Positions 1-64,000 of a stretch of DNA of 64,000 bases are shown here, one piece after another (positions within the stretch are counted from its first letter, which is position 1; the number at the start of each line of letters is the position of its first letter). The translations under genes and the position numbers were made by a program. The stretch is from an uncultured Olleya sp. (GTDB lineage: Bacteria; Bacteroidota; Bacteroidia; Flavobacteriales; Flavobacteriaceae). The notes under the pieces were generated by a model. The model saw only the letters and a program-made list of their open reading frames with translations. It made no database searches and was not told where the DNA came from. The DNA lies in NCBI GenBank assembly GCA_947503885.1, contig CANNFD010000001.1, positions 310,001 to 374,000 on the forward strand, read 5' to 3'.

Positions 1-1085
1 CTGGTGGTGCCTACTTACCTATTATGAGTGACGAGGCTATTATTGTTGACAAAACAGGAAGTATATTTCTTGCTGGTAGCTATTTAGTAAAAGCGGCTAT
101 TGGAGAAACTATTGATAACGAAACCCTTGGTGGCGCAACTACACATTGCGAAATTAGTGGTGTAACGGATTATAAAGCAAAAGACGATAAAGATGCTTTA
201 GAAAAAATAAAGCGTATCGTTGATAAAATTGGTGATTATGATAAAGCTGGTTTTAACCGAAACGAGCCTAAAAAACCTAAAGAAAATCCAGAAGATATTT
301 ACGGTATTTTACCAAAATCTAGAGCAGATCAATATGACATGAAAGAGATTATCAAGCGTCTAGTTGATGACTCTGAGTTTGACGAATATAAAAAGGACTA
401 CGGAAAAACCATTATTACTGCTTATGCTAGAATTGATGGTTGGGCTGTAGGTATTATTGCTAACCAACGTAAATTGGTTAAAAATGCTAAAGGCGAAATG
501 CAATTTGGTGGTGTTATTTACAATGACAGTGCTGATAAAGCGACACGTTTTATAGCAAATTGTAACCAGAAAAAAATTCCGTTAGTTTTTTTACAAGATG
601 TTACTGGCTTTATGGTAGGTAGTAAAAGTGAACACTCTGGAATAATAAAAGATGGTGCTAAAATGGTAAATGCAGTAAGTAACAGTGTAGTACCAAAATT
701 TACAATAATATTAGGTAATAGTTACGGTGCTGGTAATTACGCTATGTGCGGAAAAGCTTATGACCCAAGATTAATTGCTGCTTGGCCTAGTGCAGAGCTA
801 GCTGTTATGAGTGGTAATAGTGCTGCTAAAGTATTACTTCAAATTGAAACTGCGTCACTTAAAAAGAAAGGCGAAAAAATAACTAAAGAAAAAGAAGACG
901 AGCTATTTAACAAGATTAAAGCGCGTTACGACAATCAAGTATCACCTTATTATGCTGCTGCACGTATTTGGACTGATGGTGTGATAGATCCTTTAGATAC
1001 TAGAACATGGATTAGTATTGGTATTGAAGCTGCAGACCATGCTCCTATTGAAAAACAATTTAATATGGGAGTTTTACAGGTATAA
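1..1085 (+). CDS. Acyl-CoA carboxylase, carboxyltransferase (beta) subunit, 5' truncated by the window
   Basis: The reading frame is open from the first bases, reading GGAYLPIM before the first internal ATG at 24, so the gene starts upstream of the window. About 361 C-terminal residues are visible. They match the biotin-dependent carboxyltransferase family (propionyl-, methylcrotonyl- or related acyl-CoA carboxylases): the acyl-CoA side motif MSDEAIIVDKTGSIFLAG, the oxyanion-hole region GNSYGAGNYAMCGKAYDPR, and WPSAELAVMSG. The enzyme moves CO2 from carboxybiotin to an acyl-CoA in the cytoplasm, in branched-chain or propionate metabolism. The acyl-CoA specificity cannot be decided from this part. 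The family is certain. The next gene starts 4 bp after the stop and is probably co-transcribed. Confidence 0.9.
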   Translation, partial: GGAYLPIMSDEAIIVDKTGSIFLAGSYLVKAAIGETIDNETLGGATTHCEISGVTDYKAKDDKDALEKIKRIVDKIGDYDKAGFNRNEPKKPKENPEDIYGILPKSRADQYDMKEIIKRLVDDSEFDEYKKDYGKTIITAYARIDGWAVGIIANQRKLVKNAKGEMQFGGVIYNDSADKATRFIANCNQKKIPLVFLQDVTGFMVGSKSEHSGIIKDGAKMVNAVSNSVVPKFTIILGNSYGAGNYAMCGKAYDPRLIAAWPSAELAVMSGNSAAKVLLQIETASLKKKGEKITKEKEDELFNKIKARYDNQVSPYYAAARIWTDGVIDPLDTRTWISIGIEAADHAPIEKQFNMGVLQV

Positions 1086-1089
1086 GCCA

Positions 1090-3078
1090 ATGAAAAAACG
1101 TGGCTTAATTTACCTACTTCTTACATTATTTATCAGTTATGGTCTATACCAGATTTATGTGTTTTATTTTGATAATAACGACAACATACAATCTATATAT
1201 TTAGTACCTAAAGATGCTGTTTATATTATTGAAAGTCAAAAGCCAATAAACAATTGGGATGCTATTAGTAAAAGTGAAATTTGGAAACACTTAAATACCA
1301 ACACTTATTTTAATACTCTTGCCAAAAACTTAAATAAGTTAGACACAATATTTAAGCAACAACAAGGCACTTTTAACCGTATTGGTAATCGGGAACTTTT
1401 AATATCTGCACACGTTTATGCACCTAAACAATACGGGTTTTTATATGTCGTGGATTTACAAAAAATTGCCAAGCTTAATTTGATTAAAAATAACCTTAAT
1501 ACACTTATAAATAGCAATTATAGAGTCAGTAAACGTAATTATCATGAGCATGAAATTACAGAAGTTTATGACACTAAAAACCATGAAACACTATATATAA
1601 GTTTTATCAAAAACCAAATGATTGCGTCTTATACTCATAAATTAGTAGAAGCCTCAATTGATCAATATTCACAGCCTGAAATTGGCAGAAACCTTAATTT
1701 TATTGAAGTTAAAAAACAAGTAGGTTATAGTGACATGTTTCGCTTATACTTTCAATATGATTATTTAGATGAATTTATTAAAGTATTTTCTAATACACCT
1801 GGTTATCTAACTGAAACACTTAGCAAAAGCTTTGAATTTAGTGGTTTTAGTTTTGATTTAGATAAAAACACTATTGTTGCAAATGGATTTACCAATACTA
1901 ATAATCAAGCAACTACCTACTTAAAAGCACTTCAAAAATCAGGAAAAGGACAACGCACTATTAGTACTATTGCTCCTAAAAAAACTGCTTTATACTTAAG
2001 TTTTGCATTTACTAGTTTTACAGACTTTTACAGCAATTTTGAAACTATTCTAAAAGAAAACCCAACACAATTTAAAAGCTATTTAGATGGCACCGAGCAA
2101 ATAGAAAATGTTTTAAAAATTAATCTTAAAAAGCATTTTATGAGCTGGATTGATGATGAGATTGCGTTAATACAACTCCACTCCAATGTGTCAGAATCTA
2201 AAAAAGATGTTGCTTTAATATTAAAAGCAAATGATATTGAAAATGCTGAAGAACATTTAGATTATATTTTAGAACAAATAAGAAAACGTACTCCCGTGAA
2301 ATTTAAGGAGGTAAACTATAAAGGTTACCCTATAAACTTTATGTCCATCAAAGGTTTTTTTAAAATTATTTTAGGAGATTTGTTTTCAGATATCGAAAAA
2401 CCATACTTTACAATAATTGAAGATTACGTAGTGTTTAGTAATGAGCCAAACACGCTTAAAAGCATTATTAACTCATACATTACTAAAGAAACCTTATCTA
2501 ATTTTGAAGCTTACAATGACTTTGATGACCAGTTTGACAAGCGCTCTAGTGTATTTGCTTATATAAACACACCAAATTTATATAACACAACATACGACTT
2601 TGTAGATGCTGCTACTAAAAAACAATTAAAAGCTAATAAAGACTATTTTATATGTTTTCCGTTAATTGGTTTACAATTTACGCCAAACAAAAATTACTTT
2701 AAAAGCAAACTAGTTTTAGACTATCAAAATCCAGACTTTGTAAAATTAAATTACACGTTTGATGATGCAAAACAATCTATTGTTTTACCTTCAACACCCA
2801 TTATACTTACTGAAGACTCAATAAATAAAAATACTATATTTAATATCTCTGAAATCTATCCGACAGATTTAACAGCAGACCAATTCATTAAAAAATATTC
2901 TAACGGTAATGTTAGATTTTCTGTAGAGTTAAAAGATGGGTTAAAACATGGTCGCTATAAAGAGTATTATTCAAACGGAGTTTTAAAAATCTCTGGTAAA
3001 TTTAGAAAAGACAAGCAAGTTAGTACTTGGCGTGTTTATGATTTAAATGAAGAACTGATATATAAAAAACGGTTTTAA
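1090..3078 (+). CDS. Membrane-anchored periplasmic protein, DUF3352-like, with C-terminal MORN/YwqK-type repeats
   Basis: I chose the ATG at 1090, 4 bp after the preceding stop; an in-frame start at 1018 would lie inside the carboxylase gene. The 662-residue product has one membrane helix at about residues 5-24 (GLIYLLLTLFISYGLYQIYVF) and a long predicted periplasmic region. The opening YLVPKDAVYIIES and the alternating beta-rich layout recall DUF3352-type proteins. Residues about 605-662 carry two repeats of the YwqK/MORN type (DGLKHGRYKEYYSNGVLKISG), which in this phylum are often appended to envelope proteins. No catalytic motif is visible, and I do not know its function. The tight spacing to the carboxylase suggests shared transcription rather than shared function. 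Confidence 0.7.
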   Translation: MKKRGLIYLLLTLFISYGLYQIYVFYFDNNDNIQSIYLVPKDAVYIIESQKPINNWDAISKSEIWKHLNTNTYFNTLAKNLNKLDTIFKQQQGTFNRIGNRELLISAHVYAPKQYGFLYVVDLQKIAKLNLIKNNLNTLINSNYRVSKRNYHEHEITEVYDTKNHETLYISFIKNQMIASYTHKLVEASIDQYSQPEIGRNLNFIEVKKQVGYSDMFRLYFQYDYLDEFIKVFSNTPGYLTETLSKSFEFSGFSFDLDKNTIVANGFTNTNNQATTYLKALQKSGKGQRTISTIAPKKTALYLSFAFTSFTDFYSNFETILKENPTQFKSYLDGTEQIENVLKINLKKHFMSWIDDEIALIQLHSNVSESKKDVALILKANDIENAEEHLDYILEQIRKRTPVKFKEVNYKGYPINFMSIKGFFKIILGDLFSDIEKPYFTIIEDYVVFSNEPNTLKSIINSYITKETLSNFEAYNDFDDQFDKRSSVFAYINTPNLYNTTYDFVDAATKKQLKANKDYFICFPLIGLQFTPNKNYFKSKLVLDYQNPDFVKLNYTFDDAKQSIVLPSTPIILTEDSINKNTIFNISEIYPTDLTADQFIKKYSNGNVRFSVELKDGLKHGRYKEYYSNGVLKISGKFRKDKQVSTWRVYDLNEELIYKKRF

Positions 3079-3101
3079 TTATTAACTTTAAAAACAAAAC
3101 A

Positions 3102-3959
3102 TTGAAAATAATTTTTAAAAATATCTTTTTAGTCATTGCTATATTTGCGTTTACTTGTTGTTATTCTCAATCATCAGATTTAAAAGATTATCTTAAAACA
3201 GATTATAAAATATATAAAAACTCAGACACTTTAGACATTGTTTTCCCTAAGGATTCAAAAAAAATAGTAGATAAAACAGTTAAGACAATAGATACTACAG
3301 CGCTTCATTTTTTAAATGATTTTGATTTATTTAGTAATTCATATTTTCTAAAAAAGTATAAAAAATTAATATTTGGATTAGATAAAAATGTCATAATACA
3401 CCAATGGTCAGGTCCTGTAATTGTTTACTTTGATAAAAAAATACCAAAACCTATAATTGAAGATTTAAAAGTTTTTATTAATTCTTTTCCAAATATTAAA
3501 AATCTAGATATATCAATTACTAACAACATCAATGAAGCAAATTACTTATTTAAAGTATCTAGTAAAGATGTGACTGCTTTAACTGAAAAGCAATTATCAG
3601 ATTACACAGAAGCACAGTTAGAAAACTATCCGTATTATAAAATTATCCATGATTGGCATGGTAACAAAAATTATAAATTATACGTTAGCACATTAACGAT
3701 CAGTCAATCATTTTTAGATAATCACACAATTTTAGATAATCTTAAAAAAGTTTTTTTTATTTCACTATTGCAAGCAAAAGGCTATACCGTTAATGACGAC
3801 ACTTCTATTTTATATAGAAAAAATAAGGGGTTTAAAACTTTAGGTGCTTTTGATATTGTCATGCTTAAATATCATTATAAAACTATTTATAAATTTAAAG
3901 TGGATTTTAATGTGTTTACAGCTATGGAAAACTACTACAAAAAGTTAAACAATGAATAA
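3102..3959 (+). CDS. Secreted protein of unknown function, DUF2927-like, paralog of the next gene
   Basis: The start appears to be TTG at 3102, because it directly precedes a good signal peptide (KIIFKNIFLVIAIFAFTCCYSQ) cleaved around residue 23. The 285-residue product is probably periplasmic or exported. The middle segment, HQWSGPVIVYFDK followed by a helix and an NEANYLFKV strand, resembles the DUF2927 family, some members of which look like metalloprotease-fold proteins, but I see no HExxH motif. It shares layout and a closing FDIVMLKYHY motif with the next gene (LDIEIIKYHY there), so the two are tandem duplicates that have diverged strongly. The genes overlap by 8 bp (ATGAATAA), which indicates translational coupling. 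Function unknown. Confidence 0.65.
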   Translation: MKIIFKNIFLVIAIFAFTCCYSQSSDLKDYLKTDYKIYKNSDTLDIVFPKDSKKIVDKTVKTIDTTALHFLNDFDLFSNSYFLKKYKKLIFGLDKNVIIHQWSGPVIVYFDKKIPKPIIEDLKVFINSFPNIKNLDISITNNINEANYLFKVSSKDVTALTEKQLSDYTEAQLENYPYYKIIHDWHGNKNYKLYVSTLTISQSFLDNHTILDNLKKVFFISLLQAKGYTVNDDTSILYRKNKGFKTLGAFDIVMLKYHYKTIYKFKVDFNVFTAMENYYKKLNNE

Positions 3960-4836
3960 ATCTATAATTATATCAATAGTACTGTATTTTACTTTTCAAG
4001 CAGTTTACTCTCAATCCTTAGAACAAGCTCAGAATGTGCAATATAGGATCTCTTTAAAAAATTATAAAAAGAAGTTTAAAAAACCTTTAACTTCTAAAGA
4101 TTCTTTAAATTTTATCTACGTTAATAATGACACCTTAGTAGTATTAAAAGACTATGTTAGAAAACCTGGAAGAAGTGTACCTTATGAATATAAAGACTCT
4201 ACTTTTTTAGATGTTTATAAATCAATTGCATTTAAATACGCTAATGACACATTAGATAAAAAATCTAGCATGAAATATTGGAAAGATGATATTGCTGTTT
4301 ACTTTTCAGAGTCTGTAGACAAAAAAGTAAAAAAAGAGTTTATGTCTTTTGCTAAAAACGTAGTAAGTCAAATTGATTCTTTATCTATTAAAGAAGTAAA
4401 AAAGGTAGAAGATTCTAACTACATTATTTATTACAATGGTGATTATGAATATGAATCCAGAATGAATAAATATACATTTTCAGATTATTATATGCACTGG
4501 AATAACAAAAACCAGATATACAAGTTGTTTATTAAGCTTAATCGTGATCATTTTTTTAATCCAACATTAAGACTAAAAGAATTAAAAAAATACTTTATTA
4601 AATCGTTAGGTCGTTTTCAGTTTAATAAAAACATAGACTGTAACAACTTTTTCTCTGGTTGTTATACTACAGATTATAAATTGACCGATTTAGATATTGA
4701 AATTATAAAATATCATTACTCCTATGGTATTTGTAAAGGGACTAACCTAGAAACTTTTGAGAATCAACATGAAAAGTTTAAACAAGCATTAAAAAACAAA
4801 AAAGTTTTAAATAGTTTTTATCATGAGTATGAATAA
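3952..4836 (+). CDS. Secreted protein of unknown function, DUF2927-like, second tandem paralog
   Basis: This 294-residue protein has a signal peptide (SIIISIVLYFTFQAVYSQS, cleavage near residue 21) and the same plan as its upstream neighbour: KYWKDDIAVYFSESVDKK, then DSNYIIYYNGD, then a terminal LDIEIIKYHYSYG segment. It contains cysteines (DCNNFFSGCY, and a later YGICKG) that the neighbour lacks at those places, so a disulfide in the exported protein is possible. No HExxH or other catalytic signature is visible. Its ATG lies inside the last codons of the upstream gene. A strong terminator follows the stop, closing the operon that may begin with the carboxylase. Function unknown. Confidence 0.65.
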   Translation: MNKSIIISIVLYFTFQAVYSQSLEQAQNVQYRISLKNYKKKFKKPLTSKDSLNFIYVNNDTLVVLKDYVRKPGRSVPYEYKDSTFLDVYKSIAFKYANDTLDKKSSMKYWKDDIAVYFSESVDKKVKKEFMSFAKNVVSQIDSLSIKEVKKVEDSNYIIYYNGDYEYESRMNKYTFSDYYMHWNNKNQIYKLFIKLNRDHFFNPTLRLKELKKYFIKSLGRFQFNKNIDCNNFFSGCYTTDYKLTDLDIEIIKYHYSYGICKGTNLETFENQHEKFKQALKNKKVLNSFYHEYE

Positions 4837-4851
4837 CTATTTTAAATAAAA

Positions 4852-4880
4852 AAGGAACGCTTTTAGCGTTCCTTTTTTTT
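4852..4880. terminator. Bidirectional intrinsic terminator
   Basis: A 9-bp perfect stem AAGGAACGC/GCGTTCCTT with loop TTTTA is followed by a T-run on the plus strand and preceded by an A-run, so it can end transcription both ways. It lies between the convergent secreted-protein gene (plus) and the VWA gene (minus). Confidence 0.85.
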
Positions 4881-4913
4881 GTTTTAAACAACATGTAAAC
4901 AACCAAAAACATA

Positions 4914-7055
4914 TTATTTAAAAGTGCTAATTAATCTTATAAACTCTGCTCTATAACCTGATTTATCGTCACCTCTACCCTTTTCTGCTAAAGCAATCAC
5001 ATCATTAATATTAGTATCATTATAAAACTGAGATTCTCTTAATTGCATTCCAAATAAAGCTACAGCACTTGCAAAATTCATATCTTTTGTTGCTTTGCTA
5101 GTTTCATTTTTTTGGACATGTACCATTTCAATACTTTTATCTTGGTCAGGTTGTTTATATCTAAACTTTACTGTAAACAACTCATCCTCATAAGTGTTAT
5201 TAACGGTTTGATTATTGGTGTATTTTAAATCTATAGCATCCTTTACATAGTCACTTTCTATTCCAACCGGAACGATTTCATATAAAGCAGTTACCGTATG
5301 ACCTGCACCTAACTCTCCAGCATCTATTGCATCATTAACAAAATCTTCGTCTTCTAACAATCTGTTTTCATATCCAATTAAACGGTAGGCTTGCACTTGG
5401 TTTGGATTAAACTCTACTTGGATTTTAACATCCTTTGCTATAGTAAATAATGTACCACCAAATTCTGTTTCAAAAACGCGTCTAGCTTCTTGCATTGTAT
5501 CGATATAAGCATGATTACCGTTTCCTTTATCTGCTAAAATTTCTAGCTTGTCATCTTTATAATTACCATATCCAAATCCTAAAACGGATAAAAACACACC
5601 AGTTTCTCTTTTTTTAACGATCATCGCTTCCATAGCCTCATTACTTGATGCACCAACGTTAAAATCGCCATCTGTAGCTAAAATCACTCTGTTATTTCCT
5701 TTTTTAGTAAAGTTTTTCTCAGCCAATTTATAAGCCAATTCTATACCCTGTCCACCAGCTGTAGAGCCTCCAGCATTTAAATTATCTAAAGCTTCAATAA
5801 TTTTGTCTTTATGTTTACCAGATGTTGGCTTTAACACTACTCCTGCAGCTCCTGCATAGACTACAATTGCAACGTTATCCTTATCTCTTAACTGATTTAC
5901 TAATAATTTAAAAGCTTCTTTTAAAAGCGGTAATTTGTTTTGATTACCCATAGACCCTGAAACATCAATTAAAAAAGTCAAGTTTGCAGCTGGTAAATTT
6001 TTGTTTTCATAAACTTTACCTTGCAACCCAATTTTTACTAACTGTGTGTCTTTATTCCATGGTGTTTTTACTACTTCTGTATTTATAGAAAAAGGATGCT
6101 TGCCTGTTGGTTGTGGATAGTTATAATCAAAATAATTGATCATTTCTTCTATTTTAACAGCATTAGAAGGTATAAACTGTCCATTGTTAATCATGCGTCT
6201 TACATTACTATAACCTGCTTTATCAACATCAATTGAAAACGTAGAAAGTGGATCAATTGTCGCTAAATTAAATTTATTTTCATGAATTTTAGTATAACTT
6301 TCATTTAAAAATTTTTGTTGCAACGCTTTATTTTTCTGCACAAATTTAGGGATTTCAGCATTTTTTTTTGCACCATTTATTGTTGTGACAATAATGACTC
6401 CATTGGCTCCTTGTGATCCATATAAAGCAGAACCTCCTGCACCTTTAATAACATTTGTTGATGATATATTTTTAGAAGGTAAATTAGCTAGTTTTTTAGC
6501 AGAAGATATTTTACCGTCAATAACAATAAGTGCCTCGTTAGTACCAGACAACGACCTATTACCTCTTAACACAATTCTTGTAGATTGGTTAATCCCATTA
6601 TTTTTAGTCTTAATTTTTAAACCGGTCACTTTTCCTGCTAAACTATTTACAACATTTGGATTTGAAGCTTGGGTTAAATTTTCGGCTTTAATGGTACTGA
6701 TACTAGTTTTTATTTTCTTTTTTTCTCGCTCAACACCCAAAACTGTAACAACAACTTCATCCAATGATTGGTCTTGCTCTAAACTAACATTAATAGTATT
6801 TGCATTAGCTACAGTAACTTGTTTAGACAGATAGCCTAAGTAGCTAAAAATTAATACATCGCCAGTTTTTACTGCTATGCTGTACTTACCATCAAAGTCT
6901 GATGTTGTCCCGTTAGCTGTTCCAATTTGTAATATGGTTGCAGAAGGTAATGGAGATCCATTAGTGTCCGTTACTACTCCTGAGACTGTTTTTTGTTGAG
7001 CCTGTAATTGTACTAGTATAAATAGTGCAATTATCAAATTTAATCCTGTTTTCAT
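4914..7055 (-). CDS. von Willebrand factor A (YfbK-type) protein with carboxypeptidase-D-like and TonB-plug domains
   Basis: The 713-residue exported protein has a signal peptide (residues 1-20, ending LQAQ), then a carboxypeptidase-D regulatory-like beta-sandwich (about 22-96, VSGVVTDTNGSPLPSATI), then a SusC-type TonB plug (about 100-228, ending SALYGSQGANGVIIVTT). A VWA N-terminal extension follows (about 270-335), then a VWA domain with the metal-ion site DVSGSMG at 364-370, and a C-terminal YfbK/DUF3520-like region. A plug without its 22-strand barrel cannot be a transporter, so these modules probably serve for protein contact at the cell surface or outer membrane. The architecture recurs in Bacteroidota. 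The biological role is unknown; metal-dependent ligand binding is inferred from the intact MIDAS motif. Confidence 0.85.
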   Translation of the reverse strand: MKTGLNLIIALFILVQLQAQQKTVSGVVTDTNGSPLPSATILQIGTANGTTSDFDGKYSIAVKTGDVLIFSYLGYLSKQVTVANANTINVSLEQDQSLDEVVVTVLGVEREKKKIKTSISTIKAENLTQASNPNVVNSLAGKVTGLKIKTKNNGINQSTRIVLRGNRSLSGTNEALIVIDGKISSAKKLANLPSKNISSTNVIKGAGGSALYGSQGANGVIIVTTINGAKKNAEIPKFVQKNKALQQKFLNESYTKIHENKFNLATIDPLSTFSIDVDKAGYSNVRRMINNGQFIPSNAVKIEEMINYFDYNYPQPTGKHPFSINTEVVKTPWNKDTQLVKIGLQGKVYENKNLPAANLTFLIDVSGSMGNQNKLPLLKEAFKLLVNQLRDKDNVAIVVYAGAAGVVLKPTSGKHKDKIIEALDNLNAGGSTAGGQGIELAYKLAEKNFTKKGNNRVILATDGDFNVGASSNEAMEAMIVKKRETGVFLSVLGFGYGNYKDDKLEILADKGNGNHAYIDTMQEARRVFETEFGGTLFTIAKDVKIQVEFNPNQVQAYRLIGYENRLLEDEDFVNDAIDAGELGAGHTVTALYEIVPVGIESDYVKDAIDLKYTNNQTVNNTYEDELFTVKFRYKQPDQDKSIEMVHVQKNETSKATKDMNFASAVALFGMQLRESQFYNDTNINDVIALAEKGRGDDKSGYRAEFIRLISTFK

Positions 7056-7080
7056 AATAGAGCTGTTTTAAAGTTTAAAA

Positions 7081-7088
7081 CAAACCTA
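7081..7088 (-). promoter_or_regulatory. Putative -7 element of the VWA gene promoter
   Basis: The minus strand reads TAGGTTTG, an exact match to the Bacteroidota -7 consensus TAnnTTTG, 25 nt upstream of the ATG. I see no clear TTTG -33 box at the right spacing. Confidence 0.45.
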
Positions 7089-7149
7089 TAACCATACTAA
7101 GGATTATAAAACTAGTAATGAGTGAAGTCTACTTTTTAATTAGGGAACG

Positions 7150-8208
7150 TTACTTTTTAAGTTGTTCTAGTGTTTTTAATCTATTAATTTTTCCTGAAGT
7201 AGTTTCAGCGAAAGCTGAAATAGCATATATTTTTTTAGGAATTTCTATTGAAGTCAAGCCAGCAAACACCGCTTTATCTAACAAATTACCATCCGCTTCC
7301 AAGACTAGTATTGCAACGTCTCCAAAAGTTGTATCTGCTTCTGAAGTTATAAAAAATCGAACATCAATTTTAGACTGAAGCTTGGCCTCTATCTGTTCTG
7401 GAAACAGTTTTACACCTCCAGAATTTATAACATTATCCTGACGTCCTAACCACTCAAAAGTAGTTTTAGAATGTAGTTTTACAACATCATTTGTCACTAT
7501 TTTTTCTGGTGTTAATTGCGGAGCTTCAATTACTAAACAGTCTTTTTTATTTTGGGAGATGGTAATATTAGGTAGTGTTTTAAAGTAATTATTATCTTGA
7601 TCTTTTAATTGTTTTACAGCAATATGCGTTATTGTTTCTGTCATTCCATAAGTTTCAAAAACATTAGTTTTTAAAACTTGTAATTTTTGTTTTAAATTAA
7701 ATGACATTGGTGCACCACCAATAATAAGCGTTTTAATATTATTAAGTTTACTTAATGTATGTTCTGCTTGCGCAGGAATCATAGCACAAAAATCATAGTG
7801 TTTTTTAGTATCAAAAGCAGGTGTAGTTGTTGGTTGTACACTATCTATTTCTAGGCCTAAAACCATTGCTCTAATTAACATCATTTTACCTGCTATATAA
7901 GTTGCTGGCAAACATAGTAGAGCAGTATGACCTGGTCTTAAATTAAAAAAGTCTCCAGTCGCAATAGCCGAATTAACCATTGCTTGTTTTTTAAGTTTTA
8001 TAGTTTTTGGTGTTCCTGTAGAGCCTGATGTATTAACCTCTATAAAATCGTTGCCATCTAACCAATCTGACAAAAAATGACCAATCTGTTGCTCAAACAA
8101 TTCGCCTTCTTTTATAAAGCTATACGCTACTTCTTTTAATTCTTCAAAAGAAAAATGTCTTCCGTCTAATTTAAAACTGTTGTGTACTTTATCAAAAGTT
8201 GGTGTCAT
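7150..8208 (-). CDS. menE: o-Succinylbenzoate--CoA ligase (MenE), short form
   Basis: This is an AMP-forming acyl-CoA synthetase of 352 residues. It carries the P-loop TSGSTGTPKTIKL (about 60-72), the motif VFETYGMTETITH, the hinge WLGRQDNVINSGGVKLFPEQIE, and the C-terminal TTSGKINR lysine. It activates o-succinylbenzoate with ATP and CoA in menaquinone synthesis. It is shorter than the usual 450-490 residues because most of the N-terminal subdomain is missing; I recall similar short forms in other flavobacteria. Assignment to MenE rather than another AMP-binding enzyme rests on its position 8 bp after the CPBP gene and in one operon with menC. A palindromic repeat copy (7203-7220) encodes its SAFAE residues. 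Confidence 0.88.
   Translation of the reverse strand: MTPTFDKVHNSFKLDGRHFSFEELKEVAYSFIKEGELFEQQIGHFLSDWLDGNDFIEVNTSGSTGTPKTIKLKKQAMVNSAIATGDFFNLRPGHTALLCLPATYIAGKMMLIRAMVLGLEIDSVQPTTTPAFDTKKHYDFCAMIPAQAEHTLSKLNNIKTLIIGGAPMSFNLKQKLQVLKTNVFETYGMTETITHIAVKQLKDQDNNYFKTLPNITISQNKKDCLVIEAPQLTPEKIVTNDVVKLHSKTTFEWLGRQDNVINSGGVKLFPEQIEAKLQSKIDVRFFITSEADTTFGDVAILVLEADGNLLDKAVFAGLTSIEIPKKIYAISAFAETTSGKINRLKTLEQLKK
7203..7220. repeat. Dispersed palindrome, copy 1 (in menE)
   Basis: TTTCAGCGAAAGCTGAAA is a perfect 7-bp hairpin with a GAAA loop, lying in the menE coding sequence (minus strand encodes AFAE). It is a variant of the TTCCGCGAAAGC motif seen at eight other places here. Confidence 0.6.
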
Positions 8209-8216
8209 TACTTAAT

Positions 8217-9392
8217 CTAAATTTTATAATCGTTTTCTATTGCAGTTTCAATTTTGATTGGTGCTTCAATATTACCAAACAATTTCTCCTTCCAATTAGT
8301 CCATTTATAGACCCTTCCAAAAATATATAATAAAATAGGAAACACTACAAATACAGGTATTATTATATCTCCAAAACCCTGTCCTGGCTCTGAAACGTCT
8401 TTAAAAACCGAGTGTGTTTTTAGTACTGTCCAATCTGCAGTCACTAATAAAGCACCAAACAAATTATTAGCAGCATGAAACCCTAAGGCTAATTCCATAC
8501 CATCATCCATTAAAGTTATAACACCTAAAAACAAACCTGTTCCAATGTAATAAATCATCACACCATAACCCAATTTTCCTACTTCGGGATTAGCAATATG
8601 CATACCTCCAAAAATTACAGATGTTATTAGTAATGGTACCCATTTTCTTTTTAACGAAACGTATAGTTTTTTATTAAGATCAGACTCTAAAGCCCCTTTC
8701 TTTTTTAAAATATCGAACACCAAAGCACCTGCAGCTACTAAAGCCCCTAAAAATCCAATAGATTCCCATAGATCAAGACCATAAGTTGTAATAACAAAAG
8801 CACTAATAGGTATTGATAAAATGGTAAAAATAAAACCAAAAGGAAACTGTTTACTTGCAGTTGCAACACCAAAACCTTGCATTAAATAACCTCTAAAAAT
8901 ATACTCTTCAAGACTGGTTTGGATAGGTATTAATAACACAGCAATTATAGCTAAAATTATAAAACGGTTAAGTTCAAAATTCCAAACATAATTATCCGGA
9001 GCACTTAAATAATCTACAAATAACATACTAGAAGTAATTACACCCCAAAATACAAAAGCAAATAAGACCCGTTTCCAGTCTATTTTTGCTCTAATTGTAG
9101 TAACAGCTTTTAATGATTGATTATGTATACTTTTTAAAACTATAATTAACCCAACAAAACCAAAAGCAAAGGATAGTAGTAATAAAAACAAATTTAAATT
9201 TGGCTCTAAAACCGTCATTAAATCTTGCTCGTTCATGTTTGTAACATCACCTCCGTTACTTGTATATTTTAAAATAGCAGCAATAGCAAAAGGAAATTGA
9301 CCAACAGTTGCAAACACCGCAATAATTAAAGAGCCCACTAAATAGCGCCAAAAATCATGCTTGACTGCAAAAGCTTGTTTTATAAAATCCAT
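8217..9392 (-). CDS. CPBP-family intramembrane glutamic protease
   Basis: The 391-residue membrane protein has several hydrophobic helices and the CPBP (Abi, Rce1-like) signatures in order: EEYIFRG at 162-168, then FGGMHIANP near residue 260, then FHAANNLFG near 302. Together these supply the glutamate and histidines of the intramembrane active site. Family members act as CAAX-type proteases or as membrane proteins of unknown substrate. The gene is wedged between menC (3 bp upstream) and menE (8 bp downstream), so it is co-transcribed with menaquinone genes. Whether it has a role in that pathway cannot be read from the sequence. The family call is secure; substrate and role are unknown. Confidence 0.88.
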   Translation of the reverse strand: MDFIKQAFAVKHDFWRYLVGSLIIAVFATVGQFPFAIAAILKYTSNGGDVTNMNEQDLMTVLEPNLNLFLLLLSFAFGFVGLIIVLKSIHNQSLKAVTTIRAKIDWKRVLFAFVFWGVITSSMLFVDYLSAPDNYVWNFELNRFIILAIIAVLLIPIQTSLEEYIFRGYLMQGFGVATASKQFPFGFIFTILSIPISAFVITTYGLDLWESIGFLGALVAAGALVFDILKKKGALESDLNKKLYVSLKRKWVPLLITSVIFGGMHIANPEVGKLGYGVMIYYIGTGLFLGVITLMDDGMELALGFHAANNLFGALLVTADWTVLKTHSVFKDVSEPGQGFGDIIIPVFVVFPILLYIFGRVYKWTNWKEKLFGNIEAPIKIETAIENDYKI

Positions 9393-9395
9393 AGT

Positions 9396-10430
9396 TTAAA
9401 AATTAAATTTCCAATTAGTATTAGTATTATATTGCAAAGTTCCATTTTTAACCTGTAAAGGTGATGCAATATTATTTGTAAAAAGACTTCCTGTACCTAA
9501 GCCTTGTGGTAGTTTACTGTTTTTAATATAGGTGTATTGCGCAATTGCATTAAGCCCAACATTACTCTCTAAAGCACTTGTAATCCACCAACCTATATTT
9601 TGTTTTTTAGCTAAATTAATCCAAGTATCGCTACCTTTAAAACCGCCTATAAAACTAGGTTTTAATATTATATACTGTGGATTTATAGTTTGTAATAGTG
9701 TTTTTTTATCAGTGTCTTCAAAAACACCAATTAACTCTTCATCCAACGCAATGTCCAAAGGTGCTTGCTGGCATAGTTTAGCCATATCTTCAAACTGACC
9801 AGCTTTAATAGGTTGCTCGATAGAGTGTAAATTAAAATCTGATAATTGTTTTAATTTCTCTAAAGCTTCGGTTGGTTTAAAAGCGCCATTAGCATCCACG
9901 CGTAGTTCTATATCGCTTTCGCTGAAATTTTGTCTGATTCCCTTTAAAATATCTAATTCAGTTTGAAAATCTAAAGCTCCAATTTTTAATTTAATGCAAC
10001 TAAATCCTGACGAAATCTTCTCCTCAATCTGTTGTTTCATAAAAGCTTTGTCACCCATCCAAATCAAACCGTTAATAGAAATACTATCGTTTCCATTAGT
10101 AAATGGAGATGGAAATAAAACAAATTGTTTTTGACTTTCTAAACTTTTAAAAGCCATTTCTAAACCAATCTGTATACTCGGAAACTCAATGTTATCAGCA
10201 TATAAAAATGCTAACCCTTTATCAATATTCTGACAAGTTGTTTTTAATTGCGCTTCGTAATCAGGTCTATCATCTGCACTTAGACCTCTTAAAATACCGC
10301 ATTCTCCAATACCTCGTTTACCGTTTTGTTCTATAATTAAATACCAAGTTTCTTTGGTTTTTAATACACCACGAGAAGTACCGCTAGGTCTTTTAAATTC
10401 TAAAATATGTTTGTGATAGCTTGCTTTCAT
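9396..10430 (-). CDS. menC: o-Succinylbenzoate synthase (MenC)
   Basis: This 344-residue enolase-superfamily enzyme shows the expected active-site set: KLK at 147-149, DANG at 179-182, EQP at 205-207, DEE at 230-232 and KPS at 257-259. These give two catalytic lysines and three metal-binding acids. It dehydrates SHCHC to o-succinylbenzoate in the cytoplasm. The gene starts a tight operon menC-CPBP-menE and is divergent from an SDR gene across 57 bp. Residues FSES at 169-172 are encoded by a copy of the dispersed palindrome. The assignment is strong because specificity residues, length and men-gene context agree. Confidence 0.93.
   Translation of the reverse strand: MKASYHKHILEFKRPSGTSRGVLKTKETWYLIIEQNGKRGIGECGILRGLSADDRPDYEAQLKTTCQNIDKGLAFLYADNIEFPSIQIGLEMAFKSLESQKQFVLFPSPFTNGNDSISINGLIWMGDKAFMKQQIEEKISSGFSCIKLKIGALDFQTELDILKGIRQNFSESDIELRVDANGAFKPTEALEKLKQLSDFNLHSIEQPIKAGQFEDMAKLCQQAPLDIALDEELIGVFEDTDKKTLLQTINPQYIILKPSFIGGFKGSDTWINLAKKQNIGWWITSALESNVGLNAIAQYTYIKNSKLPQGLGTGSLFTNNIASPLQVKNGTLQYNTNTNWKFNF
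9914..9927. repeat. Dispersed palindrome, copy 2 (in menC)
   Basis: The plus strand reads TCGCTTTCGCTGAA and on to AA; the minus strand is TTTCAGCGAAAGCGA. It lies in the menC coding sequence and encodes FSES, so its orientation relative to the gene is opposite to the menD and menE copies. Confidence 0.55.
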
Positions 10431-10452
10431 AACAATTTCAAAAATACTTAAT

Positions 10453-10460
10453 TAATTTTG
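10453..10460 (+). promoter_or_regulatory. Putative -7 element of the SDR gene promoter
   Basis: TAATTTTG matches TAnnTTTG exactly and lies 27 nt before the SDR start codon, in the 57-bp divergent gap shared with menC. Confidence 0.5.
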
Positions 10461-10487
10461 TAATTTCACCTTAAAATAAAGGATTAC

Positions 10488-11279
10488 ATGACGTTTAAAA
10501 ATAAAGTAGTTTGGATTACTGGAGCTTCTAGTGGTATCGGAAAAGGATTAGCTATCGCTTTATCCAAGATGGAATGTCGATTAATAATTTCTTCAAGAAA
10601 TCAAACCGCTTTAAATGCTGTTAAACAATTATGTCAAAATCCAGAACATGTTACTATAGTCGCTTTTGATTTATCAAATCATAACACAATGCAGTATGTG
10701 GTTGATCAGGCTATTAATTGCTTTGGCAAAATTGATGTTTTAATCAATAATGGTGGGATTAGCCAACGCTCTTTAATTATTGATACAGACATTAGTGTTG
10801 ATAAAAAATTGATGGATATTGATTATTTAGGAACAGTTGCGCTAAGTAAAGCTTTGCTTCCACATTTTATTAAAAACAAATCGGGGCACTATGCTGTTGT
10901 AACAAGTCTGATGGGCAAATTCAGTTCGCCTTATCGTTCTGGATATTGTGGTGCTAAGCATGCATTACATGGCTTTTTTGATGCTATGCGTATGGAACAC
11001 CAAAAGGATAATGTTAAGGTAACTATTGTTTGTCCAGGTTTTGTCAATACCAATATTGCTAAAAACGCATTAGTTGGTGATGGTAGTTTACAAAATAGTC
11101 AAGATGTTGCAACAGAAAACGGGTTACCAGTTACTGTTTTTTGCAACCGGATGCTAAAAGCTATTGAGAAGGAAAAATTTGAAGTCTATATTGGTAAAAA
11201 AGAAATTTTAGGCGTGTATTTAAAACGTTTTTTTCCTAAGCTTTTACATCGCTTTGTAATGAAAAGCCAGGTTAGATAA
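10488..11279 (+). CDS. Short-chain dehydrogenase/reductase (SDR)
   Basis: The 263-residue classical SDR has the nucleotide motif TGASSGIG at 11-18, NNGG at 87-90, and the catalytic triad Ser140, Tyr153 and Lys157 (YCGAK). It therefore has an intact NAD(P)(H)-dependent oxidoreductase site. The C-terminal half (RRMEHQ-like region, CPGFVNTNIAKNAL) resembles the SDR7/DHRS7 group, but the substrate cannot be predicted. It is the only plus-strand gene inside the minus-strand menaquinone region and ends 18 bp from the convergent metal-dependent hydrolase gene. It has its own promoter candidate. No sign that it belongs to menaquinone synthesis. Confidence 0.9.
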   Translation: MTFKNKVVWITGASSGIGKGLAIALSKMECRLIISSRNQTALNAVKQLCQNPEHVTIVAFDLSNHNTMQYVVDQAINCFGKIDVLINNGGISQRSLIIDTDISVDKKLMDIDYLGTVALSKALLPHFIKNKSGHYAVVTSLMGKFSSPYRSGYCGAKHALHGFFDAMRMEHQKDNVKVTIVCPGFVNTNIAKNALVGDGSLQNSQDVATENGLPVTVFCNRMLKAIEKEKFEVYIGKKEILGVYLKRFFPKLLHRFVMKSQVR

Positions 11280-11297
11280 TTAAATTTATTACTAAAA

Positions 11298-11975
11298 TTA
11301 AAGCTCTAAACTTTCACCAATTTCAAGAAGCATTAAATCTTTGTCTTTTTCAAAAAATTTGCGCTTTGCTGCTTCATGGTCAATCTCGATATAACCAAAG
11401 GTATCAAAATGATAACCTAATACTTTATTACATTCAACAAAATCACTAGCTAAAATAGCATCTGCAATCCCCATTGTAAAGTTGTCCCCTATTGGTAAAA
11501 TAGCTAAATCTAATTTGGTTTGCATTGGTATTAGCTTCATGTCAAAAGTTAAAGCGGTATCACCTGCAATGTAAATATTTTTACGTTCGCCTTCAATTAC
11601 AAATCCTCCTGGTTGCCCACCATAAGAACCATCAGGAAATGAAGATGTATGTATTGCATTAACATATTTTACATTTCCAAAATCAAAATCCCATGTCCCA
11701 CCATGATTCATCGGGTGACCTTCCAAACCTAATTTTTGAAAATAAGAAACGATTTCAAAATTTGAAACAATTACTGCATCCGTACGTTTTGCAATCGCTT
11801 CAACATCTAAAATATGATCTTGATGTGCGTGTGTTAGCAAAATATAATCTGCTTTAATCGAATTAATATCAATATGAGCAGCTTTAGGATTTCCGGTTAT
11901 AAAAGGGTCTACTAAAATATGAGTATCCTCAATTTGAATACCTAAACAAGCGTGACCGTAAAAAGTGATTTTCAT
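11298..11975 (-). CDS. Metal-dependent hydrolase, UPF0173-type metallo-beta-lactamase fold
   Basis: The 225-residue protein has the metallo-beta-lactamase metal motif HAHQDH at 49-54, an early GHACLGIQ segment typical of the UPF0173/YtkL group, a further AGDTAL metal ligand, and a late GYHFDTFGYIEID histidine. It should bind two zinc ions and hydrolyse an ester or phosphodiester-like bond in the cytoplasm, but the substrate is unknown for this family. It is the last gene of the block menB-menA-hydrolase, 16 bp after menA. In flavobacteria the gene is often found next to men genes, which I report from memory, so a link to the pathway is possible but unproven. Confidence 0.85.
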   Translation of the reverse strand: MKITFYGHACLGIQIEDTHILVDPFITGNPKAAHIDINSIKADYILLTHAHQDHILDVEAIAKRTDAVIVSNFEIVSYFQKLGLEGHPMNHGGTWDFDFGNVKYVNAIHTSSFPDGSYGGQPGGFVIEGERKNIYIAGDTALTFDMKLIPMQTKLDLAILPIGDNFTMGIADAILASDFVECNKVLGYHFDTFGYIEIDHEAAKRKFFEKDKDLMLLEIGESLEL

Positions 11976-11991
11976 TTTTTAAGATATTAAA

Positions 11992-12894
11992 TTATAATAA
12001 ATGTCCGATACCTAATAACAAACTTAATAATACTGTAGTTAATGCTAGTTTTTTTAACTCTGGATCAAAATCTTTAGGATTCTCTACAGATTTAACTGTT
12101 TTTAAGTGCAACACTAAAGGGATATAAGCTATAAAATAAATAAGATTAAATGGTGAAGTATAATATAAAACACCAAACAATACAGATAAAACTATAGCGG
12201 TAATGATTAAAAAATAATGATATCTTTTAGCCCGTTTTGCTCCTAACTTTACTGCTAAAGTTATTTTATTAGCATTAACATCCGACACGATGTCCCTCAT
12301 GTTATTTAAGTTAAGGACAGCTGTACTTAGTAAACCAATAGATATTGCTGGTAAAAATGCAACATGATCAATTTTTTTAGCAAATAGCACATAACACCCT
12401 AAAACACTTATTAAGCCAAAAAATACAAAAACAAAAATATCGCCTTTTCCTTTATAACCGTATGCATTACTACCTATTGTGTATTTAATCGCTGCATATA
12501 TTGAAACACCTGCCAGTACAAAAAACAAAAGCGCTAATAACAAATGTTCTGACCTAAAAGAGAAAAAAATAAGGGCTACCGTTAATGCAATACTGATTAA
12601 AACATTAATTCTAATTGCATTAAACATCTCTTCTTTAGTAATAGCACCAGACTGTAATGCTCTAGTAGGACCAATCCTTTCATTATTATCGGTACCTTTT
12701 ACACCGTCGCCATAATCGTTTGCTAAATTTGATAATATCTGATAGCTTAAAGTTGTCAAAATTGCAAAAACTAATATAGTTGGGTCAAAAACACCATTAT
12801 ATTCTGCTAAACAAGCAGCAACAATAATTCCAGAAATTGATAAAGGCAAAGTACGCAAACGCATTGCCGAGAGCCATTTGGTTACATCTGTCAT
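11992..12894 (-). CDS. menA: 1,4-Dihydroxy-2-naphthoate polyprenyltransferase (MenA)
   Basis: The 300-residue integral membrane UbiA-superfamily enzyme has about eight or nine helices and both acidic prenyl-diphosphate motifs: NDYGDGVKGTD at 59-69 and NNMRDIVSD near residue 197. It joins a polyprenyl chain to 1,4-dihydroxy-2-naphthoate, with loss of CO2, in the cytoplasmic membrane. The N-terminal segment WLSAMRLRTLPLSISGI is the family's typical opening. It follows menB by 3 bp and precedes the hydrolase gene, so the three are one operon. The identity is secure. Confidence 0.95.
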   Translation of the reverse strand: MTDVTKWLSAMRLRTLPLSISGIIVAACLAEYNGVFDPTILVFAILTTLSYQILSNLANDYGDGVKGTDNNERIGPTRALQSGAITKEEMFNAIRINVLISIALTVALIFFSFRSEHLLLALLFFVLAGVSIYAAIKYTIGSNAYGYKGKGDIFVFVFFGLISVLGCYVLFAKKIDHVAFLPAISIGLLSTAVLNLNNMRDIVSDVNANKITLAVKLGAKRAKRYHYFLIITAIVLSVLFGVLYYTSPFNLIYFIAYIPLVLHLKTVKSVENPKDFDPELKKLALTTVLLSLLLGIGHLL

Positions 12895-12897
12895 ATG

Positions 12898-13737
12898 TTA
12901 TGGAATCCATTGTTTTGGAAAGTTTGGTTTACGTTTTTCTAAAAACGCATCTCTACCTTCTTTTGCTTCGTCAGTCATATAAGCTAATCTTGTAGCTTCA
13001 CCTGCAAACACCTGTTGTCCGACCATACCATCGTCTGTTAGATTCATTGCAAATTTCAACATTTTTATTGACGTTGGAGATTTTTCTAATATCTCTTGCG
13101 CCCATTGGTAAGCAGTAGTCTCTAGTTCGGTATGTGGTATTACAGCATTTACCATTCCCATCTCATAAGCTTCTTGAGCGCTGTAATTTCTTCCTAAAAA
13201 GAAGATTTCTCTAGCTCTTTTCTGACCAACCATTTTTGCTAAATAAGCAGATCCATAACCACCGTCAAAGCTAGTTACATCAGCATCTGTTTGTTTAAAA
13301 ATAGCATGCTCTTTACTTGCTAAAGTCAAATCGCAGACAACATGCAAACTGTGTCCACCTCCAACAGCCCAACCTGGTACAACTGCGATTACAGCTTTTG
13401 GCATAAATCTAATTAACCTTTGTACTTCTAATATATTTAATCTATGATATCCATCTTCTCCAACATACCCTTGGTGTCCTCTAGCTTTCTGGTCGCCACC
13501 AGAACAAAAGCTATAAACACCATCTTTTGTAGATGGGCCTTCAGCAGATAATAATACAACACCTATAGAGGTGTCCTCTCCTGCATCATAAAAAGCATCA
13601 TATAATTCTTTAGTAGTTTTTGGTCTAAATGCGTTTCTAACATCAGGTCTATTAAAGGCTATACGTGCAACACCATTACATTTACTATAAGTAATATCTT
13701 CATAATCTTTGGCTTTTTGCCAATTTATATCATCCAT
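12898..13737 (-). CDS. menB: 1,4-Dihydroxy-2-naphthoyl-CoA synthase (MenB)
   Basis: The 279-residue crotonase-fold enzyme has the MenB hallmarks FCSGGDQKARGHQGYVG, VPGWAVGGGHSLHVVCDLTLAS and DADVTSFDGGYGSAYLA, with a C-terminal end NFPKQWIP. It performs the intramolecular Claisen ring closure of o-succinylbenzoyl-CoA. It heads the menB-menA-hydrolase operon. A minus-strand TATTTTTA, one mismatch from the -7 consensus, lies 25 nt before the ATG (13763-13770) and may be its promoter. Secure assignment. Confidence 0.96.
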   Translation of the reverse strand: MDDINWQKAKDYEDITYSKCNGVARIAFNRPDVRNAFRPKTTKELYDAFYDAGEDTSIGVVLLSAEGPSTKDGVYSFCSGGDQKARGHQGYVGEDGYHRLNILEVQRLIRFMPKAVIAVVPGWAVGGGHSLHVVCDLTLASKEHAIFKQTDADVTSFDGGYGSAYLAKMVGQKRAREIFFLGRNYSAQEAYEMGMVNAVIPHTELETTAYQWAQEILEKSPTSIKMLKFAMNLTDDGMVGQQVFAGEATRLAYMTDEAKEGRDAFLEKRKPNFPKQWIP

Positions 13738-13931
13738 AAAACATCATTAAATATTGAAGCTATAAAAATACATAATTATTATTTTTTATAGGTGTATTTT
13801 TAACTATTTCAATACATGAATGTTTTTTGACACAACCCCCAATTAAAAATGTAAATAAGACACAATAAAAACTAACACATTGATAATCAACTATTTTTAA
13901 GTAGGAAAAACCCTATCTAAGTATGTTTTTT

Positions 13932-13957
13932 ATCGTTTAAAAACGCATTTAAACGAT
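13932..13957. promoter_or_regulatory. Perfect 10-bp inverted repeat
   Basis: The arms ATCGTTTAAA (13932-13941) and TTTAAACGAT (13948-13957) are separated by 6 nt. There is no T-run, so it is not a terminator. It sits 50-75 bp upstream of the -7 box of the next gene and could be a regulator site. No regulator gene is adjacent. Confidence 0.4.
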
Positions 13958-13993
13958 TGTGATGATTTATATCCAAAGCAATGTCAAATTAAT

Positions 13994-14005
13994 TATGCAT
14001 GCATA
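13994..14005. promoter_or_regulatory. 12-bp palindromic operator candidate TATGCATGCATA
   Basis: The perfect palindrome ends 1 bp before the -7 box of the gene at 14039, so a bound protein would block the promoter. Extended to 15 bp (13992-14006) it matches, with a single mismatch, the sequence upstream of the nitronate monooxygenase gene at 22666-22680. The shape fits a MarR/TetR-sized dimer, which is an inference. Confidence 0.45.
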
Positions 14006-14006
14006 G

Positions 14007-14014
14007 TATTTTTG
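14007..14014 (+). promoter_or_regulatory. Putative -7 element
   Basis: TATTTTTG matches TAnnTTTG exactly, 24 nt before the ATG at 14039. Confidence 0.5.
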
Positions 14015-14038
14015 TTTTGCTATTAAATCATAAGATAT

Positions 14039-14473
14039 ATGAACATAAAAGATTCTAACATTTATACTCAAGTAATAAAAGAACATAATTCTGTACTAGG
14101 TGACCTATATTTTTTTAAAAACTTAGTCGTCGCTCAAATTAACGAAGGTGTACATGTTAGTATTGAAAATGCTCAATCATGTTACAATGCCATTTATGAT
14201 TTTTATGGGTCAGTAAAGGATTTTGGTTTAATTTCTAACAGAATTAACACCTATTCTATCGAGGCTTTAGATTATCCAAAACAAAATATATTATTCCCAA
14301 ATTTAATACACTATACTGTAATTGGTTATACACAATTTGATAAAATGAATATTATCATAGAAAAGCAATTTTGTAAAGTCCCTTATGTAGGCTTTAAAAA
14401 TTTAATTGAAGCTTTTAATTATACCAACAGTTTTATTATTACAAAATCAAAAAAGTTATCAAAACCAGTATAA
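14039..14473 (+). CDS. Small cytoplasmic protein of unknown function, paralog of the gene at 14656
   Basis: The 144-residue protein has no signal peptide or membrane segment. It reads as alternating strands and helices: YFFKNLVVAQINEGVHV, then AQSCYNAIYDFYG, then FGLISNRINTYSIEALD, then a C-terminal helix. Its sister gene 180 bp downstream has the same landmarks (INEGV, DFYG, ISNRVNNYSI), so these are tandem duplicates. The strand-helix pattern and short length suggest a SpoIIAA/STAS-like fold, but this is a guess. Translation starts at ATG 14039, downstream of a -7 box overlapped by a palindrome, suggesting regulated expression. A terminator follows, so the two paralogs are separate transcription units. 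Function unknown. Confidence 0.6.
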   Translation: MNIKDSNIYTQVIKEHNSVLGDLYFFKNLVVAQINEGVHVSIENAQSCYNAIYDFYGSVKDFGLISNRINTYSIEALDYPKQNILFPNLIHYTVIGYTQFDKMNIIIEKQFCKVPYVGFKNLIEAFNYTNSFIITKSKKLSKPV

Positions 14474-14505
14474 CTCCCTGAGTGACTAATTAATAGGCAC
14501 TTACT

Positions 14506-14547
14506 ACTGCCAATAAAGAGCCTTAACCTCTTTTTGGCAGTTTTTTT
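14506..14547 (+). terminator. Intrinsic terminator
   Basis: Outer stem ACTGCCAA/TTGGCAGT (8 bp) and inner stem AAAGAG/CTCTTT (6 bp) around a 7-nt loop are followed by seven T. It ends the small gene at 14039. Confidence 0.85.
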
Positions 14548-14655
14548 ATGTTTTTAATCGCCTTAATATGTGATTAATCGAAAAACAAAATTATACTACC
14601 GTAGATTTATATACTACACTATTTGTGAAGTATTTTTATATAAAAGTAAGTAATT

Positions 14656-15087
14656 ATGAGAATAACAGAATCTAATCTATCAGACGAAGTCAAAGATGTA
14701 TATGTCTCAGAATATGGTAATTTCTATTTTTTAGAAGGAGGTATCGTAATTTCTGAAATTAACGAAGGTGTTACCTATACTTGGGAAGAAGCAATAGATG
14801 TAATTGATGCTGCGCTAGATTTTTATGGACAAAAGAAGGGGTTTTGTTATATTTCTAACCGAGTTAACAACTACTCAATAAAACCTTCTGATTGGACAAA
14901 GTTTTATGAACATTACGAATTAAATAGTTATGCTGTTGTTACAACAAATGAAAATAGTTGGTTTAATGCCTTAATGGAAAAGTCTTTTTTAAAAGTTGAA
15001 ATTCAACGTTTTGAAGATTTATACGAAGCAATAAAGTGGGCAAAAAAAAACAACTTAAATAACCAAAATTCTAATCTTGCTTGTTAA
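14656..15087 (+). CDS. Small cytoplasmic protein of unknown function, second paralog
   Basis: The 143-residue protein has the same plan as the gene at 14039 (EISEINEGVTYTW, ALDFYGQKKGFCYISNRVNNYSI, EAIKWAKKNN at the end). The shared core ISNR(I/V)N-YSI is the best-conserved part and may be the functional surface. No membrane or export signal is visible; a STAS-like fold is possible but unproven. The last 17 bp overlap the end of the convergent CvfB-like gene, so no terminator can lie between them. Function unknown. Confidence 0.6.
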   Translation: MRITESNLSDEVKDVYVSEYGNFYFLEGGIVISEINEGVTYTWEEAIDVIDAALDFYGQKKGFCYISNRVNNYSIKPSDWTKFYEHYELNSYAVVTTNENSWFNALMEKSFLKVEIQRFEDLYEAIKWAKKNNLNNQNSNLAC

Positions 15088-15910
15088 GATAGATTCCGTC
15101 CTCTTTTAACTCGATTAACTTTTTTTTGTACAAAGTACCTACTGCCTTTTTAAATGTTTTTTTACTCATTTGTAAAAGGTTTTTAATCTTTTCTGGATTA
15201 GATTTATCAGTAACCGGTAAATATCCATTGTTATCTGTTAATTCTTGCATTAATTTATCAGCATTAGGTTCTATATTTCTATAACCTATTTCGCCTAAAC
15301 TAATATCTAACTTATTACCAGGTCTTATTTTTTTAACAATTCCTTTTAGTTTATCTCCAACACTTATATCTTGAAAGATATTGTCTTTATAGATTAATCC
15401 AGTGTGCTTGTTATTAACAATCACATTCATACCCAAGTCACTTGGATGGGATACAATAATATCTACTTGATCAAACTGCTCTACAGTTAACTCTTTATTA
15501 TCTAAAAAACGATTAGTTTTACTTGAGGCTACTAAACGCTCAGTAACTTCGTCTAAATAACAATGTACAAGATACCAACCTCCTTTTTTCATCGGGAAGG
15601 CTTGTTCTTTAAATGGGCAAAATAGTTCTTTTACCAATCCAAAATCTAAGAAAGCTCCAAACTTTGTTACTTCGTTACAACGCAACATTGCAAACTCTCC
15701 ATTTACAATAAAAGGTTGGGTTGTAGTAGCTATAATACGCTCGTCATTATCTAAATAAACAAAAACCTCTATTTTCTCACCAATTTCAAAATATTCTGGA
15801 ACATATCTATTAGGTAATAGTACTTCGTTATTATCTGCATCACCTAAAAATAATCCAGGTTCTGTGTCTCTTAAAATTTCAAGTGTATTGAATTGTCCTA
15901 TTTGTATCAT
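15071..15910 (-). CDS. CvfB-like S1 RNA-binding protein
   Basis: The 279-residue protein matches the CvfB/YitL family: an N-terminal S1-like segment (TLEILRDTEPGLFLGD, EVLLPNRYVPE), further S1 repeats (MLRCNEVTKFGAFLDFGLVKELF; GLIYKDNIFQDISVGDKLKGIVKKIRPGNKLD), and a C-terminal winged helix (KIKNLLQMSKKTFKKAVGTLYKKKLIELKEDGIYL). Such proteins bind RNA in the cytoplasm and affect expression of virulence or stress genes in Firmicutes; the flavobacterial role is unknown. A perfect -7 box lies only 4 nt before the ATG, so the mRNA may be leaderless. The 3' end overlaps the convergent hypothetical gene by 17 bp. Confidence 0.88.
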   Translation of the reverse strand: MIQIGQFNTLEILRDTEPGLFLGDADNNEVLLPNRYVPEYFEIGEKIEVFVYLDNDERIIATTTQPFIVNGEFAMLRCNEVTKFGAFLDFGLVKELFCPFKEQAFPMKKGGWYLVHCYLDEVTERLVASSKTNRFLDNKELTVEQFDQVDIIVSHPSDLGMNVIVNNKHTGLIYKDNIFQDISVGDKLKGIVKKIRPGNKLDISLGEIGYRNIEPNADKLMQELTDNNGYLPVTDKSNPEKIKNLLQMSKKTFKKAVGTLYKKKLIELKEDGIYLNKQD

Positions 15911-15914
15911 TTTG

Positions 15915-15922
15915 CAAATGTA
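15915..15922 (-). promoter_or_regulatory. Putative -7 element implying a leaderless CvfB-like mRNA
   Basis: The minus strand reads TACATTTG, an exact TAnnTTTG match, followed by only four bases before the ATG at 15910. If used, transcription would begin at or just around the start codon. Confidence 0.4.
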
Positions 15923-15930
15923 AGCATATA

Positions 15931-15962
15931 AAAAAAACGTTACAGAACTGTAACGCTTTTTT
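15931..15962 (-). terminator. Intrinsic terminator of the DUF2853 gene
   Basis: Perfect stem CGTTACAG/CTGTAACG with a 2-nt apex is flanked by seven A on the plus strand (T-run on minus). It separates the DUF2853 gene from the CvfB-like gene. A T-run also exists on the plus side. Confidence 0.8.
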
Positions 15963-15980
15963 TATATATTTTTTTCAGTT

Positions 15981-16322
15981 CTATTTGTAAACAGATTCTT
16001 TTTTAAAGTGTTTAGCTAATAAATAGTAAACTACAGCTCTGTATTTATTTTTATTAGATCTACCGTATGTTTCCATTACAGAATCAATTGCTTTATCTAA
16101 TTCTGGGCTATCTTTTAATCCTAATTTTTTGATTAAAAAATTATTTTTTACTGTTGCTAACTCAGAATCGTCAGACCCTGAAACCGTTGCAGCATCTTTA
16201 TTATATATTGATGGACCACAACCAATTGTAACTTTAGTTAAAAAGTCCATGTCTGCATTTACACCACATTTTTCTTTTAAGTCTGTTGCGTACTTTGCGA
16301 TTAACTCATCACGTTTACTCAT
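15981..16322 (-). CDS. DUF2853 family protein
   Basis: The 113-residue soluble protein matches DUF2853: it opens SKRDELIAKYATDLKEKCGV, has the middle motif TIGCGPSIYNKDAATVSG, and ends with a basic helical NKYRAVVYYLLAKHF segment. Family members are small, helical and of unknown function, widespread in Bacteroidota and Proteobacteria. It is a single-gene unit: a strong terminator follows, and menD lies about 120 bp upstream, ending on the same strand. A TATCTTTA box (one mismatch to the -7 consensus) precedes it on the minus strand around 16360. Confidence 0.85.
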   Translation of the reverse strand: MSKRDELIAKYATDLKEKCGVNADMDFLTKVTIGCGPSIYNKDAATVSGSDDSELATVKNNFLIKKLGLKDSPELDKAIDSVMETYGRSNKNKYRAVVYYLLAKHFKKESVYK

Positions 16323-16440
16323 AATTATAAATTTAAATTAATATTTTTTCCTTCTTAAAGATACAAATTTTTTAGGTCTATTTATATATGTAAAAAAATA
16401 TTTTCATAATTAAGACCAACGCCTTAAATTTTCGATGAAA

Positions 16441-18192
16441 TTATTTTACGTAATTAAAATAATCTAATAAAATAGAATCGTTATTTCTAGAAGGTGTAAA
16501 TATCTCTAATAATTTTGGAGCTTCAGAAGCCTTATAAAAATCATTTAAAGCTAAAGCTAGGTCATTTTTAGTCGTTGACTTAACATATTCAAAACCGTAC
16601 ATCTTACTTAATTGCTTTGCTGTAAGTTGATGTTTGGTTTCAAAATAATAATCAAAATTATCTGTATTTTTATGACCTGGAAGTATCCTAAAAATACCAC
16701 CTCCTTCATTATTGATAACAATTATTCTAAAATTTTTAGGAATATAGTTATTCCAAAGGGCATTACTATCATAGAAAAAACTTAAATCTCCAGTAATAAA
16801 AACTGTAGGTTTTGTATTTGCTACTGACGCACCAATTGCAGTACTTGTGCTACCATCAATACCACTTGTACCTCTATTACAAAACACTTCAAGTGTTGGA
16901 TTAAGATCAAATAGTTGTGTGTATCTAATTGCAGAACTATTACCTACTTGTAATTGATGTTGGTTAGGAATACTTGACAGTATTAAATCAAATGCTTTAA
17001 AGTCTGAAAAAGGAATTGTAGCGATATAATCTTGATGCTTTTCTCTTCTAATTTCCATTTGAGCACTCCAAAATGGGTTATAATTACTTTTAACTGCTTT
17101 TGTTAATGGTAAGAATTGAGTGAAAAACGAATTTATAGATTGCTTAAATACTTTGTTTAATACAAAAAATGTGTCATTAGCTCCGTTTTTTGCAACGTGC
17201 CAATGGTGTTTTGGTTTATGTGCTCGTAAAAATTTCTTTATTTTTTTAGAAACGATTAAGCCTCCAAAAGTTAATAACACCTCTGGTTGTAATTTTTTTA
17301 ACTGGTCCTCTGTTAATGCACCAATTAATTTATCTATACTCGGACAAAATTTAGCATGATGTAAATTAGAAGTTGTTTCAGTTAATACCAAAACACTTTC
17401 ATCTTCTGCCAAAATATCTAAATACTGCTGTTCTATACTGTTAGGTTGCAAAACACCAACTAATACTAGCTTACGTTTTGCGTTATTCCAAATTTCCGCG
17501 AAAGCGCTATAATCCTCTTCAATAATTTCTGAATTAGAAAATGGAATTACTTCCGGATTGACAGACAATTGATCTACCATTTGGTATAAAGGCTCATCAA
17601 ACGGAATGTTAATATGTACTGGTCCTTGGGTAGTAATTGCGGTATTTAAGGCCTTATTTATTTCGGTTTCGTTTTGGTGCTGTATACTTTGCTGTAACCC
17701 TAAATATTTTTCAATTTTATTCTCAATACTTTTTATAATCGGTAAGTCTTCCGCGAAAGCGTTTTGCTTTTCTGGATTTAAGTCTTGCTTTAAATTAGCC
17801 GAGTATTGTATGTGATTTTTAAAAACGTCCTCTTGGTTTATGGTCTGCCCATCTCCTATTCCGACCAAATATTTGGGTCTATCTGCACTTAAAACTACTA
17901 ACGGAATATGACTATAATATGCTTCTGACACTGCTGGATAATAGTTTAAAACTGCACTACCAGAGGTGCATACAACCGCTACTGGATGCTTAATTTGTTG
18001 GGCAATTCCTAATGCAAAAAAAGCTGCACAACGCTCGTCAACTATACTATAACACTTAAAAAAAGGGTCGTGAGTAAATCCAATGGTTAAAGGCGCGTTT
18101 CTGCTTCCTGGAGACAGTACGATATGCTGGATATTCTTAGCTTTACAAAGCTGAATAACGGTTTGAGCTAAAGGAATTTTTGGGTGTTTCAT
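16441..18192 (-). CDS. menD: SEPHCHC synthase (MenD)
   Basis: The 583-residue thiamine-diphosphate enzyme has the MenD opening LSPGSRNAPLTIGF, VDERCAAFFALG with the catalytic glutamate, TSGSAVLNYYPAVSEAYY, the central RGTSGIDGSTSTAIGA, and the ThDP/Mg motif TGDLSFFYDSNALWN with NNEGGGIFRILPG. It condenses isochorismate with 2-oxoglutarate. The gene lies 42 bp after menF and is the last of the block menI-menF-menD. Two copies of the dispersed palindrome fall inside it (17493 and 17749), each encoding AFAE. Length and motifs are normal, so the insert-like tetrapeptides have not broken the enzyme. Confidence 0.96.
   Translation of the reverse strand: MKHPKIPLAQTVIQLCKAKNIQHIVLSPGSRNAPLTIGFTHDPFFKCYSIVDERCAAFFALGIAQQIKHPVAVVCTSGSAVLNYYPAVSEAYYSHIPLVVLSADRPKYLVGIGDGQTINQEDVFKNHIQYSANLKQDLNPEKQNAFAEDLPIIKSIENKIEKYLGLQQSIQHQNETEINKALNTAITTQGPVHINIPFDEPLYQMVDQLSVNPEVIPFSNSEIIEEDYSAFAEIWNNAKRKLVLVGVLQPNSIEQQYLDILAEDESVLVLTETTSNLHHAKFCPSIDKLIGALTEDQLKKLQPEVLLTFGGLIVSKKIKKFLRAHKPKHHWHVAKNGANDTFFVLNKVFKQSINSFFTQFLPLTKAVKSNYNPFWSAQMEIRREKHQDYIATIPFSDFKAFDLILSSIPNQHQLQVGNSSAIRYTQLFDLNPTLEVFCNRGTSGIDGSTSTAIGASVANTKPTVFITGDLSFFYDSNALWNNYIPKNFRIIVINNEGGGIFRILPGHKNTDNFDYYFETKHQLTAKQLSKMYGFEYVKSTTKNDLALALNDFYKASEAPKLLEIFTPSRNNDSILLDYFNYVK
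17493..17506. repeat. Dispersed palindrome, copy 3 (in menD)
   Basis: TTTCCGCGAAAGCG lies in the menD coding sequence; the coding strand encodes SAFAE. Confidence 0.65.
17749..17761. repeat. Dispersed palindrome, copy 4 (in menD)
   Basis: TTCCGCGAAAGCG is identical over 13 bp to copy 3, 250 bp away in the same gene, and encodes NAFAE. Confidence 0.65.
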
Positions 18193-18234
18193 CTATACTA
18201 CAAAAATACGAAACCAATAACCTAAACAAAACGA

Positions 18235-19350
18235 TTATAAGAGGTTTTTAACAGTCTTGGATTTGGCAACGATTTCTTCCCATTCTTTTTCTGGTACAGA
18301 ATCTTTTGTAATTCCGCCACCAACATAGATTAAGGCTTGATTATTTTTAATTTGAAGGCAACGTAAATTAACAAATAAATGCGAAATTGTTTTGACAGTA
18401 GCATAAGCATTATTCTCTACATTACGACGGTTTGTATTTCTGGTTTTGGACTGTTTTAAGTTGATTTCGCCAAAAAAACCGGTATAAAACTCACGATTAT
18501 AACCTTCGTGTTTAATAATAAATTGTTTGGCGTCTTGTTTTGGTAAACCACAAACTGCTGGTGTTGGATGTAGTTTATCTATAATGGCTTTTAAACCGTT
18601 TTCGGGTTTTAAAATTCCTGAAATTTTAGTATGTAAGTGTAATAGCTTGCCTGCTTTAACGGTGTTAGTTTTACCAATAGTTATACTACTTACAGAGGGT
18701 TTTAAACTATTTACTATAAAATCTGTAACAAATTGTTGCTCTTCTTTCTCTTTAGATTGCCAAACTACCTCAGCAGTAGTATTGTAAGGCTGTGTACCTG
18801 CCAAAGACATGGTTAAAAAACGATTACCTTCTGTTTTTAATAAGGTTTCTGGTGTTGCGCCCAACCATAACCCTACTTTTGGGTGGTACCAACAATAGAC
18901 CATTGCTGTTTTATAGGTTGCTAATAATTTTTTAAATAATATAAGTGCTTCTGATGGTAAAAAAGCTTCGGTATTAACACTTGATAATACTACTTTTTCA
19001 AAGCTTCCTTTTTTAATTTCAGAAATACCTTTTTCTACTAATTTAATGTGATTAGTTTTAGATGAAGTAGTAAACGAATCGTTTAGACTGTTTTTAGTTT
19101 TTACTGAATTTATGTCGTCTAAACAGTCTAAAACTTCGCAATTATCTAAAGGAAATAAAACAGTCCTCTCTTCATTTTTAAAAGGCGAAAACACAAATCC
19201 ACTATCTTTAAAATCTTGAGTAAAATGAAGCTTATCATTATCCTGAAGCATTGCCTTTATAACGCTTTCATTTGGTTTTTTATAAGCTACAAATGGAAGT
19301 GATTTTGAATATTGACTTGATAATTGATTAAAAAAATCTGTAGTAGTCAT
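18235..19350 (-). CDS. menF: Isochorismate synthase (MenF/EntC type)
   Basis: The 371-residue chorismate-binding enzyme carries KGSFEKVVLSSVN, LWLGATPETLL, SLAGTQPY, LHLHTKISGIL, PTPAVCGLPK and the closing metal/substrate motif EGYNREFYTGFFGEI. It converts chorismate to isochorismate, the first committed step of menaquinone synthesis. It is shorter than E. coli MenF and closer in size to EntC/DhbC. It starts 3 bp after the hotdog thioesterase gene and lies 42 bp before menD, so the function follows from motifs and operon. An EntC role in siderophore synthesis is unlikely because no siderophore genes are present. Confidence 0.92.
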   Translation of the reverse strand: MTTTDFFNQLSSQYSKSLPFVAYKKPNESVIKAMLQDNDKLHFTQDFKDSGFVFSPFKNEERTVLFPLDNCEVLDCLDDINSVKTKNSLNDSFTTSSKTNHIKLVEKGISEIKKGSFEKVVLSSVNTEAFLPSEALILFKKLLATYKTAMVYCWYHPKVGLWLGATPETLLKTEGNRFLTMSLAGTQPYNTTAEVVWQSKEKEEQQFVTDFIVNSLKPSVSSITIGKTNTVKAGKLLHLHTKISGILKPENGLKAIIDKLHPTPAVCGLPKQDAKQFIIKHEGYNREFYTGFFGEINLKQSKTRNTNRRNVENNAYATVKTISHLFVNLRCLQIKNNQALIYVGGGITKDSVPEKEWEEIVAKSKTVKNLL

Positions 19351-19353
19351 TGC

Positions 19354-19779
19354 TTATTTCTTTTTAGGTAAAGAAATAGTTGATAATTTACAGATAGAAA
19401 TCAGGTTATCCTCCTCATCCGTGACTCTGATATCTAACAATTGTGTGGTACGTCCTTTATGTAAAAAGGTAGCTTTAGCATAGACATAACCGGATCTAAT
19501 GCTTTTTAAATGGTTTGCAGAAATCTCTAAACCTCTAATCATTAAATTTTCAGAATCTAAAAATATGTGCGACGCAAAACTACCTACACTTTCTGCTAGA
19601 GCTGCAGTTGCACCTCCATGCAATACGCCATCGGGTTGGTGTACTTTTGGCGTAACGGGCATTCTAGATATTAAAAAATTGTCTCCATAATCTACAACCT
19701 CGATATCTAAGGTTTCCATTAAAGTGTTTTTACTTGCTTTATTGGCTATTGCAAGTACTTGCGCTTTAGTATACTTCAT
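19354..19779 (-). CDS. Hotdog-fold thioesterase, probable DHNA-CoA thioesterase (MenI type)
   Basis: The 141-residue PaaI/YbgC-like hotdog protein has the family core PDGVLHGGATAALAESVGSFASHI, with the catalytic acid in ALAES, and the strand GLEISANHLKSIRSGYVYAKA. Hotdog enzymes of this group hydrolyse acyl-CoA or 1,4-dihydroxy-2-naphthoyl-CoA. The men pathway needs such a thioesterase between MenB and MenA, and this gene directly precedes menF and menD, so the MenI role is likely but inferred from context. A TATTTTTA box (one mismatch to the -7 consensus) lies about 20 nt before the ATG. Confidence 0.85.
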   Translation of the reverse strand: MKYTKAQVLAIANKASKNTLMETLDIEVVDYGDNFLISRMPVTPKVHQPDGVLHGGATAALAESVGSFASHIFLDSENLMIRGLEISANHLKSIRSGYVYAKATFLHKGRTTQLLDIRVTDEEDNLISICKLSTISLPKKK

Positions 19780-19858
19780 ATATCTTTAAAATTTTATGTA
19801 AAAATACAAAACAAAGCGCTAAAAGAATAGTGCTTACACTTGAAACTGACTTGTATAA

Positions 19859-21157
19859 TTAATTATTTAAACACTCAAAACAGGCTTTAAGTTTTAATGG
19901 AATATTTAAATCTTCAGAGCCTTTCAGGTTTTCTTGTAGTTTACCTTTTTTGTCTATTGAAGTTTTAAATGCTTTAGAATATCCCACTAGATTATCACGA
20001 CGAGATTTAATTTTATTAATTATCTCTTCGCCATCAATATCAGAGATTTGTTTAGGCCAAACACTTAAAGCGTCTTCTAACACAGAGTCATTAAGCAGTA
20101 ATTGTAACTTTTGGGCTTGTTCAATAAACATAGAAACATCAGTATTTAATAAAAAATATTGATCAAAAGGATACACTAAACCTGGCATAAAGTCTATTTC
20201 GTTATCAAAAGGTCTTAACTCTTTAACAATATTTTCATTGGAGAGTAATGTTGGGATAATTCCTTCTAAATTAATAAAAGCGTTGTCCCTATCTCCTGCT
20301 ATCGGATTAGCTATATATTGCTCATTAATATACTGTATTGCCCATCCCCATTGCTTTGTATGTCTATCCCAGTCACCTATAATCAGATCGAATAATCTAG
20401 CCCTTATAAGTGCTGGTTTATTAATAGAGACTGTATTGGGGTGCTTTAATTTTAATTCTTGAAGGTCATCGGTATCAATTAAACTAATGACGTTTTGTAG
20501 TGCTGTCCAATTGGTTTCCCCTTCGGTTTCATATTCAAGTAAAAACAACCTATTTCCATACTTATCGTTGTATTGCCCCAATTGTCTTTGTTTTGGCACA
20601 AAAACTACTTTTGGTTTTGTATTAATAATATCTGCTTTGTTAGCTAGCTGTGCAGCAAGAATAACACCATAAGGGTGTTGAGCAGATATACCGTCAACAA
20701 TAATATTTTCTAACCCTAAGGTTTTTGCTAATTCAGGAATTAATTGTTCTGGGTCTTTATTAATACTTCGTAAAGTTAACTCGGTATTATTTTTTGTTTT
20801 TAGTTTTAACGAATGGGTTTGTTTACCGCCTCCTTCCTTGGTTATCTTAACACCGCCAAATAAACTGTCTAAAAATAAAACTGGAGCTTTTATTGGTGTT
20901 GCCCAAGCTTTTCTATATTGCTCTCCCTGAAACAGCAATTTTATATCATCTGCTTTATATAAAGCACTTGCTGCAACTAATACTGTATCGATTGTACTAA
21001 AATCTACAGCATCAACATTATCAAAATTTATTAATTCGGATTTTTTAAAGGTCTTATCTGTTGAAGATGTTGACCAATAGGTTAAGCCAATAAAAATTAT
21101 AAGCCCTATAATTATTAAAATAAATAGTTTTTTAATCAATTTAGTATGTATTGACAT
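19859..21157 (-). CDS. Membrane-anchored protein with HipA/Fam20-like kinase motifs
   Basis: The 432-residue protein has one membrane helix at about 10-27 (KLFILIIIGLIIFIGLTYW), so the rest is probably periplasmic. Residues LRSINKDP at 130-137 and ISAQHPYG near 157-164 are followed by ARLFDLIIGDWDRHTKQWGW, with GDWDRH at 261-266, and AGDRDNAF at 287-294. The pair DRH...DNAF recalls the catalytic and metal-binding aspartates of secreted Fam20C-type and HipA kinases (Asp264 and Asp291 here). I recall similar segments at the ends of large Bacteroidota envelope proteins. Kinase activity is inferred, not shown. The gene follows a pseudogene and precedes menI by 78 bp on the same strand. Confidence 0.6.
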   Translation of the reverse strand: MSIHTKLIKKLFILIIIGLIIFIGLTYWSTSSTDKTFKKSELINFDNVDAVDFSTIDTVLVAASALYKADDIKLLFQGEQYRKAWATPIKAPVLFLDSLFGGVKITKEGGGKQTHSLKLKTKNNTELTLRSINKDPEQLIPELAKTLGLENIIVDGISAQHPYGVILAAQLANKADIINTKPKVVFVPKQRQLGQYNDKYGNRLFLLEYETEGETNWTALQNVISLIDTDDLQELKLKHPNTVSINKPALIRARLFDLIIGDWDRHTKQWGWAIQYINEQYIANPIAGDRDNAFINLEGIIPTLLSNENIVKELRPFDNEIDFMPGLVYPFDQYFLLNTDVSMFIEQAQKLQLLLNDSVLEDALSVWPKQISDIDGEEIINKIKSRRDNLVGYSKAFKTSIDKKGKLQENLKGSEDLNIPLKLKACFECLNN

Positions 21158-21230
21158 TTAAGTGCAATTTACAAAATTTTAAAAAATCATTAATATTCAG
21201 ATTGTTAATGAGTAGAATGATTGCTTCTGT

Positions 21231-21678
21231 TTAGAAACTCTTGTTTACATTCCATATTTCTGGATTAAACTCTGAAGCAGTGTAATATTCAAACTCGATT
21301 ATTTGTCCATTACTTAACGTGTCTCTCCCTTACAAATAGTAGTTTTCTCCGACGTGCAGATTATAATAGGATTTTGCAGCATAAAAGTACAAGGTGTCAC
21401 CTAGAAGATATTTTTTTACCGTTTTTACATCTTCAAAGTTAATAGTAGACTCTTCATTTTGATTTAAAGTATAATGTTTAAAACGTAAATTGTTTTAGTT
21501 CCATCTAAGGCTATAAATTGTTTTAAAAGTAATAGGTGTATTAAGATATTTTGAAAATATAATATCTCCAGAAATATCTTTTTTGATTAGTATATCAAAT
21601 CATAATATACACCTACTACTATTAAGATAAAATAAAGGCAACTATAATTTTTTTTACTGAATTAGAATTATTTGCCAT
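21231..21678 (-). pseudogene. Decayed gene for a small membrane-anchored protein
   Basis: No intact gene spans 21158-21680. Reading the minus strand from the ATG at 21678 gives MANNSNSVKKIIVAFIL, and then a frame change continues a membrane helix (ILIVVGVYYDL). Another change yields DISGDIIFSKYLNTPITF, then HYTLNQNEESTINFEDVKTV, GDTLYFYAAKSYYNLHVGEN, a stop, and TLSNGQIIEFEYYTASEFNP up to a final stop at 21231. At least three frameshifts and two in-frame stops interrupt a protein of about 145 residues. The start lies 2 bp after the nitronate monooxygenase stop, so it was probably once in that operon. I do not recognise the family. Confidence 0.7.
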
Positions 21679-21680
21679 TA

Positions 21681-22634
21681 TTAAACTGTTAGTTTTTTTA
21701 CAATATCTTTTACTGGTAAAATTGCATTGGTATGTTCTATACTAGGTCCTGCAACCCATACCGTTTTATAAGTTGCTTTTTTAGCAGCATTCTCGGTAGC
21801 TTTCATACCTATTGAAAAACGAATCATTTTAACCCATTTTTTTAGACTTCTATTTTTATTTAAAATGCGTTCAATCCAGGTTTGCTTAGTCCCAATTTTT
21901 TGCACATATGGTGTGTTAATTACTGTACATGGTGTTCCAGATATACGTTCAGTCATAACTATATCTTTTTCGCCATAGTCCACACAAGCTTGTTTATAAT
22001 CGTCTGTAACACCTGCTTCAATAGATGCAATAAACGGACTTCCAACAGATACCCCTTCTGCTCCATAGCTTAACATTTTATCAATATCTGCTTTACAACC
22101 TACACCTCCTGCAGAAATTACCGGAATGCTTAAAGCTTGACTTAATTGATTTGTTAACTCTTGTGGAGAAAGGTTACCCCTATGTCCTCCTGCTTCATTA
22201 TTAACTGCAATTGCAGCATCTGCACCTAATTGTTCAACTTTTTTAGCAAAACGTAAATCTGTGACATCACAAAACACTTTAATACCTGCTTTATGAGCTT
22301 GGTTTATGGTTTCTTCTGGGCTACCTAAAGAGGTTATAATAAAATCACAACCTTCCTCACAAAGGACTCTAAGTTGCTCTTTATATTTTATGTTTGATTT
22401 ATTTACAATTAAGTTAAATCCAAAAGATCCACCCTCAACTTTATTAGCTTTTAGCTCTTGTATAGCAGCTCTTAATTGATCTAATGTTCTATAATTAAGT
22501 GCAGGAATACACCCTGCAATACCAGCTTTCATCGCTTCTGTTACCATTGCTACATTAGACACCAAAAACATTGGCGCTTGTATAATTGGATATTTTATAT
22601 TTAAAAGCTGAGTCAATTTAGTTTCCATAATCAT
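21681..22634 (-). CDS. Nitronate monooxygenase family FMN protein
   Basis: The 317-residue TIM-barrel flavoprotein has YPIIQAPMFLVSNVAMVTEAMKAG, the NNEAGGHRG loop with the conserved histidine, and the FMN-phosphate signature ISAGGVGCKADIDKMLSYGAEGVSVGSPFIAS. These are typical of nitronate monooxygenase/FabK-like enzymes, which oxidise propionate-3-nitronate and related compounds; the in vivo substrate is uncertain. A perfect -7 box and a 12-bp palindrome lie upstream, suggesting repression. The start is ATG at 22634; a second ATG two codons downstream (22628) is an alternative. The pseudogene follows 2 bp after the stop. Confidence 0.88.
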   Translation of the reverse strand: MIMETKLTQLLNIKYPIIQAPMFLVSNVAMVTEAMKAGIAGCIPALNYRTLDQLRAAIQELKANKVEGGSFGFNLIVNKSNIKYKEQLRVLCEEGCDFIITSLGSPEETINQAHKAGIKVFCDVTDLRFAKKVEQLGADAAIAVNNEAGGHRGNLSPQELTNQLSQALSIPVISAGGVGCKADIDKMLSYGAEGVSVGSPFIASIEAGVTDDYKQACVDYGEKDIVMTERISGTPCTVINTPYVQKIGTKQTWIERILNKNRSLKKWVKMIRFSIGMKATENAAKKATYKTVWVAGPSIEHTNAILPVKDIVKKLTV

Positions 22635-22647
22635 TATTTAATTTTAA

Positions 22648-22655
22648 CAAATATA
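22648..22655 (-). promoter_or_regulatory. Putative -7 element of the nitronate monooxygenase gene
   Basis: The minus strand reads TATATTTG, an exact TAnnTTTG match, 13 nt before the ATG. The palindrome at 22668-22679 lies where the -33 box would be. Confidence 0.5.
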
Positions 22656-22667
22656 AGTATAATTTAT

Positions 22668-22679
22668 TATGCGTGCATA
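22668..22679. promoter_or_regulatory. Operator candidate TATGCGTGCATA
   Basis: This palindrome with one mismatch is nearly identical to the perfect one at 13994-14005. The 15-mer at 22666-22680 shares 14 of 15 bases with 13992-14006. It covers the expected -33 region of the nitronate monooxygenase promoter, as expected of a repressor site. Confidence 0.45.
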
Positions 22680-22713
22680 GTTTATTTTAATTCTATATTG
22701 AATCTTTTACTAA

Positions 22714-22748
22714 CAAAAAAACGCAACCAAATTAATGGCTGCGTTTTT
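22714..22748 (-). terminator. Intrinsic terminator of dnaK
   Basis: Stem AACGCAaCCA/TGGcTGCGTT (one mismatch) around a 6-nt loop is followed by a T-run on the minus strand (plus-strand A-run from 22714). It lies 40 bp past the dnaK stop. Confidence 0.75.
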
Positions 22749-22787
22749 AATATTATGTGACTCTGAAACAAGTTCAGAATTACGTAA

Positions 22788-24689
22788 TTATTTTACTTCT
22801 TCGAAATCTACGTCTTCAACGTCGCTACTTTCGTTTGCATCAGCGTTTGCGTTTGCATCTGGTCCTGGTTGACCACCTTGTGCATCTGCTTGTGCTTTAT
22901 ACATTTCTTCGCTAGCTACTTTCCAAGCTTCGTTAATTTTTTCTAACGCTGGCTCTATTACTGCTATATCTTTAGACTCATAAGCTGTTTTTAATTCAGC
23001 TAAAGCTGCTTCAATTGGTGCTTTTTTATCATCAGATAATTTGTCACCAAATTCTTTTAATTGATTTTCAGTTTGGAAAATCATAGAATCTGCTTCGTTT
23101 AATTTTTTAGCATTTTCTGCTGCTTTAGCATCTGCTTCTGCATTTGCTTCAGCGTCAGCTTTCATTTTTTGAATTTCTTCTTCAGTTAAACCAGAAGACG
23201 CTTCGATACGGATATCTTGAGTCTTATTAGTTGCTTTATCTGTTGCAGAAACTTTAATGATTCCGTTAGCATCAATATCAAAAGTCACCTCAATTTGTGG
23301 TACTCCTCGTTGTGCTGGTGGTAAACCATCTAAGTGAAAACGTCCAATTGTTTTATTGTCTGCTGCCATAGCACGTTCACCTTGTAATACGTGAATCTCT
23401 ACTGATGGTTGGTTATCTGCTGCTGTAGAGAAAACCTGAGACTTTTTAGTTGGGATAGTTGTATTTGCTTCGATTAACTTAGTAAATACGTTACCCATAG
23501 TTTCGATACCTAAAGATAAAGGTGTTACGTCTAATAGTAATACATCTTTTACATCTCCAGTTAAAACTCCTCCTTGGATACCTGCTCCTAAAGATACAAC
23601 CTCATCTGGGTTAACTCCTTTTGAAGGTGCTTTTCCAAAAAATGCTTCTACTGCTTTTTGTACAGCTGGAATACGTGTAGATCCACCTACTAAAATAACT
23701 TCGTCAATATCAGATTTTGATAAACCTGCAGCTTTTAAAGCTGTTTTACATGGCTCAATAGTACGTTTTACTAAATCGTCAATTAACTGCTCAAATTTAC
23801 TACGTGTTAAAGTACGTACTAAGTGTTTTGGTCCACTTGCAGTAGCTGTAATGTATGGTAAATTGATTTCTGTTTGCTCAGAAGATGATAATTCAATCTT
23901 AGCTTTTTCTGCAGCTTCTTTAACACGTTGTAAAGACATTGGATCTTTACGTAAGTCCATTCCTTCTTCGTTGTTAAACTCGTCTGCTAACCAGTCAATA
24001 ATTTTTTGATCAACGTCATCACCACCTAAGTGCGTATCTCCGTCTGTAGATAATACTTCAAATACACCATCACCTAATTCTAGGATAGATACATCATGTG
24101 TTCCTCCACCAAAGTCAAATACTACTATTTTTTGGTCAGTACCTTTTTTGTCCATTCCGTAAGCTAAAGCTGCTGCTGTTGGCTCGTTAATGATACGACG
24201 TACTTTTAAACCTGCAATTTCACCAGCTTCTTTAGTTGCTTGTCTTTGCGAGTCATTAAAGTATGCTGGTACAGTAATTACTGCTTCAGTTACATCTTGA
24301 CCTAAATAATCTTCAGCAGTTTTCTTCATTTTTTGAAGAATCATAGCAGATAACTCTTGAGGTGTGTATAAACGACCATCAATATCTACACGTGGTGTGT
24401 CATTATCTCCTTTAACTACTTTATAAGGTACACGTTCTGCTTCATTTTTAGATTCAGAATATTTGTTACCCATAAAACGTTTAATAGAATAAACTGTTTT
24501 TGTTGGGTTTGTTACTGCTTGTCTTTTTGCTGGATCACCAACTTTAATTTCGCCTCCTTCAACAAAAGCGATAACTGAAGGTGTTGTACGTTTACCTTCT
24601 GCGTTTGGGATTACAACTGCTTCGTTACCTTCCATTACAGAAACGCAAGAGTTTGTTGTTCCTAAATCGATTCCAATAATCTTACTCAT
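22788..24689 (-). CDS. dnaK: Chaperone DnaK (Hsp70)
   Basis: The 633-residue Hsp70 has the ATPase signatures [32 protein letters not shown] and [18 protein letters not shown]. The interdomain linker [18 protein letters not shown] and a full substrate-binding domain follow, and the protein ends [11 protein letters not shown]. Length is normal. It refolds proteins in the cytoplasm together with DnaJ and GrpE, which are not in the window. Upstream there is an unusual promoter: TTGGCA and TTGA with sigma-54 type spacing, next to the palindrome CTGACATGATGTCAG. It is followed by its own terminator and therefore probably is transcribed alone. Confidence 0.98.
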
Positions 24690-24740
24690 AATTTTATATA
24701 ATTTTAAATTTTGTATTGTAATTGTTACGCTTTCAATAAG

Positions 24741-24756
24741 TCAATGATTATGCCAA
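24741..24756 (-). promoter_or_regulatory. Sigma-54-like (-24/-12) promoter of dnaK
   Basis: The minus strand reads TTGGCATAATCATTGA. TTGGCA and TTGA have exactly the spacing of the RpoN consensus (TTGGCAC-N5-TTGC), with a final A instead of C. It lies 51-67 nt before the ATG. No TAnnTTTG box is seen in this position. Confidence 0.45.
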
Positions 24757-24766
24757 GACAATCTGA

Positions 24767-24781
24767 CTGACATGATGTCAG
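24767..24781. promoter_or_regulatory. Palindrome CTGACATGATGTCAG upstream of dnaK
   Basis: Perfect 7-1-7 inverted repeat centred about 25 bp upstream of the -24 box. Plausibly the site of a heat-shock activator or repressor; I recall similar TGACAT/ATGTCA motifs before stress genes in Bacteroidota but cannot check. Confidence 0.5.
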
Positions 24782-24834
24782 AATGTTAATTGATTTCAAG
24801 TACTTTTTATTTATTAAAATGTCTTACAATAAAC

Positions 24835-24842
24835 TATATTTG
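24835..24842 (+). promoter_or_regulatory. Putative -7 element of the serine dehydratase gene
   Basis: TATATTTG is an exact TAnnTTTG match, 29 nt before the ATG at 24872. Confidence 0.5.
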
Positions 24843-24871
24843 TTATTTAATACTAAAACGACAAAGTGATT

Positions 24872-26293
24872 ATGGAGTGTATTTCTGTTTTTGACATGCT
24901 TAAAATTGGTGTTGGACCTTCAAGTTCTCATACTTTAGGACCTTGGCGTGCTGCAGAGCGATGGATTGCCGAACTTAAAAAAGAAAACCTATTTGAAAGC
25001 GTACAACGTGTAAAAATAGATTTATACGGTTCCTTATCCTTAACAGGTAAAGGACACGCTACAGACTTAGCTGTAATGCTTGGGCTTAGTGGTGCTGATC
25101 CAGAGAGAATACCAACGGATACCATAGACATTATTATTGCGTCCATTACTAATACCGAAAAACTTTCAGTAAATAATCAACATATTATTCCTTTTGACAA
25201 AAAAAAGGACATTGTATTTAACAGAGCCTTTTTACCGTTTCATGCCAATGGAATTAAGTTTACCGCTTTCGCGGAAAAAGAAATCCACTCGTCCACCTTC
25301 TACTCTATTGGTGGAGGTTTTGTTGTTAAAGAAGAACGTACGATTGATGCCGAAAACCAAGAACTAAAAAAAGAATTTCCATACCCAATTGATAAAGCTT
25401 CAGAACTATTAGCGTATTGCATAAATGAAAACAAATCCATATCAGAAATAGTTCTAGAAAACGAACGCTCGCTTAGATCTGACAAAGAGATTGATTTTGA
25501 GTTAAAACGCATCTGGGACACCATGCTAGAATGTATGTTTACGGGTTGTCATACTGAAGGTAATTTACCAGGAGGATTAAACGTAAGACGACGTGCTTTT
25601 GACACCCACAAACGTTTAAATATTGAAATGCCTTATACTACGCCACAAGAGTGGTTAGAAAGTATTAGAAACAGTGAGGTTAAATTTAGACAAATCTTAA
25701 AATGGGTGAGTTGTTTTGCATTAGCAGTAAACGAGGTTAACGCTGCTTTAGGTCGTGTGGTAACTGCACCAACTAATGGAAGTGCTGGAGTAATACCTGC
25801 TGTTTTAATGTATTACATGGTTATAGAAAATCATGATGCTGATTTTGAAGACATCAAAAAATTCTTACTAGTAGCTAGCGAGATTGGAAGCATCTTTAAA
25901 AAAGGCGCAACAATTAGTGCTGCAATGGGTGGATGTCAAGCAGAAATAGGTGTGTCATCAGCTATGGCAGCAGCAGCATTATGCGACTTACTAGGTGGAT
26001 CGCCAGAACAAGTTATGATTGCTGCAGAAATCGCTATGGAACATCACTTAGGGTTAACCTGTGACCCTATTGGCGGTCTAGTACAAATCCCTTGTATCGA
26101 GCGTAACAGTATGGGTGCTATAAAAGCTATTAATGCAGCCGAGTTAGCTTTAGACACTGATCCTAAAAACGTTAAAGTCCCTTTAGATAAAGTGGTTGAT
26201 ACTATGTGGGAAACAGCAAAAGACATGAGTACTAAGTATAAAGAAACTAGTGAAGGTGGATTAGCTGTCCGTGTAAATATGGCAGATTGCTAA
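24872..26293 (+). CDS. sdaA: L-serine ammonia-lyase, iron-sulfur type, single chain
   Basis: I chose ATG 24872; a GTG two codons upstream (24866) is also possible. The 473-residue protein fuses the beta and alpha domains: [19 protein letters not shown] at the N-terminus, then [39 protein letters not shown] and [16 protein letters not shown]. The last three supply the cysteines that bind the [4Fe-4S] cluster. It deaminates serine to pyruvate and ammonia, in the cytoplasm, and should be oxygen-sensitive. It is divergent from dnaK and convergent with the NTF2-like gene. A copy of the dispersed palindrome (25264) encodes TAFAE in the N-terminal domain. Confidence 0.95.
25264..25277. repeat. Dispersed palindrome, copy 5 (in the serine dehydratase gene)
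   Basis: CGCTTTCGCGGAAA, preceded by C so that the arms CCGC/GCGG pair, lies in coding sequence and encodes AFAE. Confidence 0.65.
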
Positions 26294-26302
26294 TAAAAAA
26301 AA

Positions 26303-26761
26303 CTACTCTTTACATTGTCGTCTAGTGTCAATAATATAAATTATTTTCCAAGTCTCATTATCTTTTATTAACTGAAAAGAGTTAACACCACAATGACTTT
26401 TTTGGTCATTATACCAAAACTCATAAGGGGTCCAAACATTTGCCATATTACCATCAATTTGCACACTATAACTAATTAGGCTTTCAAAAAATGTATCTGT
26501 TTCTGGTATAGCAATAATTTGATTTAAAAAATCTTCAAAACTAGAAGTAGTTAATGTGACAATAGCCTCTTTGTTTCTGGATATAGATTGCATTATAGCA
26601 TCCTTAAATACCACACTTTTTATAAGCGCACTATCTTGAGCGTGGAAACCTGCAAAAAATACTTCAATGGTTTCTATTACCTTTTCTTGTTTTTGGTTTT
26701 CATTTTGAGAAACACCTATAACAGAAACCAATAGTAATAGGACAATAGCAAATAGCTTCAT
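26303..26761 (-). CDS. Secreted NTF2/SnoaL-like protein
   Basis: The 152-residue protein has a signal peptide (KLFAIVLLLLVSVIGVSQ, cleavage after residue 19). It then has the NTF2-like cone fold pattern: a long helix with IETIEVFFAGFHAQDSALIKSVV, a second helix SSFEDFLNQI, and a beta-sheet ending NMANVWTPYEFWYNDQKSHCGVNSFQLIKDNETWKIIYI. Homologs bind small ligands or have no known role; no catalytic residues can be named. It stands alone, convergent with the serine dehydratase gene (10 bp apart), with TATATTTA (one mismatch) as a -7 candidate upstream. Confidence 0.8.
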   Translation of the reverse strand: MKLFAIVLLLLVSVIGVSQNENQKQEKVIETIEVFFAGFHAQDSALIKSVVFKDAIMQSISRNKEAIVTLTTSSFEDFLNQIIAIPETDTFFESLISYSVQIDGNMANVWTPYEFWYNDQKSHCGVNSFQLIKDNETWKIIYIIDTRRQCKE

Positions 26762-26873
26762 AATAAATAATTAGAATTATATGATGTAAATATAAGCCTT
26801 TCAGTACTAAAGAAAAATTTAGCAATACGCCTATATTTTAGTACATTTACAATCTATTTAAAACTAAACAAAC

Positions 26874-27692
26874 ATGTCTGTAGCAAAAAAAGAATACAAA
26901 AGGGTTACCGTTAAATCATTAGTGGATATGAAAAAGAATGGAGAAAAAATCTCCATGCTTACTGCTTACGATTATACTATGGCTAAAATAGTAGACGGTG
27001 CTGGTACAGATGTTATATTAGTTGGTGATTCTGCTAGTAACGTAATGGCTGGTCACGAAACTACTTTACCAATAACTTTAGACCAAATGATATATCATGC
27101 GTCTTCTGTTGTGCGTGCCATACACCGATCGTTAGTTGTAGTAGATTTACCATTTGGTAGCTACCAAAGCGATCCTAAAGAAGCCTTACGTAGTGCAATT
27201 AGAATCATGAAAGAGTCTGGTGGTCACGCTGTAAAAATGGAAGGTGGTAAAGAAGTTAAAGAGTCTATCAAACGTATTTTAAATGCAGGTATCCCTGTAA
27301 TGGGACATTTAGGTTTAACACCTCAATCTATCTATAAATTTGGTACTTATACCGTTCGTGCAAAAGAGGACCAAGAAGCCTTACAGCTTAAAGAAGACGC
27401 TTTAATGCTTGAAAAAGCAGGGTGTTTTGCAATTGTATTAGAAAAAATACCTGCAAAATTAGCACAAGAAGTTGCCCAAAGCGTTTCTATACCGGTTATT
27501 GGTATTGGTGCTGGTAATGGTGTTGACGGTCAAGTATTGGTAACCCATGATATGATTGGAATGACACATGAATTTAACCCAAGATTTTTACGTCGTTACA
27601 TGAATTTGTACGAGGATATGACCAATGCAATTACACAATATGGCAACGATGTAAAAAGTGGTGATTTCCCTAGTGATAAAGAGCAATATTAA
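26874..27692 (+). CDS. panB: 3-Methyl-2-oxobutanoate hydroxymethyltransferase (PanB)
   Basis: The 272-residue TIM-barrel enzyme shows [52 protein letters not shown] and the catalytic glutamate segment [10 protein letters not shown], with [17 protein letters not shown]. It makes ketopantoate from 2-oxoisovalerate and methylene-THF, the first step of pantothenate synthesis. TACATTTA (26842-26849, one mismatch) is a -7 candidate 24 nt upstream. The following pseudouridine synthase gene starts 43 bp later and is probably co-transcribed. Secure assignment. Confidence 0.97.
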
Positions 27693-27735
27693 TTTGGCTT
27701 TTAGCTATTAGCTATTGGTTTTTATTCCAAAAAAA

Positions 27736-28431
27736 GTGTCAAAAATACTTTCTAATAAAGACAATCTTCAAGTAATTTACGAAGACAACCATATTATCGT
27801 AGTTAATAAACGTGCTGGAGATATAGTACAAGGCGATAAAACGGGTGACAAACCCTTAAGTGATGTTGTTAAAGACTATATAGCGGTAAAGTATAACAAG
27901 CCTGGCAATGTGTATTTAGGTACCGTTCACCGTTTAGACAGGCCAACAACAGGTCTAGTTATATTTTCTAAAACCAGTAAAGCCTTACCAAGATTAAATA
28001 AGTTGTTTGTATCTAAAGACATCTCTAAAACCTATTGGGCTTTGGTAAAAAACAAACCAGAAAAAGAAACTGATACTCTAATCCATTGGCTTAAAAAAAA
28101 TCCCAAAAACAATAAATCTACAGCCTATATTAAAGAAGTGCCAGAAAGCAAAAAAGCAATTCTGCATTATAAAATAATTAAAAAACTGGACAACTATTAT
28201 CTACTAGAAGTAAATCTAGAAACGGGACGTCACCACCAAATACGCTCGCAATTATCAAGTATAGGATCTCCGATTAAAGGTGATTTAAAATACGGATTTG
28301 ACCGTAGTAACAAAGATGCAAGCATCAGCCTACATGCTAGAAACATTAAGTTTATCCATCCTGTATCAAAAGATAATTTAGATATTACTGCTCCCTTACC
28401 TAACGACCCTATTTGGGACGCTTGCCTTTAA
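27736..28431 (+). CDS. RluA-family pseudouridine synthase
   Basis: I chose GTG 27736, since it gives a normal N-terminus (SKILSNKDNLQVIYEDNHIIVVNKRAG); a TTG at 27715 is an alternative and reads into spacer sequence. The 231-residue catalytic domain has the RluA motif VHRLDRPTTGLVIFSKT with the nucleophilic aspartate, ETGRHHQIRSQLSSIGSPIKGD, and LHARNIKFIHP. It converts uridine to pseudouridine in rRNA or tRNA; the target is not predictable. There is no N-terminal S4 domain. It follows panB by 43 bp and is followed by a nested inverted-repeat element. Confidence 0.93.
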   Translation: MSKILSNKDNLQVIYEDNHIIVVNKRAGDIVQGDKTGDKPLSDVVKDYIAVKYNKPGNVYLGTVHRLDRPTTGLVIFSKTSKALPRLNKLFVSKDISKTYWALVKNKPEKETDTLIHWLKKNPKNNKSTAYIKEVPESKKAILHYKIIKKLDNYYLLEVNLETGRHHQIRSQLSSIGSPIKGDLKYGFDRSNKDASISLHARNIKFIHPVSKDNLDITAPLPNDPIWDACL

Positions 28432-28435
28432 ATTT

Positions 28436-28524
28436 GGGCGTTACCACAAGGGTCGTGTCATCCGTTATATCTTTTTTTGCCATTTATGGCAGCAAAAAAA
28501 GGATGCCACTACTACCACTAACGC
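28436..28524. repeat. 89-bp nested inverted-repeat element (REP/MITE-like)
   Basis: Three stems nest around one centre. Outer GCGTTA (28438-28443) pairs with TAACGC (28519-28524). Middle GTGTCATCC (28455-28463) pairs with GGATGCCAC (28501-28509, one mismatch), flanked by GGT/ACC. Inner TTTTTTTGC (28472-28480) pairs with GCAAAAAAA (28492-28500), with a TGCCA/TGGCA inside. The Ts are in the stem, so it is not a normal terminator. No coding frame. I have the impression of similar elements in other flavobacterial genomes. Confidence 0.6.
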
Positions 28525-28572
28525 AACTACAACTATCCGATAAAATATAGTACCTTTATATAAAAATATTCT

Positions 28573-29943
28573 ATGATTCCGCAATTACTACAAGACCAAA
28601 AAAAGTTTTTTAAAACCAGAGCACCCTATGACATATCCTTTAGAAAAAAACTTTTAAACGCACTTTTAGTAGAACTAACCAAACGCGAACAAGATATAAC
28701 CAACGCATTATATAAAGACTTTAAAAAACCAGAATTTGAAAGCGTTTTAACCGAGACAGCTGTAGTAATCCAGGATTTAAAACTAACCATTAAAAAACTT
28801 GATAAGTGGGCTAAACCAAAACGTGTCACACCTGCATTATTAAACTTTCCGTCTTCAGACTATTTATACGCAGAACCATATGGAAGCGTTTTAATAATTG
28901 CACCATGGAATTATCCATATCAATTAGCAATAGCTCCATTAGTTGGTGCAATAGCTGCAGGAAATACTGTTATATTAAAACCAAGCGAGTTAACACCTAA
29001 TACGTCTGCTTTAATCAATGACATTATTAAAACTGTTTTTAATCCAGAACATGTAACCGTTGTGGAAGGTGGTGTGGATACCTCTACTAAATTACTACAA
29101 CAACAATGGGATTATATCTTCTTTACTGGAAGTGTAAATGTTGGTAAAATTGTTGCTAAAGCTGCTGCGCAATACTTAACGCCAACAACCTTAGAGCTGG
29201 GTGGTAAAAACCCTTGTATTATTGATCAAACTGCAAACATTAAATTAACAGCAAAACGTATTGTTTGGGGTAAATTTGTAAACGCAGGACAAACCTGTAT
29301 TGCTCCAGATTATATTTTAATCCATCAGTCTAAAAAAGAAGCTTTTTACCAAGCTATGAAAACTGAAGTTGAGCAAGCCTACTCCTCAACACCAAAACAA
29401 TCAAAGGATTTTGCTAGAATAATAAACACAAAAAACTTTGAGCGTTTATCAAAAATGTTGGTTGACCAAAATTGTATTATTGGTGGACAAACCGATGCTG
29501 ATAATCTATACATCGCTCCTACCCTAATTGATGAACCAGAATTAGATAGCGAAGTGATGAAAGACGAAATTTTTGGTCCAATACTTCCTGTAATTTCTTA
29601 TCAAAATGATGCCGATTTGGATGCCATTATATGGTCTTATAACAAACCTTTAAGCTTATATGTATTTGGCACAAATTCCGCGAAAGCTAAACAATTAATT
29701 AAAAGATACTCGTTTGGAGGAGGTTGCATAAATGACACCATTATACACTTTGTTAACCATAGATTACCTTTTGGAGGTGTTGGTAATAGTGGTATTGGCG
29801 CTTATCATGGACAGTACACCTTTGATACATTTAGTCACAAAAAGGGACTTGTTAAAAAGGCTAATTGGTTAGATTTACCTGTACGCTATGCGCCATATAC
29901 TGGTAAATTAAACTTTGTAAAAAAAGTTTTAAAGTGGCTGTAA
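28573..29943 (+). CDS. Aldehyde dehydrogenase family protein
   Basis: The 456-residue enzyme has the NAD(P)-binding and catalytic motifs of the ALDH superfamily: APWNYPYQLAIAPLVGAIAAGN, the FTGS loop near 184, the general base Glu208 in LELGGKNP, and the nucleophile Cys242 in NAGQTCIAPDY. The C-terminal half contains EIFGPILPV and NHRLPFGGVGNSG. Length and motifs fit class 3/fatty aldehyde-type (YwdH, CALDH-like) enzymes. Substrate unknown. TACCTTTA at 28551-28558 (one mismatch) is a possible -7 box. It ends 3 bp from the convergent histidine kinase. A palindrome copy encodes its NSAKA residues. Confidence 0.93.
   Translation: MIPQLLQDQKKFFKTRAPYDISFRKKLLNALLVELTKREQDITNALYKDFKKPEFESVLTETAVVIQDLKLTIKKLDKWAKPKRVTPALLNFPSSDYLYAEPYGSVLIIAPWNYPYQLAIAPLVGAIAAGNTVILKPSELTPNTSALINDIIKTVFNPEHVTVVEGGVDTSTKLLQQQWDYIFFTGSVNVGKIVAKAAAQYLTPTTLELGGKNPCIIDQTANIKLTAKRIVWGKFVNAGQTCIAPDYILIHQSKKEAFYQAMKTEVEQAYSSTPKQSKDFARIINTKNFERLSKMLVDQNCIIGGQTDADNLYIAPTLIDEPELDSEVMKDEIFGPILPVISYQNDADLDAIIWSYNKPLSLYVFGTNSAKAKQLIKRYSFGGGCINDTIIHFVNHRLPFGGVGNSGIGAYHGQYTFDTFSHKKGLVKKANWLDLPVRYAPYTGKLNFVKKVLKWL
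29676..29688. repeat. Dispersed palindrome, copy 6 (in the aldehyde dehydrogenase gene)
   Basis: TTCCGCGAAAGCT lies in coding sequence and encodes SAKA, so it is in the opposite orientation, relative to its gene, to the AFAE copies. Confidence 0.6.
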
Positions 29944-29946
29944 GTC

Positions 29947-30774
29947 TTACTCAACTGTGCGATAAGGATAGGTTAATGTCAACATTACACCTTGGTTAAT
30001 TTTAGAGGTAAAATTAAGCTTAGCTTTAATTAGTTCTGATCTGCTTTTTATATTTATAAGACCTGAACCTTGCTCGATGGTTTCGTTGTCAAAACCAATT
30101 CCGTCATCTTTTAATGTCAAATGTAAAGTTGTATCGCTAAAATCTGCAGTTATTATTAAGTTATTAGCTTTGGCGTATTTTACAGTATTTGAAATAAACT
30201 CCTGTACAATTCTAAATAAGATTATTCCATCTTTAGGCTGATTAAACACTTCCGAATTACCTGTAATTATAAATGATGCTTCTAATAGTTTTAACTTATT
30301 TAAACGCTCAACTTCAGTAGTAACAGAAGCTACAAACCCTCTGTTTAACACCACATCGCTGTTTAAGGTTTTAGATAGTAAGCGTAACTCACTTAAACTT
30401 TGTTTAACAGCATTTTTAGTTTCCGTAAAAGACTCTTTTATAGACTCTGGAACTTGCATATTTAGGATACTCATGTTCATGTTAGCGACAGATAAAATCT
30501 GTCCCACGTTATCATGCAGCTCTTGCCCAATGTTTTTTAAGGTTTGCTCTTGTATTTCTATTTGTGTATTAGTAAGCTCTTCTTCAAATGCTTTTTGCTG
30601 TTTTACTTTATCTAAAATTAGTTGATTTTTTCTTTTTTGAAAGACGATAAAAAATAATATAATTAGAGTACATACAATTAGTAATATCCCAATCATATAT
30701 ATTAATAAATAACGCTCTGAGTTTGAGGAAATTGGAGCTTCTACGGTCTGTAATTGTATTAATAAATTAATCAT
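29947..30774 (-). CDS. Sensor histidine kinase (HisKA_3 / NarL-partner type)
   Basis: The 275-residue protein has one membrane helix at about 23-45 (LLIYMIGILLIVCTLIILFFIVF), a coiled linker, and the HisKA_3 dimerisation motif QELHDNVGQILSVANMNM with phosphate-accepting His87. The HATPase region ends DGIGFDNETIEQGSGLINIKSRSELI, with the G1 and G2 boxes intact. It should autophosphorylate and pass phosphate to a NarL/LuxR-type regulator, but none is encoded next to it. The N-terminal sensing part is almost absent. Its ATG overlaps the stop of the upstream seven-helix protein by 8 bp (ATGATTAA), so its input domain is probably supplied by that protein. Confidence 0.93.
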   Translation of the reverse strand: MINLLIQLQTVEAPISSNSERYLLIYMIGILLIVCTLIILFFIVFQKRKNQLILDKVKQQKAFEEELTNTQIEIQEQTLKNIGQELHDNVGQILSVANMNMSILNMQVPESIKESFTETKNAVKQSLSELRLLSKTLNSDVVLNRGFVASVTTEVERLNKLKLLEASFIITGNSEVFNQPKDGIILFRIVQEFISNTVKYAKANNLIITADFSDTTLHLTLKDDGIGFDNETIEQGSGLINIKSRSELIKAKLNFTSKINQGVMLTLTYPYRTVE

Positions 30775-31468
30775 CTTCTGGTTTTGATACTATTAGTCCA
30801 ACTGTAAAAGTAAGATACATTATATATATAACTGTAATGTTTATATATGAATTGAGATATACAAAATCTAAATCATCTTTATTTAAATACATCTCATAAA
30901 ATACTAATGGTGTTTTTATTAACCAAAATACTAAAATAGCTGTACTTATATAAAAATTAACAGATTTATGAAAACTTAGTATAGCATCACTTTGCAGGAT
31001 TTCAAAATAATAGAAAAACGCACATTGTAGGATAATAAAACTTCCATATATGGAAATTAAAGGAAATGAGCCTTTAAAAAACGCATCTAAATCACTTAGA
31101 ATTATACATAATGAAATTAATAAAAATATGTAAGTAGAGTATTTTAATATTTTAACATTTAGTTCAGTTTTTAATGTTTTTTGATAATACCAACTAAAAA
31201 AATAAACTGCTCCGATTTGCCATGATAAGGTAAACCACCAAAAATTTTTATTTAATAATGTCCCTTCTAAAAAACTTAAAATCCCATCTTTAATTAGATA
31301 AGTGTATTTTCCAACTATAGAAAGCAAAACAACATAACATAAAAAACCAATAAAATATTTGGTGTTTGTATGGCTGTGCTTTTTATAAAGTATCACTCCT
31401 GTAATTGCTGCTAAAACTTCTACTGATAGTATTAAATTACTATAATTTTCAAATATAAAATTGCTCAT
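30767..31468 (-). CDS. Seven-helix membrane protein, near-duplicate of its upstream neighbour
   Basis: The 233-residue protein has seven predicted membrane helices. The first is NLILSVEVLAAITGVILY; the third spans WWFTLSWQIGAVYFFSWYYQ; the last is INITVIYIMYLTFTVGLIVS. It aligns without gaps with the gene at 31470 over almost the whole length, sharing blocks such as KILKYSTY, CAFF--FEILQS-AIL-FHKS and WLIKTPL. The shape is that of 7TM sensory modules found fused to kinases in Bacteroidota, but here it is free-standing, and its stop overlaps the histidine kinase start. I infer a sensing role. There is no known family I can name. Confidence 0.75.
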   Translation of the reverse strand: MSNFIFENYSNLILSVEVLAAITGVILYKKHSHTNTKYFIGFLCYVVLLSIVGKYTYLIKDGILSFLEGTLLNKNFWWFTLSWQIGAVYFFSWYYQKTLKTELNVKILKYSTYIFLLISLCIILSDLDAFFKGSFPLISIYGSFIILQCAFFYYFEILQSDAILSFHKSVNFYISTAILVFWLIKTPLVFYEMYLNKDDLDFVYLNSYINITVIYIMYLTFTVGLIVSKPEDD

Positions 31469-31469
31469 T

Positions 31470-32192
31470 TTATTTATGTAATTCTTTTTTTATTTCTTTT
31501 TCTGGTTTTGACACTATAAATCCAACCGTAAAAGTCAGATACATTATAAATATAACGACTAAGTTAATATATGCCCTTAAGTGCACATAATCTTGATCAA
31601 TTTTTCTATAATAAATCTCGAAAAAAGCTAAAGGCGTTTTAATTAGCCAAAAGATTAAAATAGCACAACTTATATAAAAGTTAAGAGATTTATGAAAGTT
31701 TAAAATAGCTTCGCTTTGAAGTATTTCGAAAAAAAAGAAAAATGCACATTGCATTATGATTATACATCCACATATTGCAATTACAGGAAAACTTCCATTA
31801 AAAAAGAAGTTGATATTAGTAATTATAGTAAAAACCGAAACACCTAAAAACAAATAAGTTGAATATTTTAAGATTTTAATATTCAACTTGTTTTTAAGTA
31901 TCTTTTGATAGTACCAACTAAAAAAACTGACTGCGCCAATCTTCCAATTTAAAGTAAACCACCAATAATTTTTTTCAATTAGCGTCCCTTTTAAAAAATT
32001 AAAAAAACCGTTTTCTATCCAAAAAGTATAACGTCCAACTACAACTATAAAAACTACATAACATAAAAAGACAATAAAATATTTAGCAACTGTTTGGCTA
32101 TACTTATTATAAAGTATCAAACCAGTAACAGCTGCTAAAACTTCTACTGCCAACATTAAATTACTATAATGTTGTATTATAAAATCTTTCAA
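31470..32192 (-). CDS. Seven-helix membrane protein, first of a tandem pair
   Basis: The 240-residue protein has seven membrane helices and is clearly a recent paralog of the next gene (1 bp apart), with long identical runs: SNL-L-VEVLAA-TG-ILY, YFI-FLCYVV, FFSWYYQK, FTVG-IVSKPE. It differs by a basic C-terminal tail (KEIKKELHK) that would lie in the cytoplasm. It follows the anchored 155-residue protein by 8 bp. Conservation of both copies in one operon with a histidine kinase suggests a heteromeric receptor, which is an inference. Function unknown. Confidence 0.75.
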   Translation of the reverse strand: MKDFIIQHYSNLMLAVEVLAAVTGLILYNKYSQTVAKYFIVFLCYVVFIVVVGRYTFWIENGFFNFLKGTLIEKNYWWFTLNWKIGAVSFFSWYYQKILKNKLNIKILKYSTYLFLGVSVFTIITNINFFFNGSFPVIAICGCIIIMQCAFFFFFEILQSEAILNFHKSLNFYISCAILIFWLIKTPLAFFEIYYRKIDQDYVHLRAYINLVVIFIMYLTFTVGFIVSKPEKEIKKELHK

Positions 32193-32200
32193 ATAATTTT

Positions 32201-32668
32201 TTATTGAGGGTATGCAGCTGTTGGAGGCATCCCTTTGTCTCCTTCATCAAGTCCATCTGCACCTGATATATCATTGTTTTGTTTTGTTTTTGCATCAAGC
32301 TCTGTTGGCACCATAAAAATAGTAGTGTATCCTCCGGAACCTGCTGCTGTATCAACACCTAAATAAAAACGTAATCCATTAGCACTTGGATGTGTTGTTT
32401 TTACGGTTTGAATAAAACTTGATAAATCATCTAGAGAATACCATGACGAACGGTTATCACCTTCGTTAAATGCTACAGAATCGTTTACAGTTTTTCTTAA
32501 ATTAGTCCAGTTATCGCTTAAATCTTTTGCATCTTGAGCAGAAATAATCCCGCTTGGAGGTGTACTTGGTGTTGACATAGGTGGTGTTTGATTAGAATTG
32601 TTAAAGTAAAAATACGCAGCAGTTGCGCCAATAAGTAAGCCAAAGACTAGGCTTCCTAAGTTTTTCAT
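32201..32668 (-). CDS. Small membrane-anchored or exported protein of unknown function
   Basis: The 155-residue protein has an N-terminal hydrophobic segment (GSLVFGLLIGATAAYFYF) and then a Pro/Ser/Thr-rich linker (about 28-40). The folded part opens IISAQDAKDLSDNWTNLRKTV and includes GLRFYLGVDTAAGSGGYTTIFMVPTELD. The last residues, ISGADGLDEGDKGMPPTAAYP, are acidic and Gly/Pro-rich. I recall hypothetical proteins with this GLRFYLG...FMVPT pattern in Bacteroidota, with no assigned role. As first gene of the four-gene operon with two 7TM proteins and a kinase, it could be a periplasmic ligand-binding or cell-surface partner, but nothing in the sequence proves it. Confidence 0.65.
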   Translation of the reverse strand: MKNLGSLVFGLLIGATAAYFYFNNSNQTPPMSTPSTPPSGIISAQDAKDLSDNWTNLRKTVNDSVAFNEGDNRSSWYSLDDLSSFIQTVKTTHPSANGLRFYLGVDTAAGSGGYTTIFMVPTELDAKTKQNNDISGADGLDEGDKGMPPTAAYPQ

Positions 32669-32742
32669 AAAATTTGGTTTTATTGATTAATAGCTCTTGT
32701 AAAGTAACAAAAACAAATCAATTTTAACAAACATCAACTAAC

Positions 32743-34278
32743 TTATCCTAACCAACCGTCCCTATCTAAACTTCTATATTGTATAGCTTCGCTAATATGA
32801 TTGCCTTTAACCTCTAAACTTCCTTCTAAATCTGCAATAGTTCTGGATACTTTTAAAATCCTGTCGTAAGCTCTAGCGGATAAATTTAATCGCTCCATAG
32901 CGGTTTTAAGTAATTGCTTAGAGGCTTCTTCTAATTTACAGTATACCCGTATTTGTTTAGTGGACATTTGCGCATTGTAATGTACGTTTTCAAAATCTGC
33001 AAATCGTGTGGTTTGTATTTGACGTGCTTTAGTAACACGCTGTCTAATATCTACTGAGGATTCTCCTTTACGTTCTTCAGAAAGTTTTTCAAAAGGCACA
33101 GGAGTTACTTCAATATGTATATCTATCCTGTCTAATAATGGTCCTGAGATTTTACTTAGGTAGCGTTGCATTTCTGCAGGACTACTAGTAACAGGTGCAT
33201 CAGGGTCATTAAAATAGCCACTTGGACTAGGATTCATACTAGCAACTAACATAAATGATGATGGATACGTTACCGTAAACCTTGCTCGAGAAATGGTGAC
33301 TTCTCTATCTTCCAGCGGTTGACGCATTACCTCTAAAACACCACGTTTAAATTCTGGTAATTCATCTAAAAACAAAACACCATTATGTGATAAGGAAATT
33401 TCTCCGGGTTGTGGATAAGCACCTCCTCCGACAAGTGCGACATCGCTAATTGTGTGGTGAGGACTTCTAAACGGTCTTTGAGCCATTAAACCAGACTCTT
33501 TTATACGACCAACAACACTATGTATTTTTGTAGTTTCTAAAGCTTCATGCAATGTCATTGGAGGTAAAATACTAGGCAACCTTTTTGCTAACATTGTTTT
33601 TCCTGCTCCCGGTGGTCCAATTAATATAATATTATGTCCACCTGCTGCTGCAATTTCCATGCAGCGTTTAATGCTTTCTTGCCCCTTGACGTCACTAAAA
33701 TCAAACTCAGGAAAATCTAAGTTTTTTTCAAACTCTTTTCTAGTGTCTATTATTGTTCTTTCTAAAGCTTCACCTTTATCAAAATAATTAATGACTTGCT
33801 TAATATTTTCAATTCCATAGACTTCTAATCCATCGACAATAGCTGCTTCTTTTACATTTTGTATGGGCAATATAAATCCTTTATATCCTTCTTCTCTTGC
33901 TTTAATAGCAATCGGCAAAGCACCTTTAATGGGTTGTAAATTACCATCTAAGGATAGCTCGCCCATAATTAAAAAGTCTTCTAAATTGTCTGCAACTATC
34001 TGTTTAGACGCCGTTAAAATACCCATTGCTAAAGTCAGGTCATAAGCAGAGCCTTCTTTACGCAAGTCTGCTGGCGACATATTGATAATTATTTTTTTAC
34101 CCGGTATTTTATACCCATTATTTTGAAGCGCTGCTGCAATCCTAAAATTACTTTCTTTAATAGCATTATCAGGAAGCCCTACAAGATGATAGCCAATACC
34201 ACTATCTACATTTACTTCTACGGTAACTGTTGTAGCTTCAACTCCGAAAACAGCACTTCCAAAAACTTTTTTAAGCAT
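32743..34278 (-). CDS. YifB-family Mg-chelatase-like AAA+ ATPase
   Basis: The 511-residue protein has the YifB/ComM plan. An N-terminal Lon-protease-like domain (residues about 20-165, DSGIGYHLVGLPDNAIKES...AMGIL) is followed by the AAA+ module with Walker A GPPGAGKT at 221-228 and Walker B VLFLDELPEF. The segment SFMLVASMNPSPSGYF and a C-terminal lid (LNLSARAYDRILKVSRTIADLEGS) follow. ComM homologs are helicases that promote branch migration in natural transformation; whether this one does so is unknown. No competence genes are adjacent. It appears to be a single-gene unit. Confidence 0.93.
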   Translation of the reverse strand: MLKKVFGSAVFGVEATTVTVEVNVDSGIGYHLVGLPDNAIKESNFRIAAALQNNGYKIPGKKIIINMSPADLRKEGSAYDLTLAMGILTASKQIVADNLEDFLIMGELSLDGNLQPIKGALPIAIKAREEGYKGFILPIQNVKEAAIVDGLEVYGIENIKQVINYFDKGEALERTIIDTRKEFEKNLDFPEFDFSDVKGQESIKRCMEIAAAGGHNIILIGPPGAGKTMLAKRLPSILPPMTLHEALETTKIHSVVGRIKESGLMAQRPFRSPHHTISDVALVGGGAYPQPGEISLSHNGVLFLDELPEFKRGVLEVMRQPLEDREVTISRARFTVTYPSSFMLVASMNPSPSGYFNDPDAPVTSSPAEMQRYLSKISGPLLDRIDIHIEVTPVPFEKLSEERKGESSVDIRQRVTKARQIQTTRFADFENVHYNAQMSTKQIRVYCKLEEASKQLLKTAMERLNLSARAYDRILKVSRTIADLEGSLEVKGNHISEAIQYRSLDRDGWLG

Positions 34279-34324
34279 AAAATGGTTAGTTTAGATACTA
34301 AATGTAGGAAAAAGTTTCAAGACA

Positions 34325-36202
34325 TTACTTTAATATTGTAAACTCTATTGCAGAATCATTATAAACTTTATGTGTTTGGGTCTTAAAATCTGATGCTTTT
34401 GCTTCAAAAATATTATCTACATAAGTTTGTGGATTGATATCTATGTATGGAAAAAACGTACTTTGAACTTGCACTTGGATTTTATGTCCTTTTTTAAATG
34501 TGTGAAACACATCTTGTAACTTTATATTTACTGCTGTTTTTTGGTTTGGTATAAATGGCTCTGGATTACTCATGCTGTTTCTAAAACGTCCACGCATGGT
34601 TTCGCTTCTTACTAACATATGGTAATTACTTAATTTTAAATGATCTTGTACATCAGGTGTGTTTTTAGTATCTGCAGGAAATACATCAATAACTTTAACA
34701 ATCCAATCTGCTGCAGTACCTGTAGTTGATACTTGTAATTTTGCTAAAATATCTCCAGCTAATGTAACGTCGTTTTCTAAAACTTGAGTTTCAAAAGTTA
34801 GCACATCAGGACGTCTAGACGCAAAACGTTGGTCGTCCGTCATAAACTTACGTGGTGTAAATACTACCTTAATATCTTCAGTGTAAGGTACCGGTTTTTT
34901 AGGATCGCTAATAAAATCGCTTGAAGCTATCATACGGTTTGCTTGCTGAGTCAATCGCTGTTTTGGTTGTAGATAATAGTTTTCTTTAACACTATTTTCT
35001 GGTGGCCAAGCTGTAAAATCTGACCATTGTTTTGTCCCTGTATTAAAAAAATGAGCTTCTGGTAAATCTACTGTACCGTCTGCTTTTCCTTTTAAAAAAT
35101 GATTAAAAAACTTGGTCTCGATATTTTTCTGATAATAATCTGAAATACTATCTCCAAAGTGAATGTTTCCAATTACTTGACGGTCGCTGTTTCTAGCCCA
35201 ATCGCCATGACTCCAAGGTCCAAAGACAATTCCGTTATAATTATCACTATTTTTTTCTATACTTTTATACGTGTTAAATGGACCGTATAAATCTTCAGCA
35301 TCAAATAATCCTCCAACCACTAAAGTTGCTGGTTTTATATCTTTTAAATGCTGAATAATACCTCTACTCTGCCAGAACTCGTCATAATTGGGATGACTTT
35401 TAATCTGGTTCCAAAAGACATTATCCTCTCCAAAATATTTATTTAAATTACTAAGCGGTCCTGCATCTAAAAAGAATTGGTATTGGTCTTCCGTACCAAT
35501 ATTTGGAAAATCATACCAAGCTTCTTTAACTGGTTTATCTTTCATATAACCAAAAACCGAAGTTGCTCTCCAATAGCTTAACAAAAAGGCTCCATTATGG
35601 TAAAAATCATCAAAAAAGAAATCTCCAATACTAGCTTGTGGAGATGCTGCTTTTAATGCTGGATGCCCAGACAAAGTTGAATACGTTGCGTAAAAACCAG
35701 GATAAGAAATCCCCCAAGTCCCAACATTACCATTGTTATTATCCACGTTATTTATTAACCATTCAATAGTATCATACGTATCGCTAGCTTCATCAATTTG
35801 TTGACCTGTTTTGTTTGGTATAAACGGTCTCATATTGTCATAAACCCCTTCACTATTCCAACGCCCTCTAACGTCCTGGTAAACAATAATATTACCTTCT
35901 TCCATTAAATATTGATTAGGTCCTATTTTAGACTTAAACTCATTTTCTCCGTAGGGTCTTGTGCTGTAAGGTGTACGTTGCAGTAAAATTGGATATTGCT
36001 TAGTTGTATCTTTAGGCGAATAAATTGTGGTGTGTAATTTAATACCATCACGCATGGTAATTGTTACTTCTTTTTTTGTGTAATGGTCGGCAACATTGTA
36101 TGTGTTTACTGCTTTAACAGTCGCTACAGTTGAAGGTTGCAATGTCCCTTTACAAGATGAAAACACTAGCGTTAAAGCTAGTAAAATAAGGAAATGTCTC
36201 AT
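34325..36202 (-). CDS. CocE/NonD-family hydrolase, lipoprotein
   Basis: The 625-residue protein has a lipobox (LVFSSC, Cys17). It then has the alpha/beta-hydrolase core of the CocE/X-Pro dipeptidyl-peptidase S15 family: RDGIKLHTTIY, YQDVRGRWNSEGVY, the nucleophile Ser166 in WGISYPGF, GGLFDAEDLYG with the acid, and GPWSHGDW with the histidine. The C-terminal half is a jelly-roll domain (TFETQVLENDVTLAGDI...). It should be an envelope esterase or peptidase acting on acyl or X-Pro substrates; substrate unknown. A TATCTTTA box on the minus strand before the ATG is a possible promoter. Confidence 0.9.
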   Translation of the reverse strand: MRHFLILLALTLVFSSCKGTLQPSTVATVKAVNTYNVADHYTKKEVTITMRDGIKLHTTIYSPKDTTKQYPILLQRTPYSTRPYGENEFKSKIGPNQYLMEEGNIIVYQDVRGRWNSEGVYDNMRPFIPNKTGQQIDEASDTYDTIEWLINNVDNNNGNVGTWGISYPGFYATYSTLSGHPALKAASPQASIGDFFFDDFYHNGAFLLSYWRATSVFGYMKDKPVKEAWYDFPNIGTEDQYQFFLDAGPLSNLNKYFGEDNVFWNQIKSHPNYDEFWQSRGIIQHLKDIKPATLVVGGLFDAEDLYGPFNTYKSIEKNSDNYNGIVFGPWSHGDWARNSDRQVIGNIHFGDSISDYYQKNIETKFFNHFLKGKADGTVDLPEAHFFNTGTKQWSDFTAWPPENSVKENYYLQPKQRLTQQANRMIASSDFISDPKKPVPYTEDIKVVFTPRKFMTDDQRFASRRPDVLTFETQVLENDVTLAGDILAKLQVSTTGTAADWIVKVIDVFPADTKNTPDVQDHLKLSNYHMLVRSETMRGRFRNSMSNPEPFIPNQKTAVNIKLQDVFHTFKKGHKIQVQVQSTFFPYIDINPQTYVDNIFEAKASDFKTQTHKVYNDSAIEFTILK

Positions 36203-36316
36203 GAATTATATTTTATGAACTAAAGATAGTTATTTCTGAATAAACTAAAGTTTAATTACTAAAATACACCGTTTAAACTGAAGCTTAGTTTTAATCTAAA
36301 TTGTGATAGTTAAAAA

Positions 36317-37276
36317 CTAAAAATCACTCAAAAACTCAAGCATTCTTTTTTCTGAATAGTACGTGTTTTGGGTATCAAAAAAACCGACATGTCCTCCATA
36401 TTTAGGCATTTCTAAGTATAAATTAGGGTTTTGCTGTGCAGCTTCGACTGGATAACACTCCTTTGATAAAAAAGAATCGTTTTGTGCATTAATTAATAAA
36501 GTGGGAATTGTAATGTGTTTTAAAAACTGAAGACTACTAGATTTTTCATAATAATCATAAGCATCAATAAAATTATGTGCTTTAGAGGTGTATAAATCGT
36601 CAAAATCTTTTAATGTTTTTACTAATACCAAGTCTTCATTTTTAATTTTTTGTGGAAATAAGCGTTGTTTTTCGACTAACTTTCGTCTTAAATCTTTTAA
36701 GAATTTTTTAGAATAAAAATAATTTTTTGATGACATCAATTGTTCTAAAGAACCTTTTAAATACACAGGTACAGATATAGTTACCGCTGCTTTTATTTGA
36801 TTAGGCACATGTTGCGTTTCGCCTAAATATTTTAAAATTACATTTCCGCCTAAGCTAAACCCGTTTAAATAAATAGCATCGTAATGAAAATGATCCGTAA
36901 TATGTTTTAACACAGAAGCTAAGTCGTCGGTTTTACCAGAATGATACGATTGAAAACTGTTATTAATCTCTCCGCTACACCCTCTAAAATTAACGCAAAC
37001 TGCATCCATACCATCTTGAATTGCCATTTTTGCAGCGCCTAACATATAATGGCGTTGTGCGTTACCTTCAAGACCATGTAAAATAACCAATAGCTGTGTG
37101 GTGGTTTTGTTGGTATAACTCCAATCTAAATCTATAAAATCGTTATCTGGTAAAATAATACGTTCTCGTTTTTGAGTCACGCCTTCAACCTTACGGAACA
37201 ACCCAGAATAGATGGTTGACAAGTGTCCATTTCTAAAAATGTAGTAGGGTTTGTAAGTTGTTTTTAGAATTGGCAT
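36317..37276 (-). CDS. YheT-type alpha/beta hydrolase
   Basis: The 319-residue cytoplasmic protein matches the YheT/ABHD group: GHLSTIYSGLFRKV near the N-terminus, VILHGLEGN, VNFRGCSGEINN, the nucleophile elbow GFSLGGN with Ser141, NAQNDSFL with the acid, and GGHVGFFD with the histidine. All three catalytic residues are present. YheT proteins are esterases of unknown physiological substrate. It lies 28 bp downstream of nothing on its own strand except the VCBS gene that follows it, so it may be co-transcribed with that gene. Confidence 0.9.
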   Translation of the reverse strand: MPILKTTYKPYYIFRNGHLSTIYSGLFRKVEGVTQKRERIILPDNDFIDLDWSYTNKTTTQLLVILHGLEGNAQRHYMLGAAKMAIQDGMDAVCVNFRGCSGEINNSFQSYHSGKTDDLASVLKHITDHFHYDAIYLNGFSLGGNVILKYLGETQHVPNQIKAAVTISVPVYLKGSLEQLMSSKNYFYSKKFLKDLRRKLVEKQRLFPQKIKNEDLVLVKTLKDFDDLYTSKAHNFIDAYDYYEKSSSLQFLKHITIPTLLINAQNDSFLSKECYPVEAAQQNPNLYLEMPKYGGHVGFFDTQNTYYSEKRMLEFLSDF

Positions 37277-37304
37277 ATTATGGTTTTACTTATTTAAATT
37301 AAGA

Positions 37305-40300
37305 CTATTCTTTTACAAACTTTTTAACTTCTTTTTGCTGTCCAGAATCTATCTGAACAAAATAAACACCAGAGGATAAGTCTGTAATATTTATTTGAAT
37401 ATTGTTAGTTGAATTATGAATTGTTTTTAATACACGACCATTAACATCTAAAATAGTAACCGTTTCTAACATTGTTTTACCCGAAATGTTAAGCTGTTTT
37501 TTTGCTGGGTTTGGAAACATTACAAAAGATGAAATTTCAAAATTATCAACTGATAAATTTTCTTGAACAACAGTTGTTGCCACAGTATTAGTCGTTATTT
37601 CAGGATTAAAATCGAAGAAAATATCTGCTGTATTATAAAATGTATCTCCAATTACCACATTGTCTTTAGGTTTAATTTTATAGGCTATAAACCCATGAGA
37701 ATTTGGTTCGTCATTAGTACTATCTGCTAAGTTTATGTTATCAAAAATAAAATCGACATTACTACCATTAGTAATTTCTACACGTCCGGTATGACTTAAA
37801 CTTTCTAATTGTAAAGTGGTCCAATCTAGCTTACTGTCTAACACATTATTAACACGCACATTTATAGCACTAGCAGTCCCTGTATTTTGAAATCTGATAA
37901 TGTAATGTAAATACTTATCTGTTTCTGTTATTAAAATTTGTTCTCCTTCTAAAACACTAATGTCATTAGGATCATAAGAGCCAATCACGGTTTGTGACAA
38001 ATCAAAAACATTGTCTTCTGGCGTGTTATCTCCCGCAACTGGGTTTGCAGTTACAATGGTATTTAAAACATCATCTATCTGGGTGGTTGGTGGCGCATAA
38101 ACATTAAGCAATACATATATTACTCTAGTTTCAAAAGGATTTAAATTAGAATAATCAAAGGTTAGTGTATTTGTTGTTTGAGAGCTTATTGTTTGACTGG
38201 CATATAAAAAATTTAATTTAGCATCGTCAAACTGAAATGATATATCACCGTTTAATACTGTGGTTCCTTCATTTTTATATACTATTTGGTATAAGGTATC
38301 AAACCCTGGTCTAGGCTCGTCTAAAATTGGGTAAACACCAACACTTAAATCGTTAAATGTCCCATTAGGCGTGATGCAGAAGTCTATATAATCTGTGTTA
38401 CCTAACCCTGTAAAATTTGAAACTTGAGATTGAGGCGCAATATTAAAATAAGGAGATGTGCTTATTATTGTCTCTGTAGTAAAATCTCCTAAACTAGGAA
38501 ATAACTGAAACACACCATTTGCAAGTGTAAACATAGAGAAAGACTCCGAACCATTGGTTGTAGTAACTAAGATGTTTTGTAATGATGCATCAGAAACATC
38601 GCAACCATTAGCATCTGCATCAAAAGTAACACTACCATTAATTTGATTAGCAGATAACCCAATGTTTTTGTACCAAGTCACTTTATTTTCTCCGTAAGCC
38701 GATGCCAACACATCCATCTCTCCATCTGCATTAATATCTGAAAAATAAACGGAAGTCAACAAATCAATATTATCAGCAATAATTTGCTTGGCCCCAAAAT
38801 TCCCTAGACCATCTGTGTTTTCATAATAAAAAATTTCATCGTATCCTGTCCCAGAAGACGCTGCTAAAACATCTATATCATTATCATTATCTATATCAAC
38901 ACCAAAACCAAATGATGTTGCAGAATCTAAAGTAGATGCTATTGTATTGGCTACCCCAAAAGCACCTTGACCATCTGTGTTTTCATACCATGCCACTTTA
39001 TCCTGTCCATAACGGTTGGTAACTATTAGGTCTAAATCGTTATCACCATCAATATCACTAGCAGACACAGACTCTGCACCATCTGCAGTAGTTGTGATAA
39101 TAATTTGACTACTAAAAGTGCCTAAACCATCTAAGTTTTTATACCAATCAATTGTATCATTATTTGCAGAAGACGATAGTATATCTAAGTCACCATCGCC
39201 ATCTAGGTCTGCAACACTAACAGAAGTTTGATTACTGTCATCAATATCATTTGCAATAGTTTGCAAAGCTCCAAAATTGCCTTGACCATCTAAATTTTCA
39301 AACCAAACTATTCGAGATACATAAGCAGAGGTTGCTGCAATTATGTCTAAATCATTATCGCCATCTACATCTGCTGCGTAAACATAAAATACATTATTTA
39401 AATTATTTTCAATGATTTGTTCCGGGTCAAAAGCACCTTGTCCATCTATATTTTTATGCCATACAACATTTCCATCAACACCATCTGCAGAAATCACATC
39501 CATATCGCCATCATTATCTATATCTGCAGAAAAAGCAATAGAGCTAGAGCTACTATTTGTAGAAATAATTTGCTGTAAATCATAATTTCCAAGTCCATCA
39601 TTATTCTGAAACCAAGAGACTTTACCATCATAAGCAGAAGTGGATAGTATGTCAATTTTTCCATCGCCATTAATATCGGTCGGATACGCTGAAGACGCTC
39701 CGTTTACACTATACGACACCATACGTTCTGAACTAAAATCACCTAAACCATCTGTGTTTTTATACCATACGACTTTATCGTCAGTTAAAGAGGAAGAAAG
39801 CACATCCACATTACCGTCGCCATCAATATCAAAAGCTATAACCTTTTGAGTACCTGTTGCGTTAGTTGAAATAACTTGTTGTGCACCAAAAACCCCCATA
39901 CCATTTGTGTTTTCATACCATGCTATTTTATTATCATTATATGACGCTGATAACACATCCAAATCTCCATCACCATCAATATCACTAGCATAAACTGCAT
40001 TAGCATCATCAATATTGGTAGTAATTAATTGTTGTGCACCAAAAGTCCCTAAGCCATCTATGTTTTGATACCAAGCAATTTTGTTGTCAAAATAAGAAGC
40101 AGACAATACATCTAAATCGCCATCACCATCTATATCTTTTGCTATAACATCAATAGCACCACTTGCTAAATCAGTAATTATTATTTCTGGACCAAAGGTG
40201 CCTTGACCATCTGTGTTTTTATACCAAGCAATTTTACTATCGGTATGTGACGCAGAAAGAATATCCATATCGCCATCACCATCAATATCCTCAGAATATA

Positions 40301-40883
40301 CAGTACGAGCCCCATTTGCAGTGGTTGACACTACTAATTCTGTACTAAAATTTCCTGCCCCATCAAGGTTTTGATACCAAGCAATTTTATCATCATTATT
40401 TGAAGCCGAAATAACATCCATATCGCCATCGCCATCAATATCACTAGCATAAACTGAACGCGCACTATCTGCATTAGTAGATATAACTATCTCAGCACTA
40501 AAATTACCTTGACCATCTAAATTTCTATACCATGCAATCTTATCATCAATATTTGAAGCAGATAGCACATCCATATCTCCATCACCATCTAAGTCTGCAC
40601 TATATACCGAATAAGCTCCATTTGCTGTACTAGAAATTACTTTTAATTTATCAAATTTACCTAAACCGTCTAGATTTTTATACCAAGCAATTTTATCGTC
40701 ATTACTAGATGCAGAAATCACATCTAAATCACCATCGCCATCTAAATCTGCAGAATAAATACCTCTTGGATTATCTGGATAATACGTGTTATCAATCACT
40801 ATATTTTCTTCAAAATTAATCTGTGCAAAAAGGCTTAACGGAATAAAAAAAAGACTAAATAAAGTAAAAAAGAAGGTTTTCAT
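37305..40883 (-). CDS. Large secreted FG-GAP/VCBS repeat protein with T9SS sorting domain
   Basis: The 1192-residue protein has a signal peptide (residues 1-20, ending SLFAQ) and then 14 tandem repeats of about 51 residues (about 46-742). Each carries the calcium-binding loop D(I/L)DGDGD(L/M)D followed by SAS---DKIAWY-N-DG-G-F. These build beta-propellers. A middle beta-rich region (about 750-1115) contains SYDPNDISVLEGEQI and other DUF11-like features. The last ~75 residues are a T9SS type A sorting domain (FPNPAKKQLNISG...VLDVNGRVL...GVYFVQI...KKFVKE). It should be exported by T9SS and bind to a surface polymer or anchor at the cell surface. Ligand unknown. Confidence 0.93.
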   Translation of the reverse strand: MKTFFFTLFSLFFIPLSLFAQINFEENIVIDNTYYPDNPRGIYSADLDGDGDLDVISASSNDDKIAWYKNLDGLGKFDKLKVISSTANGAYSVYSADLDGDGDMDVLSASNIDDKIAWYRNLDGQGNFSAEIVISTNADSARSVYASDIDGDGDMDVISASNNDDKIAWYQNLDGAGNFSTELVVSTTANGARTVYSEDIDGDGDMDILSASHTDSKIAWYKNTDGQGTFGPEIIITDLASGAIDVIAKDIDGDGDLDVLSASYFDNKIAWYQNIDGLGTFGAQQLITTNIDDANAVYASDIDGDGDLDVLSASYNDNKIAWYENTNGMGVFGAQQVISTNATGTQKVIAFDIDGDGNVDVLSSSLTDDKVVWYKNTDGLGDFSSERMVSYSVNGASSAYPTDINGDGKIDILSTSAYDGKVSWFQNNDGLGNYDLQQIISTNSSSSSIAFSADIDNDGDMDVISADGVDGNVVWHKNIDGQGAFDPEQIIENNLNNVFYVYAADVDGDNDLDIIAATSAYVSRIVWFENLDGQGNFGALQTIANDIDDSNQTSVSVADLDGDGDLDILSSSANNDTIDWYKNLDGLGTFSSQIIITTTADGAESVSASDIDGDNDLDLIVTNRYGQDKVAWYENTDGQGAFGVANTIASTLDSATSFGFGVDIDNDNDIDVLAASSGTGYDEIFYYENTDGLGNFGAKQIIADNIDLLTSVYFSDINADGEMDVLASAYGENKVTWYKNIGLSANQINGSVTFDADANGCDVSDASLQNILVTTTNGSESFSMFTLANGVFQLFPSLGDFTTETIISTSPYFNIAPQSQVSNFTGLGNTDYIDFCITPNGTFNDLSVGVYPILDEPRPGFDTLYQIVYKNEGTTVLNGDISFQFDDAKLNFLYASQTISSQTTNTLTFDYSNLNPFETRVIYVLLNVYAPPTTQIDDVLNTIVTANPVAGDNTPEDNVFDLSQTVIGSYDPNDISVLEGEQILITETDKYLHYIIRFQNTGTASAINVRVNNVLDSKLDWTTLQLESLSHTGRVEITNGSNVDFIFDNINLADSTNDEPNSHGFIAYKIKPKDNVVIGDTFYNTADIFFDFNPEITTNTVATTVVQENLSVDNFEISSFVMFPNPAKKQLNISGKTMLETVTILDVNGRVLKTIHNSTNNIQINITDLSSGVYFVQIDSGQQKEVKKFVKE
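38660..40748 (-). repeat. 14 tandem repeats of about 153 bp coding for VCBS units
   Basis: The in-frame repeats encode DxDGDGDxD loops about 51 residues apart. Units 1-7 are most alike and units 9-14 more divergent, consistent with growth by duplication at the N-terminal end. Confidence 0.85.
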
Positions 40884-40957
40884 AAAAACTCAAAATTATA
40901 TTTATAGCTTCAATATAACGGAAATTTTATAAATCGGTAAACTGTCTTGCAATCTAA

Positions 40958-42583
40958 TTACAATATATCCAAACTAGTAAATTCAAACTTTCCGCCATCA
41001 AATAACCCTTTATCACTTAATTTTAGTGAAGGAATAACTAACAACGCCATAAAAGATAAGGTCATATAAGGTGCATTTAATGTTGCCCCTAATTGTTTAG
41101 CAAACGCATCCAATTCCGCGTAAGCGTGACCTATAGTTTCAGCATTTTTATCACTCATAATCCCAGCAACAGGAAGTGATACTATTTGTTGGTCCGTATC
41201 TGACACTGCACAAATCCCTCCTTTGTTTTTGATAATTAAATTAACTGCTTTACAAATGGCTTCATCGCTTACACCTACTGCTATTATGTTATGAGAATCA
41301 TGCCCTACAGAACTTGCAATAGCCCCTTCTTTTAGGCCAAAATTTTTGATAAATGCTAACGCTGGTACGTCGTTATTATAACGGTTAACGACTGTCATTT
41401 TTAAAATATCAGTGTCTGTATTGGAGACTAAGTTTCCGTTTTGGATAGTTGCTTCTTCTATTAGCTGATTAGTTACTAATTGCCCCTCTAAAGCTTCAAT
41501 AACTCTAATTTGTTTGGTTGAGCTTTTTACTTTAAAGTCATCGATCGTTTTAATTTCGGTATTAAAATTATTAAGATTTTCAAACGTAACATGCTTCACT
41601 AAAGAGGTTCCGTTATCAAACACCAACTCTCCGTTAATATAGGTTTGCAATGTTTTAAAGTCTTTTAAATCTTCAACAATAATAAAATCTGCTGCATCGC
41701 CCTTTTGTAATAAACCAACATCTAAATTATAATGCTTAACTGGATTAATACAAGCTGCTTGCAAGACTTTAAACACATCAATATTATTTGCTACTGATCT
41801 TGCACAAAGTGCATTAATATGATTTAGCAATAAGTCGTCTGGATGCTTGTCGTCACTACAAAACATCATGTTTTGAAAGTGTTCTGGAAGTAAATCGATT
41901 AAGGCGTCAAAATTTTTAGCTGCACTACCTTCTCTAATTAAAATTTTCATTCCTTTTTGAAGCTTTTCTAGCGCTTCGTCATAGGTAAAACATTCGTGGT
42001 CAGTAGAGATTCCTGCATTGATGTATTTAGTAACATCATCGCCTCTTAAACCAGGTGCGTGTCCATCTACTGGTTTGTTAAAGTGTTTTGCCCAAGCTAT
42101 CTTTTTAAGTACTTCTTCATCATCAAATAACACCCCAGGATAATTCATCATTTCGGCTAGATATTTAATATCTGGATTAGCCATTAAGGTTTTAATATCG
42201 TCCGAATTTATCACCGCTCCAGCAGATTCAAAAGTCGTAGCTGGCACACAACTAGGTGCACCAAAATTAAATTTAAACGGAGTTTGTTTTCCGTTTTCAA
42301 TCATAAATTCTACACCTTTTACACCTAATACATTTGCAATTTCGTGTGGATCACTAACGGTAGACACGGTACCATGTTTAACTGCTATTTTAGCAAACTC
42401 TGATGGTACTAACATCGAGCTTTCAATATGTATGTGTGCATCAACAAAACCTGGTAGAATGTACTGTTTTACATCATGTTCTGTTTCTAAAATAGATTCT
42501 ATTTTACCTAAATTTATAGTGATTTCACCACTAAAAATGCGCTGGTTTGGGATATCTACTATTTGTCCTTGTATTGTTTTCAT
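40958..42583 (-). CDS. ade: Adenine deaminase
   Basis: The 541-residue amidohydrolase has the metal motif [38 protein letters not shown], the middle [11 protein letters not shown] and, near the C-terminus, [11 protein letters not shown]. The order and length are those of bacterial adenine deaminases of the Ade/YerA group, which convert adenine to hypoxanthine using Mn or Fe. It acts in the cytoplasm in purine salvage. The gene stands alone after the VCBS gene on the same strand. A copy of the dispersed palindrome (41114) encodes AYAE near residue 488. Confidence 0.95.
41114..41126. repeat. Dispersed palindrome, copy 7 (in ade)
   Basis: TTCCGCGTAAGCG is a one-base variant (GTAA for GAAA) lying in coding sequence; the coding strand encodes AYAE. 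Confidence 0.55.
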
Positions 42584-42700
42584 ATTAATTCCTTTAAAAA
42601 AAAAGAATCTAAAAATACTACAACTGATTCCTTTTATTGCTTTTTTTTCAGTTTAATTTTAGGTGTACACAACTATGCAATACAAAGTCTATACAGAAAA

Positions 42701-42726
42701 AAAAATCCTGCAATTGCAGGATTTTT
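42701..42726 (-). terminator. Intrinsic terminator of the dsbD operon
   Basis: Stem AAAATCCTGC/GCAGGATTTT (AATT apex) has an A-run on the plus strand, giving a T-run on the minus strand. It lies about 7 bp past the dsbD stop. Confidence 0.85.
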
Positions 42727-42732
42727 AATTTA

Positions 42733-44754
42733 TTATTTAAAATTACTTACTCCCTCTTTTAGCCAAGTAAGATATTCTTCTTCATCTGGTGTATAACCAA
42801 CTGCTTTATTTAAGTCATTACCTTCAGTGTCTTTAATAACGTATAAAGGTTGTGCATTGGTATTATAATTGACTTGCTGATATTCTAACCATTTTTGTCC
42901 ATAAGTTCTAACCGTATTTCCGGTTAATTCTGACTCGTATTGCTGGTCTTTTGGAAGCTTTTTGCTATCGTCAACATATAATGAGATTAACACGATGTCT
43001 TCATTTAACACCTTAGAAATCCTGTCTTCTATCCAAACTTTTTCTTCCATTTTTCTACAGTTAGCACACGTTTTTCCTGTAAAATCTAACATGACTGGTT
43101 TGTTAACCTCTTTTGCGTAAGCTAAACCTTCGTCTAAATTTTTAAATGCAACAATGTCATTTGGCCCAAGGTGTGCATTTTTAGGTAATACTTTAACGGA
43201 TGCGCTACTTGAGTTTTGTTTTTTCATAAAACCAACACCATATGGAGACTCGCTATTAGTACTCATTGGTGGCGGGAAACCACTAATTAATTTTAGAGGT
43301 GCACCCCAAAGTCCTGGAATTAAATAAAATGTAAACGATAATGTTACTATTGCCATACATAATCTTCCTACAGAAATATGTGGTAAATCTGAATCGTGTG
43401 GTAACTTGATTTTACCTAATAAGTATAATCCTAGTGTACCAAAAATTGCAATCCATATTGCTAAGAATAATTCTCTTGTTAAGAAATGCCAGTCTAAAAC
43501 TAGATCGACCATTGATAAAAACTTAAACGCGAATGCTAATTCTAAAAATCCTAAAAAGACTTTTACCGTATTTAACCATCCACCAGATTTTGGTAGTGAG
43601 TTTAACCAACTAGGGAAAAAAGCGAATAATGCAAATGGTAATGCTATTGCAGAAGAAAAGCCAAGCATACTAATAATTGGAGCAATTCCACCTTTTGTAG
43701 CTGCATCTAATAGTGCGGTTCCTGCAATTGGAAATGTACAGGAAAAAGACACTACTGCTAGTGCTAATGCCATAAAAAAGATACCAACAACTCCTTTTTT
43801 ATTAGAGCCACTATCTACTTTATTTACCCATGAGTTTGGTAACATAATCTCAAAAGCCCCTAAAAATGAAAACGCAAATAATAATAAAGCGATAAACATT
43901 ATTGCATTAAATGTAACTCCTGTTGAGAAAGCATACATCGCATTACTTCCAAATGCTGCCGATATTGCAGTACCTAAAAGTGTGTATATAACAATTATAA
44001 AAACACCGTATAGGACTGCATTTTTTCTACCTTCTGCTTTAGTTTTACTTTGTTTAGTAAAAAAACTCACAGTCATTGGTATCATTGGAAACACACATGG
44101 TGTTAACAATACTAAAAAGCCTAAAAAGAATGAAGTAAAAAATGTTGCCCAAAGCCCTTTGCTTTCAGGTTTTTCTTTGGTTAAATTACTTGCTACTGAC
44201 TTATCTTTAGACTCCTGTGCGTCTTTTATTACGTCTTTAACTACTGCTTTAGATTGCCCATTAATAAGCATTGCAACATCGTTAGACAATTGTTTTACCT
44301 CTCCTGTATTAAACGTAACTGTTTCAAACTCGTATATACATTTTGAATCGTCACAAGCTTGATATGAAATCTCACTTTTAATAGCTTTTAAATCAGGATT
44401 TAATAGTTTTATTTTTTGAGCAAAAGTAGCTGCGCCATCAAAATAAGTTAAATCCATTTGAAATACTTTATCAAATTGTGTAATGGATTCGCTTTCAAAA
44501 GCTTTACCTATTAGCTCAAAATTATTAGTTTTATTAATCGAGTCATAAATAAACTCGGTTGGCAAAGCACCACCTTCTGGTAGGGTTTGCGAGTATAAAT
44601 GCCAATGGTCGTCAATATTAGCTTTGTAAACTAAAACAAATTCTTCTTCTGATACTTTCTGGATTTCTGTACTCCATTTTACTGGTTTTAAAACTTGGGC
44701 ATTAACACTTAAAAAAGTGATAAAAAATAGTACAAAAGCTGTTAGGTGCTTCAT
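42733..44754 (-). CDS. dsbD: Thiol:disulfide interchange protein DsbD
   Basis: The 673-residue protein has a signal peptide (ending SVNAQ) and an N-terminal DsbD-alpha domain with the cysteine pair CDDSKC near residue 135. The DsbD/CcdA membrane domain (about 8 helices) has its two cysteines in LTPCVFPMIPMTVSFF and SFSCTFPIAGTALL. A C-terminal thioredoxin-fold domain carries CANC near residue 570. It carries electrons from cytoplasmic thioredoxin across the membrane to the periplasm. Its ATG overlaps the tilS stop by 1 bp (TAATG), so it is the last gene of pabB-like, tilS, dsbD. Confidence 0.95.
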   Translation of the reverse strand: MKHLTAFVLFFITFLSVNAQVLKPVKWSTEIQKVSEEEFVLVYKANIDDHWHLYSQTLPEGGALPTEFIYDSINKTNNFELIGKAFESESITQFDKVFQMDLTYFDGAATFAQKIKLLNPDLKAIKSEISYQACDDSKCIYEFETVTFNTGEVKQLSNDVAMLINGQSKAVVKDVIKDAQESKDKSVASNLTKEKPESKGLWATFFTSFFLGFLVLLTPCVFPMIPMTVSFFTKQSKTKAEGRKNAVLYGVFIIVIYTLLGTAISAAFGSNAMYAFSTGVTFNAIMFIALLLFAFSFLGAFEIMLPNSWVNKVDSGSNKKGVVGIFFMALALAVVSFSCTFPIAGTALLDAATKGGIAPIISMLGFSSAIALPFALFAFFPSWLNSLPKSGGWLNTVKVFLGFLELAFAFKFLSMVDLVLDWHFLTRELFLAIWIAIFGTLGLYLLGKIKLPHDSDLPHISVGRLCMAIVTLSFTFYLIPGLWGAPLKLISGFPPPMSTNSESPYGVGFMKKQNSSSASVKVLPKNAHLGPNDIVAFKNLDEGLAYAKEVNKPVMLDFTGKTCANCRKMEEKVWIEDRISKVLNEDIVLISLYVDDSKKLPKDQQYESELTGNTVRTYGQKWLEYQQVNYNTNAQPLYVIKDTEGNDLNKAVGYTPDEEEYLTWLKEGVSNFK

Positions 44755-46079
44755 TATAATAATTTAATTTTTAATACTGATTTAGTTTGGTCTGTTATTT
44801 TAAATCTATCATCTGCACGATAATTGATTACCCAAACAATTTCTTTTTGATTACACAATAATAAAACCTTTTTCTTGGCTAACAAAGATAGTTTTTCATC
44901 TTTAAAATATTTACTCAACTTCTTCTTTCCTTTCATGCCAAAAGGGTAAAAATAATCACCTTCTTGCCAATGTCTTATAGTTAAAGGAAACTTTAACTTT
45001 TCTTTATCAATACAAATGGTAGATTGGTCTGTTTTTGAGGGGTTTTCTACAGTTTGAAATGTTAAAACACCTAAAGGTGTATTAATTGTTGCTGTATTAC
45101 TATTAACCTCTAGCGGTATTAAATCTTGGCTATTATTGTCGTTATCCTCAATTTTACTTAAAATTAAAGTTTCTCTGTCTTTTAATAATTTATGAGTTTT
45201 AGAAAACACTTGCTTTCCACTTTGTGCTTTTAACAAATCCACTATGTCATCCCATTGTGTAAAACCATAGGGTTTAAAAATTTGGTATACATACGCTTTT
45301 GGATTATTCACTTTAATAAACTCGCTAATTTTATAACTCACCATGGTGTCGTCCATATCAATTATGGCTCGTTTTAAAACAGCTTGCACACTTTCTTCAA
45401 CAATATCTGCGGTGTCCTTTAAGTTGTCTAACGTGTTATTAAAATTTAATAAAACGTCAGGGTTTATTGCTTTTAAAACCGGGATTACATCATGTCTTAA
45501 TTTATTTCTAAGGTATTTGGTTGACGCATTACTACTATCCTCTCGCCATTTTATGCTATTTTTTTTTGCGTAAACTTCTATGTCTTCTCTTGTAAATTTT
45601 AATAAGGGTCTAACAATGTTTTTATTAATTTCAGGAATACCTTTTAACCCATCTAATCCTGTGCCTCTTGTTAAATTAATTAAAAAAGTTTCTAAATTAT
45701 CGTCTGCATGATGTGCTGTTAAAATGTAGTCAAAGTCTAGCTGTTGTGCCAAATCCTGAAACCAATTATAACGTAACTCACGAGCTGCCATTTGAATAGA
45801 TAACTTATTGTTTTGGGCATAGGTTTCGGTCTCAAAACTTTCAATAAAGACTTCTAAATCTAGGTTGTTAGCTAAATCTAAAACAAACGCTTCATCGCTA
45901 TCGCTTTCGGTTCCTCTTAAATTAAAATTACAATGTGCTAAAGAGATTTCAAAATTTACTTGCTTACATAAATGAGTTAGCACCACACTGTCTAAACCTC
46001 CAGAAATTGCGATTAGAAGTTTGCGTTTTCTTAAAAAAGGAAACGTGTTGTTTATGTGATTTTGGAAATTTTCTAGCAT
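44754..46079 (-). CDS. tilS: tRNA(Ile)-lysidine synthase TilS
   Basis: I chose ATG 46079; a TTG at 46100 would give seven extra residues and lie 1 bp from the pabB-like stop. The 441-residue protein has the PP-loop ATPase motif ISGGLDSVVL (SGGLDS at 26-31), then CNFNLRGTESDSDEAFV, TAHHADDNLETFLINLTRGTGLDGL and RPLL, and the C-terminal TilS substrate-binding region (PLTIRHWQEGDYFYPFGMKGKKKLSKYF). It converts C34 of tRNA-Ile(CAU) to lysidine and is essential for AUA decoding. Fully normal features. Confidence 0.96.
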   Translation of the reverse strand: MLENFQNHINNTFPFLRKRKLLIAISGGLDSVVLTHLCKQVNFEISLAHCNFNLRGTESDSDEAFVLDLANNLDLEVFIESFETETYAQNNKLSIQMAARELRYNWFQDLAQQLDFDYILTAHHADDNLETFLINLTRGTGLDGLKGIPEINKNIVRPLLKFTREDIEVYAKKNSIKWREDSSNASTKYLRNKLRHDVIPVLKAINPDVLLNFNNTLDNLKDTADIVEESVQAVLKRAIIDMDDTMVSYKISEFIKVNNPKAYVYQIFKPYGFTQWDDIVDLLKAQSGKQVFSKTHKLLKDRETLILSKIEDNDNNSQDLIPLEVNSNTATINTPLGVLTFQTVENPSKTDQSTICIDKEKLKFPLTIRHWQEGDYFYPFGMKGKKKLSKYFKDEKLSLLAKKKVLLLCNQKEIVWVINYRADDRFKITDQTKSVLKIKLL

Positions 46080-46101
46080 GTTTAAATGTAACGATTTCAA
46101 T

Positions 46102-47394
46102 TTAACTCTCTAAAACTGTTCGCATGGCTTTTGCTTTAACTAAACATTCTTCATACTCGTTTACCGGACTACTTTTTGCAGTGATAGCACCACCTACGGA
46201 ATACGATACATAGTTATTAGTTGCATTATATAAAATACTTCTAATGACAACATTAAAATCAAAATCGCCTGATGGCGAAATATAGCCAACTGCTCCAGAA
46301 TATAATCCGCGTTTGGTATCTTCAAGGCTTTCGATAATTTTCATTGCCGAAATTTTAGGTGCACCTGTCATGCTTCCCATTGGAAACGTTGTTTTAATAA
46401 TATCAATTGGATGGATAGTATCCTCCACTTCGGACGTAATCGTGGATATCATTTGGTGTACTTGATCAAAGGTGTAAATCTTACACAATTCCTCAACTTT
46501 TACTGTTCCTTTTTTAGCGGTTTGCGACAAGTCGTTACGGACTAAATCTACAATCATTACGTTTTCGCTACGCTCTTTTTCGTCTGCTACTAAATTGTTT
46601 TTTAAAATAGAATCAAGTAAAAAATCTGGGTCGCGTTTTGCAGTGCCTTTTATGGGTTGAGACACTATTTTTGTGCCTTCTTTTTTAATATAACGCTCTG
46701 GTGATGCTGATAATAAATATTTATCGTTAAGCTTTAAAAACGTTGCAAAAGGTGGTTTTGATATTGCGTTTAGCTTATTATAAGTGTCTAACGGGTTAAT
46801 TAACGTGCCTTCTGCATAAAACTCTTGGCAAAAATTAGCTTCGTAAATATCACCTCTTTTTATGTGGTCCAAAAGGGTTTCAATTTTATTAAAATACTCG
46901 TCTTTGCTAATTCTTAGATGTATTTTAATTGGATCTTGAGTAGCTGTTGTAGTTAAGTCATCAAATGCATCGATAGCTTTAATATCTGTTTCAAACTCGT
47001 CATCCACCATTTTTAAATATTGGATTTCGACTATATCTCCTTTTAATAAAAAAACTTTTTTAGGTTGAAAAAAGTATAAATCCGGAAACTCTAAACCATC
47101 AAAATTATTAGATTTTAGCTGTTCTACATCATTTTTTAAATCGTAAGACAAATACCCAAAAATCCAGTCTTTAGTTAGTGACTGATACTCTTTTAATCGC
47201 TCAAAAGCACCGTCATAATCAGTTAGGATACTTGTAAAAGCATCGACTGCTAAAACCGCATCAAAATTAGAATATTGTTGTTGGTATTGATTAGAGTCTA
47301 ACCAAACCACATCATCAAATTGCTGGCTCCAAGCCAATAAATTTTGCTTGAATTGCTCAGGATTAGTTAGTTTATGTTTTATAGTCGTTCTCAA
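46102..47394 (-). CDS. pabB: Aminodeoxychorismate synthase component I (PabB-type)
   Basis: The 430-residue chorismate-binding enzyme has RGDIYEANFCQEF, LLSASPERYIKKEG, SQPIKGTAKRDP, SENVMIVDLVRNDLS and the metal/substrate region MTGAPKISAMKIIESLEDTKRGLYSGAVGYISPSGDFDFNVVIRSI. These fit PabB rather than isochorismate synthase (which is the separate gene at 18235) or TrpE; the choice against TrpE rests on the KRGLYSGAVGY segment and absence of trp genes. It makes 4-amino-4-deoxychorismate for folate. It starts the operon with tilS and dsbD. Promoter not clear. Confidence 0.88.
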   Translation of the reverse strand: MRTTIKHKLTNPEQFKQNLLAWSQQFDDVVWLDSNQYQQQYSNFDAVLAVDAFTSILTDYDGAFERLKEYQSLTKDWIFGYLSYDLKNDVEQLKSNNFDGLEFPDLYFFQPKKVFLLKGDIVEIQYLKMVDDEFETDIKAIDAFDDLTTTATQDPIKIHLRISKDEYFNKIETLLDHIKRGDIYEANFCQEFYAEGTLINPLDTYNKLNAISKPPFATFLKLNDKYLLSASPERYIKKEGTKIVSQPIKGTAKRDPDFLLDSILKNNLVADEKERSENVMIVDLVRNDLSQTAKKGTVKVEELCKIYTFDQVHQMISTITSEVEDTIHPIDIIKTTFPMGSMTGAPKISAMKIIESLEDTKRGLYSGAVGYISPSGDFDFNVVIRSILYNATNNYVSYSVGGAITAKSSPVNEYEECLVKAKAMRTVLES

Positions 47395-47471
47395 TGCTAA
47401 AAATGTTGCGTAAAGTTAATCAGAATTGACAAAAAAACGAGTATTTTGGGCATGAGATTAAATAAAAAAAG

Positions 47472-48362
47472 ATGTTTACATTATCTAATGCGTTTTTAAA
47501 AATTTTGGTTAAACCGAAAGGTGCAGAACTTTGCGGAATTACTGCTGTTAAAAATCAAAAACAATTTATGTGGCATGCAGATCCTGAAGTATGGGAAAGC
47601 TATGCTCCAAATTTATTCCCTGTTATTGGGGCGTTAAAAGAGGATTCTTATTTATTTGAAGGCAATAAATATCAAATGCCAAAACATGGTTTTGTAAGAC
47701 ATAGCGAGGCTATCAAACTTATTAAACAAACAGAAAATAGTTTGTCTTTTAGTTTAACTTACAATCAAGACTTATTACAAATATTTCCTTTTAAGTTTCA
47801 ATTTAACATTACATACACACTGACAGATAATATTTTAAAAATTACTCACACAGTAAAAAACCTGGATAACAAAACCATTTATTTTTCTGTTGGTGGACAT
47901 CCTGCATTTAAATGCCCTTTGTATGATAATGAAAATTACACCGATTATAGCTTAGTTTTTGAAAGTGAAGAAACCGCAGAAACGTATTTACTAAACATGG
48001 ATAATGGTTTAGTAACGGACCAAACAAAACCGGCTTTTGACACTAAAAACAGCATCCATTTAACTCATGACCTGTTTAATAAAGATGCTTTAATTTTTAA
48101 AGATTTAAAGTCACGTCAAGTCGCTTTAGTAAGTAAAACACATGGCGAAATCCTAAATGTATCCTTCAACGATTTTAATTATTTAGGGCTTTGGGCAAAA
48201 CCAAATGCACCCTATGTTTGTATAGAACCTTGGTTAGGCATTGCTGATGCTGAAAACACGTCGCAAAACCTTACAGAAAAAGAGGGTATTATCAAATTAC
48301 CTATTAATGAAACCTTTAATGCAAGCTATAGTATACAAATACATGAGCATCATTTAGGGTAA
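47472..48362 (+). CDS. Aldose 1-epimerase family (mutarotase-like) protein
   Basis: The 296-residue galactose-mutarotase-fold protein has KPKGAELCGI near the N-terminus, FVRHSEAIKL, VGGHPAFKCPL with the conserved histidine, and CIEPWLGIADAENTSQNLTEKEGI near the C-terminus with the catalytic glutamate. It is of the LacX/YphB-like short group. It should interconvert anomers of a hexose or a hexose-6-phosphate in the cytoplasm. It stands alone between divergent pabB and the helicase, with no obvious sugar genes nearby. Substrate unknown. Confidence 0.88.
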   Translation: MFTLSNAFLKILVKPKGAELCGITAVKNQKQFMWHADPEVWESYAPNLFPVIGALKEDSYLFEGNKYQMPKHGFVRHSEAIKLIKQTENSLSFSLTYNQDLLQIFPFKFQFNITYTLTDNILKITHTVKNLDNKTIYFSVGGHPAFKCPLYDNENYTDYSLVFESEETAETYLLNMDNGLVTDQTKPAFDTKNSIHLTHDLFNKDALIFKDLKSRQVALVSKTHGEILNVSFNDFNYLGLWAKPNAPYVCIEPWLGIADAENTSQNLTEKEGIIKLPINETFNASYSIQIHEHHLG

Positions 48363-48378
48363 ACAAAATAATAGTAGT

Positions 48379-48386
48379 AATTTTGT
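48379..48386 (+). promoter_or_regulatory. Putative -7 element of the helicase gene
   Basis: TAATTTTG matches TAnnTTTG exactly, 18 nt before the TTG start. Confidence 0.45.
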
Positions 48387-48404
48387 AGGCTAAAATAACA
48401 TGTT

Positions 48405-49754
48405 TTGAGCTTTAGAGATTTAAATTTAAACACCCCTTTATATAACGCAATTGACGACTTAGGTTTTACGCAACCAACTCCAATACAAGCAGAAGCTTTT
48501 AATGTAGTAGCTAGCGGAAAAGATATGGTTGGTATTGCACAAACTGGTACTGGTAAAACGTTTGCCTATATGTTACCAATACTCAAAAATCTTAAATTTT
48601 CTAAGCAAGATAACCCGCGTATTTTAATTTTAGTACCGACTAGAGAGTTAGTCGTACAAGTGGTAGACGAAATTGAAAAATTAGCCAAATATATAAATAC
48701 ACGTGTACTTGGTGTGTATGGTGGAACTAATATAAACACCCAAAAACAGGCTGTTGCACAAGGTCAAGATATTATTGTTGCAACTCCTGGTAGATTATAT
48801 GATTTAGCAGTAAGTCGTGTATTACAATTAAAATCGTTAGAGCGCTTAGTGATTGACGAAGTAGATGTTATGTTAGACTTAGGCTTTAGACATCAACTAA
48901 TTAATATTTTTGATATTTTACCGGAACGCAGACAAAACATTATGTTTTCTGCAACAATGACAGAAGATGTTGACGAGTTAATTACAGATTTTTTTACTGC
49001 TCCACAAAAAGTATCGATTGCAATTTCTGGAACCCCTTTAGAAAACATATCACAGACTAAATACAGTGTACCAAATTATTATACCAAATTAAACTTATTA
49101 GTACATCTGTTTCAGGATGCAGAAACCTATAATAAAGTATTGGTCTTTGTATCAAACAAACGTATGGCAGACAGACTGTTTGAAGCTTTAGACGAGTTTT
49201 TTAATGAAGAGCTATGTGTTATCCACTCTAACAAAACACAAAACTATAGACTACGTAGTATCGAGCAATTTAGAGAAGGGGTTAACCGTATTCTAGTCGC
49301 TACAGATGTTATGGCACGTGGTTTAGATATTGATAATGTATCACACGTTATTAACTTTGATACACCAGACTACCCAGAAAACTACATGCACAGAATTGGT
49401 AGAACAGGTCGTGCAGAACGAGAAGGGCATGCTATTGTTTTTTCTACTGAAAAAGAACAAGACTCGCTTGCAAAGATTGAAGCGTTAATGCAAATGGAAA
49501 TTCCTGTTATGGAAATCCCTGAGAGTGTACAAATTTCTACAGAATTGATTGAAGAAGAGCGTACAGTTATTAAAGAACGAAACAATCCGACCAAACGAAG
49601 AGATATTGATGCGCCAGGACCTGCTTTTCATGAAAAGTCAGAAAAAAACTCTAAAGAAAATTTAGGAGGTAGTTATAAATTTAAAATTGCTGCTAAATAT
49701 AAAAAGCCTAAAACCAGAGGAGATAAAAATTACAACAAGCGTAATAAAAAGTAA
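48405..49754 (+). CDS. DEAD-box ATP-dependent RNA helicase with DEVD motif II
   Basis: The 449-residue protein starts at a TTG that directly precedes a normal N-terminus (SFRDLNLNTPLYNAIDDLGF). It has the Q motif TQPTPIQAEAF, Walker A AQTGTGKT at 45-52, PTRELVVQ, TPGRL, motif II written DEVD (151-154) in place of DEAD, SAT, and HRIGRTGR. The basic C-terminal tail (GDKNYNKRNKK) is typical of RhlE/DbpA-like helicases that act on rRNA. All other motifs are normal, so the Ala-to-Val change is probably tolerated. The out-of-frame ATG at 48401 is followed at once by a stop and is not the start. It ends at a strong terminator. Confidence 0.94.
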   Translation: MSFRDLNLNTPLYNAIDDLGFTQPTPIQAEAFNVVASGKDMVGIAQTGTGKTFAYMLPILKNLKFSKQDNPRILILVPTRELVVQVVDEIEKLAKYINTRVLGVYGGTNINTQKQAVAQGQDIIVATPGRLYDLAVSRVLQLKSLERLVIDEVDVMLDLGFRHQLINIFDILPERRQNIMFSATMTEDVDELITDFFTAPQKVSIAISGTPLENISQTKYSVPNYYTKLNLLVHLFQDAETYNKVLVFVSNKRMADRLFEALDEFFNEELCVIHSNKTQNYRLRSIEQFREGVNRILVATDVMARGLDIDNVSHVINFDTPDYPENYMHRIGRTGRAEREGHAIVFSTEKEQDSLAKIEALMQMEIPVMEIPESVQISTELIEEERTVIKERNNPTKRRDIDAPGPAFHEKSEKNSKENLGGSYKFKIAAKYKKPKTRGDKNYNKRNKK

Positions 49755-49755
49755 T

Positions 49756-49789
49756 AAAAAAAGCGAACCAAATGGTTCGCTTTTTTTTT
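49756..49789. terminator. Bidirectional intrinsic terminator
   Basis: Stem AAGCGAACCA/TGGTTCGCTT around AA is preceded by an A-run and followed by T9. It separates the convergent helicase (plus) and lpd (minus) genes. Confidence 0.9.
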
Positions 49790-49823
49790 ATAATTAAGAT
49801 TCCTTTTTTAAAGAAAATAATTT

Positions 49824-51224
49824 TTAAACATGTAAAGCACGATCATCAGTAGCAGCTAAAGCAGCTTCTTTGATTGCTTCTGCAAATGTAGGGTGTGCGT
49901 GAGACATACGAGATATATCTTCCGCAGAAGCTCTAAACTCCATAGCCACAACAGCTTCAGCAATTAAATCTGCACAACGTGCACCAATCATATGTACACC
50001 TAACACTTCGTCAGTTGTTTTATCTGCAAGGATTTTTACAAACCCATCTAAGTCACCTCCTGCTCTAGCACGACCTAACGCTCTAAACGGGAATTGACCT
50101 ACTTTATAAGCTGTACCTGCTTCTTTTAATTCTTCTTCAGTCTTACCAACTGCTGCAACTTCTGGCCACGTGTAAACAACACCTGGAATTAAGTTATAAT
50201 CTATATGTGGTTTTTGACCAGCAATTGTTTCGGCAACAAAAACACCTTCTTCTTCTGCCTTATGCGCTAACATCGCCCCTTTAACAACATCTCCAATTGC
50301 GTAGATATTAGATACATTAGTTTGTAAATGCTCATTAACTTCTACTTGTCCTCTGTCAGTTAATTTAACTCCTGCAGCTTCAGCGTTTAAACCGTCTGTA
50401 AAAGGTTTACGTCCAACAGATACTAAACAATAGTCTCCTTTAAACTCAACAACCTCTCCCTTTTTGTTTTCAGCTTTAACAATAACTTCATCTCCAACAC
50501 GATCAACAGATTGTACTTTATGCGATAGCATCATGTTAAATTTAGCTTTCTTAAAGACTTTATTTAACTCTTTAGACAATGCTCCATCCATAGTTGGTAA
50601 AATCCTGTCCATATACTCGATTACAGTAACCTCTGCACCTAAACGTCTGTATACTTGACCTAACTCTAAACCAATAACTCCTCCTCCAATCACAATCATG
50701 TGTTTAGGGATTTCTTTAAGTTTTAAAGCTTCAGTAGAGGTAATCACACGCTCTTTATCTAAAGTAATAAACGGTAAGTTTGATGGCTTACTACCGGTTG
50801 CAATAATGATGTTTTTGGCTTCAATCTCAGTCGTTTTTTCTCCTTTAATTGTAATATGAGTAGCGTCTTTAAAACTACCAACACCAGTAAAAACATCAAT
50901 GTTATTCTTTTTCATTAAAAAGTCAATACCTCCTGTTGTTTGATCTACAACAGATTGCTTACGACCAATCATTTTTTCTAAATTAACTTTAATATCTCCA
51001 GGAATTTCTATTCCGTGGTCTTCAAAGTGCTTAGTTGCTTCTTCATAGTGGTGTGAAGAGGCTAATAATGCTTTACTTGGGATACATCCGACATTAAGAC
51101 ATGTACCACCTAATGTTGAATATTTTTCAATAATTGCAGTTTTCATTCCTAATTGTGCGCAACGTATTGCTGCTACATATCCACCAGGACCAGAACCGAT
51201 AATTGCTACGTCGTATTGACTCAT
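49824..51224 (-). CDS. lpdA: Dihydrolipoyl dehydrogenase
   Basis: I chose ATG 51224, which gives the usual N-terminus SQYDVAIIGSGPGGYVAAIRC; an upstream in-frame start at 51278 would add 18 unrelated residues that include a palindrome copy. The 466-residue flavoprotein has FAD motif GSGPGG, the redox-active Cys42/Cys47 in GGTCLNVGCIPSKALL, NAD motif VIGGGVIGLELGQVY, and the C-terminal catalytic histidine in HAHPTFAEA. It is E3 of the pyruvate and 2-oxoglutarate dehydrogenase complexes, whose other subunits are not in the window. Length and motifs normal. Confidence 0.97.
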   Translation of the reverse strand: MSQYDVAIIGSGPGGYVAAIRCAQLGMKTAIIEKYSTLGGTCLNVGCIPSKALLASSHHYEEATKHFEDHGIEIPGDIKVNLEKMIGRKQSVVDQTTGGIDFLMKKNNIDVFTGVGSFKDATHITIKGEKTTEIEAKNIIIATGSKPSNLPFITLDKERVITSTEALKLKEIPKHMIVIGGGVIGLELGQVYRRLGAEVTVIEYMDRILPTMDGALSKELNKVFKKAKFNMMLSHKVQSVDRVGDEVIVKAENKKGEVVEFKGDYCLVSVGRKPFTDGLNAEAAGVKLTDRGQVEVNEHLQTNVSNIYAIGDVVKGAMLAHKAEEEGVFVAETIAGQKPHIDYNLIPGVVYTWPEVAAVGKTEEELKEAGTAYKVGQFPFRALGRARAGGDLDGFVKILADKTTDEVLGVHMIGARCADLIAEAVVAMEFRASAEDISRMSHAHPTFAEAIKEAALAATDDRALHV

Positions 51225-51237
51225 ATATTTTGTTTTT

Positions 51238-51252
51238 TCGCTTTCGCGGAAA
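51238..51252. repeat. Dispersed palindrome, copy 8 (upstream of lpd)
   Basis: TCGCTTTCGCGGAAA; the minus strand is TTTCCGCGAAAGCGA. It lies in the lpd leader, 14 bp before the ATG, the only copy in a 5' untranslated position. Confidence 0.6.
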
Positions 51253-51317
51253 TTATTAATTATTTCAAATTGGCACAAAAATACGATTTTGTATGATTAT
51301 TAACTAATCAGTTTGGG

Positions 51318-51878
51318 CTAATTTTTGAATAAATAGGCTATTGAAAACTGAAAAGCCCTGTTATGATTTTTATAGCTTTGATCTTCGATAATATTAGAAA
51401 GTCCAAAATAATATCTAAGTCCTAAAAGTACTCTAGTGTCAGTTTTAAAACCAAGTCCTAAATTAATACCAAAATCTGTTTGATTGACATTAGTAATGTC
51501 ATTAAAATAATTGGAGGACCCTACTTTTCTAACAGCCCCAACCGAAAAAGCTGCTTGCGGTCCAGTTTCTAAATAAAAATTAGACACCGGATAATATCGT
51601 ACTACTAATGGGACGGTTATATAATTAAGTATAACATCTTCTGCACCAATAGAACTAAATAGCACTTCTGGCACTAATTGTAGGGTGTTGTTTATTTCAA
51701 GTTCTCCTGTTAAGCCTATATGAAAACTAAGTCTAGAGTTGTATTGCTCTGAAAAATCACCGGAGATAGATGCAAGATTACCCCCTAATTTAACTCCTAA
51801 ATAAGCTGGTTTTTTTTGGTCTTGAGCAAAAGTTAAAGACGAAAATATTAAACAGAAGACCAGTAATTTATGTGCCAT
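51318..51878 (-). CDS. PorT-like outer-membrane beta-barrel protein
   Basis: The 186-residue protein has a signal peptide (KLLVFCLIFSSLTFAQ) and alternating amphipathic strands typical of small outer-membrane barrels: AYLGVKLGGNLASISGDF, LSFHIGLTGELEI, LQLVPEVLFSS, YLETGPQAAFSVGA, DFGINLGLGFKT, VLLGLRYYFGLSNI, and a terminal AFQFSIAYLF strand ending in an aromatic residue. It fits the PF13568-type (outer membrane protein beta-barrel) group. It probably is a porin-like or assembly protein with unknown role. It lies between lpd and the PAS-LuxR regulator, all on the minus strand, with a -7 box 59 bp upstream of its start. Confidence 0.85.
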   Translation of the reverse strand: MAHKLLVFCLIFSSLTFAQDQKKPAYLGVKLGGNLASISGDFSEQYNSRLSFHIGLTGELEINNTLQLVPEVLFSSIGAEDVILNYITVPLVVRYYPVSNFYLETGPQAAFSVGAVRKVGSSNYFNDITNVNQTDFGINLGLGFKTDTRVLLGLRYYFGLSNIIEDQSYKNHNRAFQFSIAYLFKN

Positions 51879-51936
51879 TTTATTGCTTTAAAAATTTTGT
51901 ACAAAAATAGAATTTTAAAAACAATAAATAAGTCTG

Positions 51937-51944
51937 CAAATATA
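51937..51944 (-). promoter_or_regulatory. Putative -7 element of the beta-barrel gene
   Basis: The minus strand reads TATATTTG (exact TAnnTTTG), 58 nt before the ATG. Confidence 0.4.
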
Positions 51945-52065
51945 TTTTTACACAAAACATATAATACAGACTTATTATAATAGGTTGCCCTACTTAGATT
52001 AATAGCTCTGTAAAATTGCACATTATCTTCAAGTGTGGCAATACTCAAATTGAGTAATTTTAAAT

Positions 52066-52836
52066 TTAAATAAGATTTTTATTAAATTTTAGCATACCTA
52101 CCAACTCACCGGTGGACGATATTTTTAATTTTTTTAAGATGTTACGTCGGTGCGTATCTACTGTATGCGGACTTATATTTAGCTTTTCAGAGATTTCTTT
52201 ACTACTATGATTTAAAACTAATAGTCTTATAACGTCACGCTCCCTGTTAGAAATACCACCTTGCAATAGTTTTTGAGAAAAATTATTAAAATAGATAGTT
52301 TCGTATTCGTTATTATCATTTAATAACTTAGCAGACGCAGTGATTTCCATTTTAATTTTAGAATCTAAAACAGTGTAGTGTGCTAAGCCTATTATAGGTT
52401 TTTTTTCTAAATCAAAAGCTAAAGGCGTCGTGTTTTGTACAATGTTTACATAGGTGTCATTACCATCTTTAAACCTATAATTCCAAGTATAATTAGTTTT
52501 ATCACGATCTGTTTCTTTAATTTCAGACAGCGTAAATTCCATTAACTGGTTCATTGCGGTTAACCAAACTTCAATATCTTCAGGGTGGATGCGACTCCAA
52601 AAATAACGCATCCCCTGGGTTTTTAGTAGCGAGGGGTCAATCCCCAAACAGCTACATAAGTTTTTACTGATGTATTCAAATTTTAAATCTTGGGTGTTAG
52701 TGACACAAAAAAAAGTGGAGCTATAAGGTAAATAACGATCTAACTCTATTAGTTTTTTTATATGTGTTTCTAATGACGGTTTTTCATAAGATTTAAAAAT
52801 ATTATTATACAGTGTTTTAATTTGCGAATACTTCAT
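52066..52836 (-). CDS. PAS-domain LuxR-type transcriptional regulator
   Basis: The 256-residue protein has a PAS-like domain at about 39-140 (FFCVTNTQDLKFEYISKNLCSCLGID...FWSRIHPEDIEVWLTAM) and a C-terminal LuxR/GerE helix-turn-helix at about 193-250 (GISNRERDVIRLLVLNHSSKEISEKLNISPHTVDTHRRNILKKL). There is no receiver domain, so it is not a classical response regulator. It should bind DNA and sense an internal ligand or redox signal through the PAS fold. Neighbours give no clear target: an outer-membrane barrel lies downstream, and the Lrp gene lies 46 bp upstream on the same strand, so the two may be co-transcribed. Confidence 0.9.
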   Translation of the reverse strand: MKYSQIKTLYNNIFKSYEKPSLETHIKKLIELDRYLPYSSTFFCVTNTQDLKFEYISKNLCSCLGIDPSLLKTQGMRYFWSRIHPEDIEVWLTAMNQLMEFTLSEIKETDRDKTNYTWNYRFKDGNDTYVNIVQNTTPLAFDLEKKPIIGLAHYTVLDSKIKMEITASAKLLNDNNEYETIYFNNFSQKLLQGGISNRERDVIRLLVLNHSSKEISEKLNISPHTVDTHRRNILKKLKISSTGELVGMLKFNKNLI

Positions 52837-52882
52837 TAAAAAGATTAATTGCGATAAATTTTAACCAATTTATAAAAAAAAA

Positions 52883-53341
52883 TTAAATAGGTAGCGCAGT
52901 TGTACTTTTTACTTCGCTGATTACAAACATACTATGTGTACTTCCAATATGATTAATGTTAGTTAGTTTTTCAACCATAAACTCTCTAAAAGCATCCATA
53001 TCCTTAACCACTACCTTTAAAAGGTAGTCGTAATCGCCACTAATATGATGACATTCTAAAACCTCTGTTAATTTGGTAACTTCCTTTTCAAATTGTACAA
53101 CATACTCTTGGATATGCTGCGAGAGTTTGATGTGGCAAAAAGCAACAAAACTTTTTTCTACTTTTTCCTTTTTTACTAGTGCTACATACTTATTAATAAC
53201 ACCGTTGTTTTCAAGTTTTTTTATACGTTCAAAAACTGCTGTTACAGACAGGTTTAGCTTATTAGACAACTCTTTATTAGTCTGTTTACTATCGGTTTGC
53301 AGTAATTGTAGGAGTTTTCTATCTATAATATCAAAGGTCAT
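52883..53341 (-). CDS. Lrp/AsnC-family transcriptional regulator
   Basis: The 152-residue protein has the Lrp plan: an N-terminal winged helix (IDRKLLQLLQTDSKQTNKELSNKLNLSVTAVFERIKKLENNGVI) and a C-terminal RAM/SAM ligand-binding fold (AFCHIKLSQHIQEYVVQFEKEVTKLTEVLECHHISGDYDYLLKVVVKDMDAF). It should bind an amino acid and act as an octamer on DNA. It is divergent from the methionine gamma-lyase-like gene (162 bp between start codons), the usual arrangement of a local regulator and its target. A -7 box lies 34 nt before its ATG. Confidence 0.94.
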   Translation of the reverse strand: MTFDIIDRKLLQLLQTDSKQTNKELSNKLNLSVTAVFERIKKLENNGVINKYVALVKKEKVEKSFVAFCHIKLSQHIQEYVVQFEKEVTKLTEVLECHHISGDYDYLLKVVVKDMDAFREFMVEKLTNINHIGSTHSMFVISEVKSTTALPI

Positions 53342-53375
53342 AATCGAATAATTTTCAGTGTTTTGTGCTAAAAAT

Positions 53376-53383
53376 CAAATTTA
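53376..53383 (-). promoter_or_regulatory. Putative -7 element of the Lrp gene
   Basis: The minus strand reads TAAATTTG (exact TAnnTTTG), 34 nt before the ATG. A TTTG lies 23 nt further upstream, a longer spacer than usual. Confidence 0.45.
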
Positions 53384-53503
53384 CATAATTATTTTTCGCT
53401 TAAAACCAAATAAAGCAGTTTTATATTCCTATTAAAACACCATCTATTGATTATTAATCTAAAATCAGTGATATTTGATGTAATCATAACTAAAACCATT
53501 ATC

Positions 53504-54703
53504 ATGAAATTTAAACCAGCAAACAATATTCAGGATTTACAATACTTTGGAGAATTTGGAGGAGTAAACCCTTCTATATCAGACTCTTCAACCTACACTT
53601 TTTTATCAGCAAAAACTATGTTTGACACCTTTGAAGGTAATACAGACGGGTGCTACTTATATTCTAGACACTCTACCCCTTCTAATTTATATTTAGGCGA
53701 GGCTTTAGCTGCTATGGAAGGTACTGAAACGGCTAATGTTACAGCATCAGGGATGGGAGCGATCACTCCGGTTTTAATGCAATTATGTGGTGCTGGCGAT
53801 CATATTGTATCTAGTCGTACTATTTATGGGGGGACCTATGCTTTTTTAAAAAACTTTACTCCTAGATTTGGTATTGACACCAGTTTTGTGGACATCACTA
53901 AACTAGAGGTTGTAGAAGCTGCAATCACACCAAAAACTAAAGTATTGTATTGCGAGTCTGTAAGCAACCCTTTATTAGAGGTAGCTGACATTAAAGGTTT
54001 ATCTGCTTTAGCTAAAAAACACAACCTTACATTGGTTGTAGATAACACCTTTTCGCCATTATCAATATCTCCTGCACAATTAGGAGCAGACGTTGTCATA
54101 CACAGTTTAACTAAGTTTATTAATGGTTCAAGCGATACTGTTGGAGGTGTCGTATGTGGGACTCAAGCTTTTATAAATGACCTACGTAGTGTTAACGATG
54201 GGGCATGTATGCTATTAGGAAGTACTATGGACAGCTTACGCGCTGCTTCCATTTTAAAAAACTTACGCACTTTACATATCAGAATGCAACAACATAGTGT
54301 AAATGCAACCTATTTAGCTGAAAAATTTGAAGGCCTAGGTCTTAAAACAGTCTATCCAGGTTTACAATCACACCCATCACATGATTTATTTAAAAGCATG
54401 ATGAATGATAAGTATGGTTTTGGAGGCATGTTAACCATTGATGTTGGATCAATGGATAAAGCCAATGCGTTGATGGAGCTTATGCAAGAAAAAAACTTAG
54501 GGTATTTAGCAGTAAGTTTAGGATTTTACAAAACCCTATTCTCTGCTCCAGGAAGCTCTACCTCTTCCGAGATACCTGAAGACGAACAAAAAGAAATGGG
54601 ACTAAGCGATGGTTTAATTAGATTTTCAATTGGACTAGATGCAGATATAGAACGTACTTATCAAATGATGAAAGCGTGTATGGAAAAGCTAAATATTATT
54701 TAG
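53504..54703 (+). CDS. Cys/Met-metabolism PLP enzyme, methionine gamma-lyase-like
   Basis: I chose ATG 53504; an upstream in-frame start at 53447 adds 19 residues of low quality. The 399-residue fold type I enzyme has SRHSTPSNLYLGEALAAMEG, the PLP aspartate in VVDNTFSP (Asp180) and the PLP lysine Lys204 in SLTKFINGSSDTVGG. It belongs to the family of cystathionine gamma-synthase, O-acetylhomoserine sulfhydrylase and methionine gamma-lyase. The exact reaction is uncertain because the family differs in few residues. Its Lrp-type regulator is divergent, suggesting amino-acid-responsive catabolism. A terminator follows. Confidence 0.88.
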   Translation: MKFKPANNIQDLQYFGEFGGVNPSISDSSTYTFLSAKTMFDTFEGNTDGCYLYSRHSTPSNLYLGEALAAMEGTETANVTASGMGAITPVLMQLCGAGDHIVSSRTIYGGTYAFLKNFTPRFGIDTSFVDITKLEVVEAAITPKTKVLYCESVSNPLLEVADIKGLSALAKKHNLTLVVDNTFSPLSISPAQLGADVVIHSLTKFINGSSDTVGGVVCGTQAFINDLRSVNDGACMLLGSTMDSLRAASILKNLRTLHIRMQQHSVNATYLAEKFEGLGLKTVYPGLQSHPSHDLFKSMMNDKYGFGGMLTIDVGSMDKANALMELMQEKNLGYLAVSLGFYKTLFSAPGSSTSSEIPEDEQKEMGLSDGLIRFSIGLDADIERTYQMMKACMEKLNII

Positions 54704-54725
54704 TTTTTAATACATAAAACAACTA

Positions 54726-54758
54726 AAGGTTTAGCTTAGGCTAAGCCTTTTTTTTTAT
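54726..54758 (+). terminator. Intrinsic terminator
   Basis: Stem AAGGTTTAGC/GCTAAGCCTT (one G-T pair) with a 4-nt loop is followed by T-rich sequence. It ends the PLP-enzyme gene. Confidence 0.85.
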
Positions 54759-54875
54759 TCCCAATTGAGTTATTAAGTTACAAACACCTTATAAGTCGCT
54801 AATTTACAGTGCAGAATACAATTTGCATAACATCTTGTAAAATCGTAACATTACATATCCAAAAAAACTAACTAA

Positions 54876-56339
54876 ATGCAAGACGACAATCTTTCGGAAA
54901 TAGAAACCCAAGATCAAACCATAATAGAAAATAAAGAACTAAACATTTGGGAAGCATTAATTCCGGTTATCCTATTAATGGGGATGTTAGCTTACAACAT
55001 ATTTGTTGCAGATGGTGAAGCTTTAGGAACCTATTCTAATCAATTTATTTTATTAATTGCAGGTGTCATTGCAGCTATTGTTGGCTTTTTTAATAAAGTT
55101 AACTATAGGCTAATGCTAAAAGAAGTTTGGGAAAACTTGCAAAGTGTTTTTGTACCCATTCTTATATTATTTTTAGTTGGGGCATTGGCAGGAACTTGGC
55201 TAGTTAGTGGTGTAATACCTGCTATGGTATATTATGGATTACAAGTATTAAATCCAACAATATTTTTACCAGCATCTGTTATAATATGTGCTATCATCTC
55301 AATTGCTACCGGAAGCTCTTGGACTACCTCTGCAACGGTTGGTATCGCACTAATTGGTATTGGTACTGCTTTAGGCATTAACCCAGGTATGATTGCAGGA
55401 GCTGTAATTTCTGGAGCCTATTTTGGTGATAAAATGTCACCTTTAAGTGACACTACAAACTTAGCACCTGCTATGGCTGGAACAGATTTATTTACCCATA
55501 TTAAATATATGAGTTTTACTACAATACCTACAATAGTTATCACTTTAATAGTGTTTTCTATTATTAGTGCTACAATTGATACTACTGGTAGTGCGGATGT
55601 AAGTGGTTTATTAACAAGCATCAAAAACACATTTAATATTACACCGTTATTATTTATTGTACCTGTAGCTGTTATTGTTTTAATTCTATTTAAAACAAAA
55701 CCTTTAATCGCTTTAGTAACCGGTGTATTACTTGCTGCTGCTTTTGCCTTTATCTTTCAATCCGAGGTTTTAGCAAGTATATCAGATACTAATATTTCAG
55801 CAGTTATAAATGCTATTTTTACAGACACTCAAATCACTACAGACAACGACAAACTTAACGACCTATTTAGCTCTGGTGGGATGCAAGGGATGCTTTGGAC
55901 TATCTTATTAATTTGTTGCGCAATGGTTTTTGGTGGAACAATGGATGCAATTGGTGCCTTATCCCGAATTACAAGAGAGCTATTAAAACTAGCCACTACA
56001 GTCTTTGGCTTATTTGCAAGTACAGTAATTAGCTGTTTAGGCTTAAACGTAATTGCATCAGACCAATATTTGGCTTTAGTAATTCCTGGAAAGATGTTTA
56101 AAAAAGCTTATCAAGATAAAGGATTAGCACCAGAAAACTTAAGTCGTACCTTAGAAGATTCTGGTACAGTAACCTCTGTACTAATTCCATGGAATACCTG
56201 CGGAGCTTATCAATCAGGAGTTTTAGGTGTTGGTGTTGGCGAGTATTTTATCTACGCTATTTTTAACTGGCTAAGCCCTTTTACAACATTATTTTTCGCT
56301 GCTTTAAACATCAAAATCAGACAACTAAAAAACAAATAA
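54876..56339 (+). CDS. nhaC: Na+/H+ antiporter, NhaC family
   Basis: The 487-residue protein has about 12 membrane helices and the NhaC signatures SIATGSSWTTSATVGIALIGIG, GAYFGDKMSPLSDTTNLAPAMAGTDLFTHI and, near the C-terminus, GLNVIASDQYLALVIPGKMFKKAY and SVLIPWNTCGAYQSGVLGV. It exchanges sodium for protons across the cytoplasmic membrane, as expected for a marine organism. A short acidic N-terminus precedes helix 1. It is a single-gene unit with its own terminator. No -7 box with the exact consensus was found upstream; the nearest is TACAATTTG, one base too long. Confidence 0.93.
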   Translation: MQDDNLSEIETQDQTIIENKELNIWEALIPVILLMGMLAYNIFVADGEALGTYSNQFILLIAGVIAAIVGFFNKVNYRLMLKEVWENLQSVFVPILILFLVGALAGTWLVSGVIPAMVYYGLQVLNPTIFLPASVIICAIISIATGSSWTTSATVGIALIGIGTALGINPGMIAGAVISGAYFGDKMSPLSDTTNLAPAMAGTDLFTHIKYMSFTTIPTIVITLIVFSIISATIDTTGSADVSGLLTSIKNTFNITPLLFIVPVAVIVLILFKTKPLIALVTGVLLAAAFAFIFQSEVLASISDTNISAVINAIFTDTQITTDNDKLNDLFSSGGMQGMLWTILLICCAMVFGGTMDAIGALSRITRELLKLATTVFGLFASTVISCLGLNVIASDQYLALVIPGKMFKKAYQDKGLAPENLSRTLEDSGTVTSVLIPWNTCGAYQSGVLGVGVGEYFIYAIFNWLSPFTTLFFAALNIKIRQLKNK

Positions 56340-56382
56340 CTGCAAATTATCATTTTGCACGCTTACTATAACTATAATTTAT

Positions 56383-56421
56383 AGCCTAATAAGATTTAAA
56401 GATTTTATTAGGCTTGTTTTA
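56383..56421 (+). terminator. Intrinsic terminator of nhaC
   Basis: Perfect 10-bp stem AGCCTAATAA/TTATTAGGCT, with wobble extension around the loop, is followed by TGTTTTATT. It runs directly into the -33 box of the peroxiredoxin promoter, so the terminator and next promoter are packed together. Confidence 0.75.
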
Positions 56422-56443
56422 TTAAAATACTACTGTATTTTTG
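56414..56443 (+). promoter_or_regulatory. Consensus Bacteroidota promoter of the peroxiredoxin operon
   Basis: A -33 TTG (56414-56416) and -7 TATTTTTG (56436-56443) are separated by 19 nt, the full consensus and the best promoter in the window. The start codon is 45 nt downstream. Confidence 0.75.
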
Positions 56444-56487
56444 TTATCAGAAAAACAATATATTAATTAATAAAAAACGATAAACAA

Positions 56488-57126
56488 ATGGCATTAGTAG
56501 GAAAACAATTCCCAGATTTAAATGTAGACGCAATGAACGAAATGGGTGACACTTTTAAAGTAAACGTTCTTGAAGAAGCAAAAAACAACAATAAAAAAGT
56601 AGTATTATTCTGGTACCCTAAAGATTTCACTTTTGTTTGCCCAACAGAATTACACGCTTTTGAAGCTGCTAAAGAAGAGTTTGCAAAAAGAAACACAATA
56701 GTAATTGGTGCTTCATGTGATACTCCAGAGGTACACTTTGCATGGTTAAATACTCCAAAAGATAACGGTGGTATCGAAGGTGTAACTTACCCAATCCTTG
56801 CAGACAGTAACAGAAACTTATCAAGCATTTTAGGGATTTTAGATATCTCTAACGAAACTTACGATGAAGAAACTGGAACTGTACAGGTTGAAGGTGACAA
56901 TGTAACATACCGAGCAACTTATATTATTGACGAGGATGGAATCATCCAACACGAAAGTGTTAACAACATGCCATTAGGTAGAAATGTTGGAGAATACTTA
57001 CGCATTGTAGATGCATTAACTCACGTTCAAGAAAAAGGAGAAGTTTGTCCAGCTAACTGGGAACAAGGTAAAGACGCAATGCAAGCTAACGCTAAAGATA
57101 CTGCAGCTTATTTAGCTTCTCACTAA
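56488..57126 (+). CDS. Typical 2-Cys peroxiredoxin (AhpC/Prx1 type)
   Basis: The 212-residue protein has the peroxidatic Cys51 in FTFVCPTELHAF, the catalytic DTPEVHFAW region, and the resolving Cys187 in GEVCPANW. Length and motifs are those of AhpC-type typical 2-Cys peroxiredoxins. It reduces H2O2 and alkyl hydroperoxides in the cytoplasm. AhpF is absent; instead a thioredoxin-like gene follows 16 bp later and is the likely electron donor. The operon has the strongest promoter of the window, consistent with an abundant protein. Confidence 0.95.
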   Translation: MALVGKQFPDLNVDAMNEMGDTFKVNVLEEAKNNNKKVVLFWYPKDFTFVCPTELHAFEAAKEEFAKRNTIVIGASCDTPEVHFAWLNTPKDNGGIEGVTYPILADSNRNLSSILGILDISNETYDEETGTVQVEGDNVTYRATYIIDEDGIIQHESVNNMPLGRNVGEYLRIVDALTHVQEKGEVCPANWEQGKDAMQANAKDTAAYLASH

Positions 57127-57142
57127 TAAAAAAACTAATATT

Positions 57143-57451
57143 ATGATACAAGAATTAAGTCAAGATAATCTAAGCGAAATTATTGCAAATAACGACACTG
57201 TAGTCGTGCAATATTCTGCAACATGGTGTGGTAACTGTCGTATTATGAAACCAAAAGTTAAGAAATTAGCTGGCGAGTTAGAAAATATAACGTTTGTTAT
57301 CGCTGACGCGGAAAAATTTCCAGAGTCAAGAAAATTAGCTACTGTAGATAATTTACCAACTTTTGCAGCTTTTAAAGACGGAAAATTTGTAAATCAAACA
57401 CAGACTAACAAATTTGACGTTTTAAAAGCATTAGTTGACGAAGTAGCATAA
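57143..57451 (+). CDS. Thioredoxin-fold protein with WCGNC active site
   Basis: The 102-residue cytoplasmic protein is a single thioredoxin domain with active site WCGNC (Cys29, Cys32) in place of WCGPC, and the cis-proline region DNLPTFAAFKDG. The loss of the middle proline normally raises the redox potential. Its position between the peroxiredoxin and DUF6952 genes suggests it serves that peroxiredoxin. I recall this trio as conserved in flavobacteria. The downstream gap holds a palindrome copy. Confidence 0.9.
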   Translation: MIQELSQDNLSEIIANNDTVVVQYSATWCGNCRIMKPKVKKLAGELENITFVIADAEKFPESRKLATVDNLPTFAAFKDGKFVNQTQTNKFDVLKALVDEVA

Positions 57452-57467
57452 TACATAACACCAATTT

Positions 57468-57482
57468 TCGCTTTAGCGGAAA
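57468..57482. repeat. Dispersed palindrome, copy 9 (after the thioredoxin-like gene)
   Basis: TTCGCTTTAGCGGAA and on to A; the minus strand is TTTCCGCTAAAGCGAA. It lies in the 49-bp gap between the thioredoxin-like and DUF6952 genes. It is a variant with TAAA in the loop. Confidence 0.55.
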
Positions 57483-57500
57483 TTATAAATACAAATAGCA

Positions 57501-57758
57501 ATGAAATTACCAATAATAAAACACTTAACTCAATTTATTGAAGACAATGACGAAGATTATATCATCGAAACCATTGAAACTTTAGAAGCCTTAACGGAAG
57601 TATCTTCTTTAAAAGATGAAGAGCTAGACGTTATTGGAGAGCTAATCTCTAACATGTATGGCGCAATTGAAGTTAACAAAATGATTAAAGAAGGAGCTTC
57701 TAAAAAAGAGGCAACTAATAACTTTATGAAACGTGTTTTAGGTTCTATTGACAAGTAA
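57501..57758 (+). CDS. DUF6952 family protein
   Basis: The 85-residue acidic, helical protein (MKLPIIKHLTQFIEDND, ETLEALTEVSSLKDEELDVIGELISNMYGAIEV) matches the small DUF6952 family as I remember it. It has no signal peptide, membrane helix, cysteine or known active site. It is the last gene of the peroxiredoxin-thioredoxin operon, 49 bp after the thioredoxin-like gene, and a 13-bp stem terminator follows. The conserved position suggests a role in peroxide defence or in regulation of the partner proteins, unproven. Confidence 0.75.
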   Translation: MKLPIIKHLTQFIEDNDEDYIIETIETLEALTEVSSLKDEELDVIGELISNMYGAIEVNKMIKEGASKKEATNNFMKRVLGSIDK

Positions 57759-57784
57759 TTGAAAAATAAAATTAGTATTTATTA

Positions 57785-57821
57785 AAAGCCACTTTGCTAT
57801 CGCAAAGTGGCTTTTTTTTTT
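57785..57821 (+). terminator. Intrinsic terminator of the peroxiredoxin operon
   Basis: Perfect 13-bp stem AAAGCCACTTTGC/GCAAAGTGGCTTT with TATC loop is followed by a T-run. It is the strongest terminator in the window. Confidence 0.9.
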
Positions 57822-57957
57822 ACTTAAACAACAACTAACTAGTAATTCTAAAATGTGGCATCTTCTTACTTTTACACCTTCTTTGTTAAATATTATATTA
57901 ACTTGTAGCATCAGTAACACATAACAAGACAAAGTGTATTGACACATATACACCTCT

Positions 57958-57965
57958 TAACTTTG
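57958..57965 (+). promoter_or_regulatory. Putative -7 element
   Basis: TAACTTTG matches TAnnTTTG exactly, 18 nt before the ATG at 57984. A TTG lies about 16 nt upstream, a little close. Confidence 0.5.
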
Positions 57966-57983
57966 TGCATTAAATAATTACTC

Positions 57984-58919
57984 ATGAAAATAAATTACTC
58001 CTATATAGTACCTTTTATAGTCCTAGTGTTTGCTTCATGTTCTTCTAACGATCTTCCTTCAACTACTAACACTAATACGCTATATCCTGAGTTTAATGCT
58101 GAGATTGAAGTACAAATTAACGGATGGTCTCTTGATGCTATGGAACCCTTTATTTCTCCAAACGGAAACTATTTATTTTTCAATAATTTAAATGACGGTA
58201 TAAATACAAAGCTATATTATGCAACTAGAGTTAACGATTCCACTTTTAATTATGTTGGAGAGCTAACCGGTGCTAATCAAGCAGCAACTCCCCATTTAGA
58301 TGCAGTTGCAGACATGGATCAAAACGGAAACTTTTATTGGACATCAACCAGAGACTACCCTAACCAGCTAAACAATCTTTTTCATGGCAACTTTAATGCA
58401 GGAAACATTACTACTATTGGAAGAGTACAAGGAGACTTTAATATGGACACACCTGGTTGGCTAGTAATGGATCATGGAATAAGTCTTGACGGAGAAGAAT
58501 TATATTTTATAAACGCAAGATTAGACAATGCTAATTGTGTTGGTCCTTGCGAAACGGTAATGGGTGTTGCACAAAAAGTAAACCCTTCAACATTTAATAC
58601 ACATCCAAATACTGCTACAATCTTACAAAATGTTTTGGACCCCAATTATATTTATTATGCGCCTTGTATAAGTAGTGACAATCTTGAATTGTATTACACT
58701 AGATATTTTAAAGGTGAGATTACATCAAATACTAATTTTGAAATATGTGTCGCAGTAAGAAACAGTCGCACTTCAGCGTTTTCGACACCTAAGGTACTAT
58801 TCTCAAAAACGATTTCAAATTTAGTAGAAGCGCCAACGCTTACTATAGATAAAAACATCATGTACTACCACCAAAAAACTACAGATTCTCATAAAATAAT
58901 GATGAGATACCGAAAATAA
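57984..58919 (+). CDS. WD40/TolB-like beta-propeller lipoprotein
   Basis: The 311-residue protein has a lipoprotein signal (IVLVFASCSS, Cys19). It then has repeated beta segments of the PD40 type: EPFISPNGNYLFFNN, NGNFYWTSTRDYPNQLNN, DHGISLDGEELYFINARLD, APCISSDNLELYYTRYF and APTLTIDKNIMYYHQ. These form a beta-propeller. No catalytic residues are recognisable. It is followed 46 bp later by another propeller lipoprotein on the same strand, so the two are likely co-transcribed. Located in the cell envelope; function unknown. Confidence 0.8.
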   Translation: MKINYSYIVPFIVLVFASCSSNDLPSTTNTNTLYPEFNAEIEVQINGWSLDAMEPFISPNGNYLFFNNLNDGINTKLYYATRVNDSTFNYVGELTGANQAATPHLDAVADMDQNGNFYWTSTRDYPNQLNNLFHGNFNAGNITTIGRVQGDFNMDTPGWLVMDHGISLDGEELYFINARLDNANCVGPCETVMGVAQKVNPSTFNTHPNTATILQNVLDPNYIYYAPCISSDNLELYYTRYFKGEITSNTNFEICVAVRNSRTSAFSTPKVLFSKTISNLVEAPTLTIDKNIMYYHQKTTDSHKIMMRYRK

Positions 58920-58965
58920 TTACGCAAAAAATAACCACAGCTTAAAAAGCACCAATTAAAATAAA

Positions 58966-60036
58966 ATGAATAGAATATATTGCTATTTACCAGTCGCTTT
59001 ATTAGTTACCATTTTGATTTTAACATCTTCTTGTAAAGGACAAGTTAAACAACCTAATACGACTAAAAGCCAAAATATAACTATCAAATATGACGACAGA
59101 GATGTAGTAACAAATGGCTATTTGGATAGTTCAGGAAATATGTGGTTCTCTACTTTAAGAGAAGGGGTTTTTAAGTATGATGGTAAAACCTTTACTAATT
59201 TTACTACTAAAGATGGCTTGTGTTCTAACAAAATAAACTCGGTAATCGAAGACAATAATGGCAAAATATGGTTTGCGACTTCCAAAGGATTGTGTAATTA
59301 TGATGGTAAGGATTTTACTAATTTTCCGCTTCCTCAAAAACATACTCCAAATACATCACCAGACACAGGCTTACCAAGTAGAAACACTCAAGAAGTACTA
59401 TCACTAATACAAGATAAAAAAGGTCACTTTTGGCTTGGAACAATTTCGGGTGGCGCATACCGGTTTGACGGAAAAACATTTATTTCATTTTTAAGATACG
59501 ACGGTCGTATTCATCCTGATGACAAGGTTTATAATAACTGCATCCAAAGTATAGTAGAAGACAATTCCGGAAATATTTGGTTTACTTCAATGACACATGG
59601 TGGAATAAGTCGATATGACGGAAAAACAGTCACTCATTTTACAAAACAAGATGGACTTTCTGATGATATGATTTTTTCAAGCTTTAAAGATGATAAAGGC
59701 AACCTTTGGTTTGGAACTTTAGACAACGGTTTAATTTCTTATAAAAATGGAATTTTTAACAACTATAAGGAAAAAGATTGGCAAAACATATCTTGCTTTT
59801 ATCAAGACAAGACAGGCAAACTCTGGGTAGGTAGCTTTAGAGAAAGTACCGTTTCTTGGTTTGAGGGTAACAAATTTACTCCAGTACCATTTGATAAAAC
59901 CCAAAAACTTGTTGAAATACGATTTATAACAGAGGACAATATTGGAAACATATGGTTTGGTGGTAGATATGGTGTTTTATACCGCTATGACGGAAAAGAG
60001 CTTAAAGACTTTACACAACTAAAAACAAACCTCTAA
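58966..60036 (+). CDS. Seven-bladed two-component-regulator propeller lipoprotein
   Basis: The 356-residue protein has a lipobox (LTSSC, Cys23) followed by seven repeats of the form D--G-(I/L/M)WF-T---G--(K/R)(Y/F)DGK-(F/T)T-F (Reg_prop type), enough for one closed seven-bladed propeller. The usual partners of such propellers, a membrane helix with kinase domain, are absent: the protein ends after the seventh blade. It should therefore be a free envelope sensor or binding protein. It has no operon partner with a receiver or kinase domain in the window. Ligand unknown. Confidence 0.85.
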   Translation: MNRIYCYLPVALLVTILILTSSCKGQVKQPNTTKSQNITIKYDDRDVVTNGYLDSSGNMWFSTLREGVFKYDGKTFTNFTTKDGLCSNKINSVIEDNNGKIWFATSKGLCNYDGKDFTNFPLPQKHTPNTSPDTGLPSRNTQEVLSLIQDKKGHFWLGTISGGAYRFDGKTFISFLRYDGRIHPDDKVYNNCIQSIVEDNSGNIWFTSMTHGGISRYDGKTVTHFTKQDGLSDDMIFSSFKDDKGNLWFGTLDNGLISYKNGIFNNYKEKDWQNISCFYQDKTGKLWVGSFRESTVSWFEGNKFTPVPFDKTQKLVEIRFITEDNIGNIWFGGRYGVLYRYDGKELKDFTQLKTNL

Positions 60037-60049
60037 TTAATAAAAAACC

Positions 60050-60069
60050 AAGTTTATAACTTTTTTTTT
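60050..60069 (+). terminator. Weak intrinsic terminator candidate
   Basis: AAGTT/AACTT with a 3-nt loop is followed by nine T after the propeller gene. The stem is short. Confidence 0.35.
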
Positions 60070-60240
60070 ATTCTGCTTTAGCATTACTCCTATCTAACCT
60101 ACTCATTATTAGTTATAATTATATATCTATTTAAAAAAATAAATATAGCCAAAACCCGCTTACTAACACGACATCACTTTTATAGTATTTCTAAGTTTTA
60201 AATTGCTTAACTTTATGTATTAAAATTTTGCTAAGTCTAA

Positions 60241-60269
60241 TTGACAAACAGCATTATTGATTATTTTTA
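60241..60269 (+). promoter_or_regulatory. Promoter candidate of tpx
   Basis: TTG at 60241-60243 and TATTTTTA at 60262-60269 (one mismatch to TAnnTTTG) are separated by 18 nt. The start codon is 27 nt downstream. Confidence 0.5.
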
Positions 60270-60296
60270 CTACATATATAATTAAAACTAATAAAA

Positions 60297-60803
60297 ATGG
60301 CTAAAATAACATTAGGAGGCGACCCAGTAGAAACAGTAGGTAATTTACCAAAAGTTGGGGACAAAGCGCCAAACATTACCTTAACAGTAAGCGACTTATC
60401 ATCGCAACAAATATCTGACTTTGAAGGTCATAAAGTAATTTTAAACATCTTCCCTAGCGTAGACACAGGGACCTGTGCGGCTTCTGTTAGAGCCTTTAAT
60501 AAGGAAGCTGCAGAAATGGAAAACACAAAAGTATTATGCATTTCAAGAGACTTACCATTTGCTCAAGCGCGTTTTTGCGGTGCAGAAGGGATTGATAACG
60601 TTATGATGCTTTCCGATTATAAATCAGGAGCATTTGGTAAAGCTTACGGACTAGAAATTGCTTCTGGTGCTTTTGAAGGTTTACACTCTAGATGCGTTGT
60701 GGTCTTAGACGAAAATGGAATTGTTAAATACACAGAGCAAGTACCTGAAGTGGCTGACGAACCTAATTATAAAGCGTCACTTTACGCATTATTAGATGAG
60801 TAA
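60297..60803 (+). CDS. tpx: Thiol peroxidase (Tpx)
   Basis: The 168-residue atypical 2-Cys peroxiredoxin has FPSVDTGTCAASVRAFN with the peroxidatic Cys60 and RDLPFAQARFCGAEGI with the resolving Cys94, at the same positions as in E. coli Tpx. The usual proline before the peroxidatic threonine is glycine here (DTGTC for DTPTC). It reduces lipid hydroperoxides and H2O2 in the cytoplasm using thioredoxin. Its stop overlaps the dgkA start by 8 bp (ATGAGTAA). Confidence 0.95.
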   Translation: MAKITLGGDPVETVGNLPKVGDKAPNITLTVSDLSSQQISDFEGHKVILNIFPSVDTGTCAASVRAFNKEAAEMENTKVLCISRDLPFAQARFCGAEGIDNVMMLSDYKSGAFGKAYGLEIASGAFEGLHSRCVVVLDENGIVKYTEQVPEVADEPNYKASLYALLDE

Positions 60804-61164
60804 AAAAGACCCCTTTATTATAAACCGTTTAAAAAGTATAGGGTATGCCTTTAAAGGCATGCTCTTTCTTTTAAAAACGGAAGCTAGCATAAAAATCCAA
60901 TTTTGTATTGCAATTATAGTAACCATCGCTGGTCTATATTATAATATATCAAATACCGAATGGATCATGCAATGCTTTGCTATTGGCTTAGTCATGAGTA
61001 TTGAAGGTGTCAATACTGCTATTGAGGCTATTGCAGACTTTGTGCATCCTGAGTATCATCAAAAAATCGGTATTATTAAAGACGTTGCTGCAGGCGCAGT
61101 TTTTATAGCAGCATTAGCAGCTTCTACTATCGGGCTGTTTATTTATATTCCTAAGATATTTTAA
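60796..61164 (+). CDS. dgkA: Diacylglycerol/undecaprenol kinase (DgkA family)
   Basis: The 122-residue protein has three membrane helices and the family motif IEGVNTAIEAIADFV with catalytic and metal-binding glutamates, followed by KDVAAGAVFIAALAA. It phosphorylates a lipid alcohol; in Gram-negatives this is diacylglycerol and in Gram-positives undecaprenol. Which applies here is undecided. Translationally coupled to tpx, and 61 bp before ftsK on the same strand. Confidence 0.92.
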   Translation: MSKKDPFIINRLKSIGYAFKGMLFLLKTEASIKIQFCIAIIVTIAGLYYNISNTEWIMQCFAIGLVMSIEGVNTAIEAIADFVHPEYHQKIGIIKDVAAGAVFIAALAASTIGLFIYIPKIF

Positions 61165-61225
61165 ACAATTATCCGTTAGGATAAACGTTAACTATTTGTA
61201 TTTTTACGCAAATTAAATCCCAATA

Positions 61226-63655
61226 ATGGCGAAAGCAAAAAAACAAACTAAAACCAAAAAGAAAGTAGGCTTTAAAACACCTAACTTAACCCTTACAAGT
61301 CAGCAAAAGCTGGTGCTTGGAAGCTTTTTGATTATTTTAGGCATCTTGTTTTTTGTTGCCTTTTTATCCTTCTTATTTACTGGTAAAATAGACCAAAGCG
61401 CATTAAGCGAATTTGGATCTAGAGACGTCCAAGCCTCAAACTGGCTTAGTAAGCTTGGTGCTTGGATTAGCGATTTGTTTATACAACGTGGGTTTGGGGT
61501 TGCCTCCTTTATCTTTTCTGGACTTACCTTTTTATCTGGTATTTATGTCTTAACCGATTTAAACAAAACTAAATTACGTAAACACTGGTTTTGGGGTGTT
61601 TTAGTAGTGATTTGGATCTCTGTATTCTTTGGATTTTTTACGCACAAAAATGATAGCCTTTCCGGAACCATCGGTTTTGAAATTAATAGCTTTTTTCAAG
61701 ATTATATAGGTAAAATAGGGACTATCCTATTACTCGCTTTTGCTTTTATCTCTTATTTAGCGATTCGTTTTAAGTTTACACCACAACGTATTGCAGCGAT
61801 ATTTAAAAGAGCAAAAAATAATATTAAGGACGATTTTAAAGAAGATTTTGTACCTGTAGATAATTCGTATTCTGACGAAGCTGAAGCAATGAAATCAGCA
61901 TTTGAAGTAAATAAAAAGGTCGAACCTACCATATCAAATCATTCAAAAATAGAATCTAATACAGAAATAGAACTTACCCAAGACACGCCTAAAAAAGAGG
62001 CTACTACTGAAAAATCTGAACATAAAATAGAAATTGAAGTTCCTAAAGCTGAAACTGAAGAACCTCAGGTAGAAATGGAAGTTGAAGCAACAAAAGAGGA
62101 AATTTCTGAAACTGATAATTTAGCCAATAAACTAGTCGAAGATTTTGGACAATTTGACCCTACTTTAGAGCTGGGCAACTACCAGTTTCCGCCTTTAGAC
62201 CTACTTAAAAAGTATGATAACGAAGGAGTTACAATCAATCAAGAAGAATTAGAAGAAAATAAAAACCGAATTGTAGACACTTTAAATAACTACAAGATTG
62301 GTATTTCTAGTATAAAAGCAACCATAGGTCCAACAGTAACCTTATACGAGATTGTTCCAGAAGCTGGTATCCGTATCTCTAAAATTAAAAACCTAGAAGA
62401 CGATATTGCGTTATCATTATCAGCGCTAGGAATACGTATTATTGCACCAATTCCTGGTAAAGGAACCATTGGTATTGAAGTTCCAAATAAAAATGCAACC
62501 ATAGTTTCCATGCGTTCTGTGATTGCTTCACAAAAATTTCAAAAAACAGAAATGCACTTACCAATAGCAATTGGTAAAACGATTAGTAACGAGACCTTGG
62601 TAATTGACTTAGCCAAAATGCCTCACCTATTAATGGCTGGTGCAACAGGTCAAGGTAAATCTGTAGGTTTAAATGCAGTACTAACCTCTTTATTATACAA
62701 AAAGCACCCTGCAGAAGTAAAGTTTGTTTTAGTTGACCCTAAAAAAGTAGAGTTAACTTTATTTAATAAAATTGAAAGACATTATTTAGCAAAGCTTCCT
62801 GATGAAGCAGAGGCTATTATAACAGACAACACTAAGGTTATACATACCCTAAACTCGTTATGTATCGAGATGGACAACCGTTACGAAATGCTTAAAAATG
62901 CATTATGTCGTAATATTGTAGAGTATAACACCAAGTTTAAAGCCCGTAAATTAAATCCAAACGATGGTCATGCCTATTTACCATATATTGTTTTGGTAGT
63001 GGATGAGTTTGCCGATTTAATTATGACTGCAGGTAAAGAAGTAGAAACCCCTGTAGCACGTCTTGCACAACTAGCACGTGCAATTGGCATCCACTTAATT
63101 ATTGCAACGCAACGACCGTCTGTAAACGTAATTACAGGTATTATAAAAGCCAACTTCCCAGCACGTATTGCTTTTAGAGTGTCTAGTAAAATAGATTCTA
63201 GAACCATTTTAGATGCAGGAGGTGCGGATCAATTAATTGGACGTGGTGACATGTTATATACTCAAGGTAATGATATGATACGTATACAATGTGCGTTTGT
63301 AGACACGCCAGAGGTAGAAAAAATTGTCGATTTTATTGGTGGTCAAAAAGCCTATCCTGATGCATACTTACTTCCAGAATATGTTGGAGAAGAGAATGGC
63401 ACAAGTCTTGATGTAGATATATCAGACAGAGATGTTTTGTTTAAAGATGCTGCCGAAATTATTGTTACAGCACAACAAGGATCTGCGTCTTTATTACAAC
63501 GTAAATTAAAACTTGGTTACAATCGTGCAGGTCGTTTAATAGACCAATTAGAAGCAGCAGGTATTGTTGGTGGTTTTGAAGGTAGTAAAGCTAGACAGGT
63601 TTTAGTAACGGATTTAGTAGCACTTGATCAACTATTAGAAAACGAAAAAAAATAA
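61226..63655 (+). CDS. ftsK: DNA translocase FtsK
   Basis: The 809-residue protein has four N-terminal membrane helices (about 28-185) and an acidic, Glu/Thr-rich linker (about 205-300). The RecA-like motor has Walker A GATGQGKS at 472-479 and Walker B VLVVDEFADLIMTAG near 595, and RPSVNVITGIIKANFPARIAFRVSS. The C-terminal gamma winged-helix (LLQRKLKLGYNRAGRLIDQLEAAGIVG) binds KOPS-like DNA. It pumps chromosome termini at the division septum. The linker is short compared with E. coli FtsK. The lolA gene starts 14 bp later. Confidence 0.97.
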   Translation: MAKAKKQTKTKKKVGFKTPNLTLTSQQKLVLGSFLIILGILFFVAFLSFLFTGKIDQSALSEFGSRDVQASNWLSKLGAWISDLFIQRGFGVASFIFSGLTFLSGIYVLTDLNKTKLRKHWFWGVLVVIWISVFFGFFTHKNDSLSGTIGFEINSFFQDYIGKIGTILLLAFAFISYLAIRFKFTPQRIAAIFKRAKNNIKDDFKEDFVPVDNSYSDEAEAMKSAFEVNKKVEPTISNHSKIESNTEIELTQDTPKKEATTEKSEHKIEIEVPKAETEEPQVEMEVEATKEEISETDNLANKLVEDFGQFDPTLELGNYQFPPLDLLKKYDNEGVTINQEELEENKNRIVDTLNNYKIGISSIKATIGPTVTLYEIVPEAGIRISKIKNLEDDIALSLSALGIRIIAPIPGKGTIGIEVPNKNATIVSMRSVIASQKFQKTEMHLPIAIGKTISNETLVIDLAKMPHLLMAGATGQGKSVGLNAVLTSLLYKKHPAEVKFVLVDPKKVELTLFNKIERHYLAKLPDEAEAIITDNTKVIHTLNSLCIEMDNRYEMLKNALCRNIVEYNTKFKARKLNPNDGHAYLPYIVLVVDEFADLIMTAGKEVETPVARLAQLARAIGIHLIIATQRPSVNVITGIIKANFPARIAFRVSSKIDSRTILDAGGADQLIGRGDMLYTQGNDMIRIQCAFVDTPEVEKIVDFIGGQKAYPDAYLLPEYVGEENGTSLDVDISDRDVLFKDAAEIIVTAQQGSASLLQRKLKLGYNRAGRLIDQLEAAGIVGGFEGSKARQVLVTDLVALDQLLENEKK

Positions 63656-63669
63656 ATTACATTTAAAAA

Positions 63670-64000
63670 ATGAAAAAAGTATTAGTATTATTTTTATTAG
63701 CAACCAGTACTATTTTTGCTCAAGACAATGAAGCAAAAAAATTACTTGATGATGTATCTTTAAAAGCAAAAAGCTACACTAACATCTCCATTGACTTTAA
63801 ATATGTTTTAGAAAATTCTGAAGAAAATATAAAACAAGAAACTAAAGGAAGCGTTGTTATGGAAGGCGAAAAATACCTTCTTAATATTTTAGGAATCACT
63901 CGTATTTATGATGGCAAAAACATTTATAGTATCAGCTCGGAAGACGAAGAAGTAACCATCTCTAAGGGGAGTGATCAAGATGAAAGCACTATTACACCTA
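63670..64000 (+). CDS. lolA: Outer-membrane lipoprotein carrier protein LolA, 3' truncated by the window
   Basis: From ATG 63670, 110 residues are visible before the window ends. The signal peptide (KKVLVLFLLATSTIFAQ) is followed by EAKKLLDDVSLKAKSYTNISIDFKYVLENS, TKGSVVMEGEKYLLNILGITRIYDGKNIYS. This is the half-barrel pattern of LolA, which shuttles lipoproteins through the periplasm. It lies 14 bp after ftsK, a pairing common in Bacteroidota and also known in Proteobacteria. The 3' part is outside the window, so nothing can be said about its end. Confidence 0.88.
   Translation, partial: MKKVLVLFLLATSTIFAQDNEAKKLLDDVSLKAKSYTNISIDFKYVLENSEENIKQETKGSVVMEGEKYLLNILGITRIYDGKNIYSISSEDEEVTISKGSDQDESTITP

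Follow-up and report, generated by a model that had tools for sequence, protein, structure and literature searches.

The window, the whole 64,000-nucleotide stretch of DNA analyzed here, contains a compact four-gene operon (Table 1) in which a small protein (ANC), two seven-helix membrane proteins (7TM-a and 7TM-b), and a short histidine kinase are encoded in that order, with gaps of 8 bp between ANC and 7TM-a and 1 bp between 7TM-a and 7TM-b, and with the kinase gene overlapping 7TM-b by 8 bp. A preliminary description of the sequence had drawn attention to this packing and to the lack of a receiver-domain protein nearby, and both observations hold: the positions and spacing are exact, and Pfam identifies the flanking genes as coding for an Mg-chelatase/ComM-like protein upstream on the same strand and, downstream on the other strand, an aldehyde dehydrogenase, an RluA-like pseudouridine synthase, and a ketopantoate hydroxymethyltransferase (PanB), with no receiver gene beside the operon.

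Table 1. Coordinates of the operon and its synteny anchor in the window
Feature	Coordinates	Strand	Length and basis
ANC, one N-terminal hydrophobic helix followed by a small soluble domain	32201..32668	-	155 aa; ORF list
7TM-a, membrane protein, duplicate of 7TM-b	31470..32192	-	240 aa, TTG start
7TM-b, seven-helix membrane protein	30767..31468	-	233 aa; AlphaFold2
Short HisKA_3/HATPase_c histidine kinase, catalytic motifs present	29947..30774	-	275 aa; Pfam
PanB and RluA-like genes, outside the sensor; they anchor the cassette by synteny in both groups	26874..28431	+	

The kinase is of the HisKA_3 type, passing the Pfam thresholds for both HisKA_3 (42.1 bits; cut-off, 24) and HATPase_c (37 bits; cut-off, 26.4), and is predicted from its motif to autophosphorylate; the window protein and the group consensus both have the His-, N-, and G-box residues. 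As had been described, it is almost without an input domain, with one N-terminal hydrophobic stretch, identified by eye, preceding the two catalytic domains. Its best NCBIfam score is to UhpB (81.8 bits), far below the cut-off of 408, and it scores 75.6 bits against Strep_LiaS, for which the cut-off is 450, such that it does not qualify as a LiaS equivalog.

The 7TM pair had been described as nearly identical in blocks, and although the duplication is real this wording is generous, as the proteins share 65% identity and the genes 73.5% DNA identity, all exact runs being shorter than 20 nt. Neither protein has a Pfam match at E ≤ 1, including to the 7TMR-DISM and 5TMR-LYT families, or an NCBIfam match at E ≤ 0.1, and five related 7TM proteins give only two weak Pfam matches (E of 0.27 and 0.46), both to other families than these. 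An AlphaFold2 model of the 233-aa copy, 7TM-b, has seven long helices with a mean pLDDT of 90.9, and Foldseek returns no significant match to it (every E > 0.5). With VIA-align, GPCRs rank first (the best is 7xp6, with a Z score of 12.4, an rmsd of 4.4, and 218 aligned, a range common for helical bundles), and there is one microbial rhodopsin among 50 rows; the GPCR likeness may perhaps reflect just the common helical-bundle arrangement and shows no function. Lys and Arg have a modest bias toward the putative inner loops (a mean of 6.4 over 64 sequences, compared with 4.3 for the outer loops), and an N-out/C-in orientation is favored.

Homologues of the 7TM proteins are present in 24 genomes from a draw of 60 that includes the source genome of the window, and all 27 regions fetched from these, together with the window, contain both a 7TM protein and a kinase; ANC is upstream in all of these 28 loci except L052, which starts near a contig end. 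A phylum-wide draw of 296 genomes has 7TM proteins in 38 and ANC in 29, and the matching 7TM frames (stop to stop) range from 111 to 290 aa, none among the listed matches being long enough for a 7TM-kinase fusion. Over five sets of Bacteroidota loci, a histidine kinase adjoins 191 of the 196 7TM clusters: 28/28 in set A (the loci of the 60-genome draw and the window), 50/53 in set B, 7/7 in set Bx, 76/78 in set C, and 30/30 in set D. These sets are nonrandom, with C chosen by closeness to the window 7TM, D via RR72 (see below) and 7TM scores, and five of the seven Bx loci drawn via regulator matches. Lacinutrix himadriensis (L203) is among the species with the cassette. The five clusters without an adjacent kinase are L249, which is at a contig end, L145, L149, L187, and L266. 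ANC homologues are upstream of 180 of the 196 clusters, and 14 of the 16 exceptions are in set B. The preliminary description had proposed a receptor split among 7TM subunits, a small protein, and a short kinase, and had named unlinked 7TM and kinase genes in most relatives as evidence against it; the linkage in 191 of 196 clusters shows the reverse, and the four-gene order, which it had recommended searching for across genomes, recurs far beyond chance. The ANC-7TM-short kinase operon is a real and conserved split sensor.

The regulator content of the cassette is more varied. An adjacent LuxR/NarL-type or LytTR regulator is encoded at 10/28 loci in set A, 37/50 in set B, 7/7 in set Bx, and 18/30 in set D but at 0/76 in set C; the lack of a regulator, as in the window, marks one group only, and elsewhere the regulator is the next gene. 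Because the regulator gene adjoins the kinase in most of the wider relatives, its absence in the window is most simply a derived loss, and we infer from the spread of regulator-bearing cassettes in other families and orders that these represent the older state. The RluA-like gene is present at 29 of the 30 set D 7TM loci (it is missing at L364), and with this anchor shared, cassettes with and without a regulator are orthologous by position. At least two 7TM copies are present in 29 of 119 cassettes without an adjacent regulator compared with 4 of 72 with one (all sets). The source genome contains a second cassette in which ANC and 7TM genes lie beside a LytS-type His_kinase and a LytTR regulator, and the cassette output is therefore swappable.

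ANC, too, lacks matches in Pfam (E ≤ 1) and NCBIfam (E ≤ 0.1). Its AlphaFold2 model (pLDDT, 88.9) has a helix at residues 4 to 24 followed by an alpha/beta domain, for which there is no structural match (Foldseek E values are at least 0.2, and the best VIA Z score is 2.2), although we do not propose it as a new fold despite this. We classified leaders by our own hydropathy rule, for which the longest ORF was used, and ANC is leaderless at all 18 regulator-keeping loci of set D, a few of which have doubtful longer N termini. Among 83 ANC proteins of the named regulator-less set, 67 have an N-terminal hydrophobic helix, 15 are leaderless, and one is lipobox-like, and those encoded with a regulator in sets B and Bx include 13 lipobox-like, 13 anchored, and 14 leaderless forms. 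The leaderless forms are presumably cytoplasmic, and ANC seems to be a single domain deployed on both sides of the membrane. A periplasmic partner, as had been suggested for ANC, may fit the window protein but is not general; with both leaderless and anchored forms present, this role would be restricted at most to the anchored form.

A co-occurring NarL-type regulator, which the preliminary description had advised looking for, is present in the source genome. This genome codes for 23 receiver domains, including LytTR, OmpR-like, hybrid, and single-domain types, and a search with profile A1 gives eight matches, of which three full-length ones (RR72, RR73, and RR74) are listed. RR72, on contig C2, is a NarL/LuxR-type regulator with scores of 82.5 bits for Response_reg (cut-off, 30.2) and 41 bits for GerE (cut-off, 23.5), and its receiver residues DD, D, T, and K are invariant among 13 RR72 proteins. 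It is flanked by genes for a CHAT-TPR protein and a retropepsin-like protease and by a convergent 2-oxoacid dehydrogenase E2 (odhB-like) gene, and there is no kinase at this locus in the source genome. RR73 (G000:C7) sits beside a 1,005-aa HisKA_3 kinase. RR74, which we take to be an orphan flanked by nadE- and dnaG-like genes, was rejected as a phosphoacceptor, as by eye its receiver is degenerate, with a D-S pair and a Glu at the phosphosite.

A search for the cassette regulator family in 24 genomes with the cassette gives a best score in the source genome of 98.5 bits, compared with at least 265.7 bits for eleven clear members; with no close family member there, the cassette regulator has been lost rather than relocated in this genome. 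The divergent regulators upstream of the cassette at loci L218, L235, and L244 were also set aside, as they are of another type and share 22 to 26% identity with RR72, RR73, and the cassette regulators. A regulator is also located upstream of the cassette at L348, and one lies 3.6 kbp upstream at L205. Two divergent regulators of the source genome, L078 and L079, have a receiver-family match only; L079 lies beside a TPR kinase, and L078 is near a contig end.

The RR72 locus is organized differently in genomes of a sister group that keeps the cassette regulator. In two of these, G021 and G036, a kinase gene (692 and 669 aa, respectively), designated HK72, lies between the protease gene and RR72, and its product has TPR, HisKA_3, and HATPase_c domains; HK72 is missing from the RR72 locus in all 14 first-read genomes with a regulator-less cassette. 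Both loci were then read in a further 30 genomes, picked by 7TM score to represent both kinds from the 115 of the family with RR72 and a 7TM match, and 18 of these keep both the cassette regulator and HK72, whereas 12 lack both. In all, 46 genomes have both loci read, of which 20 keep both genes, 26 lack both, and none is mixed. The protease gene is present at the RR72 locus in all 46, and the distance between it and RR72 is 2,054 to 2,092 bp in the 18 genomes with HK72 and 13 to 67 bp in the 12 without it. Nine further genomes, read with 1.5-kbp flanks, also lack both (G367, G372, G446, G464, G485, G489, G523, G553, and G578); G393 and G479 were left out, as the flank did not extend past the kinase end, and G509, in which HK72 lies by a second RR72 copy, is counted as having no HK72 at the main RR72.

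This association between the cassette regulator and HK72 is perfect in the genomes read, yet it represents one joint event rather than 46, as a single branch (SH-aLRT, 100) divides the keepers from the loss group in a tree of OdhB, PanB, and RluA (905 columns, 46 genomes). The tree is a quick one, and its markers adjoin both loci and are hence dependent on them. Across the family, HK72 (E ≤ 1e-150) is present in 37 of 299 genomes, in each case as the gene immediately before an RR72-family regulator, although up to three candidates were scored per genome and divergent copies can be missed. RR72 (E ≤ 1e-80) is present in 122 of the 299, and among 80 genomes with a 7TM match at E ≤ 1e-57, 78 have RR72, the remaining two (G030 and G035) carrying cassettes with their own regulator. 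Co-occurrence is rejected as proof of a partnership, as the cassette is present in 34 of 36 RR72 genomes with HK72 and 81 of 86 without it, which is no different, and the comparison is confounded by kinship. Five RR72 genomes, two of which are 99% complete, have neither a detected HK72 nor a 7TM match (G406, G444, G459, G539, and G545); RR72 may have other inputs, or distant kinases may have been missed.

A further difference between the two groups is in RR72 itself, for which we compared 26 loss-group RR72 proteins with 20 keeper RR72 proteins, 20 keeper cassette regulators, 42 wider cassette-family regulators, and six related regulators with their own kinase. The largest movements toward the keeper cassette regulator are in two RR72 columns of the loop that directly follows the conserved Thr82, residues 84 and 87, and residue 86 ranks sixth; the residue two positions beyond this Thr may tune phosphoryl chemistry. 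Residue 84 is His in all 20 keeper RR72 proteins and all six related regulators but Glu or Asp in 25/26 of the loss group and 19/20 keeper cassette regulators, and residue 87 is Lys or Arg in 18/20 keeper RR72 proteins but Glu in 20/26 of the loss group and 19/20 keeper cassette regulators. In the 42 wider regulators, residue 87 is Glu or Asp throughout, and residue 84 is mostly Gln or Asn, with Glu or Asp in about a fifth, so that the match at residue 84 holds for the sister-group cassette regulator only. Residue 128 is shifted strongly away from the cassette regulator, and the mean shift is alike in the receiver (0.076) and HTH (0.055) domains; loss-group RR72 proteins are also more varied, which by itself lowers the distance to anything. 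No clear specificity shift toward HK72 was seen in the DHp residues of the cassette kinase. The pattern fits, but does not prove, adaptation of RR72 to an unchanged kinase.

These features suggest a path by which the two systems could have become joined. The 7TM proteins would be membrane receptor subunits, with ANC beside them as a ligand binder or modulator that is membrane-tethered and probably exported in the window version, and together they would act on the short HisKA_3 kinase, the single membrane helix of which would pack against the 7TM proteins. In the ancestral state, this kinase would have phosphorylated the adjacent NarL/LuxR-type regulator. The group to which the window belongs would then have lost the cassette regulator gene and, at the distant locus (aspartic protease-HK72-RR72, beside the 2-oxoacid dehydrogenase E2), lost HK72 but kept RR72; phosphorylation of RR72 in trans by the cassette kinase is now most likely. 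That two pathways have lost complementary halves, with the orphan kinase of a split 7TM sensor now signaling to RR72, is in our view probable. The fuller proposal, a natural partner swap in one Flavobacteriaceae-like group in which the split 7TM sensor drives the regulator derived from a TPR-kinase system, the active-site loop of which has re-evolved to match its new kinase, is the reading toward which we lean, with somewhat greater reserve.

The two losses could instead be unrelated, with the split sensor retained, the kinase using some other regulator (a single-domain receiver or RR73, for example), and RR72 served by another kinase or unphosphorylated. Chance could account for the loss of complementary halves in what is one phylogenetic event only, the 23 receiver domains of the source genome offer other targets, and RR72 persists in the five genomes with neither kinase nor 7TM protein detected; nonetheless, this would have to accommodate the lack of mixed genomes among 46, the retention of both orphan genes across the loss group, and the acquisition by the RR72 loop of residues of the sister-group cassette regulator, and we regard it as unlikely, if a serious contender. 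It is doubtful that the 7TM proteins serve as transporters or enzymes watched by the kinase rather than as receptor subunits: they have no family match, and the resemblance of the 7TM-b model to GPCRs and rhodopsins shows no function, but the kinase itself is almost without an input domain, and two different kinase classes have the 7TM gene as their constant neighbor. That the window kinase is mainly a phosphatase or a decaying remnant of a lost pathway, as the departure of the regulator gene from the operon might imply, is highly improbable given catalytic motifs conserved in the loss-group consensus and named loci at which 76 of 78 have a kinase and 19 of these have extra 7TM copies.

Known systems resemble the cassette in part. 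In UhpABC of Escherichia coli, a separate membrane sensor, UhpC, is paired with a HisKA_3 kinase, UhpB (the best NCBIfam score of the window kinase, although below its cut-off), and a NarL-type regulator, UhpA; differences from the window cassette are that UhpC is transporter-like and UhpB has a large membrane part of its own. LiaFSR similarly has a separate membrane accessory protein, and LiaS is among the NCBIfam matches of the window kinase, but we know of no 7TM receptor of the window type and no ANC in LiaFSR, and by kinase score and gene content the cassette is not LiaFSR. Excerpts of one account (PMC3543457) describe LiaFSR of Bacillus as a three-component system of membrane accessory protein, kinase, and regulator, with LiaR encoded within the liaGFSR operon. 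The regulator is thus in the operon, whereas the window cassette is without one and its sister group has it. BtsS/5TMR-LYT and 7TMR-DISM proteins are seven-helix bacterial receptors tied to kinases (excerpts of PMC10653868), but their membrane part is in the kinase polypeptide, whereas the window 7TM proteins are separate ORFs of a family that is often duplicated. Marine bacteria are described as commonly having orphan kinases and regulators (excerpts of PMC6365647), and in Myxococcus the orphan kinase SgmT and orphan regulator DigR are partners (PMC3509222), although the excerpted account of that pair, unlike the window case, mentions neither a 7TM subunit nor reciprocal loss. A literature search, outside of which most subscription papers fall, found no paper recognizable as dealing with the cassette or with reciprocal losses between two two-component systems.

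The cassette represents an uncharacterized, modular class of bacterial 7TM receptor, the separate subunits of which are often duplicated and are coupled to kinases of two classes. Were the partner swap true, the group would provide a natural experiment in the rewiring of kinase-regulator specificity, with the old state represented by 20 genomes and the new one by 26, and RR72 residues 84, 86, and 87 would be candidate specificity residues.

RR72, an intact NarL-type regulator in the Olleya sp. genome with no kinase beside it, has a neighborhood in which the retropepsin-like aspartic protease is retained in 46/46 genomes, spanning both those that keep the cassette regulator and the RR72 kinase HK72 (keeper group) and those that lack both (loss group). 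The orphan regulator RR74 is flanked by what we take to be nadE-like and dnaG-like genes.

The ANC (small soluble domain) proteins lacking an N-terminal hydrophobic helix in the keeper group (L366, L374, L376, L380, L388, L390, and L394) start with M-x-K-P-x-[KN]-C-I-[ST], and the aligned anchored ANC proteins have other residues at the Cys position. Three other leaderless-ANC cassettes (L218, L235, and L244; two of the three contigs are labeled Bizionia) have exporter-like genes and a divergent regulator immediately upstream.

Features of the cassettes, their surroundings, and other genes
Feature	Location	Remark
Second ANC-7TM cassette	L033:4296-6967	Own genome (G000:C2); LytS-type kinase, LytTR regulator
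CHAT-TPR protein and retropepsin-like aspartic protease	L072:689-3698	Immediately upstream of RR72
Putative peptidase-type ABC exporter genes and divergent other-type regulator	L218:809-5018, L235:811-5019, L244:821-5021	Exporter by eye
Array of 3 ANC and 5 7TM genes, then single kinase	L247:4502-10197	Bizionia arctica; extreme
Orphan NarL-type regulator (RR74)	L074:3043-3666	Phosphosite Glu; Asp pair broken (by eye)
Small protein, weak Lumazine_bd_2 similarity	Window 26303-26761	Under Pfam cut-off

At the second cassette of the Olleya sp. genome, the same input module, ANC-7TM, is paired with another kinase class, the LytS type.
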